A stretch of 37,348 nt of DNA from a virus, in IMG/VR virus record IMGVR_UViG_3300032180_000023, positions 1 to 37,348 of that record; one strand, 5' to 3'. Positions 1 to 37,348 of the stretch are shown one piece after another; the first letter of the stretch is position 1; the number at the start of each line of letters is the position of its first letter. The position numbers were made by a program, and so were the translations under genes. The notes beneath the pieces were generated by a model. The model was not told where the DNA came from, searched no databases, and saw nothing but the letters and a program-made list of their open reading frames with translations.

Positions 1-144
1 AAAATGAGTCGTATGCTACACTAACTGCATCATTTGACACCTTCCAGTGGTTGGATGATATATCACAAGCACAGTGATTGCCCCTTGGTCGTATGCTGAG
101 GGGTTTTTTATTATGAAAGAAGAAAAACGCTACAAGCACGAAAA
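1..144. repeat. Terminal direct repeat, left copy (circular overlap)
   Basis: These 144 bases recur at 37205-37348 with one difference (A127 versus T37331). The simplest reading is that the contig is a circular or terminally redundant genome whose ends overlap, giving a unit length near 37,204 bp. The repeat holds the last bases of the 37211 gene, an intrinsic terminator and the first codons of the 113-307 ORF, so the layout is continuous across the join. A true short terminal repeat on the packaged DNA is also possible and cannot be separated from an assembly overlap here. Confidence 0.9.
81..109 (+). terminator. Intrinsic terminator after the 36933-37211 gene
   Basis: An 8-bp stem (81-88 CCCCTTGG with 96-103 CTGAGGGG, including wobble pairs) encloses a 7-nt loop and is followed by six T (104-109). 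Because the genome is circular this ends the transcript that includes the 37211 gene. The same hairpin also carries the GAGGGG that could serve as ribosome binding site for the ORF starting at 113. A second copy is at 37285-37313. Confidence 0.8.
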
Positions 145-307
145 ACCCTATATTGTCGAAGAGAAAATCGGAGACGGTCATAGTTGGGAAAGATTCATAC
201 AGAATGATTTCGATCAAAGCTGTCATGCTGTGGATGTCATCAATAAGGTCTATAATCCATCGGTTGTCGAAATTGAGCAGGAAGATTGTCCTCCCCTCCA
301 GCCATAG
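113..307 (+). CDS. Hypothetical small protein
   Basis: 64 residues, very charged at the N-terminus (MKEEKRYKHEKPYIVEEK), with no recognised domain. I start it at ATG 113, just after the terminator hairpin whose GAGGGG lies about 9 nt upstream and may act as ribosome binding site. The last 68 bases overlap the 3' end of TerL on the other strand. Composition looks protein-like, but the convergent overlap and the terminator directly upstream leave its expression uncertain. In the right-end repeat codon 6 is AAT (Asn) instead of AAA (Lys). Confidence 0.5.
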   Translation: MKEEKRYKHEKPYIVEEKIGDGHSWERFIQNDFDQSCHAVDVINKVYNPSVVEIEQEDCPPLQP

Positions 308-1532
308 TCTCGGCATATAACCTATCCCAATCATGTGCCTTCATATCGCTGTCTCGATCCTTTTGATACCAATGAGTATAAAGAGCATAACGTAGGGCGT
401 CTAGTGCGTGATCATGCTCTTTCAGTGGTTTGTCAACCCCAGTCTTCTCACTCTTGGCATCCCACACATAGCTCTGGAACTCTTTGATTAAGTGTGAGCA
501 CTTTCTATTGATCTTGACAGTTCCGTTTCCAAGGTATTTGCTCACGAACCTTATACCATCAATGACTTCATTTTCTGCTTCATAGATGTTTTGAAAGCCC
601 GAACGCTGCAACTCAACTTTGAAAGAAGCTGCCGATGGGTCGACATAAATGAATCTAACGTTACGATCCTTGATGAATCGTTTAAGGTCGTCGGCATATT
701 CAGAATCCGTTTTTTGCCGTTGATGCACCTTGCAATCATAATAATACTCATCCTCTACAACTATGTTTGGGAACTTTGAACGGTTGACAGTCAAGAGAAC
801 AAAGGCGCAAGCATTAGTCGTGCCATAATCCACGCCACATATGCTATACTCATAGCTTGGATGGCCAAATTGGATAGTATGTAACTCTTGGGTAAAAAAA
901 TCATAAACCGAACCTTCTGCTTGCACCCATTTGCCTTCGATGAAACGCTGATACCACATGCCTTTGTACTGGCGTGTGAGGTACTCTCGTTCACCTTCCG
1001 TCATCTCTGGGTTGTCATTTAAGTTGAATTGCCAGCTCTTGACGTCTGGGTTGTTATCGATAAACTCGGTTTTGAGCCAGTGAAATGGACTATCTGGGTT
1101 GGTAGTGCCGAAAATGCGGGCGCCACCCATCGCACATCGGCTTATAAGCATCTTGAAAACGGTCTCTGGAAGAATTGTAAGCTCATCGCAATAAGCACCG
1201 GCTAATGTGACACCACGAATCTTTTGTTCTGCTCGTTCATCGGCCGCACCGACTACGTGGATTGTCTTGCCCCATATGTTCATCTCACGCTTACCTGAAT
1301 ACCATTTGACATCAGAGCCGATCATGCGACAAAGCAATGGAAGGATATTTCGTTTGAAAGTGTCATATGTTCTTGTGATGATGGCATATTCGCCTTGAGG
1401 GCCTACTTGAAGCTCTTTTAGGAACCTCCAAAGTGATATATAGGTCTTACCACTACGGACTGAGCCTTCCCAAATATTGATTCGTGCGTCTGATTTGTTA
1501 AGAGAGTCGAGCTGCTTTTGAGAAAACTCCAT
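240..1532 (-). CDS. terL: Terminase large subunit (TerL)
   Basis: 430 residues: the packaging motor ATPase-nuclease that pumps DNA through the portal and cuts it. Walker A is GSVRSGKT (residues 23-30). A Walker B-like Asp-Glu pair is at 116-117 in AGAYCDEL. The C-terminal RNase H-like nuclease shows its acidic residues in GVDYGTT (D235), YVDPSA (D298) and EHDHALDAL (D374/D378). Length and order are typical of PBSX/P22-type TerL. The ATG overlaps the stop of the upstream 66-aa gene (TAATG), so the two are probably coupled. It is read on the opposite strand from the portal and almost all virion genes. Confidence 0.96.
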   Translation of the reverse strand: MEFSQKQLDSLNKSDARINIWEGSVRSGKTYISLWRFLKELQVGPQGEYAIITRTYDTFKRNILPLLCRMIGSDVKWYSGKREMNIWGKTIHVVGAADERAEQKIRGVTLAGAYCDELTILPETVFKMLISRCAMGGARIFGTTNPDSPFHWLKTEFIDNNPDVKSWQFNLNDNPEMTEGEREYLTRQYKGMWYQRFIEGKWVQAEGSVYDFFTQELHTIQFGHPSYEYSICGVDYGTTNACAFVLLTVNRSKFPNIVVEDEYYYDCKVHQRQKTDSEYADDLKRFIKDRNVRFIYVDPSAASFKVELQRSGFQNIYEAENEVIDGIRFVSKYLGNGTVKINRKCSHLIKEFQSYVWDAKSEKTGVDKPLKEHDHALDALRYALYTHWYQKDRDSDMKAHDWDRLYAETMAGGEDNLPAQFRQPMDYRPY

Positions 1533-1732
1533 TAACTTCTTTCCTTCATATTGAGGGTTGATTCGCCTTTGTTGTATCTCCAGGCTATTACAGGGCCGAT
1601 TCTTCGGTTTGTGATCTGCCAGTCATCCCCACTCCACCATCCATATTGTTTGCGACTTTCTTTATCCATTAACTCAACGAGCTCGAATCGTATTGGTTTT
1701 GTTTTGTAATTCCATGCTGCTGCAGGAGGCAT
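1532..1732 (-). CDS. Hypothetical protein upstream of TerL
   Basis: 66 residues, rich in Trp, Arg and Lys (GWWSGDDWQITNRR), with no family I recognise. It starts at ATG 1732 with AAGGTGAT directly upstream, and its TAA overlaps the TerL ATG by one base. Its place before TerL would suit a small terminase subunit, but it is too short and unlike one. A better TerS candidate is at 36281. It is probably co-transcribed with TerL. Confidence 0.72.
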   Translation of the reverse strand: MPPAAAWNYKTKPIRFELVELMDKESRKQYGWWSGDDWQITNRRIGPVIAWRYNKGESTLNMKERS

Positions 1733-1740
1733 ATATCACC

Positions 1741-1770
1741 TTGAAAGATAAACATTTGATTACCTAATAT
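1741..1770 (+). promoter_or_regulatory. Candidate sigma70 promoter for the portal operon
   Basis: TTGAAA (1741-1746) and TAATAT (1765-1770), separated by 18 bp, lie in the gap between the divergent 66-aa gene and the portal gene. This would start transcription about 60 bp before the portal ATG. Seen by consensus only. Confidence 0.5.
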
Positions 1771-1836
1771 CAGAATTTTTGAAAAGAAATGGTTTGATCT
1801 GTAGTGTGAAGGAAAATCATCAATCTATCAGGTGCT

Positions 1837-3861
1837 ATGACTCTTTTTCCCCAGTTAACAGATTCATATTATGTCGATAATGACCACAATATTTTGAAGC
1901 GTATGGACTATACCTACGCTAAGAATATCCAGATCAACCAGAGTTTTTGGTCTGAGGCAGATGTGGACGCTCGTTTTCATGCTGGTGATCAGACACTTTA
2001 CAATGACATTTACGGAAACATGCCAGCCTTCAGACGAAGACAATTCAACTTTAATAGGATCCGTCGCGTCATCAATATGATCTCAGGCCATCAGCGCCAA
2101 CATCGGAGGAGCACCGTTGTCACTGCAATTGAGTCTTTAAACGAAAAGACAGCTTCTGAGTTCACAAAACTCCTCTTCCATGTCAACAAGAACGGTCGTA
2201 TATTGGAGACCATTTCTGATGCCTTTGAAGGGGCATGTATTACCGGTATGAACCTCCTTTCAGTCTGGAATGATTATAGATCTGATCCTGTCAATGGCGA
2301 AATAATGGTCGACAACCTATCATACAATGCTTACCTAATCGATCCATACTTCAAGAAGCGTGACCTATCCGATTGTAATGACATTTGGACAAGAAAGTAT
2401 TACAGTAAAGTTCAGGCAAAAAGCCTTCTACCAGGCCGTGAGAAGGACATTGATAGTCTTCCAGCATGGGGAAATAGAGATGGAAAGTTTCAGTTCGAAC
2501 CGGAATCCTACAACTATGGGATGCAAGATCTTCTTATTTTTGACGAGTTCTGGTATCTAGATAGCCGTGAACAAAAAAACCTTGTCGACACACAAACAGG
2601 CGAATGCGTTGAATGGAGAGGACAAGAAGAAGACCTCAAACTCTTCATGCATGCCCATCCCAATATCACGATCGTCACGAGTCAAATCCCCACAGTTAAG
2701 CTTGCCATTGTGGTACAGGGAAAGGTTTTCTACAATGGTCCAAATCCACTGGGGATCGATCGTTACCCTTTTGTCCCCGTCTGGGCCTATTATCACCCAG
2801 AGATTCCATACTTCCCGTGGCGTGCTCAAGGTGTGGTGCGAGGAATCCGTGACGCTCAATATCTCTATAATCGCCAGAAGATTTTAAGTTTGGACCTGTA
2901 TGAAAGTCAAGTTCATTCTGGTTTCATTTTCAAGGAAAATAGCCTTGTTAATCCCAAAGATGTGTTCTTACAAGGTGCTGGAAAAGGGATTGCTTTAAAA
3001 CAAGATGCTGATATTAGTGACATTCAGAAAATACAACCTCCAGGAATTGACCCTACAATTATGCAACTTACAGAAATGTTGGGAAAGGAAATTTCAGAAC
3101 TTTCTGGTGTCAATGAAGAACTCTTAGGAGCTGCTGATGATGATAAAGCCGGCATTCTTTCAATGCTCAGACAAGGCGCCTCTTTAACTACGCTTCAGGG
3201 CCTTTTCGATAGTTTAGATCAGTCTCAAAAGCTCCTAGGAGACATTATGATCGAAGTCATCCAAAATAACTGGACAGTGGGAAAAGTTCAACGTATACTT
3301 GGACATGAGCCTTCACAGCAGTTCTACAACAGAGTTTTTGGTAAATATGATGCAGTCGTTGAAGATGGAATCAACACATCCACTCAAAGGCAGATGCAGT
3401 TTGCCCAGCTATTACACCTCAGAGAGCTCGGCATTCCTGTCCCAACCGACCTACTCATTAACTCTTCGACATTACAGGATAAAGACAAACTTATCGAGTC
3501 TATTCAGCAGGAAAATCAACAGCAGCAGCAAATGCAGCAAGAGCAGCACCAACAACAGATGGCTGTTATGCAAGCTCAGATTCAAGATTTAAATTCAAAA
3601 TCTATGGCAAATGAAGGGTTAGGAATGGAGCGTGCGAGTAGGATCCACGAAAATCGTGCCCTAGCGGTTGAACGTATCGCAGAAGCTGAGCGTAATCGAG
3701 ATGCGGCTGCTCTGGACAAGGTACGTGCGGCAAAAGAGCTTACAGACATAGACCTCAACCAGATTGAGCGTGCTATGAACATCATACGTATGCTCAAAGA
3801 AGAAGACATCCAACAATCCCAAAAAGTAGCTCAACAACAAATGTCAAATACAGGTACTTGA
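1837..3861 (+). CDS. Portal protein, P22 type
   Basis: 674 residues. The dodecameric ring at the head vertex, docking TerL and then the tail. The sequence matches the P22-like portal pattern: an N-terminal segment rich in basic and aromatic residues (about 50-110, with FRRRQFNFNRIRRVINMISGH), a central region with GIDRYPFVPVWAYYHPE (about 300), and RDAQYLYNRQKIL (about 345). The C-terminal tail after residue 545 is Gln-rich and coiled-coil-like, resembling the P22 barrel region. Length fits the family. ATG 1837 has only a short AGGTG near it, and ATG at residue 23 is an alternative. Confidence 0.93.
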   Translation: MTLFPQLTDSYYVDNDHNILKRMDYTYAKNIQINQSFWSEADVDARFHAGDQTLYNDIYGNMPAFRRRQFNFNRIRRVINMISGHQRQHRRSTVVTAIESLNEKTASEFTKLLFHVNKNGRILETISDAFEGACITGMNLLSVWNDYRSDPVNGEIMVDNLSYNAYLIDPYFKKRDLSDCNDIWTRKYYSKVQAKSLLPGREKDIDSLPAWGNRDGKFQFEPESYNYGMQDLLIFDEFWYLDSREQKNLVDTQTGECVEWRGQEEDLKLFMHAHPNITIVTSQIPTVKLAIVVQGKVFYNGPNPLGIDRYPFVPVWAYYHPEIPYFPWRAQGVVRGIRDAQYLYNRQKILSLDLYESQVHSGFIFKENSLVNPKDVFLQGAGKGIALKQDADISDIQKIQPPGIDPTIMQLTEMLGKEISELSGVNEELLGAADDDKAGILSMLRQGASLTTLQGLFDSLDQSQKLLGDIMIEVIQNNWTVGKVQRILGHEPSQQFYNRVFGKYDAVVEDGINTSTQRQMQFAQLLHLRELGIPVPTDLLINSSTLQDKDKLIESIQQENQQQQQMQQEQHQQQMAVMQAQIQDLNSKSMANEGLGMERASRIHENRALAVERIAEAERNRDAAALDKVRAAKELTDIDLNQIERAMNIIRMLKEEDIQQSQKVAQQQMSNTGT

Positions 3862-3909
3862 AAAAATTCATTGTATTTAGCAAATTGCGGATATCCTATA
3901 GGAGGATTT

Positions 3910-4212
3910 ATGAAAGACAAACAAAGCCATGGAAAAAAAGCCATGCACGAAACGATGAAGAGCGCCCAAAGATCACACCACCAAGGTCATATGCGTGGTC
4001 GTGAAGGTCATTCAACCGGTTTTGTTACCGGACATGACGAAGGCGTAGGCCACGGTGATTTTGCAAATATGCCTCAAAGCGTAATTATGAAGGCATATCC
4101 ACCCTGTGCCAACCGTACAGATTCACATCTTGATGATACCATCACCGATGTTGATCGTGTACAAGTTCAAGGTGAAGGCCGACGAAGAAGCTATCTCTCT
4201 AACCAAAAGTAA
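3910..4212 (+). CDS. Small His-rich hypothetical protein
   Basis: 100 residues. The first half is rich in His, Gly and Lys (HHQGHMRGREGHSTGF), the second half acidic then basic (GEGRRRSYLS). I start at ATG 3910 because AGGAGG sits 5-6 nt upstream; an in-frame start at 3871 lacks such a site. It follows the portal by about 50 bp. No domain is recognised. The His clusters could bind metal or nucleic acid, which is inference only. Confidence 0.8.
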   Translation: MKDKQSHGKKAMHETMKSAQRSHHQGHMRGREGHSTGFVTGHDEGVGHGDFANMPQSVIMKAYPPCANRTDSHLDDTITDVDRVQVQGEGRRRSYLSNQK

Positions 4213-4217
4213 CTCTT

Positions 4218-4352
4218 ATGGTTATGCTACCACCTCCTGGAAAAGCAAGAAAGATTGCCAAAAAAGTCATGAAAGGTACCGGCATAGATATGCCAAAGGC
4301 CAAAAAGATACAGAAAACAAAGGATCTAACTGGTCCTTATCTCATACATTGA
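4218..4352 (+). CDS. Small basic hypothetical protein
   Basis: 44 residues (MVMLPPPGKARKIAKKVMKG to PYLIH), with high Lys content and a Pro-rich start. It fills the gap between the 4212 stop and the 4359 start, and ends in TGAGGATAT, which supplies the GAGG ribosome binding site of the next gene. Coding is inferred from exact fit between neighbours and from composition. Function unknown; small basic proteins beside head genes are common in phages. Confidence 0.7.
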   Translation: MVMLPPPGKARKIAKKVMKGTGIDMPKAKKIQKTKDLTGPYLIH

Positions 4353-4358
4353 GGATAT

Positions 4359-4544
4359 ATGGTAGAGAAATGGATTCAGGGCGCTATAAAGCATCCTGGA
4401 GCACTTAGAAAGGCTCTTAAGGTCAAAAAGGGAGATAAAATCCCAGCTAAGAAACTATCAAAAGCAGAGCATTCTAAAAATCCTACTACTCGAAAACGTG
4501 CTGTACTTGCGGAAACCCTACGCAAGATGCACAAGAAAAAGTAG
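4359..4544 (+). CDS. Small basic conserved phage protein
   Basis: 61 residues: WIQGAIKHPGALRKALKVKKG followed by a Lys-rich middle and RKRAVLAETLRKMHKKK. The pattern (W-I-x-x-A-I-K-x-P-G-A-L, then an R-A-x-L-A-x-T-L-R-K-M end) is one I recognise from uncharacterised small proteins next to head genes in environmental phages. The ATG has GAGG 5 nt upstream. It is the last gene before the terminator at 4591. Confidence 0.85.
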   Translation: MVEKWIQGAIKHPGALRKALKVKKGDKIPAKKLSKAEHSKNPTTRKRAVLAETLRKMHKKK

Positions 4545-4590
4545 TCTTGACATTATCGTCTCTGTGTGTTTTTTTGTCAATCATAACTTT

Positions 4591-4629
4591 CAGGGCGATT
4601 TAACTCCTTTATCGCCCTGTTTAATCTTT
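4591..4629 (+). terminator. Intrinsic terminator closing the portal operon
   Basis: A perfect 9-bp stem (4591-4599 CAGGGCGAT, 4611-4619 ATCGCCCTG) with an 11-nt loop is followed by a T-rich tract. It lies between the small basic genes and the 4638 gene. Confidence 0.85.
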
Positions 4630-4637
4630 AGGTTGTT

Positions 4638-5159
4638 ATGATCGAGAAAATTTCTAGCGACGACAAGTATGACTTTAACCGTCATGGTTCTAAAGGTAAA
4701 AGAGTCGGTCAAGCTGTTGTTGATATCCTCTCAAAAGATAACGCTAGCCAAACTGTTGAAGAAACTCTCCAAGAAATAGGCCCAGACTTCGCAAAAGAGC
4801 TTGAGAAGTGCATTGAGGACAATCTTTCTAAGTATGACAACCCATTCTATGTCTTCGTTCTTACCCACAAGATGTTTTGGGCTGACAATGTCGTCAGGAA
4901 TTGGTTTATTGCACGACAAAGCCCTCCACATGCTCGTGATATGATCAAGGAATATCCTCATTACATGAAGACGCTTTATCGAATTGACAAAGATAAGGGC
5001 GATGTGTCAATATGTTGGAATCTTCCTGGAAATGAGGATTGCAATTCGTTGCTAAAGAACCCTCAATTGTACCATGAAGACCTCGTAAAATGGATTATGG
5101 GGGCATATACTGGGGAGTATGACAAGGATTCGTATGGTCCACAATTGGCTGTGAGTTAG
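4638..5159 (+). CDS. Hypothetical protein, 173 aa
   Basis: 173 residues with Trp/Tyr/His-rich stretches (MFWADNVVRNWFIARQSPPH, about residues 75-95), no signal or membrane segment, and no family I recognise. It starts just after the terminator at 4591. It ends in QLAVS with codons followed closely by the next ATG, and the next gene ends the same way, which suggests this junction has been duplicated. Confidence 0.82.
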   Translation: MIEKISSDDKYDFNRHGSKGKRVGQAVVDILSKDNASQTVEETLQEIGPDFAKELEKCIEDNLSKYDNPFYVFVLTHKMFWADNVVRNWFIARQSPPHARDMIKEYPHYMKTLYRIDKDKGDVSICWNLPGNEDCNSLLKNPQLYHEDLVKWIMGAYTGEYDKDSYGPQLAVS

Positions 5160-5161
5160 TT

Positions 5162-5398
5162 ATGATCGATTACACAACTTATGAAATTTATAAACCAAAT
5201 CCTGACAAAAAAATGAAATTTATGTTGGGATCCGATTGGTTTTTAGAAATTTCAAAAAGTGGAATGAAATTCAACAGAGAGATGTTTCCAGATCATACTG
5301 TAGATGATTTTGCAAGAGAATTTATAAAAGTTTTGGAACAGGCTATTCCAATAAAATTTATTGATAACAGAATAGATCAACAATTAGCAGTGAGTTAA
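5162..5398 (+). CDS. Hypothetical protein, 78 aa
   Basis: 78 residues beginning MIDYTTYEIYKPNPDKKMKF, mixed charge, no domain recognised. The start lies 2 bp after the previous stop, so translation is probably coupled. Its last residues (QQLAVS) and the bases around its stop repeat those of the preceding gene. Confidence 0.78.
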   Translation: MIDYTTYEIYKPNPDKKMKFMLGSDWFLEISKSGMKFNREMFPDHTVDDFAREFIKVLEQAIPIKFIDNRIDQQLAVS

Positions 5399-5401
5399 TT
5401 T

Positions 5402-5683
5402 ATGAGTGAACTAAAAATTCACATATCTGGAGCCGAAGATATGGACTATTTAATTCCGGATCCATGGATTAGTGTTCAAGATAGACTTCCTGAGTTCAAT
5501 GTTGGTGTGTTGTGTTATATTTTAAAATATCAGCACGGCACAAAATTGCAAACGATAAGAGTTGCATGGTTGGTTGAAGAAGATGTTGAAAATAATATAA
5601 AGCAATATTGGCTGTCAGATGGTTGTGGTGCTTTAAATGTTTCTCATTGGATGCCATTGCCTGATTTTCCTAAGGAAAAATGA
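5402..5683 (+). CDS. DUF551-type protein (first copy)
   Basis: 93 residues. WISVQDRLPE (about residues 22-31) and the closing VSHWMPLPDFP are the hallmarks of DUF551, a family common in phages and prophages with no known function. The central part (GVLCYILKYQHG) is the usual variable strand region. The stop overlaps the start of a second DUF551 gene (ATGA at 5680). DUF551 normally starts close to WIS; here a 21-residue N-terminal extension precedes it. Confidence 0.88.
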   Translation: MSELKIHISGAEDMDYLIPDPWISVQDRLPEFNVGVLCYILKYQHGTKLQTIRVAWLVEEDVENNIKQYWLSDGCGALNVSHWMPLPDFPKEK

Positions 5684-5886
5684 TGGAATGGATTAGTGTC
5701 AAAGATCGATTGCCAGAAAATGAAGAAAGCATTATCATATTCGATGGACGCGAAGTATTTTCAGGTATTTATATTAATGGATACTTTCGAAATCACGATT
5801 GCGAAGGATTAGCATTTGGACCTTTGGAAAATAAAAATGTTTCTCATTGGATGCCACTTCCTAAACCTCCTAAAAAGAATGGATAG
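5680..5886 (+). CDS. DUF551-type protein (second copy)
   Basis: 68 residues: WISVKDRLPENEES at the N-terminus, VSHWMPLPKPP at the C-terminus. Same family as the preceding gene, and of typical length. The two share the conserved ends but differ in the middle, so they are diverged tandem paralogues. Overlap of four bases with the upstream stop indicates coupling. Function unknown. Confidence 0.9.
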   Translation: MMEWISVKDRLPENEESIIIFDGREVFSGIYINGYFRNHDCEGLAFGPLENKNVSHWMPLPKPPKKNG

Positions 5887-5973
5887 AATATTGGATCGCT
5901 TTACAAAATATTTTTTTTGTTGTTTACGTGTTCATCGAGTTTTTCGAAGTAAAAAATAATTGTCCTTCTTCCC

Positions 5974-6003
5974 TTTACAATAAATCCCAATCTTTCCTAT
6001 ACA
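5974..6003 (+). promoter_or_regulatory. Candidate promoter of the capsid operon
   Basis: TTTACA (5974-5979) and TATACA (5998-6003), separated by 18 bp, lie upstream of the scaffold gene in a 204-bp gap. A start site 7-9 bp downstream of the -10 would fall at about 6010-6012, exactly where the hairpin at 6011-6054 begins. Confidence 0.6.
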
Positions 6004-6010
6004 GAAAAAT

Positions 6011-6054
6011 GTTTAGTAACCATCGTTAGCACACGTTACGTGCGGTTGCTGAAC
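6011..6054 (+). promoter_or_regulatory. 5' leader hairpin of the capsid mRNA
   Basis: GTTTAGTAACC (6011-6021) pairs over 11 bp, two of them wobble pairs, with GGTTGCTGAAC (6044-6054). Inside, after a 7-nt bulge, GCAC (6029-6032) pairs with GTGC (6040-6043). It sits at the predicted 5' end of the message and leaves the ribosome binding site (AAGGAAAG before 6091) free. A stabilising 5' stem-loop is the likely role; a protein-binding or regulatory RNA is the alternative. Confidence 0.6.
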
Positions 6055-6090
6055 ATGCGTAATGGATCTCGCAAATCAAAAGGAAAGCTT

Positions 6091-6819
6091 ATGTCCGAAG
6101 AAGAAACTGTGAGTGTTACTACAGAAGCTCCGGAAGCCGAAGTAGATCAGCCCATCGCTCAGGGCACTGAAGCGGAAGTAAAGCCTGACGATCGTCATGT
6201 ACAAGCTCAAGCACGTCAAGATCAGGCGTACAATTGGGCCCAAGCTCGACGAAGACAAGAAGAGTTAGAACGACGCGCTGCTAATGCAGAAGCTGAACTC
6301 GCTCGTCTTAAACAGGGAACAAAGCCCCAAGAAGAAGATGACCTCTCTGGCTTAGCCAACGATGACATTTTGACTGTGAAGCAAGCCAAGAAGTTAGCAG
6401 AAAAATTTGCTCGTGAAGCTACCCATGAGGCTCTTCGACAAAGGGATGCGTCGACTGTTGATGATCGTCTTCAGATGAAGTATTCAGATTATCGCGAAGT
6501 TATGACTCCTGAGAATATTGATTTATTAACAACGTCAGATCCTGACTTTGCTTACTCACTGTCTCAGATGTCAGATCCTTACGCACAGAGCGTAGCAGCC
6601 TACAAGATGTTGAAAAGGATGACAGGCGATGTAAAGAAATCGCCTCAGCCAAGTGTTGAACAGAAGAAGGCCCAAGCTAATATGCAGAAGCCAATTTCAA
6701 CGCAAGCAGCATCTAAAACTTCCGCCCTAGGTGATGTACGCATGTTCGAAAATGGCTTGACTCCAGAACTTCGAAAGAGTCTTTGGGATGAGATGCAGAC
6801 AGCGATGAAGCGAGGGTGA
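6091..6819 (+). CDS. Capsid scaffold protein
   Basis: 242 residues. An acidic, disordered N-terminus (residues 1-40) is followed by a long helical charged region with AQARRRQEELERRAANAEAELARLKQG (about 50-76) that should form a coiled coil. The end is amphipathic (LTPELRKSLWDEMQTAMKRG). This architecture, and the position between portal genes and the major capsid gene, are those of a scaffolding protein that guides procapsid assembly. ATG 6091 is chosen over an in-frame start at 6040 because AAGGAAAG lies 5 nt upstream and the earlier start lies inside the leader hairpin. Confidence 0.85.
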   Translation: MSEEETVSVTTEAPEAEVDQPIAQGTEAEVKPDDRHVQAQARQDQAYNWAQARRRQEELERRAANAEAELARLKQGTKPQEEDDLSGLANDDILTVKQAKKLAEKFAREATHEALRQRDASTVDDRLQMKYSDYREVMTPENIDLLTTSDPDFAYSLSQMSDPYAQSVAAYKMLKRMTGDVKKSPQPSVEQKKAQANMQKPISTQAASKTSALGDVRMFENGLTPELRKSLWDEMQTAMKRG

Positions 6820-6841
6820 TCTGACATAACTAGGTTTAACT

Positions 6842-8350
6842 ATGTCAGTTACTACAACATCAGTTTTACCCGCCCCAATTCAGCAATCTTTTAGTTTCAA
6901 GCTATTATCGGTACCAGTACCGTATATGATCCACAAGATCCCAGCTGACCTGAAAGCTATGCCAAGAAACGGCGGTACAACTCTTAGAATGCGACGCTAT
7001 AATCCATTAGCGACCGCACCTGTTCCATTGGGGAATAGTGGGATTACTCCTGCTCCTCAGACTCTCACCGCTATTAACATAGACGCCGTGATGAGTTTTT
7101 ACGGAACTTATATCCTATTGAATGAGCAGGTAACTCTTCAAAACCAGGACCCTAAACAATATGGGGTCAATAAACCTTTGGTAATTGACTTGGAACCCTT
7201 CGCTATGGCAGCATAGAAAGGCAACAAGGGGCAAGATATGAAAAGAGAAGAACAAGTAAGAAATTTCCTTATAGAATTGATTGACATAAGGATAGGTCGT
7301 GGAAGTCTATCCGAAGCTATAGATCTTTTGATTCGTGTTTCCGAATTTCTTCTTAAAGAATATCAGCCTGAACGACTAAATCCAGGGGACGTTAGTGATA
7401 ACGGATGCGATAGTCTGAACTCTGCAGAAATGCAGAGAGGTGAATCCGAAGAGGTTTGCCCGCCATAGAAATATGGTCACGAAAGTAACAGAAAGGTATT
7501 AAACGAAGCGGCACAACGTCTCGGCGTTTCGCTTCGTCAGACAGAAGACCAACTTATGCGGGATATGCTTGCATCGACTGCTAGCTTTATCAACTGCACT
7601 GGTGGTGTAAACGGTGACAACCCAACTGAGATTACACGTTCCGACGTTGATACAGTTGTACGTACACTTCGAGGTAACAACGCATACTCATTCTTGAGTG
7701 GCGTGCAAGGCGAAAACAGGTTCGGTACAGCTCCAGTTCGTGATGCATACTTTGGCCTTGGCCATACTGACTTGATTGGTCAGTTGGATAACATCCAAGG
7801 TTTCATCCAGAAGTGGAACTACCCAAATCAGCAATCTACTCTTGATTCTGAGTGGGGTACTGTAGCCAACATACGCTTCTTGCTGTCTTCGATCGGTAGC
7901 ATTTCCGCTAACGCTTCGATGTTGCATGCAAACGTATACAATATCTTCTGTTCTGGGCGCGAAGCCTTCGCTAAACATAGTGGCGAAGTAAAACTTTCTC
8001 TGATTGACTCGGAAGCCCTAGAGGGTGACGAGGCGCAAGCCTTAATGGCAGCGTGAACGACTAAGTGAGAAGGCACCGAAAGGTGATGCAATAGTCTGAA
8101 CACGACGTATAAATGAAGGTCGTGAGGTGAAGTCGAAGAACTTTACCCGCCATGTAAAACAGTTTAACATGGTCACAAAAGTAACAGAATGGCAGTTGAG
8201 CAAGATGGATACTCTTCTCAGTTTATCTATCGTCCCCCAATTTATGATTCTGCATTGGCTCTCAACGCTAGTGTAGGGTACAAATTTGCGGAAGTTCCAA
8301 GAATCTTAAACGACACCTGGGTATTCAATCTCAGATGTACGTTGGCATAA
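6842..8350 (+). CDS. Major capsid protein (N4-gp56 family), split by two group I introns
   Basis: Three exons, 6842-7153, 7496-7972 and 8192-8350, join in frame into a 315-residue protein with N4-gp56-family features. The first junction restores NQDP+VLNEAAQRLG, matching the family's DPVLNEA segment. The second joins GREAFA to AVEQDGYSS. Each junction is a codon boundary. Read without splicing, exon 1 runs to a false stop at 7216 and exon 2 would need a false start at 7556 and stop at 8056. Function: the icosahedral head shell. Splice sites were placed from protein continuity plus the U-G pair at each 5' site. The downstream gene starts 13 bp after the stop with GGAGGA upstream. Confidence 0.93.
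7154..7495 (+). ncRNA. Group I intron 1 in the capsid gene
   Basis: 342 nt. P1 forms between the exon end GACCCT (7148-7153) and the internal guide GGGGTC (7163-7168), with the hallmark U-G at the 5' splice site. The R/S core strands that form P7 are CGACTA (7373-7378) and TAGTC (7411-7415). Between them is a P8 hairpin CGTTA-GTGA-TAACG (7390-7403). After S come a P9 hairpin (7420-7437) with a GAAA loop and another GAAA-capped hairpin (7463-7476). The intron ends in G7495. About 140 extra bases, compared with intron 2, lie before R and carry most of a small ORF. Confidence 0.9.
7238..7468 (+). CDS. Possible intron-encoded small protein
   Basis: 77-codon ORF wholly inside intron 1, starting at ATG 7238 with AAGGGG about 8 nt upstream. 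Residues 1-43 (MKREEQVRNFLIELIDIRIG and on to LLKEY) look like a real helical peptide and lie in the bases absent from intron 2. The rest is simply a reading of the ribozyme core. No LAGLIDADG, GIY-YIG or HNH motif is visible, so it is not a recognisable homing endonuclease. It could be a decayed or unrelated insert. Confidence 0.4.
   Translation: MKREEQVRNFLIELIDIRIGRGSLSEAIDLLIRVSEFLLKEYQPERLNPGDVSDNGCDSLNSAEMQRGESEEVCPP
7973..8191 (+). ncRNA. Group I intron 2 in the capsid gene
   Basis: 219 nt, a minimal intron without an ORF of its own. P1: exon end CTTCGCT (7966-7972) pairs over 7 bp with GGCGAAG (7982-7988), again with a U-G at the splice site. R is CGACTA (8058-8063) and S is TAGTC (8092-8096). 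P8 is CACC-GAAA-GGTG (8074-8085) and P9 is CACGAC/GTCGTG (8101-8124). The intron ends in G8191. It shares the 5' AAACA start, the GAACGACTAA and ATAGTCTGAAC core strings, and the 3' GTAACAGAA segment with intron 1, so the two are related. Confidence 0.9.
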
Positions 8351-8363
8351 GGAGGAATAAACT

Positions 8364-9398
8364 ATGTCTAGCCCTCTACATGCCCAAATTACGGGTAAAT
8401 TTACAGCCGCTAACCCGGTTGTAGCAACGAACATTAGTCTACCTCCTGGGTATGACAAGTTCGAGATGTTTAACTTGGATGACATCGGCTCAACAGCTTC
8501 TAATACCAACGTTATGTATGCATGCGGTACATCATTGATGACTGCAGGTCAAGCATATATTGGTTCTAAGAGCGGTTCGGCTGACACGAAAATCAACTAT
8601 ACAACTATTTCCACGAACGGATTTACGTTCTTGGCAGATAGTTCTTTGACACCTGTCGGTGCTCTAGTTACAGCTACAAGCATTACTGGTGTCAACCCAG
8701 CTGTTGCAGCAACAGGTACAACAACAGGTGTACAAGTAGGTTCTGTAGTTAAAATTACAGACTCAACTGGTATGCTTCAGATTGCTGGTATGGACTTTAC
8801 AGTAACAGCTGTAAGTGCCGGTGCAAGTATCACTCTTGGTTATCTTGATGCTAGCCAGACAAACCTGTCGGGCGGTGCATCATCAGCAAACTACAGGATT
8901 GTTCCATTTAACCCACGGTTCTATCCTGCTCGTAGAACCATTGTCAATATGGGTGTTGTTGGCAAACTGACTAGAATTACTATGTCAGTAACTCATGGAT
9001 TTACGATTGGTCAAGTGGTAAGAATATACCAACCAAACGTATTTACAGTGGGTACAGTCCAAACACCTATGAACGGACAATTAGGGACAATTGTAAACAT
9101 CAATCAAAATGATGCTTCAAGTCCTGCAATTACCAATACGATCGATGTCAATATTGACAGTTCTACATTCCCTGCATGGCAATGGCCAACTTCGGCTACA
9201 GCTGCTGCTGGGATGCAATTTGCATTCGTAGAACCTGTTGGTGAAGCTGCTACGACTTCGGCAGGTACTGTGAACCCGCAAAACTTACTCGATGATGCGA
9301 CCCTTAACCAGTCCATCAACGGTATTGTTGTCGGTACTTCTGTACAAACTGCTGCTAAGAACTATCAGTGGATTGCAACAAAAGGTGTAAGCGTCTAA
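8364..9398 (+). CDS. Virion structural protein, 344 aa
   Basis: 344 residues rich in Thr, Ser, Ala and Gly, predicted all-beta, with a clear ribosome binding site (GGAGGA) before ATG 8364. A segment near residues 205-260 (ITMSVTHGFTIGQVVRIYQP) resembles the small beta domain that annotation pipelines often label E1 FCCH-like in phage structural proteins. Position directly after the major capsid gene suggests a head decoration or head-completion protein. This role is inferred from order, not from a specific match. Confidence 0.82.
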   Translation: MSSPLHAQITGKFTAANPVVATNISLPPGYDKFEMFNLDDIGSTASNTNVMYACGTSLMTAGQAYIGSKSGSADTKINYTTISTNGFTFLADSSLTPVGALVTATSITGVNPAVAATGTTTGVQVGSVVKITDSTGMLQIAGMDFTVTAVSAGASITLGYLDASQTNLSGGASSANYRIVPFNPRFYPARRTIVNMGVVGKLTRITMSVTHGFTIGQVVRIYQPNVFTVGTVQTPMNGQLGTIVNINQNDASSPAITNTIDVNIDSSTFPAWQWPTSATAAAGMQFAFVEPVGEAATTSAGTVNPQNLLDDATLNQSINGIVVGTSVQTAAKNYQWIATKGVSV

Positions 9399-9412
9399 AA
9401 AGTGCTTACATG

Positions 9413-9435
9413 GGGGCTTGTCTTGGCCAAGCCCC
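9413..9435 (+). terminator. Hairpin between structural genes, possible weak terminator
   Basis: Perfect 8-bp stem GGGGCTTG (9413-9420) with CAAGCCCC (9428-9435), loop of 7 nt, no proper T run after it (TAATTATTAAAC). It may reduce rather than stop transcription and so set high capsid versus lower tail expression, or mark an mRNA end after processing. Confidence 0.55.
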
Positions 9436-9464
9436 TAATTATTAAACTTTAAATGTAGGTCCAC

Positions 9465-9953
9465 ATGAATGCAAAAGCTTCCACAGCAGTAGCTGAGGCC
9501 GCTCCAGTTGAAATTATTGCTCCTCCAAAAGTAACAGCTGATCGGCAAAAACAGGGCGCAGAATTGCTTCAAAAGGCAATAGCTGATGAAGGACATAAGA
9601 TGGTGAAGGGCATTTTTAGAAATTATGACTATCCAGGTGCTCCACAAACAATAGAAGTAAGAAAATATCCTGAGAAGTATGTACGCCCATTCAAGATGGA
9701 AATGATGGATGGATGTGAATATACAATTCCTCTTTATGTAGCAAGACACTTAAATGGTATTGACGCAACAGCTACAGCTATTAATGGTAAATTAGGAACC
9801 TGTTCCTATCCAGTTATGGGCTATGTAAATACTATGCCAAATCATATACAAGCTAAACCAGTTGATAAAGATGGTAATCCAATGCCAAATTATCAAGTAG
9901 ATCGTCGTATTCGAAGGTTTTCTTTTGAATCAACGGAATTCTCGATAACATGA
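9465..9953 (+). CDS. Hypothetical virion-region protein, 162 aa
   Basis: 162 residues. An Ala/Lys-rich N-terminus is followed by YDYPGAPQTIEVRKYPEKYVRPFKMEMM-type sequence (about 55-85) and a region ending YQVDRRIRRFSFES. No named domain. The stop overlaps the next start (ATGA at 9950), which places it in the head-tail operon. Proteins of this look occur beside capsid genes in environmental podoviruses, but I cannot give a function. Confidence 0.8.
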   Translation: MNAKASTAVAEAAPVEIIAPPKVTADRQKQGAELLQKAIADEGHKMVKGIFRNYDYPGAPQTIEVRKYPEKYVRPFKMEMMDGCEYTIPLYVARHLNGIDATATAINGKLGTCSYPVMGYVNTMPNHIQAKPVDKDGNPMPNYQVDRRIRRFSFESTEFSIT

Positions 9954-10300
9954 CGCTGGTTAACTTTTTCGTACCAAGCTACGCTATCATAGCAGCGATC
10001 ACACAAGCGAACCCTGCTCAGATTACAACGACGACCAATCATGGCTATGATAGCACTCTTTCAGTACGCATAGTTTTTCCTACTGGATCTAATTTTGGTA
10101 TGACAGCGTTAAATAATCAGGTATTTCCCATCACTGTAACTGGAAATACCACCTTCACAATACCTGTTGACACTACCTTGCTAGATCCTTTTACTTTAGT
10201 TGGACAATTGCAATCTCCTCTCGTTGTTCCTGAAGGAGAGAGTGGTCAGACGTTTTCTATGGCTACGATTAACAATGAAAACATAATTCCGGAGTTATAG
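9950..10300 (+). CDS. Small beta-rich structural protein (FCCH-like)
   Basis: 116 residues, mostly beta strands: PAQITTTTNHGYDSTLSVRI followed by NNQVFPITVTGNTTFTIPVD. The pattern TT-x-x-HGY...V-x-V/I-x-F...F-x-V-T...F-x-I is the small domain often called E1 FCCH-like in phage structural proteins. It starts inside the stop of the upstream gene and ends directly before the 10301 gene. Likely a head-tail interface or decoration subunit, by position. Confidence 0.82.
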   Translation: MTLVNFFVPSYAIIAAITQANPAQITTTTNHGYDSTLSVRIVFPTGSNFGMTALNNQVFPITVTGNTTFTIPVDTTLLDPFTLVGQLQSPLVVPEGESGQTFSMATINNENIIPEL

Positions 10301-11377
10301 ATGACAGTACAAGTACCTCCACCAAGCACTGTAAATGACATCATCAGAAAGGTCCGACGTATAACTGGAAGACCGAATCAAGCACAGATTTCAGATCAGG
10401 AAATTATCAACTATGTTAATACATTTTACATATTTGATATGCCCGAGCATATACGTTTAGAGTCCCTTAAGTACAACTATCAGTTCGTGACTACAGCGAA
10501 TGTTCAAGTATACAATATGCCTACTGATATATGGCTCGACAACATGCCTCCAGTATATATTGGCGGATATCAGAGTTACATGACTCAAGACCGAGAAAAC
10601 TTCTTTAGAATTAATCCAGGGCTTAATTTTCTTCAGCAAAGTGTAGCTACTGGTAATGGAAATTCAGGTAATTATACCTTTACACTGACAAATACACCTA
10701 TCACTAAAGGATATTTAAACAATACGCCAAGGAATTCTAAGACTCCATATTTACAGGTAGTCAATTGGAATGTATTAATCACAGCACAGGGAAATGCAGA
10801 TCCAGTAACAGGTATTTCTCCTTGGTATAGTTTAGTTGATGATGGAACTGGAAACCTTTATGACCCTACTGACACTGCTGTTTCACCATTGAGTAGAGGA
10901 ATTATTGATTATGTAACAGGTGACGTTATCAGTGCTGTGTTTAGTAATGCCATTCCTCAGGGTAATCCTATAAATGCGCAATACGTTCCTTACGTTCCAT
11001 CTCGACCACAATCAATTCTATTTTTCCAAGATCAGTTTTTATTGTATCCTATTCCAGACCAAGCATATCAGGTTTCAATTGAAGCATATAAGTACCCAAT
11101 TCAATTTGTTGGCGATCAACTGGGAGGAACATATACAGAAGTTCCTCAAGTAAAAGAATGGTGGCAATTAATTTCCCTAGGCGCTTGCTTGAAGATATTC
11201 GAGGACTATGGAGATTTCGAAAACATCCAAAAATATCGACCATTGATGGATGAGCAAATGAGGTTGTGTTTGAGAAGATCGATAGTACAACAAGCGAGTG
11301 AGAGGACAGCTTCCATATATACAGAACAGGCCGCTTTCGCGCAGTACCCATTCGGAAATCTGTTCAGTGGATTTTAA
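10301..11377 (+). CDS. Head-tail connector / tail accessory protein (putative)
   Basis: 358 residues. The N-terminus (VNDIIRKVRRITGRPNQAQI, SDQEIINYVNTFY) is a helical segment like that of gp4-type head-tail adaptors. The middle is beta-rich, and the C-terminus is helical again (WWQLISLGACLKIFEDYGDF then YRPLMDEQMRLCLRRS), a feature of tail accessory factors that bind the portal. Order after the capsid genes and before the large tail protein supports an adaptor. The family assignment rests on appearance only. Confidence 0.75.
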   Translation: MTVQVPPPSTVNDIIRKVRRITGRPNQAQISDQEIINYVNTFYIFDMPEHIRLESLKYNYQFVTTANVQVYNMPTDIWLDNMPPVYIGGYQSYMTQDRENFFRINPGLNFLQQSVATGNGNSGNYTFTLTNTPITKGYLNNTPRNSKTPYLQVVNWNVLITAQGNADPVTGISPWYSLVDDGTGNLYDPTDTAVSPLSRGIIDYVTGDVISAVFSNAIPQGNPINAQYVPYVPSRPQSILFFQDQFLLYPIPDQAYQVSIEAYKYPIQFVGDQLGGTYTEVPQVKEWWQLISLGACLKIFEDYGDFENIQKYRPLMDEQMRLCLRRSIVQQASERTASIYTEQAAFAQYPFGNLFSGF

Positions 11378-11388
11378 AGGAAATATTT

Positions 11389-12030
11389 ATGTCTATTTAC
11401 AATGTCAATATACCAGATACGCCTAATGCACCTTCAAATGACCAACCGTTAATGAAGGCAAATTTTCGGATAGCCAATGATACTATGGGAACAAATCATG
11501 TTCCCATGACCGATGATGGAGGTCTTCCTGCAGGATCTAATAGAGGTAAGCATAATATGGTTACCTTAGTCCAACAAGCCGTAATCCCACTTACACCTGG
11601 TGCAGCAAAGTCTGAAGGATTGATTTGGGCAGCAAAAGATAGTGCAAATACTGTCACAGCGCCATTTTATTCTCTTTACAACGGGACAACAAGAAATACA
11701 TTCAGCATGCCAATTGTGAAATACGCTCCTCAAGTAGCATGGAGTGGATCAGGAACAACTGATGTAGCTAATTTTCTGACATTGGCATATCCACCCATGA
11801 CTGGTATGTTATTCCTTTATGATTCTTCACAAAGAAATAGAACAATATTTACAACGTTTATATGGGATGGGACAAGTATAATTGTACCGGGCTCAGGAAG
11901 TAGCACAGGACAATTAATTGGTGATACTGCAACATGGAAATATGTAACTTCAACAGGAAGTAAATTGCAGTTAGTTACAGGCAGTGGATCAGGAACTATC
12001 GTTACAAATATTTGGGGATCTATTACTTGA
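11389..12030 (+). CDS. Hypothetical tail-region protein, 213 aa
   Basis: 213 residues, low in charge, rich in Thr, Gly, Asn and Pro, predicted beta. The N-terminus has MSIYNVNIPDTPNAPSNDQP and then KANFRIANDTMGTNHVPMTD, a layout common at the start of small tail or fibre-associated proteins. Its TGA overlaps the TTG start of the next gene (TTGA, 12027-12030). Probably a tail component; no enzyme motif seen. Confidence 0.8.
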   Translation: MSIYNVNIPDTPNAPSNDQPLMKANFRIANDTMGTNHVPMTDDGGLPAGSNRGKHNMVTLVQQAVIPLTPGAAKSEGLIWAAKDSANTVTAPFYSLYNGTTRNTFSMPIVKYAPQVAWSGSGTTDVANFLTLAYPPMTGMLFLYDSSQRNRTIFTTFIWDGTSIIVPGSGSSTGQLIGDTATWKYVTSTGSKLQLVTGSGSGTIVTNIWGSIT

Positions 12031-14423
12031 GCTTTCAACCTCTCTATATACAGAATTTTGAGCAAGATAGTGGTCTTATAACTTATTTTGAGCCGTCAAA
12101 ATTGCCTGAAAGTGCCTTTCCTGTGTGTGAAGACGCCATTGCATGGAGAGGTAGAATACGTAGAAGACGAGGTTTTAGCCTGCTCGGAAGACTGAGAAGA
12201 TTTTATACTTCCTTTACGTTATCACAGCAAGCAACAGGAACCACAGTTACAATAGTCGATTTACTCAATGATGCAAATATCAATGTACGGTCTCCTTCCT
12301 CTCCTGCTATTTCTGAAACATATGGTGAAATTCAGGCAAGTTCTCCTGATAAACTCCTAACTATTGTCATTGGGGCCAACACATTCACAGACAATGGAGA
12401 TGGGACCTTATCAGGTGGGACAGGTGGCTCCACAATAGATTATGTTACTGGTGGAATAATTTTAAACTATTCGGCATTAGGTGGCGCTACCAATATAGTT
12501 GTCACGTTTGCATATTATCCAGCTCTTCCTGTGATGGGACTTCGATTGCGTCAAACATCAACCAACAACGTTGATACATTCATTGCATTTGATCAAAAAT
12601 ATGCCTATAATTTTGTTGGAAGTCCAGGTCAATTTCAAGAGTTGACGGCTCCTGGAACAACTTGGAGAGGAAACAACTCAAGCCTATTTTGGACTACAAA
12701 TTACTGGTTCGTCAATGGAGTACGTCTATTTTGGGCTACAAACTACAATAATGTAAATAATGCAGGCGACCCTATCCGGTACTTCGATAACTCAACCTGG
12801 ACCAATTTTACCCCAAAGATTGATGGATCTAATACGTTATACACATGCCTAATTCTAGTTCCATTCAAGAATAGGCTGCTTGCATTCAATACGTGGGAAG
12901 GTCCAAATGGTAATCAAAATAACGCTGTAAACTTCCCTAATAGACTCCGTTGGTCTATTAACGGCGATCCAACCGTACAAAATACCGCATGGCGATCAGA
13001 TACAGTTGGTACTGGAGGATTTCTTGACATACCTACTCAAGAAGAGATAATCAGCGTTGAGTTCATGAAGGATGTTCTACTTGTCAAATGCGAGAGATCA
13101 TCTTGGAAGTTGACATATACAGGTAATCCCGCGTTGCCATTCTTATTTGAGAAAGTAAATACAGAGTTTGGTGCAGAGTCAACATTCAGTTTAATTCCTT
13201 TCGATGATGGAGTTTTAGCGATCACAAATTACGGAGTAACAGTAGATAATTCAGTAGTAGTTCAAAGAATAGATCAAAACATACCAGACATTATCGATGA
13301 AATAAATGACTCAAATGCAGGAATAGAGCGAGTATATGGAATTAGAGATTTTGTAAACCAGTTGGCTTATTTTGCTTATCCAGATGCATCTAGCGATAAT
13401 CAAATCTTTAATAATAAAGTATTAGTTTATAATTACGTTAACAAAACTTGGGCTATTTTCAATGATAGTTGGACATGCTTTGGATACTATCAATCAGCAG
13501 TTCCATATACATGGGGAAGTCTAATACAAAAATATCCTAAACTGACGTGGGGAACATGGCATACACCTTGGGGATCTGGATTTGAAGAAGAATTTGCACA
13601 GAATGTTATTGCTGGTAATCAACAAGGATTCGTAGAGGTAATTAGCGACGAAGATACATCTAACGATGATACTTTGGCAATTACTAATATTGGATCAGAT
13701 GCTGCAACATCTTTATATGCACAATTTACTGTAATTAACCATAACTTTCAAAGCGGACAGGTGATTTTTGTTTCAGGTATTATTGGTAGGACATTGGGAC
13801 TTAACAACCAAAACCCAAACACTTTAAATAACGCAACATATCAAATTTCAGTCATTGACCAGAATAACTTCCTAATACAAGATGTAAATGGAAATAATAT
13901 TCCCTATCCAAACACTGCTCAGGGTTTTACAACTGTTGGAACATATTTAGGTGGCGGAAGAATCACACCTATCAACAATATTAATGTGTTCACTAAGATA
14001 TTTGCACCGTTTTACACACAAGGGCAAGGCGTAAAACTAGGTTATGTGGATTTCCTCTGTGATAGAACTGCACAGGGGCAATTTACGGTAAATCTTTACC
14101 TAAACGAAAATAATGCGTTACCATTAAATAACTTACCTGCAAATCCCACAAATAACAATGATCCAGTGACACAGAATGCCATCATATTGACAACACCGGA
14201 GAATACAGATATACTTCCTTTTCAAGCCCAGCAGAATAAGATATGGCATAGGTTCTTCTCATATATTTTAGGTGAGAACTTCCAGATGCAGATAACTATG
14301 TCAACGCCTCAAATGTTTGGGTTAGATCAAAATGGTAATTCAATACCGGACTGTCCTGAATCTGAGATTACCATCAATTCTATGGTGCTTTACTTCTCAA
14401 ATAATGCTAGGTTAACTCCATGA
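12027..14423 (+). CDS. Large tail protein, possibly DNA-stabilisation/hub-like
   Basis: 798 residues from TTG 12027, which overlaps the previous stop and has GGGGAT about 9 nt upstream. There is no ATG nearby, and an earlier in-frame TTG at 12012 is the alternative. The N-terminus (SFQPLYIQNFEQDSGLITYF, then AIAWRGRIRRRRGF) is a signature I know from uncharacterised podoviral tail proteins. The body is beta-rich with Trp/Asn motifs (WRGNNSSLFWTTNYW) suggesting beta-propeller or beta-sandwich repeats, in the position of P22 gp10. A C-terminal FCCH-like segment (QFTVINHNFQSGQVIFVSG) is present. Exact role inferred. Confidence 0.85.
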   Translation: MSFQPLYIQNFEQDSGLITYFEPSKLPESAFPVCEDAIAWRGRIRRRRGFSLLGRLRRFYTSFTLSQQATGTTVTIVDLLNDANINVRSPSSPAISETYGEIQASSPDKLLTIVIGANTFTDNGDGTLSGGTGGSTIDYVTGGIILNYSALGGATNIVVTFAYYPALPVMGLRLRQTSTNNVDTFIAFDQKYAYNFVGSPGQFQELTAPGTTWRGNNSSLFWTTNYWFVNGVRLFWATNYNNVNNAGDPIRYFDNSTWTNFTPKIDGSNTLYTCLILVPFKNRLLAFNTWEGPNGNQNNAVNFPNRLRWSINGDPTVQNTAWRSDTVGTGGFLDIPTQEEIISVEFMKDVLLVKCERSSWKLTYTGNPALPFLFEKVNTEFGAESTFSLIPFDDGVLAITNYGVTVDNSVVVQRIDQNIPDIIDEINDSNAGIERVYGIRDFVNQLAYFAYPDASSDNQIFNNKVLVYNYVNKTWAIFNDSWTCFGYYQSAVPYTWGSLIQKYPKLTWGTWHTPWGSGFEEEFAQNVIAGNQQGFVEVISDEDTSNDDTLAITNIGSDAATSLYAQFTVINHNFQSGQVIFVSGIIGRTLGLNNQNPNTLNNATYQISVIDQNNFLIQDVNGNNIPYPNTAQGFTTVGTYLGGGRITPINNINVFTKIFAPFYTQGQGVKLGYVDFLCDRTAQGQFTVNLYLNENNALPLNNLPANPTNNNDPVTQNAIILTTPENTDILPFQAQQNKIWHRFFSYILGENFQMQITMSTPQMFGLDQNGNSIPDCPESEITINSMVLYFSNNARLTP

Positions 14424-14908
14424 CAGCTGGACCAGTCAATTCAGAAGCAGCATTTGTCCCGACTTCAAAAGTATTTGACACTGATGATCCTACAGCATTG
14501 AGATATTCTCTAACAGAGTCGTATATAGTCTTATCTCAGGGGTTAAACCAAAGAGAGATTGCAATCTATACAACCGAGGAGATTTTGGATGGTCAACAAT
14601 TTATAGATTCCACTAATCCTCAAAATTTTAAACCGGTATATCGCCAGACATATTACTTTGGAGCTATTGCACAGGGCGCAACATTGACTATAGCACATAA
14701 TATAACAAATCTAGTTCAGTTCACGAATATCTATGGAACATGTATTACCGATGTAGTTGATTATCGTCCATTGCCATCTGTAGGGGTTGTGGCTGCAACT
14801 GATGGATGCAGTCTTAAATGTGATGCAACAAACATCATCATAAAAAACGGAGCTACAGCTGCGAATATAACGAGCGGAATTGTGGTTCTAGAGTATTTGA
14901 AGAGCTAA
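14420..14908 (+). CDS. Hypothetical tail protein, 162 aa
   Basis: 162 residues. NFKPVYRQTYYFGAIAQGAT (about 72-91) followed by LTIAHNITNLVQFTNIYGTC is a beta-rich segment found in small fibre- or tail-tip-associated proteins. It overlaps the preceding stop (ATGA at 14420), so it is probably made in step with the large tail protein. It is the last gene before the structured terminator at 14912. Confidence 0.8.
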   Translation: MTAGPVNSEAAFVPTSKVFDTDDPTALRYSLTESYIVLSQGLNQREIAIYTTEEILDGQQFIDSTNPQNFKPVYRQTYYFGAIAQGATLTIAHNITNLVQFTNIYGTCITDVVDYRPLPSVGVVAATDGCSLKCDATNIIIKNGATAANITSGIVVLEYLKS

Positions 14909-14911
14909 AAA

Positions 14912-14982
14912 GCTGCTGTAGACAAAACTGCAGGCGCACGTTTTTTTGTTCGTGCTAAGGATACCAAAAAAACTACAGCAGC
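14912..14982. terminator. Structured terminator between convergent operons
   Basis: A perfect 10-bp stem GCTGCTGTAG (14912-14921) with CTACAGCAGC (14973-14982) closes a 51-nt loop that holds a second hairpin, GCACG (14936-14940) with CGTGC (14951-14955). On the minus strand the outer stem is followed by TTTTTA, so it is a good terminator for the minus-strand operon ending at 14989. On the plus strand a T-rich stretch follows at 14990. The large inner loop is unusual for a simple terminator. Confidence 0.75.
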
Positions 14983-14988
14983 ACAAGA

Positions 14989-15123
14989 TTACTTTTTCTT
15001 TTTCTTCTTTTTGGCCATCATCTCGGCCTTATCGCATTTTGCATCGCGCTTCATATCTACTTTGACAAGTTTATCCATTTTTTTGTCATTGGCCTTCTTA
15101 ACGGCTATGATCTTCTTATCCAT
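14989..15123 (-). CDS. Tiny Lys-rich protein
   Basis: 44 residues, about 40% Lys: MDKKIIAVKKANDKKMDKLV, then a KRDAKCDKAEMMA stretch and seven terminal Lys. GGAGATG lies just upstream of ATG 15123, and the start overlaps the end of the previous gene. I recognise this kind of Lys-rich microprotein from environmental phage virion regions; role unknown, possibly a DNA-binding core protein (inference). It is the last gene of its minus-strand operon. Confidence 0.75.
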   Translation of the reverse strand: MDKKIIAVKKANDKKMDKLVKVDMKRDAKCDKAEMMAKKKKKKK

Positions 15124-15304
15124 TTTTCATCTCCAAATTTGGTAATTTTTCTAAATCAAACCAATCTGAAATAAGTTTTAGAACAGATTCCATACACGAA
15201 CCTCGTTCTTTATCAATTTCATCTAGTTCTTTCATACTACGTACGAGTTCTGAAATTTGCCTTTTGACAATCATGCAATACAAACTTCTCACATCATCAT
15301 ACAT
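15116..15304 (-). CDS. Small hypothetical protein, helical
   Basis: 62 residues from ATG 15304 (MYDDVRSLYCMIVKRQISEL, ending LEKLPNLEMKNG), predicted helical and acidic-basic. The start is chosen because AGAAGG lies 9 nt upstream and the upstream gene ends just before it; a longer in-frame form from GTG 15346 would overlap that gene by 41 bases. No domain recognised. Confidence 0.7.
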   Translation of the reverse strand: MYDDVRSLYCMIVKRQISELVRSMKELDEIDKERGSCMESVLKLISDWFDLEKLPNLEMKNG

Positions 15305-15305
15305 T

Positions 15306-15458
15306 TCATTTAACCTTCTTTTTCTTTTTTGCACTTCTAGCTTCACTGTAGGCTATTGCTACAGCCTGTTTTTGTGGTTTTCCGGCTTTAATTTCTCGTT
15401 TAACATTAGTCGAGAAACCCTTCCGAGTTTTTGCAGCTTTACCTTTGACTAACGGCAT
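15306..15458 (-). CDS. Small conserved phage protein (DUF6496-like)
   Basis: 50 residues: MPLVKGKAAKTRKGFSTNVK, then a REIKAGKPQKQAVAIAYSEA core and a basic tail. This pattern (P-L-V-x-G-K, I-x-A-G-K-P-x-K-Q-A-V-A-I-A) is that of a very common small phage protein of unknown function. The stop overlaps the region where the next gene starts. High confidence that the gene is real; no role can be assigned. Confidence 0.88.
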   Translation of the reverse strand: MPLVKGKAAKTRKGFSTNVKREIKAGKPQKQAVAIAYSEARSAKKKKKVK

Positions 15459-15636
15459 ATTCTTCCCTATTTGATTGTTTCCTCACAGATATGTCAAAAG
15501 GCATTTTTTTACGAAGATGCGGTAGCAGAATGGATTTGGAGATCCTCTCACCAAATCTAACCTTTTTGAGATCGTCTTCTGAAAGTTCTATTTCGAAAAA
15601 CTCATCTCTGTCATCCATATCGTAAAGTACCTTCAC
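15439..15636 (-). CDS. Small acidic hypothetical protein
   Basis: 65 residues from GTG 15636, or 59 from ATG 15618. Acidic front (MDDRDEFFEIELSEDDLKKV), basic rear. GAAGG lies between the two possible starts and favours the ATG, although with long spacing. Its 3' end overlaps the next gene by 20 bases. First gene of the minus-strand microprotein operon that runs against the surrounding late genes. No family recognised. Confidence 0.65.
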   Translation of the reverse strand: MKVLYDMDDRDEFFEIELSEDDLKKVRFGERISKSILLPHLRKKMPFDISVRKQSNREEYAVSQR

Positions 15637-15770
15637 ATATCACCATGAGCAGTGTTTCTCTCTGCATATGTGGAAAGTAATTTTTTATGCAAGGGGAATG
15701 TAAAACTGTTTGACATGTAGTGACTAAAATTTGTCGTTTACATATCGTGAGGAAAAAAGATGAGGTTAAC
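15637..15770. promoter_or_regulatory. Divergent intergenic region with a palindromic site
   Basis: 134 bp between the minus-strand operon and the ejection genes must hold promoters for one or both directions. I see no convincing -10/-35 pair. It holds the 8-1-8 near-palindrome TGTAAAAC-T-GTTTGACA (15699-15715), which is the kind of site a dimeric regulator binds. Near-identical copies lie at 8153, 19908 and 24393. Confidence 0.35.
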
Positions 15771-16385
15771 ATGGCAGTATTCAAACACAGTATTTTTGGT
15801 TTGTTTGGTAAAGGCACGAAACTTTCACGAGAATTAGACAAATTCTTCAAGTCTAAACCAGACGAATTGAAACAGTTAGATATGCTTAATCCTCGGCAAC
15901 AAAGTCTTCTCAGACAACTTATGAGACAGATTCAAGGCGGTGATACTGGTATAAATGAAGACCTCTATCAAGGTGGTTCAGATTATCTTCAAGATATGCT
16001 TGGAGGAACTTCCGAAGATTATCAGCGTTTTGAAGCGCCATATTTGAGACAGTTTAGAGAGCAAACCATTCCTCAACTAGCTGAACAATTTGGTGGTATA
16101 GGCGCACAAGGCTCATCCGCTTTCCAACAAGCTCTAGGAAGTTCAGCAGCTGATCTGCAAGAACGTTTGGCATCATTAAAAGCAGGATTGCGTTCACAAG
16201 CTGCTGGACAGGCATATAACTATGCTCAATTACCCGCAGAATACCGCTTAAGGCAACAGCAAACAGCTCTCGGTACACAACCATTTGGTTATCAAAATAT
16301 ACAAGGAAGACCTTCTTATGCAAGTCAAGCGATTGCACCCGCAGTGAAAGGAGCAACAGCATACTTTACAGGAGGCGCGGCTTAA
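15771..16385 (+). CDS. Internal virion / ejection-type protein
   Basis: 204 residues. ATG 15771 is chosen for the TGAGG 6 nt upstream; an in-frame start at 15720 has no such site. The middle (YLRQFREQTIPQLAEQFGG followed by GAQGSSAFQQALGSSAADLQ, about residues 103-143) is a motif I recognise from uncharacterised phage structural proteins that lie beside ejection proteins. Low charge and Gln/Ala-rich. Followed after 1 base by the 16387 gene. Likely packaged in the head and ejected with DNA, by position and composition. Confidence 0.8.
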   Translation: MAVFKHSIFGLFGKGTKLSRELDKFFKSKPDELKQLDMLNPRQQSLLRQLMRQIQGGDTGINEDLYQGGSDYLQDMLGGTSEDYQRFEAPYLRQFREQTIPQLAEQFGGIGAQGSSAFQQALGSSAADLQERLASLKAGLRSQAAGQAYNYAQLPAEYRLRQQQTALGTQPFGYQNIQGRPSYASQAIAPAVKGATAYFTGGAA

Positions 16386-16386
16386 A

Positions 16387-17742
16387 ATGGCATTCTTTAT
16401 AAATACCAAACCAGGAAAATATGGTACTGAAAACATAGCCTCAGCATTAGGTGAGGGCATTCAAGCTGGTTTGAGCGCTAGATTGCAAACTCATCTTGAA
16501 GAACAGCGGGAACAGAAAAAAGCTCAACGAGCTAAAGAATTATGGAAGCCTCAAGCCAAAGCATTGGCAAAGATGCAAGGGAAGCCAGAATTAGGTCAAT
16601 TCTATGAAGAAATGGGTCCCGATCTCACGGGCTTTGTTTTGAAGGAATATGGCTCTGATTACCTTGCAAACGCTCTCTCAGGACAGTTTGGTGGACAAGA
16701 ATCATCACCTCAAGGACAGTTTCAACAAGGACAATTTCCTGAAGATATTGGTCCACAGCAAATGATGATGCAACCAGAAGGAGTTTTGGCAAGTAGACAT
16801 CCTGAATTAATGCAAACGCCTCCTGGTGCATTGAATGTGCCTCAGGAATCAATGACAACAAGGCAACCTCAGCAACAAGTTCCTCAGAATCAGATACAGG
16901 GGGAAAAATTACAGCAGCTTCCAAAACAAGCACCACGAAAGGCATTAAAAGATTTGACTCTTCAGGAATTCGCTGAAATGCATCGTAATGCCCCTAAGTC
17001 ACAACAAGAAAAACTAATGCGGCAATATAATGAGGAAAGAAAAATTGCATTAGGCGAGAGAAAAGAAGAAAGAAGAACACAAGAACGCATCGAAGATAAG
17101 AAACAGGAAAAATTTGATAAAGCATACAAATCTAATGAAGATTTCATAAATGACACAACAGCCTCATATAGATCATTTGAAACTGATATGAAACCTCGTC
17201 TATTACAAATGAGAAACATTAAAGACGAAGATTTAGTAAGTCCTACATCAGCTGTTTTTCTGGAGAAATTAGGAATACCTCTTGGGGCGTTAGAAGATCC
17301 ATCAAGTGAAGTATATAACAAATTGAGTCAAGATTTGCTTAAAGGTCTACCTGAAACATATGGTAATAGAATTCTGAAGGTTGAAGTAGATAACTTCCTA
17401 AAAACTATTCCTACTTTAATGAATAGTGCAAATGGTCGTCGAATGATCACGAGTAATTTACTTAAACTAGGTGAGATGAAGGAAGTATACTATAATTCAA
17501 TGCGTCAGGCACAACAGAAAGCAATTGATTCCAATGAATTTCCACTTGATTTTCAACAGAAAGTTTTTGATCAGGTTAAACCGCAAATTGATCGGATTAA
17601 TAATGAATTTGTTAAACTTTCTGATATCAAAGAAGTACCGAATGGGACTATTCCTTTCTTCGATCCCAATGGAAGTGTGGTCTTTGTTCCTAAAGATCAT
17701 GCTCAATGGGCGCAAGAGAATGGAGGACGCCGTATATGGTAG
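16387..17742 (+). CDS. Internal virion / ejection protein, Q-rich
   Basis: 451 residues. N-terminal amphipathic region (IASALGEGIQAGLSARLQTH), a Gln/Pro/Met-rich low-complexity stretch at about 108-180, a charged coiled coil near 190-250 (KIALGERKEERRTQERIEDK), and a helical C-terminal domain. Such layouts are usual for podovirus proteins ejected into the host envelope ahead of DNA. No enzyme motif seen. Its last 7 bases overlap the next start. Confidence 0.78.
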   Translation: MAFFINTKPGKYGTENIASALGEGIQAGLSARLQTHLEEQREQKKAQRAKELWKPQAKALAKMQGKPELGQFYEEMGPDLTGFVLKEYGSDYLANALSGQFGGQESSPQGQFQQGQFPEDIGPQQMMMQPEGVLASRHPELMQTPPGALNVPQESMTTRQPQQQVPQNQIQGEKLQQLPKQAPRKALKDLTLQEFAEMHRNAPKSQQEKLMRQYNEERKIALGERKEERRTQERIEDKKQEKFDKAYKSNEDFINDTTASYRSFETDMKPRLLQMRNIKDEDLVSPTSAVFLEKLGIPLGALEDPSSEVYNKLSQDLLKGLPETYGNRILKVEVDNFLKTIPTLMNSANGRRMITSNLLKLGEMKEVYYNSMRQAQQKAIDSNEFPLDFQQKVFDQVKPQIDRINNEFVKLSDIKEVPNGTIPFFDPNGSVVFVPKDHAQWAQENGGRRIW

Positions 17743-19259
17743 CGCCAGATTGGAATAGCTTTCAGCGTCCACAGCAACAACAAAATAATGTCCAAATTGG
17801 TAATCAGATAGAACAGAATTTGTCACACGAAGACCAACAAGAAATCCATGGTCAGGTCGTAGATGAAATGAAGCCAGAAGGAAAGCAGCCTCAATGGGGA
17901 GATTTTTTGAGCCCTATGACTTTCCAAGGCAATGTAGATCCGACTGCTGATAAAGATTTAATGGATTATTCTTTAAGAAATGCTACTGCAAACGCTTCGA
18001 GAATAGGTGAACAAGTCGCAGGAAAACTAGGTAATACTGAAAGATTTGCGAAAGATATATTATCAAACTATCCATTAGCCGGTGGGCCGATTTCTTGGGC
18101 AATTTCAGAACTCATGGGTCCTGAAACTTGGCAAAAATATATAAAAGCAGATGAACAAATGCTTCCGACATCAGAAAATTTAGAAGAATTTTCACATAAA
18201 ATCACTGGTGGTTATACAAAACCTAAAACACCAGGAGAAGCTAAATTCCAAGAATTTTCAAAGGATGTTGGATCACTCATTGGACATAAAACACCTATGA
18301 CTCATCGTAATCCTCTGGTGCAGAAGGCTATAAATAAAGTTCTAGTTCCAGCAGCTGCGAACGTAACTAAAAACGTAGTTGAAGATCTAGGGTTTGGTAA
18401 AGATAAAGCCAATATGATAAAGCAAGCTGTATGGATTCCAATGAGTTTATTATCTAATGTAAATGCTCCAAAGTATGCCTCTGAACTTATGAATAAAGGC
18501 AGGAATGGACTTCCAGCAAATTTAAGTGCTGATACTCAAAGATTCACACATAGATTAGATCAAATAGAGGCTACATTATCAAATGCTGATCCTAGAACTG
18601 CCTTGGCGAGATCAACTCTAAATAATCTTCGTAAAGATATTGCAAATGGTCAATTAGATTCAAGATCGATGATGAATGCTTACGACGGAGTTAATGCAGC
18701 CAAACGTGACGCTGGACTTTTTTCTATGAAAAAATCTGATCAAAAATTTGCCAGAGGGGCCATAAATCGGGTTTTAGGTGCTGTACGTGATGAGATTGTT
18801 GATATGGGAGTCAATCATCCTGAAGCAATATCGAATTGGCAAAATGGACTAGGAGCATGGTCTGCAATACATGAAAGCAATGCAATATCAAATTATGTAG
18901 AGTCTCTAGCTAAAGGACCATATGCAAAAGTGTTGACAGGCCCAGCTTTAGCATTATTTGGTGGCAGTGGTTATGGACTTGCTCAATTACCTGCATTTGC
19001 ATCTTTAGGTGGTACAGCCGCTACATCGGGATTGTATCAATCCGGAAAAGTAATTAACCGTATGTGGAATAGTCCTGTGTTAGCTAAATATTATTGGAAT
19101 GCAATAGGAGCAGCTATGAATGAAAACGCACAGGCATTCATTACAAACTATAACAAATTGAATAAAGGACTTGAAAAATTATCGGTTATGGAGCCTAGTA
19201 ATAAATCGGAGAAAAAACAGGCCGTACAAAAAGCAGAATACGCCAATACTCATTTATAA
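17736..19259 (+). CDS. Internal virion / ejection protein with membrane segment
   Basis: 507 residues from ATG 17736, which has GGAGG 8 nt upstream and overlaps the preceding stop. Q-rich N-terminus, long helical body, and a hydrophobic Gly/Ala/Leu stretch near residues 400-435 (GPALALFGGSGYGLAQLPAF) that could insert in a membrane, followed by a helical tail. This fits a protein that helps form the trans-envelope DNA channel, as P22 gp16/gp20 do. Assignment is by architecture and order, not by a specific family match. Confidence 0.78.
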   Translation: MVAPDWNSFQRPQQQQNNVQIGNQIEQNLSHEDQQEIHGQVVDEMKPEGKQPQWGDFLSPMTFQGNVDPTADKDLMDYSLRNATANASRIGEQVAGKLGNTERFAKDILSNYPLAGGPISWAISELMGPETWQKYIKADEQMLPTSENLEEFSHKITGGYTKPKTPGEAKFQEFSKDVGSLIGHKTPMTHRNPLVQKAINKVLVPAAANVTKNVVEDLGFGKDKANMIKQAVWIPMSLLSNVNAPKYASELMNKGRNGLPANLSADTQRFTHRLDQIEATLSNADPRTALARSTLNNLRKDIANGQLDSRSMMNAYDGVNAAKRDAGLFSMKKSDQKFARGAINRVLGAVRDEIVDMGVNHPEAISNWQNGLGAWSAIHESNAISNYVESLAKGPYAKVLTGPALALFGGSGYGLAQLPAFASLGGTAATSGLYQSGKVINRMWNSPVLAKYYWNAIGAAMNENAQAFITNYNKLNKGLEKLSVMEPSNKSEKKQAVQKAEYANTHL

Positions 19260-19346
19260 TTTTCCCAGTTTGTGTTTTGCATGTGGCAAACTCCAATAAA
19301 CACCCCAGGAAAGAATAGCAACTGCAAGAATTAATGGCCAGATCAT
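19254..19346 (-). CDS. Single-pass membrane microprotein, 30 aa
   Basis: MIWPLILAVAILSWGVYWSL and a basic end PHAKHKLGKL: one transmembrane helix with a positively charged tail. AAGGAA lies 7-8 nt before ATG 19346. The start lies 1 base after the stop of the upstream membrane gene, and the end overlaps the stop of the convergent ejection gene. Could be a pinholin, a lysis regulator or a superinfection protein; the sequence does not decide. Confidence 0.65.
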   Translation of the reverse strand: MIWPLILAVAILSWGVYWSLPHAKHKLGKL

Positions 19347-19347
19347 A

Positions 19348-19539
19348 TCACTTTTCCTTTGCTTTCATTCTTTCTTCGAGAGACATCAGTCTTCCATGGA
19401 AATCACGCATTTCTCCGTAGACCATTTTGGTAAGTGCATCAATTGAATACTTGAGTTCTAAAATTTCCGACTTAGTTTCATATCTCATCCAAGAAAAAGT
19501 CCCAATAATGGCGAGTAATAAACCAAAAAATTCCCACAT
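19348..19539 (-). CDS. Membrane protein with coiled-coil tail (holin/spanin-like)
   Basis: 63 residues. One N-terminal transmembrane helix (WEFFGLLLAIIGTFSWM, residues 2-18) is followed by a charged helix (SEILELKYSIDALTKMVYGE) and a basic end MKAKEK. The layout matches many small phage inner-membrane proteins near lysis genes, including i-spanin-like and holin-associated ones. AAGGAAAATGAT precedes ATG. Member of a five-gene minus-strand cluster. Confidence 0.75.
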   Translation of the reverse strand: MWEFFGLLLAIIGTFSWMRYETKSEILELKYSIDALTKMVYGEMRDFHGRLMSLEERMKAKEK

Positions 19540-19540
19540 A

Positions 19541-19675
19541 TCATTTTCCTTTTGTAATTTGACTGAAACTATGATTGAATATCTTCACGAAAATAAATAT
19601 GAAAAATATCAATCCAATAATTTGAATCCCAATATATCCGCATACGCACCAGAAAAAATATTGTAAATACTCCAT
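19541..19675 (-). CDS. Membrane microprotein, 44 aa
   Basis: MEYLQYFFWCVCGYIGIQII followed by GLIFFIFIFVKIFNHSF and ITKGK: a long, very hydrophobic and aromatic segment that would span the membrane once or as a hairpin, with a positive C-terminus. Its ATG overlaps the stop of the upstream gene (TGATG at 19677-19673), and its stop lies just upstream of the next start. Holin-like by size and hydrophobicity; not proven. Confidence 0.7.
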   Translation of the reverse strand: MEYLQYFFWCVCGYIGIQIIGLIFFIFIFVKIFNHSFSQITKGK

Positions 19676-19971
19676 CATTTTTCTTTCTTCTTTAACCCTA
19701 CAGGTCGTCCTCGTTTCTTTTCCATATCTACCTGTTTAAACTCAATATGAGGTATAATCACATTTTCACTTTTACCCTTCAGGATTTCCTGCGTTTTACA
19801 ATTCATTATCTCAGCCTTCGCCTCTAGAATTGTAGCCCTCAATAAATCTGAGGCGGTCCTCAAACTCACCACTTCTGCCCATGCCATATTGGCATCTTTT
19901 CGGCTCGTGTAAAACAGTTTGACAAGCAGCGCGATGCCTGCCAACTCGATCAGTTGTAGTATCCAGATCAT
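19675..19971 (-). CDS. Membrane protein with AT-hook-like C-terminus
   Basis: 98 residues. N-terminal transmembrane helix (IWILQLIELAGIALLVKLFY), then a helical segment (SLRTASDLLRATILEAKAEI) and a basic end with KKRGRPVGLKKK. GRP flanked by basic residues is the core of AT-hook DNA-binding motifs, which is odd on a membrane-anchored protein. The start overlaps the stop of the upstream gene (ATGA). Could tether DNA to the membrane; alternatively the basic tail just binds phospholipid. Confidence 0.75.
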   Translation of the reverse strand: MIWILQLIELAGIALLVKLFYTSRKDANMAWAEVVSLRTASDLLRATILEAKAEIMNCKTQEILKGKSENVIIPHIEFKQVDMEKKRGRPVGLKKKEK

Positions 19972-20183
19972 GGTGTAGCTATCAGCTTCTCCTTCAGCTC
20001 TTTAAGTTCCCTAGACATCTCTAGATAAAGGAAATTCAACGCATCATATCGAGCAAATAGACCCTTTCTTACATTTCTAGTTTCTGACTCGATCATATCG
20101 ACACGGTCATTCAGAAACTCAACCTGTGTCTTATTTGCGATCACTGTAAAATCTAATGTTAGTTGTTCAGCTAAGGCAGCCAT
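19968..20183 (-). CDS. Small coiled-coil protein
   Basis: 71 residues, two helices with heptad-like spacing (LNDRVDMIESETRNVRKGLF, then YLEMSRELKELKEKLI). GGAG precedes ATG 20183 by 7 nt. It is the first gene of the membrane-protein cluster and has no signal sequence or membrane segment, so it may act from the cytoplasm on its membrane neighbours. No family recognised. Confidence 0.75.
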   Translation of the reverse strand: MAALAEQLTLDFTVIANKTQVEFLNDRVDMIESETRNVRKGLFARYDALNFLYLEMSRELKELKEKLIATP

Positions 20184-20206
20184 AATAACTCCATTTTGTT
20201 GGAACT

Positions 20207-20235
20207 AGAATATACACACCTGAATTTTTCTGCAA
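20207..20235 (-). promoter_or_regulatory. Candidate promoter of the minus-strand membrane cluster
   Basis: On the minus strand TTGCAG (20235-20230) and TATTCT (20212-20207) are separated by 17 bp, 24 bp upstream of the 20183 start. Consensus-level evidence only. The region up to 20314 must also start the fibre operon, for which I see no clear promoter. Confidence 0.45.
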
Positions 20236-20314
20236 CAAGAAAAGAAAAATCCATCATCAACAGTACTTCATGTGGTATGAACAAATTTGAAACTTAACAT
20301 GGAGTAGGTTACCT

Positions 20315-22672
20315 ATGGTAAAACCACAAGCTGAGAGCCTATATGGCTTTCCACAGCCCACACAAAGCAACTTGGTTCCACCAATTATTGCAAAAAGAAA
20401 CCCAGCTACAACTGATACTGGATATCCTCTAGCTACAGTCTGGATCAACAAATCAGCAAGCACAGCATTCGTTCTGACCAGTGTGTCAGCTGGTTCTGCA
20501 AACTGGGCATCAACTAATGGTGGTTCGTCTAACGTCAACACGATAAACAGCCTTACACCTACTGCTGGGAACATTAATATCGTCTCTTCTTCGGCCAATC
20601 AAATTGGTCTTGTAAGCGCAGGAAGTACAATCACATTGTCAATTCCTGGTACTTTTATCGCTCCTGGTACAGTTACATCATCTGGCTTGCTAACTGCATC
20701 AACGGGCCTCGTAGTAACTACGGGAGGCGCTACAATCACTGGTGGTCTTACTATTGACTCGCTTAATATCACAGGAACTCCAATCAATATTGGTACGTCG
20801 GGTGGAGATGTAGTGACTCTTGGTAATACTTCTGGAGCAACTGAAGTCGATATCAAAGTCGGTACGGGTAACTTCACGTTGACAGGAGCTACTACTTCGA
20901 CGATGACAATTGGTACAGGCATTACCACAGGATCTGGTGGTGTTGGTATTTTAATTGGTGGAACTGCTCAGACAGGTTCTATCACCCTCGGAAGTTCTTC
21001 TGGAACTAATACAGTTGCAATAGGAGCGGGCGGTGGTGCAACCACGGTTAATATCGCCTCTGGAACTGGTGGGAACGCGGTTAATATAGCCAATGGTGCT
21101 GCTGCTAATACAGTTGTAATCGGTAACATAACAAGCTCTACAAGTATATCTGAACTTGTTGGTACAGGCAATACTGCTGATTGGAGTGTAGATGGTGTAA
21201 CTTCATCGAAATATGCTCTAGGTAAATCTACTACCACAGGGACAATAACAATTGGTGGATCAGCTCAGAGTACAGGTGTAATCACGTTAGGAAACTCGTC
21301 AGCTACGTCGACGGTTAAAATTCAAAGTGGAGCAGGGGCATCTACTTGCACCATATGTGAAGGAACAGGCGCTGCTAATACTACAAGTATTAACACAAGC
21401 AATACAGCGCAAAGCTCCACTGTCAATATCATGTCAGGCGCAATGACCGCAGGTACGCATGCTGTTAATATCTTGAATGGCAACTCTAGTGGTGGTACGG
21501 AAACATTTAACCTAGCAACCGGAACGGGCGCATATGCCCTAAACATAGGTACAGGGGCAACAGGCGTCAAGACTATTGCGATTGGTGGAACGGCTGCGAA
21601 CGTGATTACGATTGGTAACACGCAAACAGCAGGCTCTGTGGCTGTAGGAAATGCCCTAATAGGTGGAACAATAGCCCTAGGAGGCACGGCAGGAACTGGT
21701 ACGATTACGATCGGACAAGCAACAAATGCTACTGGACAGCTTGTATCTATACAAAGCGGAGCATCCATTGCAGGTAATAATTCAGTCGAGATTCTTAACG
21801 GTGCTACTCCAGCTGCAAATCAGACATTAAACATCATGACTGGTGTCGGAACCGCTGGTACATATGCTGTAAACGTGCTTACAGGTAACTCTACAGGCAC
21901 TACTCAGTCTGTTTCGATTGGTACAGGAACGGCCCGAACTGATATCACACTTGGTGGTACAGGAGCAAACGTATTTGCAATCGCCAACACTCAAACTGCT
22001 GGATCGGTTTCAATTGGTGCAGCCATGACTACAGGTACAATTAGTATCGGTGGAACTGGTTTACAAGTTGGTACTATTACCATTGGCGGTGGAACTGGTG
22101 CACAAACATTAAACTTTGGTACTGGTGGAACAGGAGTAAAAACAATCCATATTGGTGATACGGCATCCGTTGCAAACGTCATTACAATTGGTTCTCTAAC
22201 GGGTACAGCTACATTTAACTGTCCTACGTTGGTAACATTAGCTTCTGGAGCAGGTGTAGGCGTTGCTATCGATACATCTGGAGGGACTGGTGCAGCTATG
22301 ACTCTGAAGTCAACTGCGGCCACTACAGACTGCTTACAGCTAACCAATGGTGGTATATCTGTACCGGTTACTGTTCCAGGTAGCGGCGGAACTCCGATTA
22401 CAGCTAACGCACGATTTGGTCAGTGTACGTTTACTGGTATTAGCATTGCTGCGGGTGCAACAACGGCTCTAGTTATCAATAACACAATGGTGACAAGCAA
22501 TAGCCAGGTTGTTCTTTGCTCAATGTATGGTTGTACAACTGCTGCTGCAACGGTTATTCAAAGCGTAGTTCTGAGCGGTGGTGGCCATACGATAACAATC
22601 ACACTTATGAACGGTGCTGCGGTGACAACTGACACTGCAAACAAAGTTATCACTTTCTGGCTCATGAACTAA
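20315..22672 (+). CDS. Long repetitive fibre / beta-solenoid protein
   Basis: 785 residues, almost only Gly, Thr, Ser, Ala, Ile, Val and Asn. After an N-terminal cap (residues 1-95, with PQAESLYGFPQPTQSNLVPP) come dozens of imperfect repeats of the form TITIGG, ITLGNSS, VNIASG, TVNIMSG. They should build a beta-helix or triple beta-spiral. The C-terminal 100 residues (after VTVPGSGGTPI) are different and may be the tip or trimerisation domain. ATGGAGTAGG precedes the start. Tail fibre or long adhesin is the likely role. Antisense ORFs of 89-148 codons here are by-products of the repeats. Confidence 0.85.
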   Translation: MVKPQAESLYGFPQPTQSNLVPPIIAKRNPATTDTGYPLATVWINKSASTAFVLTSVSAGSANWASTNGGSSNVNTINSLTPTAGNINIVSSSANQIGLVSAGSTITLSIPGTFIAPGTVTSSGLLTASTGLVVTTGGATITGGLTIDSLNITGTPINIGTSGGDVVTLGNTSGATEVDIKVGTGNFTLTGATTSTMTIGTGITTGSGGVGILIGGTAQTGSITLGSSSGTNTVAIGAGGGATTVNIASGTGGNAVNIANGAAANTVVIGNITSSTSISELVGTGNTADWSVDGVTSSKYALGKSTTTGTITIGGSAQSTGVITLGNSSATSTVKIQSGAGASTCTICEGTGAANTTSINTSNTAQSSTVNIMSGAMTAGTHAVNILNGNSSGGTETFNLATGTGAYALNIGTGATGVKTIAIGGTAANVITIGNTQTAGSVAVGNALIGGTIALGGTAGTGTITIGQATNATGQLVSIQSGASIAGNNSVEILNGATPAANQTLNIMTGVGTAGTYAVNVLTGNSTGTTQSVSIGTGTARTDITLGGTGANVFAIANTQTAGSVSIGAAMTTGTISIGGTGLQVGTITIGGGTGAQTLNFGTGGTGVKTIHIGDTASVANVITIGSLTGTATFNCPTLVTLASGAGVGVAIDTSGGTGAAMTLKSTAATTDCLQLTNGGISVPVTVPGSGGTPITANARFGQCTFTGISIAAGATTALVINNTMVTSNSQVVLCSMYGCTTAAATVIQSVVLSGGGHTITITLMNGAAVTTDTANKVITFWLMN

Positions 22673-22690
22673 AAATCATGTTGCTACATT

Positions 22691-22720
22691 TATGTCCTCT
22701 TGGTATGGCAAGAGGACATA
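22691..22720 (+). other. Intergenic hairpin downstream of the fibre gene
   Basis: Perfect 11-bp stem TATGTCCTCTT (22691-22701) with AAGAGGACATA (22710-22720), 8-nt loop, no T run on either strand. It sits 18 bp after the fibre stop and 16 bp before the next start, so it may protect or trim the mRNA rather than end it. A factor-dependent terminator is possible. Confidence 0.55.
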
Positions 22721-22736
22721 AGAGAAGGAAAATTTT

Positions 22737-22958
22737 ATGTTGAAACAGAAAACATTGTTAGAAGTAAAACGAGATGATCGAGAGTATGTTTTAGAATGTG
22801 CTCCAGATTCACCTCTAGGGCAACTTTATGATGTTCTGAACGAAATGCGTTCCTACATCATCACACGCATTACTGATGAGCAAAAAGCTCAGCAAGAAGC
22901 GAACAAAAAAGCCGACGCTGTAATGGTAGAAGAAGCTCAGGCTATAGTGGAAGGTTAA
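22737..22958 (+). CDS. Small hypothetical protein, helical
   Basis: 73 residues: KTLLEVKRDDREYVLECAPD, SPLGQLYDVLNEMRSYI, then a charged Ala/Lys/Glu helix. The short beta-beta-alpha front followed by a helix is common in small proteins placed between fibre and accessory genes in environmental phages. AGAAGGAAAATTTT precedes ATG. The stop is 1 base from the next start. Confidence 0.82.
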   Translation: MLKQKTLLEVKRDDREYVLECAPDSPLGQLYDVLNEMRSYIITRITDEQKAQQEANKKADAVMVEEAQAIVEG

Positions 22959-22959
22959 A

Positions 22960-23331
22960 ATGGCAATCTCAATCGTAGTGCACGTTGATGCATTAAGAAG
23001 TTTGGGTTTTGCGTCTATTAGCGGTACCTATGCAACTTTAGGTACCGCTTTTGGCCATAAAACTCGCATGGTGAAAATCACAAACAACACAGATGGCGAT
23101 ATGTTCATTGGTTGGACAACAGGTTCTGTTGCTCCTGCAAGTGATGGTACTGCAGACAATCAGTTCATTCCAGCTGGGGGTTTTACACTATTTGATTTTA
23201 GTGCTAATCCTGGTTCTGAAGGGCAGTTTCCTTTCTGCTTCTGCCAGAACACACAAGCATGGGTACGACAATCTTCGGCTCCTACAAAGGGCTCTGTGTA
23301 TCTTGAATGCATTTACGGAAAGGGTGAGTAA
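22960..23331 (+). CDS. Small virion-surface beta protein
   Basis: 123 residues, predicted beta-sandwich: FGHKTRMVKITNNTDGDMFI then GWTTG and a C-terminal QSSAPTKGSVYLECIYGKGE. It resembles small structural proteins that accompany fibres and is probably on the virion; no specific family name can be given. TAATG overlap with the next gene. Confidence 0.8.
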   Translation: MAISIVVHVDALRSLGFASISGTYATLGTAFGHKTRMVKITNNTDGDMFIGWTTGSVAPASDGTADNQFIPAGGFTLFDFSANPGSEGQFPFCFCQNTQAWVRQSSAPTKGSVYLECIYGKGE

Positions 23332-23564
23332 TGTCAAACGAAGAAATTCTAAATCAGTTAGATATTTTAAAAAAGGAATTTAGTGATCTTAAAGAAGATG
23401 TCACAAAAATTCTATCGAAAGAACTTCATTCCAATGCAGAAAGAACACTTTGGGTTCACGAAATGATCGAAAGATTACATCAAGAAGATCAGAACATACG
23501 CAAAAGTGTAGTCGAGAAATTTGAGAAACTGAAAAAAACTATAAGCGAAATCATAGGTGAATAA
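23331..23564 (+). CDS. Coiled-coil protein, 77 aa
   Basis: 77 residues with heptads over most of the length (LNQLDILKKEFSDLKEDVTK, then VHEMIERLHQEDQNI and KFEKLKKTISEII). Starts in the previous stop and ends in the next start. It precedes the first MSQAGIAS protein, as a longer coiled-coil gene precedes the second, so it may be the stalk or chaperone of that protein. Confidence 0.82.
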   Translation: MSNEEILNQLDILKKEFSDLKEDVTKILSKELHSNAERTLWVHEMIERLHQEDQNIRKSVVEKFEKLKKTISEIIGE

Positions 23565-24076
23565 TGAGTCAAGCCGGTATTGCTAGTATCACTAAATCTT
23601 CTCCAAGTATACCGACTAGTTTTAATGGAGATTCTGGAACTGCTGTACCAGTTGGAAATGTACTTAATGTATTAGGTGCAAGCGCAAATTTTGTTACTGG
23701 TTCTGGTAATACTCTCACAGCTAGTTGGTTTAACTGGCAAACAGTTCCAGGAACATCTCAAGCGATTTCTAATAGGAACGCCTATATTTGCACAAATTCA
23801 AGCAAAACCACTTTTACGTTGCCTACAACTGCAGCTATTGGTGATTCGTTCTTAATTACATGTGATTCAACTGCAACATCTAGTCCACCATGGCAAATCA
23901 ATCAGAATGCCAACCAACAGATTCAATGTGGAAGAGCCGCTACCTCAGTTGGAGTTGGGGGAAGTTTAACAACAGTGGCTGCAAATAAATGTACTGTAAT
24001 CATTAGTTGTGTTCGAGCAAATACGATTTTTGCAATCACATCGTGTGATGTGATTAATGATTTAGCTTTTAGCTAG
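23564..24076 (+). CDS. Receptor-binding-type protein, MSQAGIAS family copy 1
   Basis: 170 residues. N-terminal module [20 protein letters not shown], then GTAVPVGNVLNVLGA (attachment module), followed by a beta-rich head (NRNAYICTNSSKTTFTLPTT and INQNANQQIQCG). A second gene at 24979 has the same module and a related head. This looks like a short fibre or tip subunit with a shared docking module and a variable head. Role inferred from modular design and position in the fibre cassette. Confidence 0.8.
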   Translation: MSQAGIASITKSSPSIPTSFNGDSGTAVPVGNVLNVLGASANFVTGSGNTLTASWFNWQTVPGTSQAISNRNAYICTNSSKTTFTLPTTAAIGDSFLITCDSTATSSPPWQINQNANQQIQCGRAATSVGVGGSLTTVAANKCTVIISCVRANTIFAITSCDVINDLAFS

Positions 24077-24084
24077 GAGACGAT

Positions 24085-24972
24085 ATGTCAAACTGCCCAG
24101 ATAACCATGTATACGCAAGATTGCTTAAACTTGAAGAGTATTGCATTTCGATACCTAGTTCAATTTCTGCTCTGATGAAAAGATTCGAAGATATAGATGC
24201 CAGATTCCGCGATCTGGATATTCTTCGAATCTCATTTCAGAATGCTTGCAAAGCATACGACGAACTAAAGCAAAAGCATGATCGTTTGTCACAAGAATTC
24301 CGTGAAAAGGATAAGAGCTGGGCAGATTGTTATGAGCAACTCGGCCATCGTCAAGATACCGTTCAGGAGCGTTTGGAAGAAAATTCCAAACTTGTAAAAC
24401 AGTTTGACATTGGTATGTTTGCGCTGAGAACTGCCCTTGAATCTGTCACCAAAGATGTAACTCTCCATGCTCACAGAATACCTGAAGTGGAAAAAAGTCT
24501 TGCTATAGTCACCAAACGTGCCTCAGATCTTTTCCAAGAAATCGAAGTTCTCCATAAACATGCGGATTGGACACAATCTACCTTTGCACGTCATCAGGAA
24601 CTTATCGATTCACGATACCAATCCATTTGCGAAAAAAACAAAACCCTCGATAACGCTATCTTGAAGGCAAATCAAGATGCAAATGCCTCCTCAGATAGAT
24701 TGAATGCCTTTGCAGGTCAGGTACAAGACCGTTTTATCGCATTATCTAATCAACTTGGCCAAGAAATTGAATCTTTACAAAATGCCCTCAAATCTATACC
24801 ACAGTTAGATACGAATGCTGTGAAGGCAGATGTAATGAAAAAGATAGATTCGGTTGTGCTAGACATTGAAAACACGGTATTAAGATCTAAGAACAACGAG
24901 TCGTCGATCAAGGTACTCGAGAAGAAAGTAGAGAACATCTATTTGCATTTGAAAAAATCAGAACTTGCGTGA
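24085..24972 (+). CDS. Long coiled-coil protein
   Basis: 295 residues, nearly all helical and charged, with heptads from about residue 8 to the end (for example LKQKHDRLSQEFREKDKSWA, and SIKVLEKKVENIYLHLKK). No signal or membrane segment. It lies between two paralogous MSQAGIAS genes, which suggests an extended stalk or assembly factor for one of them. AGGAGAC precedes ATG 24085. Contains one copy of the 17-nt motif at 24393, here within coding sequence. Confidence 0.8.
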   Translation: MSNCPDNHVYARLLKLEEYCISIPSSISALMKRFEDIDARFRDLDILRISFQNACKAYDELKQKHDRLSQEFREKDKSWADCYEQLGHRQDTVQERLEENSKLVKQFDIGMFALRTALESVTKDVTLHAHRIPEVEKSLAIVTKRASDLFQEIEVLHKHADWTQSTFARHQELIDSRYQSICEKNKTLDNAILKANQDANASSDRLNAFAGQVQDRFIALSNQLGQEIESLQNALKSIPQLDTNAVKADVMKKIDSVVLDIENTVLRSKNNESSIKVLEKKVENIYLHLKKSELA

Positions 24973-24978
24973 GGCATA

Positions 24979-25479
24979 ATGAGTCAGGCAGGCATTGCAA
25001 GTATCACGAAAGCCGTTCCTAGCATACCTACGAGCTTTGTCACAGATAATGGTACCGCAGTTCCAGCAGGAAACGTTCTGGATGTAAATGGTGGCCCTGG
25101 TGTCACAACATTCGGTAGCGGAAACCAAATCCTCATTGACGTGGTTACTACAGGATTTACCTGGAATATTGTAACGAGCGCAAATAATACAGTGCAAATA
25201 GTGAAAGAAAATGGATATATATGTAACGGAGTTTCAAACGTAATCTTCCTTTTGCCTCCTACGCCATCTGTAGGGGATACTTTTAAAATTCTTCGCAATA
25301 GTGCAAACTTTCAAATAACTCAAAATGCTTCGCAACAAATCAGAGTAGGTTCACAAATTACCACAGCTACGACTGGCACATTGACGTCAAATAACGCTGG
25401 TGATGCTGTAGAAGTAGTTTATATTGGAAGTAACGTATTTATGTCAAGTTCTGTTATAGGTACGTTAACTAAAACTTAA
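24979..25479 (+). CDS. Receptor-binding-type protein, MSQAGIAS family copy 2
   Basis: 166 residues, paralogue of the 23564 product. The first 37 residues are almost the same ([34 protein letters not shown]). The rest is more diverged but keeps the layout [20 protein letters not shown]...GDTFKILRN...[12 protein letters not shown]. It starts 6 bp after the long coiled-coil gene. Probably an alternative or partner tip protein. Confidence 0.8.
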
Positions 25480-25487
25480 GGATAGGT

Positions 25488-26450
25488 ATGTCGACACCAG
25501 CTAATTCACTCAATATTAGTCAAACTGGATTGGTTAATTTTGATGGAACAGCGACTTTTACTGGTGTAACAGTCACTCAGCATGATTTACTGGTAGGAGC
25601 AGCCTCTAACAGTATTACAAGCGTAGCACCATCTGCAACATCTGGTGTGCCTGTTATTTCACAAGGTGCAGCTGCTGATCCTACTTTTGGTACTGCTGTA
25701 GTGGCAGGTGGAGGGACAGGGCGCACAACGTTGACGAACCATGGCGTGTTAGTTGGCGCAGGAACTACTGCTATAACACAGCTTGCTGCAGGTAGTGCAG
25801 GACAGGTTCTACAATCAGGCGGGGCATCTGCAGATCCTGCTTATTCAACGGCTACGTATCCTAGCACTGCTGGTACTGCTGGAAATATTTTAAAATCAGA
25901 TGGAACAAACTTTGTTTCTTCATCACCGGCTAGTTCAGGAGCATCGTGGGTACTTATACAATCACAACCTGCTTCTAATTCAACATCAATAAGTTTTACA
26001 ACTGGTATAACTTCTACATATAATACTTATGTTTTCTTAATATCGAATGTTGTTCCAGCAAGTAGTGGTTCTAGTTTAAATATGCAATTTAGTTCCACTG
26101 GTGGTTCTAGTTACATTAACTCAGGATATCAGTCTGGAGTCACTACTACAGCTTATAATTCAACAACGGTAGCAAACACCAACTCTACGTCTCAATTAAG
26201 AATTACAGGTGGTATAAATACTAGTGGCCTTGGTTTGGCATCAGCTAATTTTACCATACAAAATGTCACAGTTGGTGCTAACATTACATGGTGTGGAACG
26301 GGAATGTATAACAATGGAAATAACGTTGCTGCTTTGACATTAATAGCCGGTGGTCTGACAAATAGTAGCGTTATTAATGCTTTTCAATTTTCTATGAGTA
26401 GTGGTAATATCTCTTCTGGAACCTTTACTTTATATGGAATTTTAGAATGA
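25488..26450 (+). CDS. Tail fibre protein with C-terminal beta head
   Basis: 320 residues. The first half carries typical fibre repeats (VVAGGGTGRTTLTNHGVLVG, AGTAGNILKSDGTNFVSSSP), ending near residue 150. The second half (WVLIQSQPASNSTSISFTTG onward, with TYNTYVFLISNVVPASSGSS) is a jelly-roll-like head seen in many phage fibre C-termini. Likely the main host-recognition fibre of the cassette. Its stop overlaps the start of the lipoprotein gene (ATGA at 26447). Confidence 0.88.
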   Translation: MSTPANSLNISQTGLVNFDGTATFTGVTVTQHDLLVGAASNSITSVAPSATSGVPVISQGAAADPTFGTAVVAGGGTGRTTLTNHGVLVGAGTTAITQLAAGSAGQVLQSGGASADPAYSTATYPSTAGTAGNILKSDGTNFVSSSPASSGASWVLIQSQPASNSTSISFTTGITSTYNTYVFLISNVVPASSGSSLNMQFSSTGGSSYINSGYQSGVTTTAYNSTTVANTNSTSQLRITGGINTSGLGLASANFTIQNVTVGANITWCGTGMYNNGNNVAALTLIAGGLTNSSVINAFQFSMSSGNISSGTFTLYGILE

Positions 26451-26629
26451 AAAAGTTTATTTATATCATCTTCCCCTTTATCACTGGGTGTATAACGATC
26501 AATCAAACTGACACCCACGGAGTTGCAAAAGATGTCGGCACTGAGACGCCTACGACTGAAGTACAAGTTGATCCTGATCCGGCTGTCAAGGCACTTAACC
26601 CAATCGACAGCCTCCTGGGGGGTAAGTGA
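26447..26629 (+). CDS. Small lipoprotein, copy 1
   Basis: 60 residues. MKKFIYIIFPFITGC is a classical short signal with lipobox-like ITGC (Cys 15), so the mature protein would be lipid-anchored in the envelope. The rest is hydrophilic and Pro/Thr/Asp-rich (TETPTTEVQVDPDPAV). Size and type suit an o-spanin or an exclusion lipoprotein. A related sequence follows directly at 26626. Both start and end overlap neighbours, indicating coupled translation with the fibre gene. Confidence 0.78.
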   Translation: MKKFIYIIFPFITGCITINQTDTHGVAKDVGTETPTTEVQVDPDPAVKALNPIDSLLGGK

Positions 26630-26784
26630 AGCCTCTTTTTTTTTGCTTATGCTTCTTCTTTCATTCATGTACCTTTTCTCTAACCAACATAAAAACCTGT
26701 GGCCAGACGACTGATGTAGGTAAGACAAATGCCGCCACACACGTCGAAGCTGATGCACAGATACCTGTGAGCGTACATCCTTGA
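26626..26784 (+). CDS. Small lipoprotein-like protein, copy 2
   Basis: 52 residues from GTG 26626 (GTGA overlap with the preceding stop). Hydrophobic front MKPLFFCLCFFFHSC, then a mature part CGQTTDVGKTNAATHVEADA that parallels the DTHGVAKDVGTETPTTEVQV of the preceding protein, so the two look like diverged tandem copies. The lipobox (FHSC) is poorer than in copy 1. It ends in TTGA, overlapping the next start. Confidence 0.65.
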   Translation: MKPLFFCLCFFFHSCTFSLTNIKTCGQTTDVGKTNAATHVEADAQIPVSVHP

Positions 26785-26978
26785 AAAGGACTTGCAAAGG
26801 CCTATATTATTATTGTTGTTTTCATTGCTATAGAGATTTCATATGTGATGAAAGACTAAGAGATGCCTTCTGTTGGCAGTGTGGGGACCCTTTACAGGTC
26901 TTTATAAGATCGGATCAGAGTGAATTCATGAGGGAGTATACAACCAAAGATGACAGCACCGAAAAAAACGATCAGTGA
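26781..26978 (+). CDS. Zinc-ribbon microprotein
   Basis: 65 residues from TTG 26781, overlapping the previous stop. CFHC and CWQC (residues 13-16 and 31-34) spaced as in zinc ribbons, followed by GDPLQVFIRSDQSEF. A single zinc site is likely. Such small ribbons often bind nucleic acid or other proteins, but no specific role can be assigned. The unusual TTG start is supported by the chain of stop-start overlaps. Confidence 0.65.
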   Translation: MKRTCKGLYYYCCFHCYRDFICDERLRDAFCWQCGDPLQVFIRSDQSEFMREYTTKDDSTEKNDQ

Positions 26979-27123
26979 TTCAAAGCCTCTTGATTGGAAT
27001 ACTCTTGAGCAGCATGAGAAGGCATTTTATTTCAAACCACCACCATCATTGCCTTCTAAGGAAAAGTTCGATAGACTTGTGCAACATCTCATGAAGATTG
27101 AAGAGGAGAATAAGAAGAAGTGA
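26950..27123 (+). CDS. Small hypothetical protein, 57 aa
   Basis: 57 residues: MTAPKKTISDSKPLDWNTLE, YFKPPPSLPSKEKFDRLVQH, ending in a Lys/Glu-rich helix. It overlaps the zinc-ribbon gene by 29 bases and the next gene by 4 (GTGA). Ribosome binding is weak (GGGAG 13 nt upstream). No domain recognised; judged real from composition and tight packing. Confidence 0.6.
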   Translation: MTAPKKTISDSKPLDWNTLEQHEKAFYFKPPPSLPSKEKFDRLVQHLMKIEEENKKK

Positions 27124-27323
27124 GCGATGTACTGAAGGACTTTTTCTACATATGCCCTGAATGCGGCTCATTCTCATTCACCGATAAGGATAAGAAGAAT
27201 AAAGAGTGTATTGACTGTGGTGGATGGTATCAGGTTTATCAAAGAGAGACGGTTCACGAGGGAGACTATCCAACAAATAAAGTTATTTCTTCTCTTGACA
27301 ACAAATCACGAAATTTAAGATAA
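27120..27323 (+). CDS. Zinc-ribbon microprotein, second
   Basis: 67 residues from GTG 27120, which overlaps the previous stop. CPEC and CIDC (residues 12-15 and 30-33) form a zinc ribbon with GSFSFTDKDKKNKE between. It resembles the 26781 product in ribbon spacing. Ends 29 bp before the bidirectional terminator at 27353. Function unknown. Confidence 0.72.
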   Translation: MSDVLKDFFYICPECGSFSFTDKDKKNKECIDCGGWYQVYQRETVHEGDYPTNKVISSLDNKSRNLR

Positions 27324-27352
27324 TTATACGAGTCCGATAATCATGGTTATGT

Positions 27353-27376
27353 TGTACAGTAGTTTTCTACTGTACA
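27353..27376. terminator. Bidirectional terminator hairpin
   Basis: Perfect 10-bp stem TGTACAGTAG (27353-27362) with CTACTGTACA (27367-27376) and a TTTT loop, between the convergent 27323 and 27367 gene ends. The minus-strand gene stops inside the hairpin. No long T run follows, but a stem this strong with a tetraloop is a likely stop for both directions. Confidence 0.65.
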
Positions 27377-27651
27377 TACAACAAGTCCTTGCGTAACTGA
27401 ATCATAAGCTGAAACTGCTTTTTGTCAAACTTTTCACAGTCTGCACCGAGCATATCAACGATCTCATCTGAAAATTCTTTCAGAAGGCTTATCTGTGAGT
27501 ACAACTCACATGCTATGTTCATCCACAAAACTTCTTCGTGTTCATAATCTTTTGACTCAATCATTTCCACCCAAGTGCCTGTAAGCGTATCAGCCATGAT
27601 CATATCGTTATGGTATTTCTCAAGCAGTCTTTTTCTTTCACCTTTTTTCAT
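27367..27651 (-). CDS. Hypothetical protein, 94 aa
   Basis: 94 residues, all-helical by appearance, acidic in the middle (MIESKDYEHEEVLWMNIACE) and rich in Lys at the N-terminus. No motif recognised. It stands alone on the minus strand and is divergent from the helicase gene with only 36 bp between starts, so regulatory sites for both must overlap. Confidence 0.75.
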   Translation of the reverse strand: MKKGERKRLLEKYHNDMIMADTLTGTWVEMIESKDYEHEEVLWMNIACELYSQISLLKEFSDEIVDMLGADCEKFDKKQFQLMIQLRKDLLYVQ

Positions 27652-27687
27652 TGTCTAAAATCCTCCTTAGGATCCATAATCCCATCT

Positions 27688-28971
27688 ATGAAACTTCGTA
27701 CATACCAACGTGAAGCCGTTGATAGCGTTATCAATGGTGTCAAAAGAGCGAATTTATCGCAACTGCTAATTTTACCTACAGGATCTGGAAAAACAGTTAT
27801 CTTCTCAACAATTGCTCGAGAACTAGGTTTGAAGCCATTTATTGTTTCGCATACCTGCGAACTGAAGAGACAAAATATGAAAACGTGTCGTCAGGTATTA
27901 AAAAAAGACGATTTCTTGTCGGAGACCATCCAATGGGCATTTCGTCAAAAGAACATAGAGCAGATAAAATCGCAAGAGTTCGATATGTTAATAGTTGATG
28001 AGGCTCACCATGCATGCTCAAGGTCATATAACGAACTCATCGACCATTTTAAGAAAGAGAAAAAACTTGTTTTAGGATGCACTGCCACCCCTTTTCGAAA
28101 TGATAACCAGTCAATAGAAGAAATTTTCCCTTACATAGCTTATTCAAGAAAGATCACTGATCTAATCAGAGAAGGCTATTTATGCGATATTAAAGGTTTT
28201 AGGGTTATGACACACACCGACCTCTCTAAGGTCAGCGTTGTCCGTGGTGAATATAATCTCACTGAGCTCGAACATGTCATCAACACAGAAAACAGAAATG
28301 ACCTTATCTGTGAATCATACAAAAAAATTCTCAAAGATAAGAAAACAGTGGTTTTTTGTGTATCGATATTTCATTCGGAACGAGTCGCAGAACACTTTAG
28401 GAAGAAGTCTTATAGATGTGCAGCTATTCATGGTGAACTTTCGAAAGAAGAGAGAGAAAGAATATTAAAAGAATTTCGCTCAGGTAAGATTCAAATACTG
28501 ACAAATTGTCAGCTTTTAACCGAGGGGTTTGATGAGCCTTCTATAGAAGCTCTTATGATGGCAAGACCTACAAAAAGTGCATCGCTTTACATTCAAATGA
28601 TTGGACGAGGTCTAAGACTTTATCCAGATAAGAAAAAATGTATCGTAGTAGAATTAACAGATAATGACCATGACATTTGCAGCTTTCCCACTATGATTAC
28701 CGGAATAAACTGTGATGATGAATTATTTGATAAGTTTAAATCAGATGATAGCTTAACTGATTTGGATGGAAAAATAAAACACGAGCATTTTGGTAAAAAA
28801 ATAATCATCAAGGAAATGAATTTCATAAAAAAGTACTCTAAGAACTTTACTGAAAAGGCCACTCATAGTCAAAAAATTATAATGAAAGAACTTGGTATTA
28901 ATTTTATTGAGCCACTTTCATATGAGATTGCTGAAATCATTATAAACAACCACTTAAAGAGGATCACATAA
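27688..28971 (+). CDS. SF2 DNA/RNA helicase
   Basis: 427 residues from ATG 27688. Motif I PTGSGKT (residues 30-36), II VDEAHHA (103-109), III GCTATPF, IV VVFCVSIFHSERVAEHF, V TNCQLLTEGFDEP, VI QMIGRGLR. This is the full set for a superfamily 2 (SSL2/UvrB-like) ATP-dependent helicase. Phages use these in replication or recombination. The C-terminal 100 residues are Lys-rich and specific to this protein. The stop overlaps the ATG of the integrase-like gene (TAATG). No good ribosome binding site is visible before the start. Confidence 0.93.
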   Translation: MKLRTYQREAVDSVINGVKRANLSQLLILPTGSGKTVIFSTIARELGLKPFIVSHTCELKRQNMKTCRQVLKKDDFLSETIQWAFRQKNIEQIKSQEFDMLIVDEAHHACSRSYNELIDHFKKEKKLVLGCTATPFRNDNQSIEEIFPYIAYSRKITDLIREGYLCDIKGFRVMTHTDLSKVSVVRGEYNLTELEHVINTENRNDLICESYKKILKDKKTVVFCVSIFHSERVAEHFRKKSYRCAAIHGELSKEERERILKEFRSGKIQILTNCQLLTEGFDEPSIEALMMARPTKSASLYIQMIGRGLRLYPDKKKCIVVELTDNDHDICSFPTMITGINCDDELFDKFKSDDSLTDLDGKIKHEHFGKKIIIKEMNFIKKYSKNFTEKATHSQKIIMKELGINFIEPLSYEIAEIIINNHLKRIT

Positions 28972-29603
28972 TGTCGAGAATCGAAAAAAGAAAATTAAAA
29001 AATGGGACTATTTCTTTTAGAGTTGCAATCAGAAAGAAAGGTTTTCCATTACAAAGTGCTACTTTTAGGGATCTAGAAACTGCAAAAGCATGGGCACACC
29101 AAGTAGAATCTAATCTTGTAAATGTCAAAAACTTCAAAATTTTAGAAAAATCTAAGTCGAATTTAAATTTTTCATCCGTGATAGAAAGATATAAGGAGGA
29201 GATAATTCCAAAACTAAATCCCGATGGACAGAAAAAAAGATCCTCTCAATTAGATGAGTGGGTAAATTCTTTTGGAAATGTCTCATTAGACAAAGTTGAT
29301 AAAGATTTTATAGAGAAAGTTCTCAATGAAAAATCAAAGGAGATTACCAGATACAATACACCAGTTACAGGAGCGACTCTTCAAAGAAAACTGGCTGCCC
29401 TATCGCATGTTTTCACAATTTGCATTGTTAAATGGGGTTACTTAAAAGAAAATCCATGTCAGTTCATTGTGCGACCTGGCACAAAAAACATTAGAGTAAG
29501 ACAGCTAACAAGACCAATTGATATAGAAGATGTTTTGTGGTTCTTATCAGAAAGAGGATTTTCGGAATCTGAATTGAATAAAATTAGAGATAAAGCATCA
29601 TGA
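28971..29603 (+). CDS. Tyrosine-recombinase-like protein lacking the catalytic domain
   Basis: 210 residues. The N-terminus (IEKRKLKNGTISFRVAIRKK, GFPLQSATFRDLETAKAWA) is the arm-type DNA-binding domain of phage integrases. Residues 60-185 are the SAM-like core-binding domain (YKEEIIPKL, LQRKLAALSHVFTICIVKWGY, NPCQFIVRPG). The protein stops where the catalytic R-H-R-Y domain should begin, and no frame downstream continues it. So it can probably bind DNA but not recombine. Either a decayed integrase or a regulator built from one. It is translationally coupled to the helicase. Confidence 0.85.
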   Translation: MSRIEKRKLKNGTISFRVAIRKKGFPLQSATFRDLETAKAWAHQVESNLVNVKNFKILEKSKSNLNFSSVIERYKEEIIPKLNPDGQKKRSSQLDEWVNSFGNVSLDKVDKDFIEKVLNEKSKEITRYNTPVTGATLQRKLAALSHVFTICIVKWGYLKENPCQFIVRPGTKNIRVRQLTRPIDIEDVLWFLSERGFSESELNKIRDKAS

Positions 29604-29870
29604 AATTCCGTCCTTCTCATCAACTTCCCTTAAGTACTTTGTCTTCTCAAGACACTTTGTCTTTATCCTGTCCAAAGAATATGAATGCCCTCTGTCCTCG
29701 ATATACATGTGCAAGGTCATTGCTAAGCAATTGACTAATATCTCTAACATCATATCAATTTGTGAGTTGTCTGCTTCATAAGGAGGCTCTCCAACTATGT
29801 TCTTATGGAGGGTCTTCATAATCGTCATCTGAAGCTCAAAGGAGTCTTGGTTGTCTTCATTGATTTGCAT
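29598..29870 (-). CDS. Hypothetical protein, 90 aa
   Basis: 90 residues, helical, acidic start (MQINEDNQDSFELQMTIMKT) and a middle hydrophobic helix IDMMLEILVNCLAMTLHMYI that looks more like a packed helix than a membrane span. Last gene of the long minus-strand operon. It converges with the integrase-like gene, the two stops overlapping. Overlaps the upstream gene by 14 bases. No family recognised. Confidence 0.75.
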   Translation of the reverse strand: MQINEDNQDSFELQMTIMKTLHKNIVGEPPYEADNSQIDMMLEILVNCLAMTLHMYIEDRGHSYSLDRIKTKCLEKTKYLREVDEKDGIS

Positions 29871-30144
29871 CTTGGTCTTCCTTACGCCATATCTGAATCA
29901 TCTTAGCAACATCTTTTGCTATAGTCCCATCCTCTTCGATTAGGAAGAGCTTTCCGTGCCTTAGATTCCATTTTGCTGGTACTTCAGGAAAAGTAATGTC
30001 AGACTTACCCACGGCCCATACTTTGAATTCCTGTGCCAACTTTTCGGCACCAAGGACTTCAATAAGAAACTCATCCAAATTGTAACACTTTTCTTCTTTC
30101 TCAAATTCAAACATCTCTTCGTTAATGCTATTTGGTGGTGTCAT
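29857..30144 (-). CDS. Hypothetical protein, 95 aa
   Basis: 95 residues: NLDEFLIEVLGAEKLAQEFK, VPAKWNLRHGKLFLIEEDGT, ending in DVAKMIQIWRKEDQ. Mixed alpha/beta and soluble. Overlaps the previous gene by 17 bases, fitting an operon of coupled small genes. No family recognised. Confidence 0.75.
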   Translation of the reverse strand: MTPPNSINEEMFEFEKEEKCYNLDEFLIEVLGAEKLAQEFKVWAVGKSDITFPEVPAKWNLRHGKLFLIEEDGTIAKDVAKMIQIWRKEDQDANQ

Positions 30145-30406
30145 TGTTCTTCTCTAGTTCTTTGATTCTTCTGTCTTCACGAAATTGTTTTAGAGCGACA
30201 AATGTTCCGAATCTGATGTTGTCAAATGTTATTTCAAGTAAATACTTGACTTCACCATCATCCTGATCTTTTGTAAGATGAGCCACTAAGTTTACATAGG
30301 CATTCAGTATCATTTCCAATGCCGATTTTGGAGGAAACTGTTGTAGATAATCAATGATGTTAACAGTACCTTCGTGTATATCGAGCAAGTCATCCGGTGG
30401 TATCAT
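30128..30406 (-). CDS. Hypothetical protein, 92 aa
   Basis: 92 residues from ATG 30406 (MIPPDDLLDIHEGTVNIIDY), helical with an acidic N-terminus and a Lys/Arg/Glu C-terminus. ATG 30406 is preferred to an in-frame TTG at 30439 because GGAAA lies 7 nt upstream and it overlaps the previous gene only by 17 bases. Function unknown. Confidence 0.7.
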   Translation of the reverse strand: MIPPDDLLDIHEGTVNIIDYLQQFPPKSALEMILNAYVNLVAHLTKDQDDGEVKYLLEITFDNIRFGTFVALKQFREDRRIKELEKNNDTTK

Positions 30407-30608
30407 TTGATACTTTCCATTGTTTGATTTTCCCTTCAATCCAAATCTTTATATGGTCGGGAGCATACTTCACCATATGCCAACGACCATCTAATTTGAA
30501 CATTTCTATACCATCGTCTGTGGCATTAGGTTTCAAATAGTTTATATCTGTGACCCTTCCGTCTCCAAAAAGTTTATTCATACCATCAATGATATCGTCT
30601 TTAGTCAT
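30390..30608 (-). CDS. Hypothetical protein, 72 aa
   Basis: 72 residues: MTKDDIIDGMNKLFGDGRVT, then GIEMFKLDGRWHMVKYAPDH and IWIEGKIKQWKV. Small alpha-beta fold with a Trp-rich strand region. Its ATG overlaps the stop of the 32-aa membrane microprotein (ATGA at 30608). No family recognised. Confidence 0.75.
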   Translation of the reverse strand: MTKDDIIDGMNKLFGDGRVTDINYLKPNATDDGIEMFKLDGRWHMVKYAPDHIKIWIEGKIKQWKVSNDTTG

Positions 30609-30703
30609 TTGATTTCCCTAGTGGTTTTATGCTCATATAGTAAGATTGTAAGGCCTATCACCATAGGCAAAAACAGCCATAGGGAAATCAAAAGGAATAT
30701 CAT
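30605..30703 (-). CDS. Single-pass membrane microprotein, 32 aa
   Basis: MIFLLISLWLFLPMVIGLTI then LLYEHKTTREIK: one transmembrane helix with a short charged cytoplasmic tail. It fits the space between two genes, with a 4-base overlap downstream and AAGGAG about 10 nt upstream. Its place in an early operon argues against a lysis role. Host-membrane takeover or exclusion is possible. Confidence 0.65.
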   Translation of the reverse strand: MIFLLISLWLFLPMVIGLTILLYEHKTTREIK

Positions 30704-30707
30704 GGTT

Positions 30708-30968
30708 TTACTCTCCTTCGAGAAACCAACCATTATCACATTTATGAATTCCTCGTATAGGGGTGAGATTTAAATTGTCAATGTTGACTAGGTAACTTGT
30801 CCTACAATGTGGACAGTGAAAAGTCCACTCATAACTTGTCGTTGTGTCGTAATCGAGATCTATGGATTCAGAATCAGAACTTTCATCCCAAGCACAGCCT
30901 TGTTCGGCAAATGCTATGGTTGATATAAAGACTGCTAGTATGGCAAATTTTTTAGTGAAAATTTTCAT
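30708..30968 (-). CDS. Secreted small protein with zinc-ribbon-like cysteines
   Basis: 86 residues from ATG 30968. MKIFTKKFAILAVFISTIAF followed by A-E-Q is a clean Sec signal peptide with cleavage near residue 21. The mature part is acidic (DESSDSESIDLDYDTTT) and then has CPHC and a later HKCDNG, a possible metal or disulfide site. An early-expressed exported phage protein suggests envelope modification or superinfection exclusion. The longer ORF from 31040 is rejected as the signal begins at 30968. Confidence 0.75.
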   Translation of the reverse strand: MKIFTKKFAILAVFISTIAFAEQGCAWDESSDSESIDLDYDTTTSYEWTFHCPHCRTSYLVNIDNLNLTPIRGIHKCDNGWFLEGE

Positions 30969-30996
30969 TTCGCACCACCCTTTTTTGATATGTTCT

Positions 30997-31122
30997 TTAT
31001 AACTCGACAACAAGATAATCCTCATAGTCGAAGGAATCACTCTCCCAAATGATTTCCTGTGTTATCCTCGCTGCCCCATAAGCGATCAAAATGACCATCA
31101 ACATGATAGCCAAAGTGATCAC
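30997..31122 (-). CDS. Membrane microprotein, 41 aa
   Basis: From GTG 31122, which overlaps the upstream lipoprotein stop (GTGA): an N-terminal transmembrane helix (ITLAIMLMVILIAYGAARIT) and an acidic end (WESDSFDYEDYLVVEL). A longer reading to ATG 31194 would overlap the lipoprotein by 76 bases and is less likely. Function unknown; neighbour of two other exported proteins. Confidence 0.6.
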   Translation of the reverse strand: MITLAIMLMVILIAYGAARITQEIIWESDSFDYEDYLVVEL

Positions 31123-31442
31123 TCTTTCTTTACCACGACTGAGTTGGGAATCTCCAACACATCCTTTCTCACTTTGTGTAAAAGCTTTTTGCATTCGTAT
31201 ATCTCCTTAATCGCGCTCAGGTCGTCTTGTACTCTATGTTCTACTCGTTCCAAAATAGCTTCGATAGCATACATGTCTTGGGATATTTTCTTCAACTTGA
31301 GTTCGAACGCCTCATTGAGGTATTGAGTGGCCTCCTTCTTCATTTTCTTGAACTCGAGGAAGTCCTTATCGATTGCATCGTCGACACAACTCATAAAGGT
31401 CAAGGGAATAATAAGAGTCGCTAACGTAATGAAACCCTGCAT
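31119..31442 (-). CDS. Lipoprotein with coiled coil
   Basis: 107 residues from ATG 31442, which has AAAGGAGT about 7 nt upstream. MQGFITLATLIIPLTFMSC carries a lipobox-like FMSC with Cys 19. The mature part is a charged helix (LEFKKMKKEATQYLNEAFEL and on to DLSAIKEIYECKKLLHKVRK), so an envelope-anchored coiled coil. o-spanins look somewhat like this, but they are Pro-rich and late-expressed. Here the context is early, so exclusion or envelope remodelling is as likely. A longer reading from 31478 lacks support. Confidence 0.78.
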   Translation of the reverse strand: MQGFITLATLIIPLTFMSCVDDAIDKDFLEFKKMKKEATQYLNEAFELKLKKISQDMYAIEAILERVEHRVQDDLSAIKEIYECKKLLHKVRKDVLEIPNSVVVKKE

Positions 31443-31514
31443 TGACTTACTCCTTTTTGCATGACATTTCGCCATCAATGGTATGAGGCCTCGAAATTTA
31501 AGGAAAGAGAAATC

Positions 31515-32582
31515 TCACATCTGTTCGAATATATCCTCTTTCCAACGATCAAGCGTGTGGTTAAAGTCTATTTTTGACATATTGTAACTTAGGGGGTTGA
31601 TTCCAAATGCATATTTTAGCTCTACCAATTTATCTCTTGGAACGATTGCTTTCCCGAGCTTTTTATTTTCCGCCACTTCTTTTGCCCTACGTTTGTTCGA
31701 TTCGAAGTCTCTGTGTATGGGTACTGCTTCGTTGTTTTTAAACGATTGTGGGGCATTTGAACCGCCTTTATTACGATTCCTCTGGTCATATAGTCTTTTT
31801 GCAATCTTTGTTAGATAGCTTAGGATGTTACCGACATCAGGTGAGGTCTTATGGAACTCAGCGATTGTTTTCTCTATTATGGCATTCGGATAGTCACACA
31901 GTGTTTTTCTTACTTGGCTCATACCAATTTCCCTCTGCTTCCCAGTCATAACATCCGTATACGCAAGATAACCAGCAGGGTCTGGAGCGTGCTTGCGTTC
32001 TTCAACTGCTTGCATTGTTTTTTCCTTTCCCTTCTTTAAAAAACCACCACCACCATTCTTTGCCTGGTTTGGGGATTTTTTTGAAGGAGGAGGTAAGGTG
32101 GTGGTAATAGTATCTTTTTCTAGGTTATTATCTATGGGGGAACTTTTGTTCCTACCCCCTGGGAACTTTTGTTCCTGGGGGGTAAATCTTTGATTTAACT
32201 CCTCAAGATGCTGAGTTTTCCCTCTAATTGCATACCATTCTGGTAACCAAATTTTTCTACGATAGTGATCTTCGATTTCGATCACTACAAGACCATTGTC
32301 ATCTAATATTGAAAGGAGTTTTTTTACATATCTATCGCTGCATCTTAAAGATTCTGCCAAAAATTCATTTGTCGCCCAACAATAACCCCTTTGATTGGCA
32401 AGGGCAGAAATTTTTCCATAAAGTAACATCGCGGCAAATGGAATATCTAGTTGGCATATGTATTCTGGAATTGAACGGTATCGATACCCATCGGATAGTT
32501 GGTAATTGACAACTTTTTCTTTTTTTATTTTTTCGGAAAATTGATCTTGTGCTAAATCTGAACTTGTGACATTCTTTGTCAT
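31515..32582 (-). CDS. Winged-helix replication initiator (putative)
   Basis: 355 residues. Residues about 42-110 (IPFAAMLLYGKISALANQRG, CWATNEFLAESLRCSDRYVK) form a winged helix of the HTH_36 / phage replication O type, followed by a wing (NGLVVIEIEDHYRRKIW). A low-complexity linker with PPPSKKSP and GGGG runs near 165-190. The C-terminal part (YLAYTDVMTGKQREIGMSQV and the end) may bind the helicase loader. Like lambda O it carries repeats inside its own coding sequence (32138-32182). Translation may be controlled by the inverted repeat at 32583-32602. Confidence 0.8.
   Translation of the reverse strand: MTKNVTSSDLAQDQFSEKIKKEKVVNYQLSDGYRYRSIPEYICQLDIPFAAMLLYGKISALANQRGYCWATNEFLAESLRCSDRYVKKLLSILDDNGLVVIEIEDHYRRKIWLPEWYAIRGKTQHLEELNQRFTPQEQKFPGGRNKSSPIDNNLEKDTITTTLPPPSKKSPNQAKNGGGGFLKKGKEKTMQAVEERKHAPDPAGYLAYTDVMTGKQREIGMSQVRKTLCDYPNAIIEKTIAEFHKTSPDVGNILSYLTKIAKRLYDQRNRNKGGSNAPQSFKNNEAVPIHRDFESNKRRAKEVAENKKLGKAIVPRDKLVELKYAFGINPLSYNMSKIDFNHTLDRWKEDIFEQM
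32136..32182. repeat. Two palindromic iterons inside the initiator gene: candidate replication origin
   Basis: GGGAACTTTTGTTCCT occurs at 32138-32153 and 32161-32176, 23 bp apart centre to centre. Each copy is itself palindromic (GGAAC-TTTT-GTTCC) and the pair is set in G5/C5 tracts (32136-32140, 32155-32159, 32177-32182). An AT-rich stretch lies next to it (32104-32134). Lambda and P22 hold their origin iterons inside the initiator gene in the same way, so this is a likely origin. Only two copies are seen, fewer than in lambda. Confidence 0.6.
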
Positions 32583-32602
32583 GTTACAAACTCCTTTGTA
32601 AC
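32583..32602 (-). promoter_or_regulatory. Perfect inverted repeat carrying the initiator's ribosome binding site
   Basis: On the minus strand GTTACAAA-GGAG-TTTGTAAC: 8-bp perfect arms with the four-base loop GGAG. AGGAG lies 8 nt before ATG 32582, so the Shine-Dalgarno is the loop and part of the stem. In RNA it could form a hairpin that ribosomes must open; in DNA it could be an operator. Either would control initiator synthesis. Confidence 0.7.
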
Positions 32603-32615
32603 GGGTTAAACAGTG

Positions 32616-32651
32616 ATCCTCTAGGGACCGATTCCCTAGAGGATTTTTTTT
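32616..32651 (+). terminator. Strong plus-strand terminator upstream of the initiator gene
   Basis: A 12-bp perfect stem ATCCTCTAGGGA (32616-32627) with TCCCTAGAGGAT (32633-32644), 5-nt loop, followed by eight T (32644-32651). It faces right, while every gene around it reads left. So it would stop antisense transcription, or read from the other strand act as a leader hairpin. Confidence 0.75.
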
Positions 32652-32786
32652 GTAATCGTCACGCTATATCAAGCATGAAATTTTAGGCCAGAGAAAAATT
32701 TTCCTCTCTGTGATCTTGCGTTAAATGTCCTAAATGGAATATATTCTTTGACCTAGACCTCCTTAATCGTTCTTCAGAGTGTGTGT

Positions 32787-32819
32787 GAAGGCTGGGCGCA
32801 TTAATATCAACTCCCAGCC
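32787..32819 (-). other. Intergenic region downstream of the exonuclease, with stem-loop
   Basis: The 223 bp between 32603 and 32825 hold no gene. GGCTGGG and CCCAGCC (about 32790-32819) form a 7-bp stem with a 16-nt loop just after the exonuclease stop, with no T run on either strand. A second smaller inverted repeat, CAGAGA/TCTCTG, lies near 32692-32713. I see no convincing promoter for the initiator gene. Confidence 0.4.
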
Positions 32820-32825
32820 TGTCTT

Positions 32826-33707
32826 TCACTCAAGTCTCAACTTCCAAAACGTGATAGTCTTCTTTCGGTACTTCTCGAGATCGACTCCTCTTAGCTCCGG
32901 GATCGATTCGTAATCGATAGTACCTCGACGCTCTTGTTTGAGCAAAGTTACACCTGCTCCGGAGGCGCTTTGGTTGCCAGAAAGTTCCACTAGAGTACTT
33001 TTGAAGGCTTTCTCTTGTTCTTCGATAGAACTCAGCTCGTGGAGCAACTCCTCCTTTCGTTTCATGATTGGTATGACTACGTTCTTGCAGTTCTGTTCCC
33101 ATGCCTCAGATTCCATTTGCAAAAGCCTTTTCTCAAGTACTTCTGGACCCTTTCTGAATGTCATGCATTCATAGAATTCCAGCTCTCTTTCGATCAGCTT
33201 TTTGATGTATTCGTCGTTCCTTTGCACACGCAAAGTCACGTCAGACGTAGGTGTGTAGCAGAAATAGTCTATAAAATCAAGCCCACAACATGCCATTTGG
33301 TGCTGTAGCTGTGCCATATAGTTCTGTGGCACTATCCCAGCCAATGCCTTCTCAAAGCTTCCTGGACTTGGGCATTTGATCTCCACGCCATGCTTAAAAT
33401 CCTCTGTGATTCCATCGAGCGATGCGATCATCCAAGGATATTCCTTGCTTTTAATCACGACGGGCTTTACCTTGTATCCCGTCTTACGTACATAGACATC
33501 TCTAGCTGGTTCTTCGAGCTGTTTTCCTCTCAACATATGAGGGTTTGAGGGAACAGTTCGAAGAGACAGTTTTTCTTCCAAAAGAGCCTGTGGTCCTTTC
33601 CAAGGGTCAATTCCAAGAACAGCAGCAGCATCTGATGCCCCAATATGTTCTCGTCGAAAAGCAAGCCACTCTTCGGTCCCTTGTTCAAGATTTATGATTT
33701 CGTACAC
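32826..33707 (-). CDS. YqaJ/lambda-type exonuclease
   Basis: About 293 residues. Motifs of the lambda-exonuclease (YqaJ) family: QGTEEWLAFRREHIGASDAA near the N-terminus, LRGKQLEEPARDVY (E), IASLDG (D), VEIKCP (E-x-K) and YMAQLQHQMA. It digests one strand of duplex ends and hands the product to the annealase two genes upstream. GTG 33707 is preferred because AGGAG lies 7 nt upstream; ATG 33722 is the alternative. The C-terminus (after EEWEQN-like helix) adds a coiled-coil segment (MKRKEELLHELSSIEEQEKA). Confidence 0.93.
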   Translation of the reverse strand: MYEIINLEQGTEEWLAFRREHIGASDAAAVLGIDPWKGPQALLEEKLSLRTVPSNPHMLRGKQLEEPARDVYVRKTGYKVKPVVIKSKEYPWMIASLDGITEDFKHGVEIKCPSPGSFEKALAGIVPQNYMAQLQHQMACCGLDFIDYFCYTPTSDVTLRVQRNDEYIKKLIERELEFYECMTFRKGPEVLEKRLLQMESEAWEQNCKNVVIPIMKRKEELLHELSSIEEQEKAFKSTLVELSGNQSASGAGVTLLKQERRGTIDYESIPELRGVDLEKYRKKTITFWKLRLE

Positions 33708-33867
33708 GAAATTTCTCCTCATATTTAATGTGCCTCGTGAGTTCCTCCACAGACATTTTGGCCATCTGTAGAAGTGTTTGCTCCCGTTCTATAAACGGGA
33801 GCATTTCGATATGCTCTTTGAATTTTTCTTCTATAAGGCATTTGAACTCGTGATATGATATGGTCAT
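33685..33867 (-). CDS. Small hypothetical protein between annealase and exonuclease
   Basis: 60 residues, helical (MTISYHEFKCLIEEKFKEHI, then ERECTLL-like charged helix). It overlaps the annealase stop (ATGA) and the exonuclease start region, so all three are probably made together. Could be an accessory of the recombination pair; no family recognised. Confidence 0.75.
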   Translation of the reverse strand: MTISYHEFKCLIEEKFKEHIEMLPFIEREQTLLQMAKMSVEELTRHIKYEEKFRVRNHKS

Positions 33868-34664
33868 TGGTCCCTCACTATTTTTTCCTCCTCTATTGCG
33901 ACTGCCCTCCTTTGGGCCTCATCGCAGAGGATTTTCATCCAGGAAGCTGGGACATGATCCATGGAATTTCCTGCTTTTGACAAGCTTTTTTCAACTCGTT
34001 CTCTAAGATCAGGATGTTGGGCAAAGATGCCTTCTACAATTGCCATTTGTGATGGACCAAGAAAAACACCCTCTATTTTTGCTGGCTCTGGTTTTGCGAC
34101 CATTTCAGTTGTTTTTTCTTTTTCAATTACTATGGTCTTCAATTCCTCTTCTTCGTAATCCATCTCATCTTTCGTCATAAGACCGCTTGTTTCCTCGCTA
34201 AAGCCTCTACGAATTGCATTCGCTTCGGCTCTAATTGATAACATTACATGAGGCCTATCCTTCCAGTTTTGATTTGGTTTAACGAATTCTTTAAGTAGGG
34301 CTGTATACCCAAATTCTACATAGTCACCCATTTGAGGACTATATCTCTTGACATATGCAGTAGCGCTAAAGAGATTGCCATCTTTGTCGTATGCAAATGT
34401 GGTTTCCTTTCCAGGCATATATTGCCCAGATCGATTAGCAATTGCCCTATAACCTTCTATGGAGACCATTGTGGTGATTTTCTTATTGCTCACCATGCCG
34501 TAGACCTGCTTTTTGAGAGGATTTAGGTTCCTTTCCTGGCACATCGCGATATACACTTTGTATTCATCATCACTTGCTCCTGGGCACAAGCTGTTCTTAA
34601 TGATCTTGACCTGTTCCTCAGTGAATCTGAGCTCTTTTTCCTCGTATTTTACTAATGCTGTCAT
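33864..34664 (-). CDS. bet: RecT/Redbeta-type single-strand annealing protein
   Basis: 266 residues from ATG 34664, with AGGAG 6 nt upstream (an ATG six bases earlier sits too close to it). The family core is clear: IAMCQERNLNPLKKQVYGMV, TTMVSIEGYRAIANRSGQYM, and AEANAIRRGFSEE. This is the Bet (lambda Redbeta) group, which coats single-stranded DNA and anneals complementary strands. It works with the exonuclease at 32826. The C-terminus (SMDHVPASWMKILCDEAQRR) is the likely partner-contact domain. Confidence 0.94.
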   Translation of the reverse strand: MTALVKYEEKELRFTEEQVKIIKNSLCPGASDDEYKVYIAMCQERNLNPLKKQVYGMVSNKKITTMVSIEGYRAIANRSGQYMPGKETTFAYDKDGNLFSATAYVKRYSPQMGDYVEFGYTALLKEFVKPNQNWKDRPHVMLSIRAEANAIRRGFSEETSGLMTKDEMDYEEEELKTIVIEKEKTTEMVAKPEPAKIEGVFLGPSQMAIVEGIFAQHPDLRERVEKSLSKAGNSMDHVPASWMKILCDEAQRRAVAIEEEKIVRDQ

Positions 34665-34673
34665 AACCATCTC

Positions 34674-34985
34674 CTATAAAATTGGTTTGATTCTCATTCT
34701 TTCTGAATAACTTTCTAGATCCAAACCAAAGACACCACATAGCTTGTCTAAGGAAAATTCAAATTTTATTGGATCGTAATCCCTTTTGCCGTATATCATG
34801 TCCATGAGTACTTTGAGACGTTTTTTTCCGTCTTCTCTCTCATCGTTCATCATTTCACATGAATAGCAGTCAGGATGACCTGAATAAGGCTTAGCTGGAA
34901 AATCCCAGCTCATTGTCTCGTAATTGAAAGACGCTTGTTCGAGGATAGAACCGTCCTCATCACTGGCATAATCCCAGTTGCTCAT
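34674..34985 (-). CDS. Hypothetical protein, 103 aa
   Basis: 103 residues from ATG 34985 (AAGG 5 nt upstream): MSNWDYASDEDGSILEQASF, then YSGHPDCYSCEMMNDEREDG with a C-x-x-C pair, and a helical end. Position in front of the annealase suggests a recombination or ssDNA-related accessory, but no known SSB or Gam pattern is visible. The longer reading from 35048 is rejected for lack of a ribosome binding site. Confidence 0.75.
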   Translation of the reverse strand: MSNWDYASDEDGSILEQASFNYETMSWDFPAKPYSGHPDCYSCEMMNDEREDGKKRLKVLMDMIYGKRDYDPIKFEFSLDKLCGVFGLDLESYSERMRIKPIL

Positions 34986-35008
34986 ATTTACCTTCCCTTT
35001 GGTTTTAA

Positions 35009-35077
35009 ATTTCGCTTGTGCGAAATCTTCAGTTTTGTTTAGTCTCACGGCCCCTACTGTTCATCTAACCTGTAGGG
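35009..35077 (-). other. Leader hairpins before the recombination genes
   Basis: On the minus strand, two hairpins lie between 35108 and the 34985 start: CCCTAC/GTAGGG (35052-35057 with 35072-35077, 14-nt loop) and ATTTCGC-ACAA-GCGAAAT (35009-35026), the second a tight 7-bp hairpin followed by TTTAAAA. The second resembles a weak terminator or attenuator. It may adjust read-through from the RHH regulators into the recombination genes. Confidence 0.4.
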
Positions 35078-35108
35078 TCCCTCCCTTTTTCCTACCTTCC
35101 CGGGGGTT

Positions 35109-35357
35109 TTAGGGAGGGGTTTTTTCCTCCATTTCCTTATCCATTCTCACGTCTTGTTTAAAATGTTCCAGAAGAGATCCAAAGTTAATGAGGGTTCCTC
35201 TTAATTCTGAAATATCTCTTTTCCTCCGAACTTCTAAATCTTTCGGATATTCAAAACGATTCAATTCTTCTGTCCAGATGATGATTTTTTCGAGATACTT
35301 TTGTATTCCTCTTATACATTCCATCTTTTTAAGTTTTTTTGCGTCGCCTGGCGTCAC
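35109..35357 (-). CDS. Hypothetical protein, 82 aa
   Basis: 82 residues from GTG 35357, with GGAGG 5 nt upstream (an in-frame ATG at codon 12 has none). Helical: IRGIQKYLEKIIIWTEELNR and FEYPKDLEVRRKRDISEL. No family recognised. Overlaps the previous gene by 29 bases. Last gene before the leader hairpins at 35009-35077. Confidence 0.7.
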   Translation of the reverse strand: MTPGDAKKLKKMECIRGIQKYLEKIIIWTEELNRFEYPKDLEVRRKRDISELRGTLINFGSLLEHFKQDVRMDKEMEEKTPP

Positions 35358-35538
35358 TTTTACCTCCGTTTATTCTGTTAACTTTGTCAACCATGTTTTC
35401 GAAAGTTAATGAAAACTGTGCTAAGTCATCCATTAACATCTTAAATAAGAGATCATCTTCTTCAAGCTGCAGACCGTTTAATTGTAGTCCCAAATCTAAG
35501 AGGAGTTGTTTACATTTGTAGAGGATTTCTTTGTTCAT
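35329..35538 (-). CDS. Small helical hypothetical protein, 69 aa
   Basis: 69 residues: MNKEILYKCKQLLLDLGLQL then an acidic helix and a basic tail GGKSDARRRKKT. Its ATG overlaps the previous stop (ATGA). Similar size and helical design to its neighbours at 35109 and 35535, possibly related, but no family named. Confidence 0.72.
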   Translation of the reverse strand: MNKEILYKCKQLLLDLGLQLNGLQLEEDDLLFKMLMDDLAQFSLTFENMVDKVNRINGGKSDARRRKKT

Positions 35539-35789
35539 TTCATTCTCTGGAAAAAAAGTTCAGTCTCTTCTGGAAATAATTGTCTTAAGCTCATTAAAAA
35601 TGCGTGTAAAGCTATGAAGAATAGTTTGTTTTTTTCCTCACTGTTTTTGAGATATTCCTTCAAAGTGCCCAAAAAAAGAATATTCGAACAAATCACACCT
35701 TCTTCCATTTTACCCTCATATCGCTTCATAAACTCTTCCACAACTTCTGTCATTTCAAATACGTCATCTGGTGATCCAATAAAATTCAC
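35535..35789 (-). CDS. Hypothetical protein, 84 aa
   Basis: 84 residues from GTG 35789, which overlaps the stop of the second RHH gene (GTGA) with GGAGG 5 nt upstream. Helical with acidic start (DDVFEMTEVVEEFMKRYEGK) and basic end. The coupling to the RHH gene suggests a toxin-antitoxin-like or regulator-cofactor pair, but the protein shows no toxin motif. Confidence 0.7.
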   Translation of the reverse strand: MNFIGSPDDVFEMTEVVEEFMKRYEGKMEEGVICSNILFLGTLKEYLKNSEEKNKLFFIALHAFLMSLRQLFPEETELFFQRMK

Positions 35790-35977
35790 TTTACCTCCAA
35801 CAACTTAACGTCGTTCTTTTTCGACCCTGTCTTTTCGATTGCTTCGATAAGCATCTCTGATGCCTTCTTTACGAACTCCCCAACGCTGATATTCATCATC
35901 ACTGCGTACACTTTCATTGTTTGAATGAAGCTTTGCTCCAGCCTCAGGCTCAGTCTTAGTTTTTTTCGGCTCATCAT
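35786..35977 (-). CDS. Ribbon-helix-helix regulator, second
   Basis: 63 residues: KKLRLSLRLEQSFIQTMKVY (beta strand and first helix) and MNISVGEFVKKASEMLIEAI (second helix), the Arc/MetJ-type fold that binds DNA as dimers through a paired beta ribbon. It lies almost wholly inside the 3' half of the first RHH gene in another frame (173 bases of overlap). AAAGGA lies before the double ATG 35977, and its stop overlaps the next start. Likely an early regulator. Confidence 0.7.
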   Translation of the reverse strand: MMSRKKLRLSLRLEQSFIQTMKVYAVMMNISVGEFVKKASEMLIEAIEKTGSKKNDVKLLEVK

Positions 35978-36125
35978 CTTGTCCTTTAATTTTGATTTCT
36001 TGTTCCATAAACTTGTCTACGATATCCCCGTATCCTAAGTTGTAAGTCCGTGAATACCTCACGAGCTTTGCTATCGATTCCGATCTTAGATACACCATGA
36101 TCGGAACCTTTTCGTTGACTCCCAT
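35805..36125 (-). CDS. Ribbon-helix-helix regulator, first
   Basis: 106 residues. RHH-like domain in residues 5-45 (KVPIMVYLRSESIAKLVRYS, then NLGYGDIVDKFMEQEI), followed by a charged tail (DDEPKKTKTEPEAGAKLHSN and WGVRKEGIRDAYRSNRKDRV). AAGGAAAAA precedes ATG 36125. First gene of the minus-strand early operon, divergent from TerS, so a repressor of its own promoter is likely. Its 3' half overlaps the second RHH gene. Confidence 0.7.
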   Translation of the reverse strand: MGVNEKVPIMVYLRSESIAKLVRYSRTYNLGYGDIVDKFMEQEIKIKGQDDEPKKTKTEPEAGAKLHSNNESVRSDDEYQRWGVRKEGIRDAYRSNRKDRVEKERR

Positions 36126-36199
36126 TTTTTCCTTCCCTTTTTGTTTTGGCGCCCCACCTCCTTGAGGGACTTGTACACATAGTACGCCAAGGCCCCGAA

Positions 36200-36228
36200 T
36201 TTACACAAGAGAAAAAATGCAGTATTTG
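36200..36228 (+). promoter_or_regulatory. Candidate promoter for TerS and the tRNA-like genes
   Basis: TTTACA (36200-36205) and TATTTG (36223-36228) with a 17-bp spacer, 53 bp before ATG 36281 in the region between the divergent RHH and TerS genes. The -10 is a weak match. Confidence 0.35.
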
Positions 36229-36280
36229 CAGAAAAAGAATTCCTTGTCATATGGTGAAGAAAAAAAGAGGACTCAAACTC

Positions 36281-36733
36281 ATGCCAAAGGGCAAATTGAC
36301 ACGCAATGAAAAGATTGCAAAAACAATGATAGGCAATCAGAATGCAAGAAAGCTCCACGATCCTGGCGTCAAGCAAGAAGCCTTCGAAAAATATCTAGCT
36401 CATCTACGTTCCGGTATGCCTAAAGACGCCTTTGCTTATGAAACAGAAGATGCATGTGTTAATCACCAAATGATAGATAAAATGATGGCCGATAACCCGT
36501 CTGAATTTCCACCACATAAGAGAGCCGCCGCTGAAAACGAACGCTACAACAACTGGCTAAATCGTGGCCTAAACATGATGGATGGCAAGGTTCCGCATTG
36601 CGAACCAGCCATCTACCAAATGATGATGCGTAACATGTTCAAGTGGGATCGAAAAGAAGAAGAAGCGCCCTCAAACCACTTTGTGGATGCACAGCGCATT
36701 TTTGTTGAGGCAGAAAAAAAGGGAAAAGCGTAG
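36281..36733 (+). CDS. Terminase small subunit-like protein
   Basis: 150 residues from ATG 36281, with AAGAGGA about 9 nt upstream; a longer reading from 36146 lacks a site. Basic N-terminus (MPKGKLTRNEKIAKTMIGNQ), a helical middle suited to helix-turn-helix and oligomerisation (AFEKYLAHLRSGMPKDAFAY), and a C-terminal PHCEPAIYQMMMRNMFKWDR that resembles the NMKNRFGW-type end of phage TerS. TerS recognises the packaging site and activates TerL. Assignment is by pattern; the distance and opposite strand relative to TerL are unusual. Confidence 0.7.
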   Translation: MPKGKLTRNEKIAKTMIGNQNARKLHDPGVKQEAFEKYLAHLRSGMPKDAFAYETEDACVNHQMIDKMMADNPSEFPPHKRAAAENERYNNWLNRGLNMMDGKVPHCEPAIYQMMMRNMFKWDRKEEEAPSNHFVDAQRIFVEAEKKGKA

Positions 36734-36741
36734 AATAATTG

Positions 36742-36834
36742 TCGCGGTCTAAGCTCAAGTAGTAGGAGCACACGCTTGAAAATTCACACAAGTACCTGCG
36801 TGAGGTTATTGGCGCAACTCCAATAGACCGCGAA
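36742..36834 (+). tRNA. tRNA-like RNA with long variable arm, non-canonical
   Basis: Cloverleaf by eye: 9-bp acceptor TCGCGGTCT (36742-36750) with AGACCGCGA (36825-36833); D stem GCTC/GAGC (36753-36756, 36766-36769); anticodon stem GCTTG/CAAGT (36774-36778, 36789-36793) around a 10-nt loop AAAATTCACA; variable arm ACCT-GCGTG-AGGT (36794-36806); T stem ATTGG/CCAAT (36808-36812, 36820-36824) with loop CGCAACT. Acceptor is two pairs longer, and the anticodon loop three bases longer, than standard, so no amino acid is assigned. 3' CCA is not encoded. Confidence 0.55.
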
Positions 36835-36838
36835 TGTT

Positions 36839-36915
36839 GAGTAACCTTAGTTCAGTAAGTAGAGCCTTGGCCTTTATTATCCAAGAGACATAGGTGCAAT
36901 TCCTATAGGTTACTC
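36839..36915 (+). tRNA. tRNA-like RNA, short variable loop, non-canonical
   Basis: Five bases after the first tRNA-like RNA. 9-bp acceptor GAGTAACCT (36839-36847) with AGGTTACTC (36907-36915); canonical D arm GTTC-AGTAAGTA-GAGC (36850-36865); anticodon stem CTTGG/CCAAG (36866-36870, 36881-36885) around the 10-nt loop CCTTTATTAT; T stem ATAGG/CCTAT (36890-36894, 36902-36906) with loop TGCAATT. Conserved G19 and C56 equivalents are kept; the G18 and T55 positions are changed. The loop contains TTT and TTA, but the anticodon cannot be fixed with 10 loop bases. Confidence 0.6.
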
Positions 36916-36932
36916 TTTTTATGGAGAACTCA

Positions 36933-37211
36933 ATGACATACCCCTCAGACGATCAAAAGCCTCTTAACATGCTTCTGAAGGGACATCAAGCTTTGTCTGA
37001 CATAAATCATTATGTTGAATTCCTAAACGAAAGCTCAGATATCGTCACCTATTACGATGAAAGAAGATATGCACCAAATAAGGTCTTCAAGGATATTGTA
37101 TTAAGTGATGGGAAGATTATACAAGCCCCTGTCTACAAGAAGAGAGCTGTATACTATATCGACCTCAAATATGCTTTGCCTCCTACGATGAAATGTGATG
37201 ATAAAAAATGA
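36933..37211 (+). CDS. Hypothetical protein, 92 aa
   Basis: 92 residues from ATG 36933 (GGAG 7 nt upstream, itself inside an earlier in-frame ATG at 36921): MTYPSDDQKPLNMLLKGHQA, YVEFLNESSDIVTYYDERRY, KRAVYYIDLKYALPPTM. Mixed alpha-beta, no family recognised. Last gene before the terminator and the circular junction; its final 7 bases are within the terminal repeat. Confidence 0.75.
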   Translation: MTYPSDDQKPLNMLLKGHQALSDINHYVEFLNESSDIVTYYDERRYAPNKVFKDIVLSDGKIIQAPVYKKRAVYYIDLKYALPPTMKCDDKK

Positions 37212-37348
37212 GTCGTATGCTACACTAACTGCATCATTTGACACCTTCCAGTGGTTGGATGATATATCACAAGCACAGTGATTGCCCCTTGGTCGTATGC
37301 TGAGGGGTTTTTTATTATGAAAGAAGAAAATCGCTACAAGCACGAAAA
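37205..37348. repeat. Terminal direct repeat, right copy (circular overlap)
   Basis: Second copy of bases 1-144, differing only at T37331 (A127). It includes a second copy of the terminator (stem 37285-37292 with 37300-37307) and the first codons of the 113-307 ORF from ATG 37317, cut off by the end of the window. Confidence 0.9.

What the first reader, a model, noticed from the sequence alone, without database searches (positions are those of the whole stretch)
6842..8350. Major capsid gene split into three exons by two related group I introns
Exons 6842-7153, 7496-7972 and 8192-8350 join at codon boundaries into a 315-aa N4-gp56-type capsid protein. Both introns have P1 with U-G at the splice site, matching R/S core strands, P8 and P9 hairpins and a terminal G. 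Two introns in one phage capsid gene, only 477 bases apart, is rare, and ordinary gene callers would report three broken proteins.
Basis: partly seen in the sequence, partly recalled or inferred. Interest (0 to 1): 0.85.

Follow-up and report, generated by a model that had tools for sequence, protein, structure and literature searches.

The report
Twice-split phage capsid gene, self-splicing introns
The gene for this virus's shell protein is cut into three pieces by two self-removing RNA inserts, and its relatives show that the shell gene of this phage group is a hot spot for such inserts, some of which seem to tag failed products for destruction and some of which have lost their own cutting machinery and appear to borrow a neighbour's.

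Summary
Confirmed. The window's major capsid gene (6842-8350) is split after codons 104 and 263 by two group I introns (7154-7495, 342 nt; 7973-8191, 219 nt). Joining the exons gives a 315-aa N4-gp56-family capsid protein (TIGR04387, 141.6 bits; no fragment reaches the cut-off). More than 40 IMG/VR relatives carry the same protein uninterrupted and gap-free across both joints. Rfam misses the introns, but a covariance model from 40 relatives finds exactly these two (174 and 77 bits), and P3-P9 covary strongly. Two introns here is not exceptional: in this family I find 46 insertion sites for full introns and up to five per gene. Two further patterns emerged, both comparative only. (1) Read-through of the exon frame into the introns often ends in Ala-Ala-stop (window: ...FAMAA*, ...ALMAA*), 40/124 in frame against 0/248 out of frame. 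It resembles the tmRNA (ssrA) tags of the likely chlamydial hosts (...LMAA, ...QAAA, ...EEAA), suggesting an intron-encoded degron on unspliced product. (2) Relatives, not the window, carry 28-62-nt coreless introns at codon 88 with perfect P1/P10 guides, always followed within 26-96 nt by a full intron, suggesting that one ribozyme core removes both.

The parts
6842..7153 (+). capsid exon 1 (residues 1-104)
   Evidence: spliced alignment; gap-free in intronless relatives
7154..7495 (+). group I intron 1 (342 nt, insertion site 104.0)
   Evidence: covariance model R1, 77 bits, E 1.4e-18, intron not in the training set; joints
7148..7168 (+). P1 of intron 1: 7148-7153 (GACCCU) with 7163-7168 (GGGGUC), U.G at the splice site; P10: 7158-7162 (AAUAU) with 7496-7500 (GUAUU)
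   Evidence: sequence, P1/P10 scan
7175..7388 (+). P3 of intron 1: 7175-7181 (CCUUUGG) with 7382-7388 (CCAGGGG); P7: 7374-7378 with 7411-7415
   Evidence: coordinates; helix supported by covariation in relatives
7208..7216 (+). in-frame GCAGCA-TAG: exon-1 read-through ends ...PFAMAA* (putative degron)
7238..7468 (+). 76-aa ORF in the P6 insertion running on into the core; no Pfam/PHROG match
7496..7972 (+). capsid exon 2 (residues 105-263)
7973..8191 (+). group I intron 2 (219 nt, no ORF, insertion site 263.0)
   Evidence: R1, 174 bits, E 2.4e-43 (a training sequence)
7966..7988 (+). P1 of intron 2: 7966-7972 (CUUCGCU) with 7982-7988 (GGCGAAG); P10 only 2 bp
7994..8096 (+). core of intron 2: P3 7994-8000/8067-8073, P7 8059-8063/8092-8096
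8048..8056 (+). in-frame GCAGCG-TGA: exon-2 read-through ends ...QALMAA* (putative degron; overlaps the 3' strand of P6)
8192..8350 (+). capsid exon 3 (residues 264-315 and stop)

Best explanation
The window holds an N4-gp56-type major capsid gene interrupted by two homologous compact group I introns that remove themselves from the mRNA by the usual two transesterifications, giving the 315-aa shell protein. They belong to an intron family that has spread to at least 46 positions of this one gene in a group of about 38-40-kb phages, probably of environmental Chlamydiota. Inferred, not shown: when ribosomes read an unspliced mRNA, the truncated capsid fragment receives an intron-encoded C-terminal tag ending in Ala-Ala that mimics the ssrA tag and is degraded by the host, so that failed splicing does not poison shell assembly (my probability about 0.6). 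Also inferred, for relatives only: coreless introns at codon 88 are removed by the core of the full intron just downstream (about 0.7). The confidence below is for the two group I introns and the spliced capsid protein.
For: Spliced protein 141.6 bits to TIGR04387 against 47 and 54 for fragments, cut-off 60. Gap-free intronless relatives. Covariation score 0.599 against 0.191 shuffled, 0/500, with 29 of 38 pairs double-changed, P7 included. Model hits only these two places in the window. U.G at both 5' sites and terminal G. 46 full-intron sites, up to 5 per gene. P10 own 3.18 bp against 1.06 shuffled for full introns. In-frame AA* 40/124 against 0/248, P5-type motifs at 19 sites and in all three phases, hold-out 10/106 against 0/212, long coreless introns 19/25 against 1/50. 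Host tmRNA tags end QAAA, ELMAA, EEAA; 4 MAGs of Chlamydiota carry the gene. RT-PCR-proven LittleE and BAKA introns read through to ...ATAAA* and ...LAAAAA*.
Against: No RNA or protein data. Rfam has no hit. P10 of intron 2 is only 2 bp. The AA* of intron 2 lies on the P6 3' strand, where GCAGC is partly structural and also occurs out of frame in other introns. Many introns of the family stop early in frame without AA. Some AA* sit in a CTGC-NTAA-GCAG hairpin that could be kept for RNA reasons. Sequences are related, so counts are not independent. Capsid fold prediction failed (pLDDT 31).
Confidence: 0.95

Rival explanations
1. The in-frame Ala-Ala-stop is a by-product of conserved intron RNA structure (P5/P6 strands, hairpins), not a degron.
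For: In the 'late' position (3' strand of P6, GCAGC[CG]TGA) the motif also occurs out of frame, and window intron 2 is of this type. Several coreless introns hold it in a CTGC-NTAA-GCAG hairpin, as does LittleE.
Against: In the P5-extension position 30 full introns have it in the exon frame; the two others counted there are by sequence P6-type. It keeps the exon frame for insertions of phase 0, 1 and 2, with many synonymous codons. It also occurs in coreless introns that lack P5/P6 altogether, 19/25 in frame against 1/50.
Confidence: 0.3
2. The 28-62-nt inserts at codon 88 of relatives are translational bypass elements (like T4 hop or yeast mitochondrial byps), not introns.
For: Short, often hairpin-bearing, with a stop codon near the start, lengths not multiples of three.
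Against: Each has a 6-8-bp P1 with U.G exactly at the joint, a terminal G, and a guide that also pairs with its own 3' exon (4.62 bp against 3.32 shuffled, maximum 3.65 in 2000). The same design with different letters occurs at codons 81 and 104. They never occur without a full intron downstream, which bypassing would not need. A full-length intron occupies the same site in L077.
Confidence: 0.15
3. The capsid gene is a pseudogene or an assembly artefact.
For: The raw gene has in-frame stops in the inserts.
Against: Exons are intact and conserved, inserts have covarying ribozyme structure, and the same sites are filled in many independent assemblies.
Confidence: 0.01

Closest known systems
Group I intron in the major capsid gene of mycobacteriophage LittleE (Cluster J; PMC3706429)
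   Same: Group I intron in a phage capsid gene, U at the 5' exon end and G at the intron end; splicing shown by RT-PCR and N-terminal sequencing; read-through ends ATAAA*; weakly hit by my model (16.7 bits, E 0.0032).
   Different: One intron, with an endonuclease gene; unrelated capsid family; no coreless introns reported; read-through tag not discussed in the passages I read.
Twort structural gene with three group I introns and exon skipping (Landthaler and Shub 1999, cited in PMC11878797 and PMC3073962)
   Same: Several similar group I introns in one phage structural gene; cross-talk between introns (exon skipping).
   Different: Three introns in a tail gene; no coreless introns and no in-frame degron described in what I could read.
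Bastillevirinae group I introns (PMC11878797)
   Same: Up to two or three introns per gene, tiny internal exon, exon skipping, in vitro splicing assay.
   Different: DNA polymerase, terminase and nucleotide-metabolism genes, not capsid; introns average 802 nt.
Spliceozymes, engineered group I ribozymes that remove an intron in trans (PMC4094466)
   Same: One group I core removing an intron that has no core of its own.
   Different: Artificial; here (in relatives) the guide lies in the small intron and the putative core in the next intron of the same mRNA.
tmRNA/ssrA tagging
   Same: C-terminal ...AA marks incomplete protein for proteolysis; tags of the putative hosts end QAAA, ELMAA, EEAA.
   Different: Here the tag would be encoded in the intron in the exon frame and followed by a normal stop, with no trans-translation.

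Membership tests
Group I self-splicing intron | P1 with U.G at the 5' splice site | tested here: met
   both introns
Group I self-splicing intron | conserved core P3-P8 with P7 pseudoknot | tested here: met
   named structure with P7: 96.5% of cells paired, covariation 0/500 shuffles; window introns hit at 174 and 77 bits
Group I self-splicing intron | terminal guanosine (omega G) | tested here: met
   7495 and 8191 are G
Group I self-splicing intron | match to the Rfam group I model (diagnostic aid, not part of the definition) | tested here: inconclusive
   no hit, but the library also misses the proven LittleE intron, so the test has no power for this subgroup
Group I self-splicing intron | guanosine-initiated splicing | not testable with these tools
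   needs RNA
N4-gp56 major capsid protein | TIGR04387 above curated cut-off (60 bits) | tested here: met
   141.6 bits spliced; all 26 intronless relatives match the model
N4-gp56 major capsid protein | HK97-like fold | tested here: inconclusive
   prediction failed, pLDDT 31
ssrA-like degron | C-terminal Ala-Ala in the translated frame | tested here: met
   both window introns; family statistics
ssrA-like degron | ClpXP-dependent degradation | not testable with these tools
   needs a reporter assay

The most novel reading that the evidence does not exclude
In this phage lineage the capsid gene hosts a self-splicing 'intron community': full group I introns whose in-frame read-through encodes an ssrA-mimicking degron that removes unspliced capsid fragments, and (in relatives) coreless satellite introns consisting only of a P1/P10 guide and terminal G, removed by the ribozyme core of the next intron downstream, which they thereby make indispensable.
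Probability: 0.5. Interest if true: 0.95.

Novelty: new variant of a known kind. Interest (0 to 1): 0.83.

Why it matters
Most group I introns are described as protecting themselves from ribosomes by an in-frame stop right after the 5' joint (PMC3073962). Here they are often open for about 20 codons in exactly the exon frame and end in a proteolysis-like tag, which makes intron-encoded quality control of a shell protein directly testable. The coreless introns of relatives would be natural, guide-only introns served by a neighbouring ribozyme, an intermediate between self-splicing introns and introns that depend on machinery elsewhere, as spliceosomal introns do. Practically, gene callers and Rfam miss all of this, so capsid genes of this phage group are likely to be annotated as broken pieces.

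Tried and rejected
Rfam at gathering and E<=10: no group I hit; a weak group II domain hit (E 0.038, 7102-7174) and sX8 (E 4.1) were rejected as chance. HK97 fold by AlphaFold from 26 relatives failed, so no fold search was run. The 76-aa intron ORF has no Pfam or PHROG match and matches relatives mostly where it overlaps the core. Translational bypass for the small inserts was considered and rated unlikely. Spliced alignments of distant or truncated loci gave spurious chains of short introns (L058, L099, L134, L155 and others) and were filtered out. L208/L238, apparent exceptions to the rule 'small intron, then full intron', turned out to have an intron start with P1 at 116.2 and a long ORF running off the contig. 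Tuc2009's capsid intron and Roseobacter phage CRP-118's intron do not read through to AA. Papers on intron-encoded degrons or coreless group I introns: none found among open-licence papers.

Full report
What is there. The capsid reading frame starts at 6842, stops being capsid at 7153, resumes at 7496, stops at 7972 and resumes at 8192 to a stop at 8348-8350. Joined, the three pieces give 315 residues that match NCBIfam TIGR04387 (N4-gp56 major capsid) at 141.6 bits, cut-off 60, whereas the raw open frames reach 47 and 54 bits and the third piece nothing. PHROG 1357 (major head protein) behaves the same way: 2.8e-29 spliced against 5e-9, 6e-13 and nothing.

The joints are exact. A scan of IMG/VR with the spliced protein returned 80 relatives; more than 40 carry the same 315 residues in one open frame with no gap at 104/105 or 263/264. 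A spliced aligner written here, which knows only the protein profile, U at the 5' site, G at the 3' site, an AACAG bonus and P1 pairing, returns 104.0:342 and 263.0:219 for the window. (Site 104.0 means after codon 104, phase 0.)

They are group I introns. Forty compact relatives (178-226 nt after trimming of P1) were aligned. The structure P3, P4, P5, P6, P7 (pseudoknot), P8 and P9 has 96.5% of cells paired, 29 of 38 pairs with double changes, covariation 0.599 against 0.191 in shuffles (0 of 500), and collapses when slid by one column. A covariance model finds exactly two introns in the window: 7991-8191 (174 bits, a training sequence) and 7343-7495 plus its 5' half 7172-7326 (77 and 20 bits, not in training), the gap being a P6 insertion with a 76-aa ORF. 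The Rfam library did not report them, but it did not report the experimentally proven LittleE capsid intron or others of this family either.

The family. A pattern from the 3' end of the introns and the protein scan together give 88 intron-bearing capsid genes after filtering, with 46 distinct positions for full introns in a gene of 315 codons, 40 genes with two or more and one with five. The window's site 263 was seen in no other gene; site 104 is the commonest. The portal gene of some relatives has one such intron near residue 43, and cultured phages of Nitratidesulfovibrio and Roseobacter carry relatives, the latter between two annotated ribonucleotide reductase pieces. Longer introns hold LAGLIDADG-like ORFs; some P6 insertions hold DUF551 ORFs. 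These counts come from searches that favour introns and are not population frequencies.

The read-through tag. Translating the exon frame on into window intron 1 gives KQYGVNKPLVIDLEPFAMAA-stop and into intron 2 KHSGEVKLSLIDSEALEGDEAQALMAA-stop. Of 124 distinct full introns 40 end so in the exon frame and none of 248 other-frame readings does. The exon frame is open at least 45 nt into the intron in 84 introns against 15 and 24 for the other frames; by insertion site 31 against 3 and 5, p = 4e-9. It holds for insertions between codons and within codons, so the guide region must have been adjusted. Two positions occur: a P5 extension, almost purely in frame, and the 3' strand of P6, where the motif is partly structural; window intron 1 is of the first kind and intron 2 of the second. 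In introns fetched after the idea was formed the numbers are 10/106 in frame against 0/212. Published, RT-PCR-proven introns of mycobacteriophages LittleE (capsid) and BAKA (tail) read through to ...ATAAA-stop and ...LAAAAA-stop; Tuc2009 and CRP-118 do not.

Likely hosts. One scan of bacterial and archaeal genomes found the capsid gene on contigs of four MAGs of Chlamydiota (Simkaniaceae twice, Parachlamydiaceae, Parachlamydia), besides two probably misbinned contigs and one weak hit. These contigs also hold the window's portal or neighbouring genes. The tmRNA tags found in three of the MAGs end DLQAAA, AELMAA and YEEAA, the same kind of ending as the intron tags. Host assignment rests on binning and is an inference.

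Coreless introns in relatives. At codon 88 many relatives carry inserts of only 28-62 nt. Each has a 6-8-bp P1 with U.G at the joint, and the guide continues into pairing with its own 3' exon (4.62 bp against 3.32, maximum 3.65 in 2000 shuffles), then in the examples listed 15-23 nt to a terminal G. There is no room for a core. A scan using only exon and guide letters, no core sequence, found 106 stretches. Of 89 distinct cases, two end at a contig end, and the other 87 are followed by an intron, nearly always at codon 96.2, 104.0, 104.2 or 116.2, that is 26-86 nt downstream (a few of these introns are cut by contig ends and were judged by model hits or by eye). The reverse is not true: full introns at 96.2 or 104.0, including the window's, occur without the small one. 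In the protein-based sample all six small introns fall among the 19 of 80 genes with a downstream intron, p = 9e-5. The same design occurs at codon 81 (L150) and 104 (L195) with other letters, and L077 has a full intron at codon 88 and none downstream. The simplest reading is that the neighbour's core accepts the small intron's P1 as a second substrate. Of the long ones (at least 39 nt) 19 of 25 encode an in-frame AA-stop. The window has no such insert.

What is shown and what is inferred. Shown: sequence, joints, protein family, RNA structure by covariation, frame statistics, the co-occurrence rule. Inferred: that splicing occurs, that AA tags are degraded, that a neighbour's core removes the small introns, that hosts are Chlamydiota.

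Noticed in passing
L069:6265-6320; L055:1116-1168; L282, L083 and about 85 others (codon 88 of the capsid gene): 28-62-nt coreless introns with perfect P1/P10 guides, always followed by a full group I intron downstream.
   Followed up: yes
L298, L300, L301/L302, L303: Relatives of this phage lie in MAGs of Simkaniaceae and Parachlamydiaceae; tailed phages of Chlamydiota would be notable in themselves.
   Followed up: partly
window 36841-36914 (+): Rfam tRNA match (44 bits) that ARAGORN does not report; odd anticodon loop. Possibly an attachment-site remnant or a divergent phage tRNA.
   Followed up: no
window 7238-7468; L120 52.1/79.0, L130 124.0, L109 144.0 introns: Small non-endonuclease ORFs sit in the P6 region of these introns, several of them DUF551 (PF04448), others CxxC proteins.
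   Followed up: partly
L061:1193-1392, L119:5048-5242, L229:4031-4225, L096, L092: The portal gene of relatives has a related intron near residue 43.
   Followed up: partly
L293 (LittleE), L294 (BAKA): Proven mycobacteriophage introns also read through in frame to ...AAA-stop; in LittleE within a CTGC-GTAA-GCAG hairpin.
   Followed up: partly
window 240-1532 (-): Large terminase gene lies on the opposite strand to portal and capsid genes.
   Followed up: no

What the first reader, a model, noticed from the sequence alone, without database searches (positions are those of the whole stretch)
36742..36915. Tandem tRNA-like RNAs with 9-bp acceptors and 10-nt anticodon loops
Both elements share the same deviation: acceptor two pairs too long, 5-bp T stem, and an anticodon loop of 10 instead of 7. 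One has a class II variable arm, the other a short one. Two different tRNA bodies carrying the same expansion argues for selection, not decay. Possible roles: decoys or nuclease-resistant tRNAs against host anticodon nucleases, frameshift decoders, or structured RNAs copied from tRNAs.
Basis: partly seen in the sequence, partly recalled or inferred. Interest (0 to 1): 0.75.

Follow-up and report, generated by a model that had tools for sequence, protein, structure and literature searches.

The report
Viral tRNA-like RNAs that cannot decode
Two small RNAs in this virus keep the body of a transfer RNA but have an abnormal decoding arm; they belong to a previously unnoticed, widespread family of viral tRNA look-alikes, often placed right after the gene for the DNA-packaging portal, whose job is probably not to read codons.

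Summary
Two adjacent tRNA-like RNAs sit at 36744-36832 (W1) and 36841-36914 (W2) of a complete 37.2-kb phage genome. A covariance model built only from other viruses finds both (52.7 and 46.5 bits, E about 1e-14 and 1e-12) and nothing else in the window. W1 has no class II arm: it has a 5-bp anticodon stem, a 22-nt loop and a 5-nt variable loop. W2 has 10 unpaired nt. The 9-bp acceptors are 7-bp acceptors plus flanking pairs, not a family trait.

Blind pattern scans of IMG/VR found about 40 contigs with the same kind of RNA: normal acceptor, D and T arms, A18 facing G55 instead of G18-Psi55, anticodon stems kept by compensatory changes, and anticodon loops of 9-36 nt, mostly without U33. In 11 loci it lies 197-519 nt after the stop of a homologous portal gene, same strand. 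Bodies stay alike among relatives while the anticodon arm is replaced.

So these are non-decoding tRNA-like RNAs derived from phage tRNAs, most likely cut out of mRNA by RNase P/Z and acting as processing signals and/or stable decoys. That function is inferred, not shown.

The parts
36744..36832 (+). W1, tRNA-like RNA: acceptor 36744-36750/36825-36831, D stem 36753-36756/36766-36769, anticodon stem 36771-36775/36798-36802, 22-nt loop 36776-36797, variable AGGTT 36803-36807, T arm 36808-36824 with loop CGCAACT (G55, C56, A58)
   Evidence: held-out covariance model R2, 52.7 bits, E 1.8e-14; cloverleaf scan above all shuffles
36841..36914 (+). W2, tRNA-like RNA: acceptor GTAACCT/AGGTTAC, D arm with AGTAAGTA loop (A18 G19), anticodon stem CTTGG/CCAAG with 10 unpaired nt (or 8-nt loop above a C.U mismatch), T loop TGCAATT (G55)
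   Evidence: Rfam tRNA 44.1 bits; held-out model 46.5 bits, E 1.6e-12; MFE fold is the cloverleaf
36742..36743 (+). two flanking bases that pair with 36832-36833 and made the acceptor of W1 look 9 bp long
   Evidence: sequence; not conserved in the family
36146..36733 (+). upstream ORF, 195 aa, no known family; its stop lies 10 nt before W1
   Evidence: same tight spacing in 6 relatives
36921..37211 (+). downstream ORF, 96 aa (first ATG 36921; ATG 36933 has a GGAG in front), starting 6-18 nt after W2, no known family
37284..37308 (+). terminator-like hairpin plus T run after the downstream ORF, so ORF-W1-W2-ORF reads as one transcription unit (inferred)
   Evidence: one found, shuffles mean 1.1: weak
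1837..3861 (+). portal protein, 674 aa, the gene whose relatives carry the related RNAs nearby; 2.3 kb after W1 on the circular genome
   Evidence: phrog_156 E 7.6e-76

Best explanation
W1 and W2 are members of a family of phage-encoded tRNA-like RNAs derived from ordinary phage tRNA genes. They keep the L-shaped body (7-bp acceptor, 5-bp T arm, D arm, G19-C56 elbow) and have lost what decoding needs (a 7-nt loop with U33, usually an encoded CCA, Psi55). Shown here: membership in the family, the elbow swap A18/G55, conserved pairing of an anticodon arm whose length and sequence are free, loss of U33, and the repeated place beside the portal gene on the coding strand. Inferred: they are transcribed within the mRNA of the neighbouring genes, recognised as pre-tRNA by host RNase P (5') and RNase Z or exonucleases (3'), and excised. 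The useful product is then the cut itself (separating or trimming the flanking messages, for example after the portal gene) and/or the stable tRNA-like RNA released. The anticodon arm is needed only as a closed helix, so its loop drifts or can display other sequence.
For: Held-out model finds W1 and W2. Blind scan for the T-loop/D-arm pattern with an enlarged anticodon region gave 46 contigs, about 40 with complementary acceptor and T stems, about 31 of these with an anticodon stem in the canonical register although pairing was not asked for. 97.6% of cells pair, covariation score 0.841 against 0.20 in shuffles, all five anticodon-stem pairs change on both sides. A18 in 31/38 G55 RNAs against 0/59 with U55; expanded, stem-supported loops in 8/33 against 0/57. 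U33-type signature lost in 30/32. 11 loci have the RNA 197-519 nt after the portal stop, same strand. Body 84-98% identical in close relatives where anticodon arm is 32-56% and flanks often under 60%. U at -1 in 24/37, a base that RNase P favours (preference from own knowledge). Starts 6-10 nt after a stop codon in 7 of 21 (and the window). RNase P and RNase Z grip the elbow through G19-C56, which is kept (PMC4810234).
Against: No transcript, processing or charging data exist here. Most portal relatives have no detectable such RNA, so it is dispensable. In the window the pair lies 2.3 kb before the portal, not after it, and has no close homologues. W1 and W2 do not have U at -1. W2 may be nearer to a decoding tRNA (8-nt loop with U33, anticodon UUA) than to the rest. 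The processing role does not explain the A18/G55 swap, which is also found in viral tRNAs with normal anticodons.
Confidence: 0.5

Rival explanations
1. Stable tRNA-like decoy: the RNA itself is the product and occupies host factors that handle tRNA (tRNA-targeting defence nucleases or toxins, aminoacyl-tRNA users, elbow-binding enzymes), with an anticodon arm that anticodon nucleases cannot cut.
For: Anticodon arm is replaced while the body is kept, as an arms race would do; phage tRNAs with altered anticodon loops are known to escape anticodon nucleases (PMC10264068) and phage tRNAs evade retron-type defence (PMC11555353, title and abstract only).
Against: Variation of the arm is equally expected under no constraint; no defence gene or target tested; position beside the portal and close packing after stop codons are not explained.
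Confidence: 0.22
2. Decaying phage tRNA genes: remnants of tRNAs in a tRNA-prone place beside the portal, drifting after loss of use.
For: Normal tRNAs also occur close to the portal gene in several relatives (L008, L010, L046, L057, L060, L072, L076); loops differ wildly in length and sequence; most relatives lack the RNA.
Against: Anticodon-stem pairs co-vary at all five positions, acceptor and T stems are intact in about 40 contigs, the body outlives its flanks, and A18/G55 change together. Decay alone does not do this.
Confidence: 0.13
3. Intron-containing decoding tRNAs: the extra nucleotides of the anticodon loop are removed by splicing and a normal 7-nt loop remains.
For: The first seven loop bases of W1, TTGAAAA, are a perfect Phe(GAA) anticodon loop, leaving 15 nt after it; ARAGORN's intron option finds W2 and L008/L010.
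Against: Across the family U33 and the Y32-U33-R37 signature are at chance level (2/32), so no constant exon loop exists; inserts range from 2 to about 29 nt; too short for group I introns; no ligase or splicing endonuclease was seen among the 19 window proteins scanned against Pfam. W1 on its own is not excluded.
Confidence: 0.06
4. Unusual decoders (frameshift suppressors, or an ochre-reading tRNA in the case of W2).
For: W2 in the canonical register has loop CTTTATTA with U33 and UUA at 34-36; true 8-nt loops occur in related viral tRNAs (L067, L173, L193).
Against: Loops of 11-36 nt cannot be extended anticodons; U33 lost in most members; the window's large genes read through normally under table 11.
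Confidence: 0.06
5. Antisense RNA on a tRNA scaffold: the loop pairs with an mRNA.
For: tRNA scaffolds do carry foreign RNA in the anticodon loop in engineered systems (own knowledge).
Against: Longest complement of each loop in its own contig is no longer than for shuffled loops in 31 of 32 cases; host targets not tested.
Confidence: 0.03

Closest known systems
Phage tRNAs with altered anticodon loops (van den Berg et al. 2023, PMC10264068)
   Same: phage-encoded, tRNA body, changes centred on the anticodon loop
   Different: those tRNAs keep a decoding anticodon loop with point changes; here loops are 9-36 nt, without U33, and the elbow is A18/G55
mascRNA and menRNA, tRNA mimics that direct 3'-end formation of long RNAs by RNase P (PMC11693755, listed)
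   Same: tRNA-like fold used as a processing signal, anticodon not needed
   Different: mammalian nuclear RNAs; here bacterial-virus RNAs between phage genes; processing not shown here
Viral tRNA-like structures of RNA viruses (TYMV and others; PMC4810234)
   Same: keep the D/T elbow and change other parts
   Different: those lie at genome 3' ends and use pseudoknots; these keep a true cloverleaf
Canonical tRNA (Rfam RF00005)
   Same: acceptor, D arm, anticodon stem, variable AGGTY, T arm; W2 passes the Rfam threshold
   Different: anticodon loop not 7 nt, U33 and Psi55 lost, usually no CCA in the gene
Phage packaging RNA (pRNA of phi29-like phages, own knowledge)
   Same: structured RNA encoded by a phage, and here often next to the portal gene
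   Different: no tRNA fold in pRNA; no test of binding to portal done here

Membership tests
canonical decoding tRNA | cloverleaf with 7-bp acceptor, D arm, 5-bp anticodon stem, 5-bp T arm | tested here: met
canonical decoding tRNA | 7-nt anticodon loop with U33 | tested here: not met
   W1 22 nt; W2 10 unpaired nt, or 8 nt with U33 in another register; family 2/32 with Y32-U33-R37
canonical decoding tRNA | U55 (Psi55) with G18 | tested here: not met
   W1 CGCAACT, W2 TGCAATT; A18 in both
canonical decoding tRNA | aminoacylation and ribosome use | not testable with these tools
   needs tRNA-seq or charging assay
class II tRNA (Leu, Ser, Tyr) | long variable arm | tested here: not met
   variable region is AGGTT in W1 and AGAC in W2
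intron-containing tRNA | exon loop 32-38 constant with insertion at 37/38 | tested here: not met
   U33/R37 at chance level across the family; inconclusive for W1 alone
tmRNA | tRNA-like domain plus tag-peptide reading frame | tested here: not met
   ARAGORN and Rfam find none
viral A18/G55 tRNA-like RNA family described here | YGCAA T loop, A18-G19, AGCTC-GAGC D arm, AGGTY, free anticodon arm | tested here: met
   held-out model; W2 deviates in the D stem (GTTC) and variable loop (AGAC)
RNase P-processed tRNA mimic | cleavage at the 5' end of the acceptor by RNase P | not testable with these tools
   only indirect signs: G19-C56 and 12-bp stack kept, U at -1 in 24/37

The most novel reading that the evidence does not exclude
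A new class of virus-specific small RNA: non-decoding tRNA mimics with a re-engineered elbow (A18/G55) and a freely exchangeable anticodon arm, kept beside the portal gene of a wide group of phages as an RNase P-dependent operon punctuation signal or as an anti-defence decoy.
Probability: 0.5. Interest if true: 0.85.

Novelty: new variant of a known kind. Interest (0 to 1): 0.7.

Why it matters
Phage tRNAs are usually counted as codon helpers or replacements for host tRNAs cut by defence systems. A family in which the decoding end has been given up while the body is kept shows that phages also use the tRNA shape for something else. It gives a direct test of whether RNase P cuts viral messages, and warns that tRNA callers either miss these RNAs or give them false anticodons (tRNA-Ser, tRNA-???). 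The paired change A18/G55 breaks a pair described as involving the universally conserved Psi55 (PMC4810234), which makes a natural set for studying elbow recognition.

Tried and rejected
No DNA relatives of the window in 50,697 phage records; the two flanking ORFs have no relatives in viral contigs and no family. Two relatives' RNAs against phage records matched only short parts of ordinary U55 tRNAs. First reading of L008/L010 (stem GTTGC/GTAAT) was dropped for GTTGC/GCGAT because L010 changes both G.U pairs to Watson-Crick pairs. 9-bp acceptor as a shared design: at chance level in 37 members. Antisense loops: no signal. Class II arm and canonical introns: rejected above. Single orthologous position for the whole family: rejected, since the RNA lies after the portal in 11 loci, before it in others and on the other strand in L024; the portal tree needs 3 changes of the 'downstream' label, fewer than shuffles. 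Reduced versions of the element near the portal in L073 and L047 are suggestive only; their folds are not clearly better than shuffles. One request with a wrong region length and one with wrong protein coordinates failed and gave no data.

Full report
WHERE IT IS. The window is a virus record whose two ends share a 144-bp direct repeat with one mismatch, so it is very likely a complete circular or circularly assembled genome of about 37.2 kb, 40% G+C. It has a portal protein (1837-3861, phrog_156), a large terminase (240-1532, minus strand), RecT, a YqaJ-like exonuclease, a DnaD-like loader and a helicase. It has no DNA relative among 50,697 phage records.

THE OBSERVATION. Two tRNA-like elements follow each other on the + strand, 10 nt after the stop of a 195-aa ORF and 6-18 nt before the start of a 96-aa ORF. 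W2 (36841-36914) is a significant Rfam tRNA match, 44.1 bits; W1 (36744-36832) is not matched even at E 10. ARAGORN finds neither by default. W1 reads as acceptor 7 bp, D arm 4 bp, one spacer, anticodon stem CACGC/GCGTG, a 22-nt loop, variable loop AGGTT, T arm 5 bp with loop CGCAACT. In W2 the stem CTTGG/CCAAG encloses 10 nt; in the register that leaves one spacer base and five variable bases it is an 8-nt loop above a C.U mismatch. The minimum-energy fold of W2 is the cloverleaf; that of W1 alone is not, so homology carries W1.

RELATIVES FOUND THROUGH THE PORTAL. The portal protein led to 37 and then 51 viral loci (16-61% and up to 67% identity) and two bacterial contigs titled Acidobacteria and Deltaproteobacteria. 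A cloverleaf scan that leaves the anticodon loop free (7-45 nt) was run on 1.3 Mb of these records and on ten shuffles; shuffles reach the 27s. Above that, besides normal tRNAs, stood W1 (loop 22), W2, L024 (33), L074 (9), L008 and L010 (32). W1, W2, L024 and L074 share a T loop YGCAANT, that is G at position 55 where tRNAs have U (Psi); the D loops of W1 and W2 have A18-G19 in place of G18-G19.

A BLIND TEST. Scanning 2.9 million viral contigs for a G55 T loop with a D arm and AGGTY at the right places (no portal involved) gave 44 contigs; the same pattern with U55 was the control. G55 RNAs: A18 in 31 of 38, against 0 of 59 for U55 (p about 6e-19); stem-supported loops other than 7 nt in 8 of 33 against 0 of 57 (p 2e-4). 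A second scan that required an enlarged anticodon region gave 46 contigs, about 40 with complementary acceptor and T stems, although neither complementarity was asked for, and about 31 with an anticodon stem in the canonical register. The others (L343, L348, L354, L166, L320) have a long hairpin in its place. On 26 members 97.6% of cells pair; the covariation score is 0.841 against 0.20 in shuffles and at most 0.24 in slid controls; acceptor, anticodon and T stems vary on both sides at every pair. Because some rows were picked by the scan, the acceptor and T counts lean towards pairing; the anticodon stem was not selected in the pattern-found rows. A model built without the window's sequences finds W1 and W2 at E 1.8e-14 and 1.6e-12 and nothing else in the window.

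NOT DECODERS. In 24 G55 RNAs with 7-nt loops the signature Y32-U33-R37 is present in 22. In 32 expanded loops it is present in 2, which is what chance gives (p 3e-11). This argues against decoding and against canonical 37/38 introns for the family. W1 is one of the two (TTGAAAA), so W1 alone is not excluded. CCA is encoded in 6 of 37. Loops show no complementarity to their own contig beyond shuffles.

PLACE. In 11 loci the RNA starts 197-519 nt after the portal stop, on the same strand; in L008/L010 about 300 nt before it, in the window 2.3 kb, in L341 2.8 kb and in L166/L359 about 6 kb before it; in L024 it is on the other strand. Ordinary tRNAs occur in the same neighbourhood in other relatives. 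On the portal tree one clade of seven rows all has the RNA downstream of the portal. Within that group bodies are about 73-98% identical (84-98% for most pairs), anticodon arms 21-56%, and the genes that follow differ. In 7 of 21 cases the RNA begins 6-10 nt after a stop codon (plus the window).

HOW IT MAY WORK. What is kept is what RNase P and RNase Z use: the stack of acceptor and T stem and the G19-C56 face of the elbow (PMC4810234). What is lost is what the ribosome uses. U precedes the acceptor in 24 of 37, a base that RNase P favours (own knowledge), though not in W1 or W2. The best-supported reading is therefore a tRNA-like RNA excised from the phage message, the cut and/or the stable product being the useful thing. 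A decoy role against tRNA-targeting host systems is the main rival. None of this has been shown by experiment.

LIMITS. The contigs are environmental; hosts are unknown; several hits are near-copies of one another, so p-values are optimistic; the strict patterns miss members and the loop counts depend on them. The search of one cellular phylum (79 genomes, none; the U55 pattern in 13 of 21) is a thin test of virus specificity. The literature search covered open-access papers only and found no description of such a family.

Noticed in passing
L156-L199: Viral tRNAs with normal 7-nt loops and anticodons also carry A18/G55 in place of G18/Psi55, some in contigs over 200 kb; a departure from a position described as universal.
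   Followed up: partly
L067 5845-5919, L173 2141-2195, L193 12204-12258: Viral tRNAs with 8-nt anticodon loops (candidate +1 or four-base decoders).
   Followed up: no
L057 130-1495: Array of 12 tRNA genes directly upstream of the portal gene; in this phage group the portal flank seems to be a tRNA hot spot.
   Followed up: partly
L177, L328, L333, L340, L351, L355 just after the element: The genes that follow the tRNA-like RNA differ between close relatives (a ParA-like start GGIKGGSGKTT in L177/L328, minus-strand genes in L333/L340/L355, a tRNA-Asp in L351): a place of gene exchange.
   Followed up: partly
L047 8821-8866: Apparent minimal version: acceptor GGCATAT/ATATGTC and the family's T arm with only 14 nt between them, in a bacterial metagenome contig that also has a portal relative.
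   Followed up: partly
L320 5814-6611, L347 48-847, L166 7519-7970: Clusters of two or three tRNA-like RNAs of different kinds side by side, as in the window.
   Followed up: partly
window 1-144 and 37205-37348: 144-bp terminal direct repeat with one mismatch: the record is most likely a complete genome.
   Followed up: yes
window 240-1532: Large terminase is on the minus strand, opposite to the portal gene next to it.
   Followed up: no
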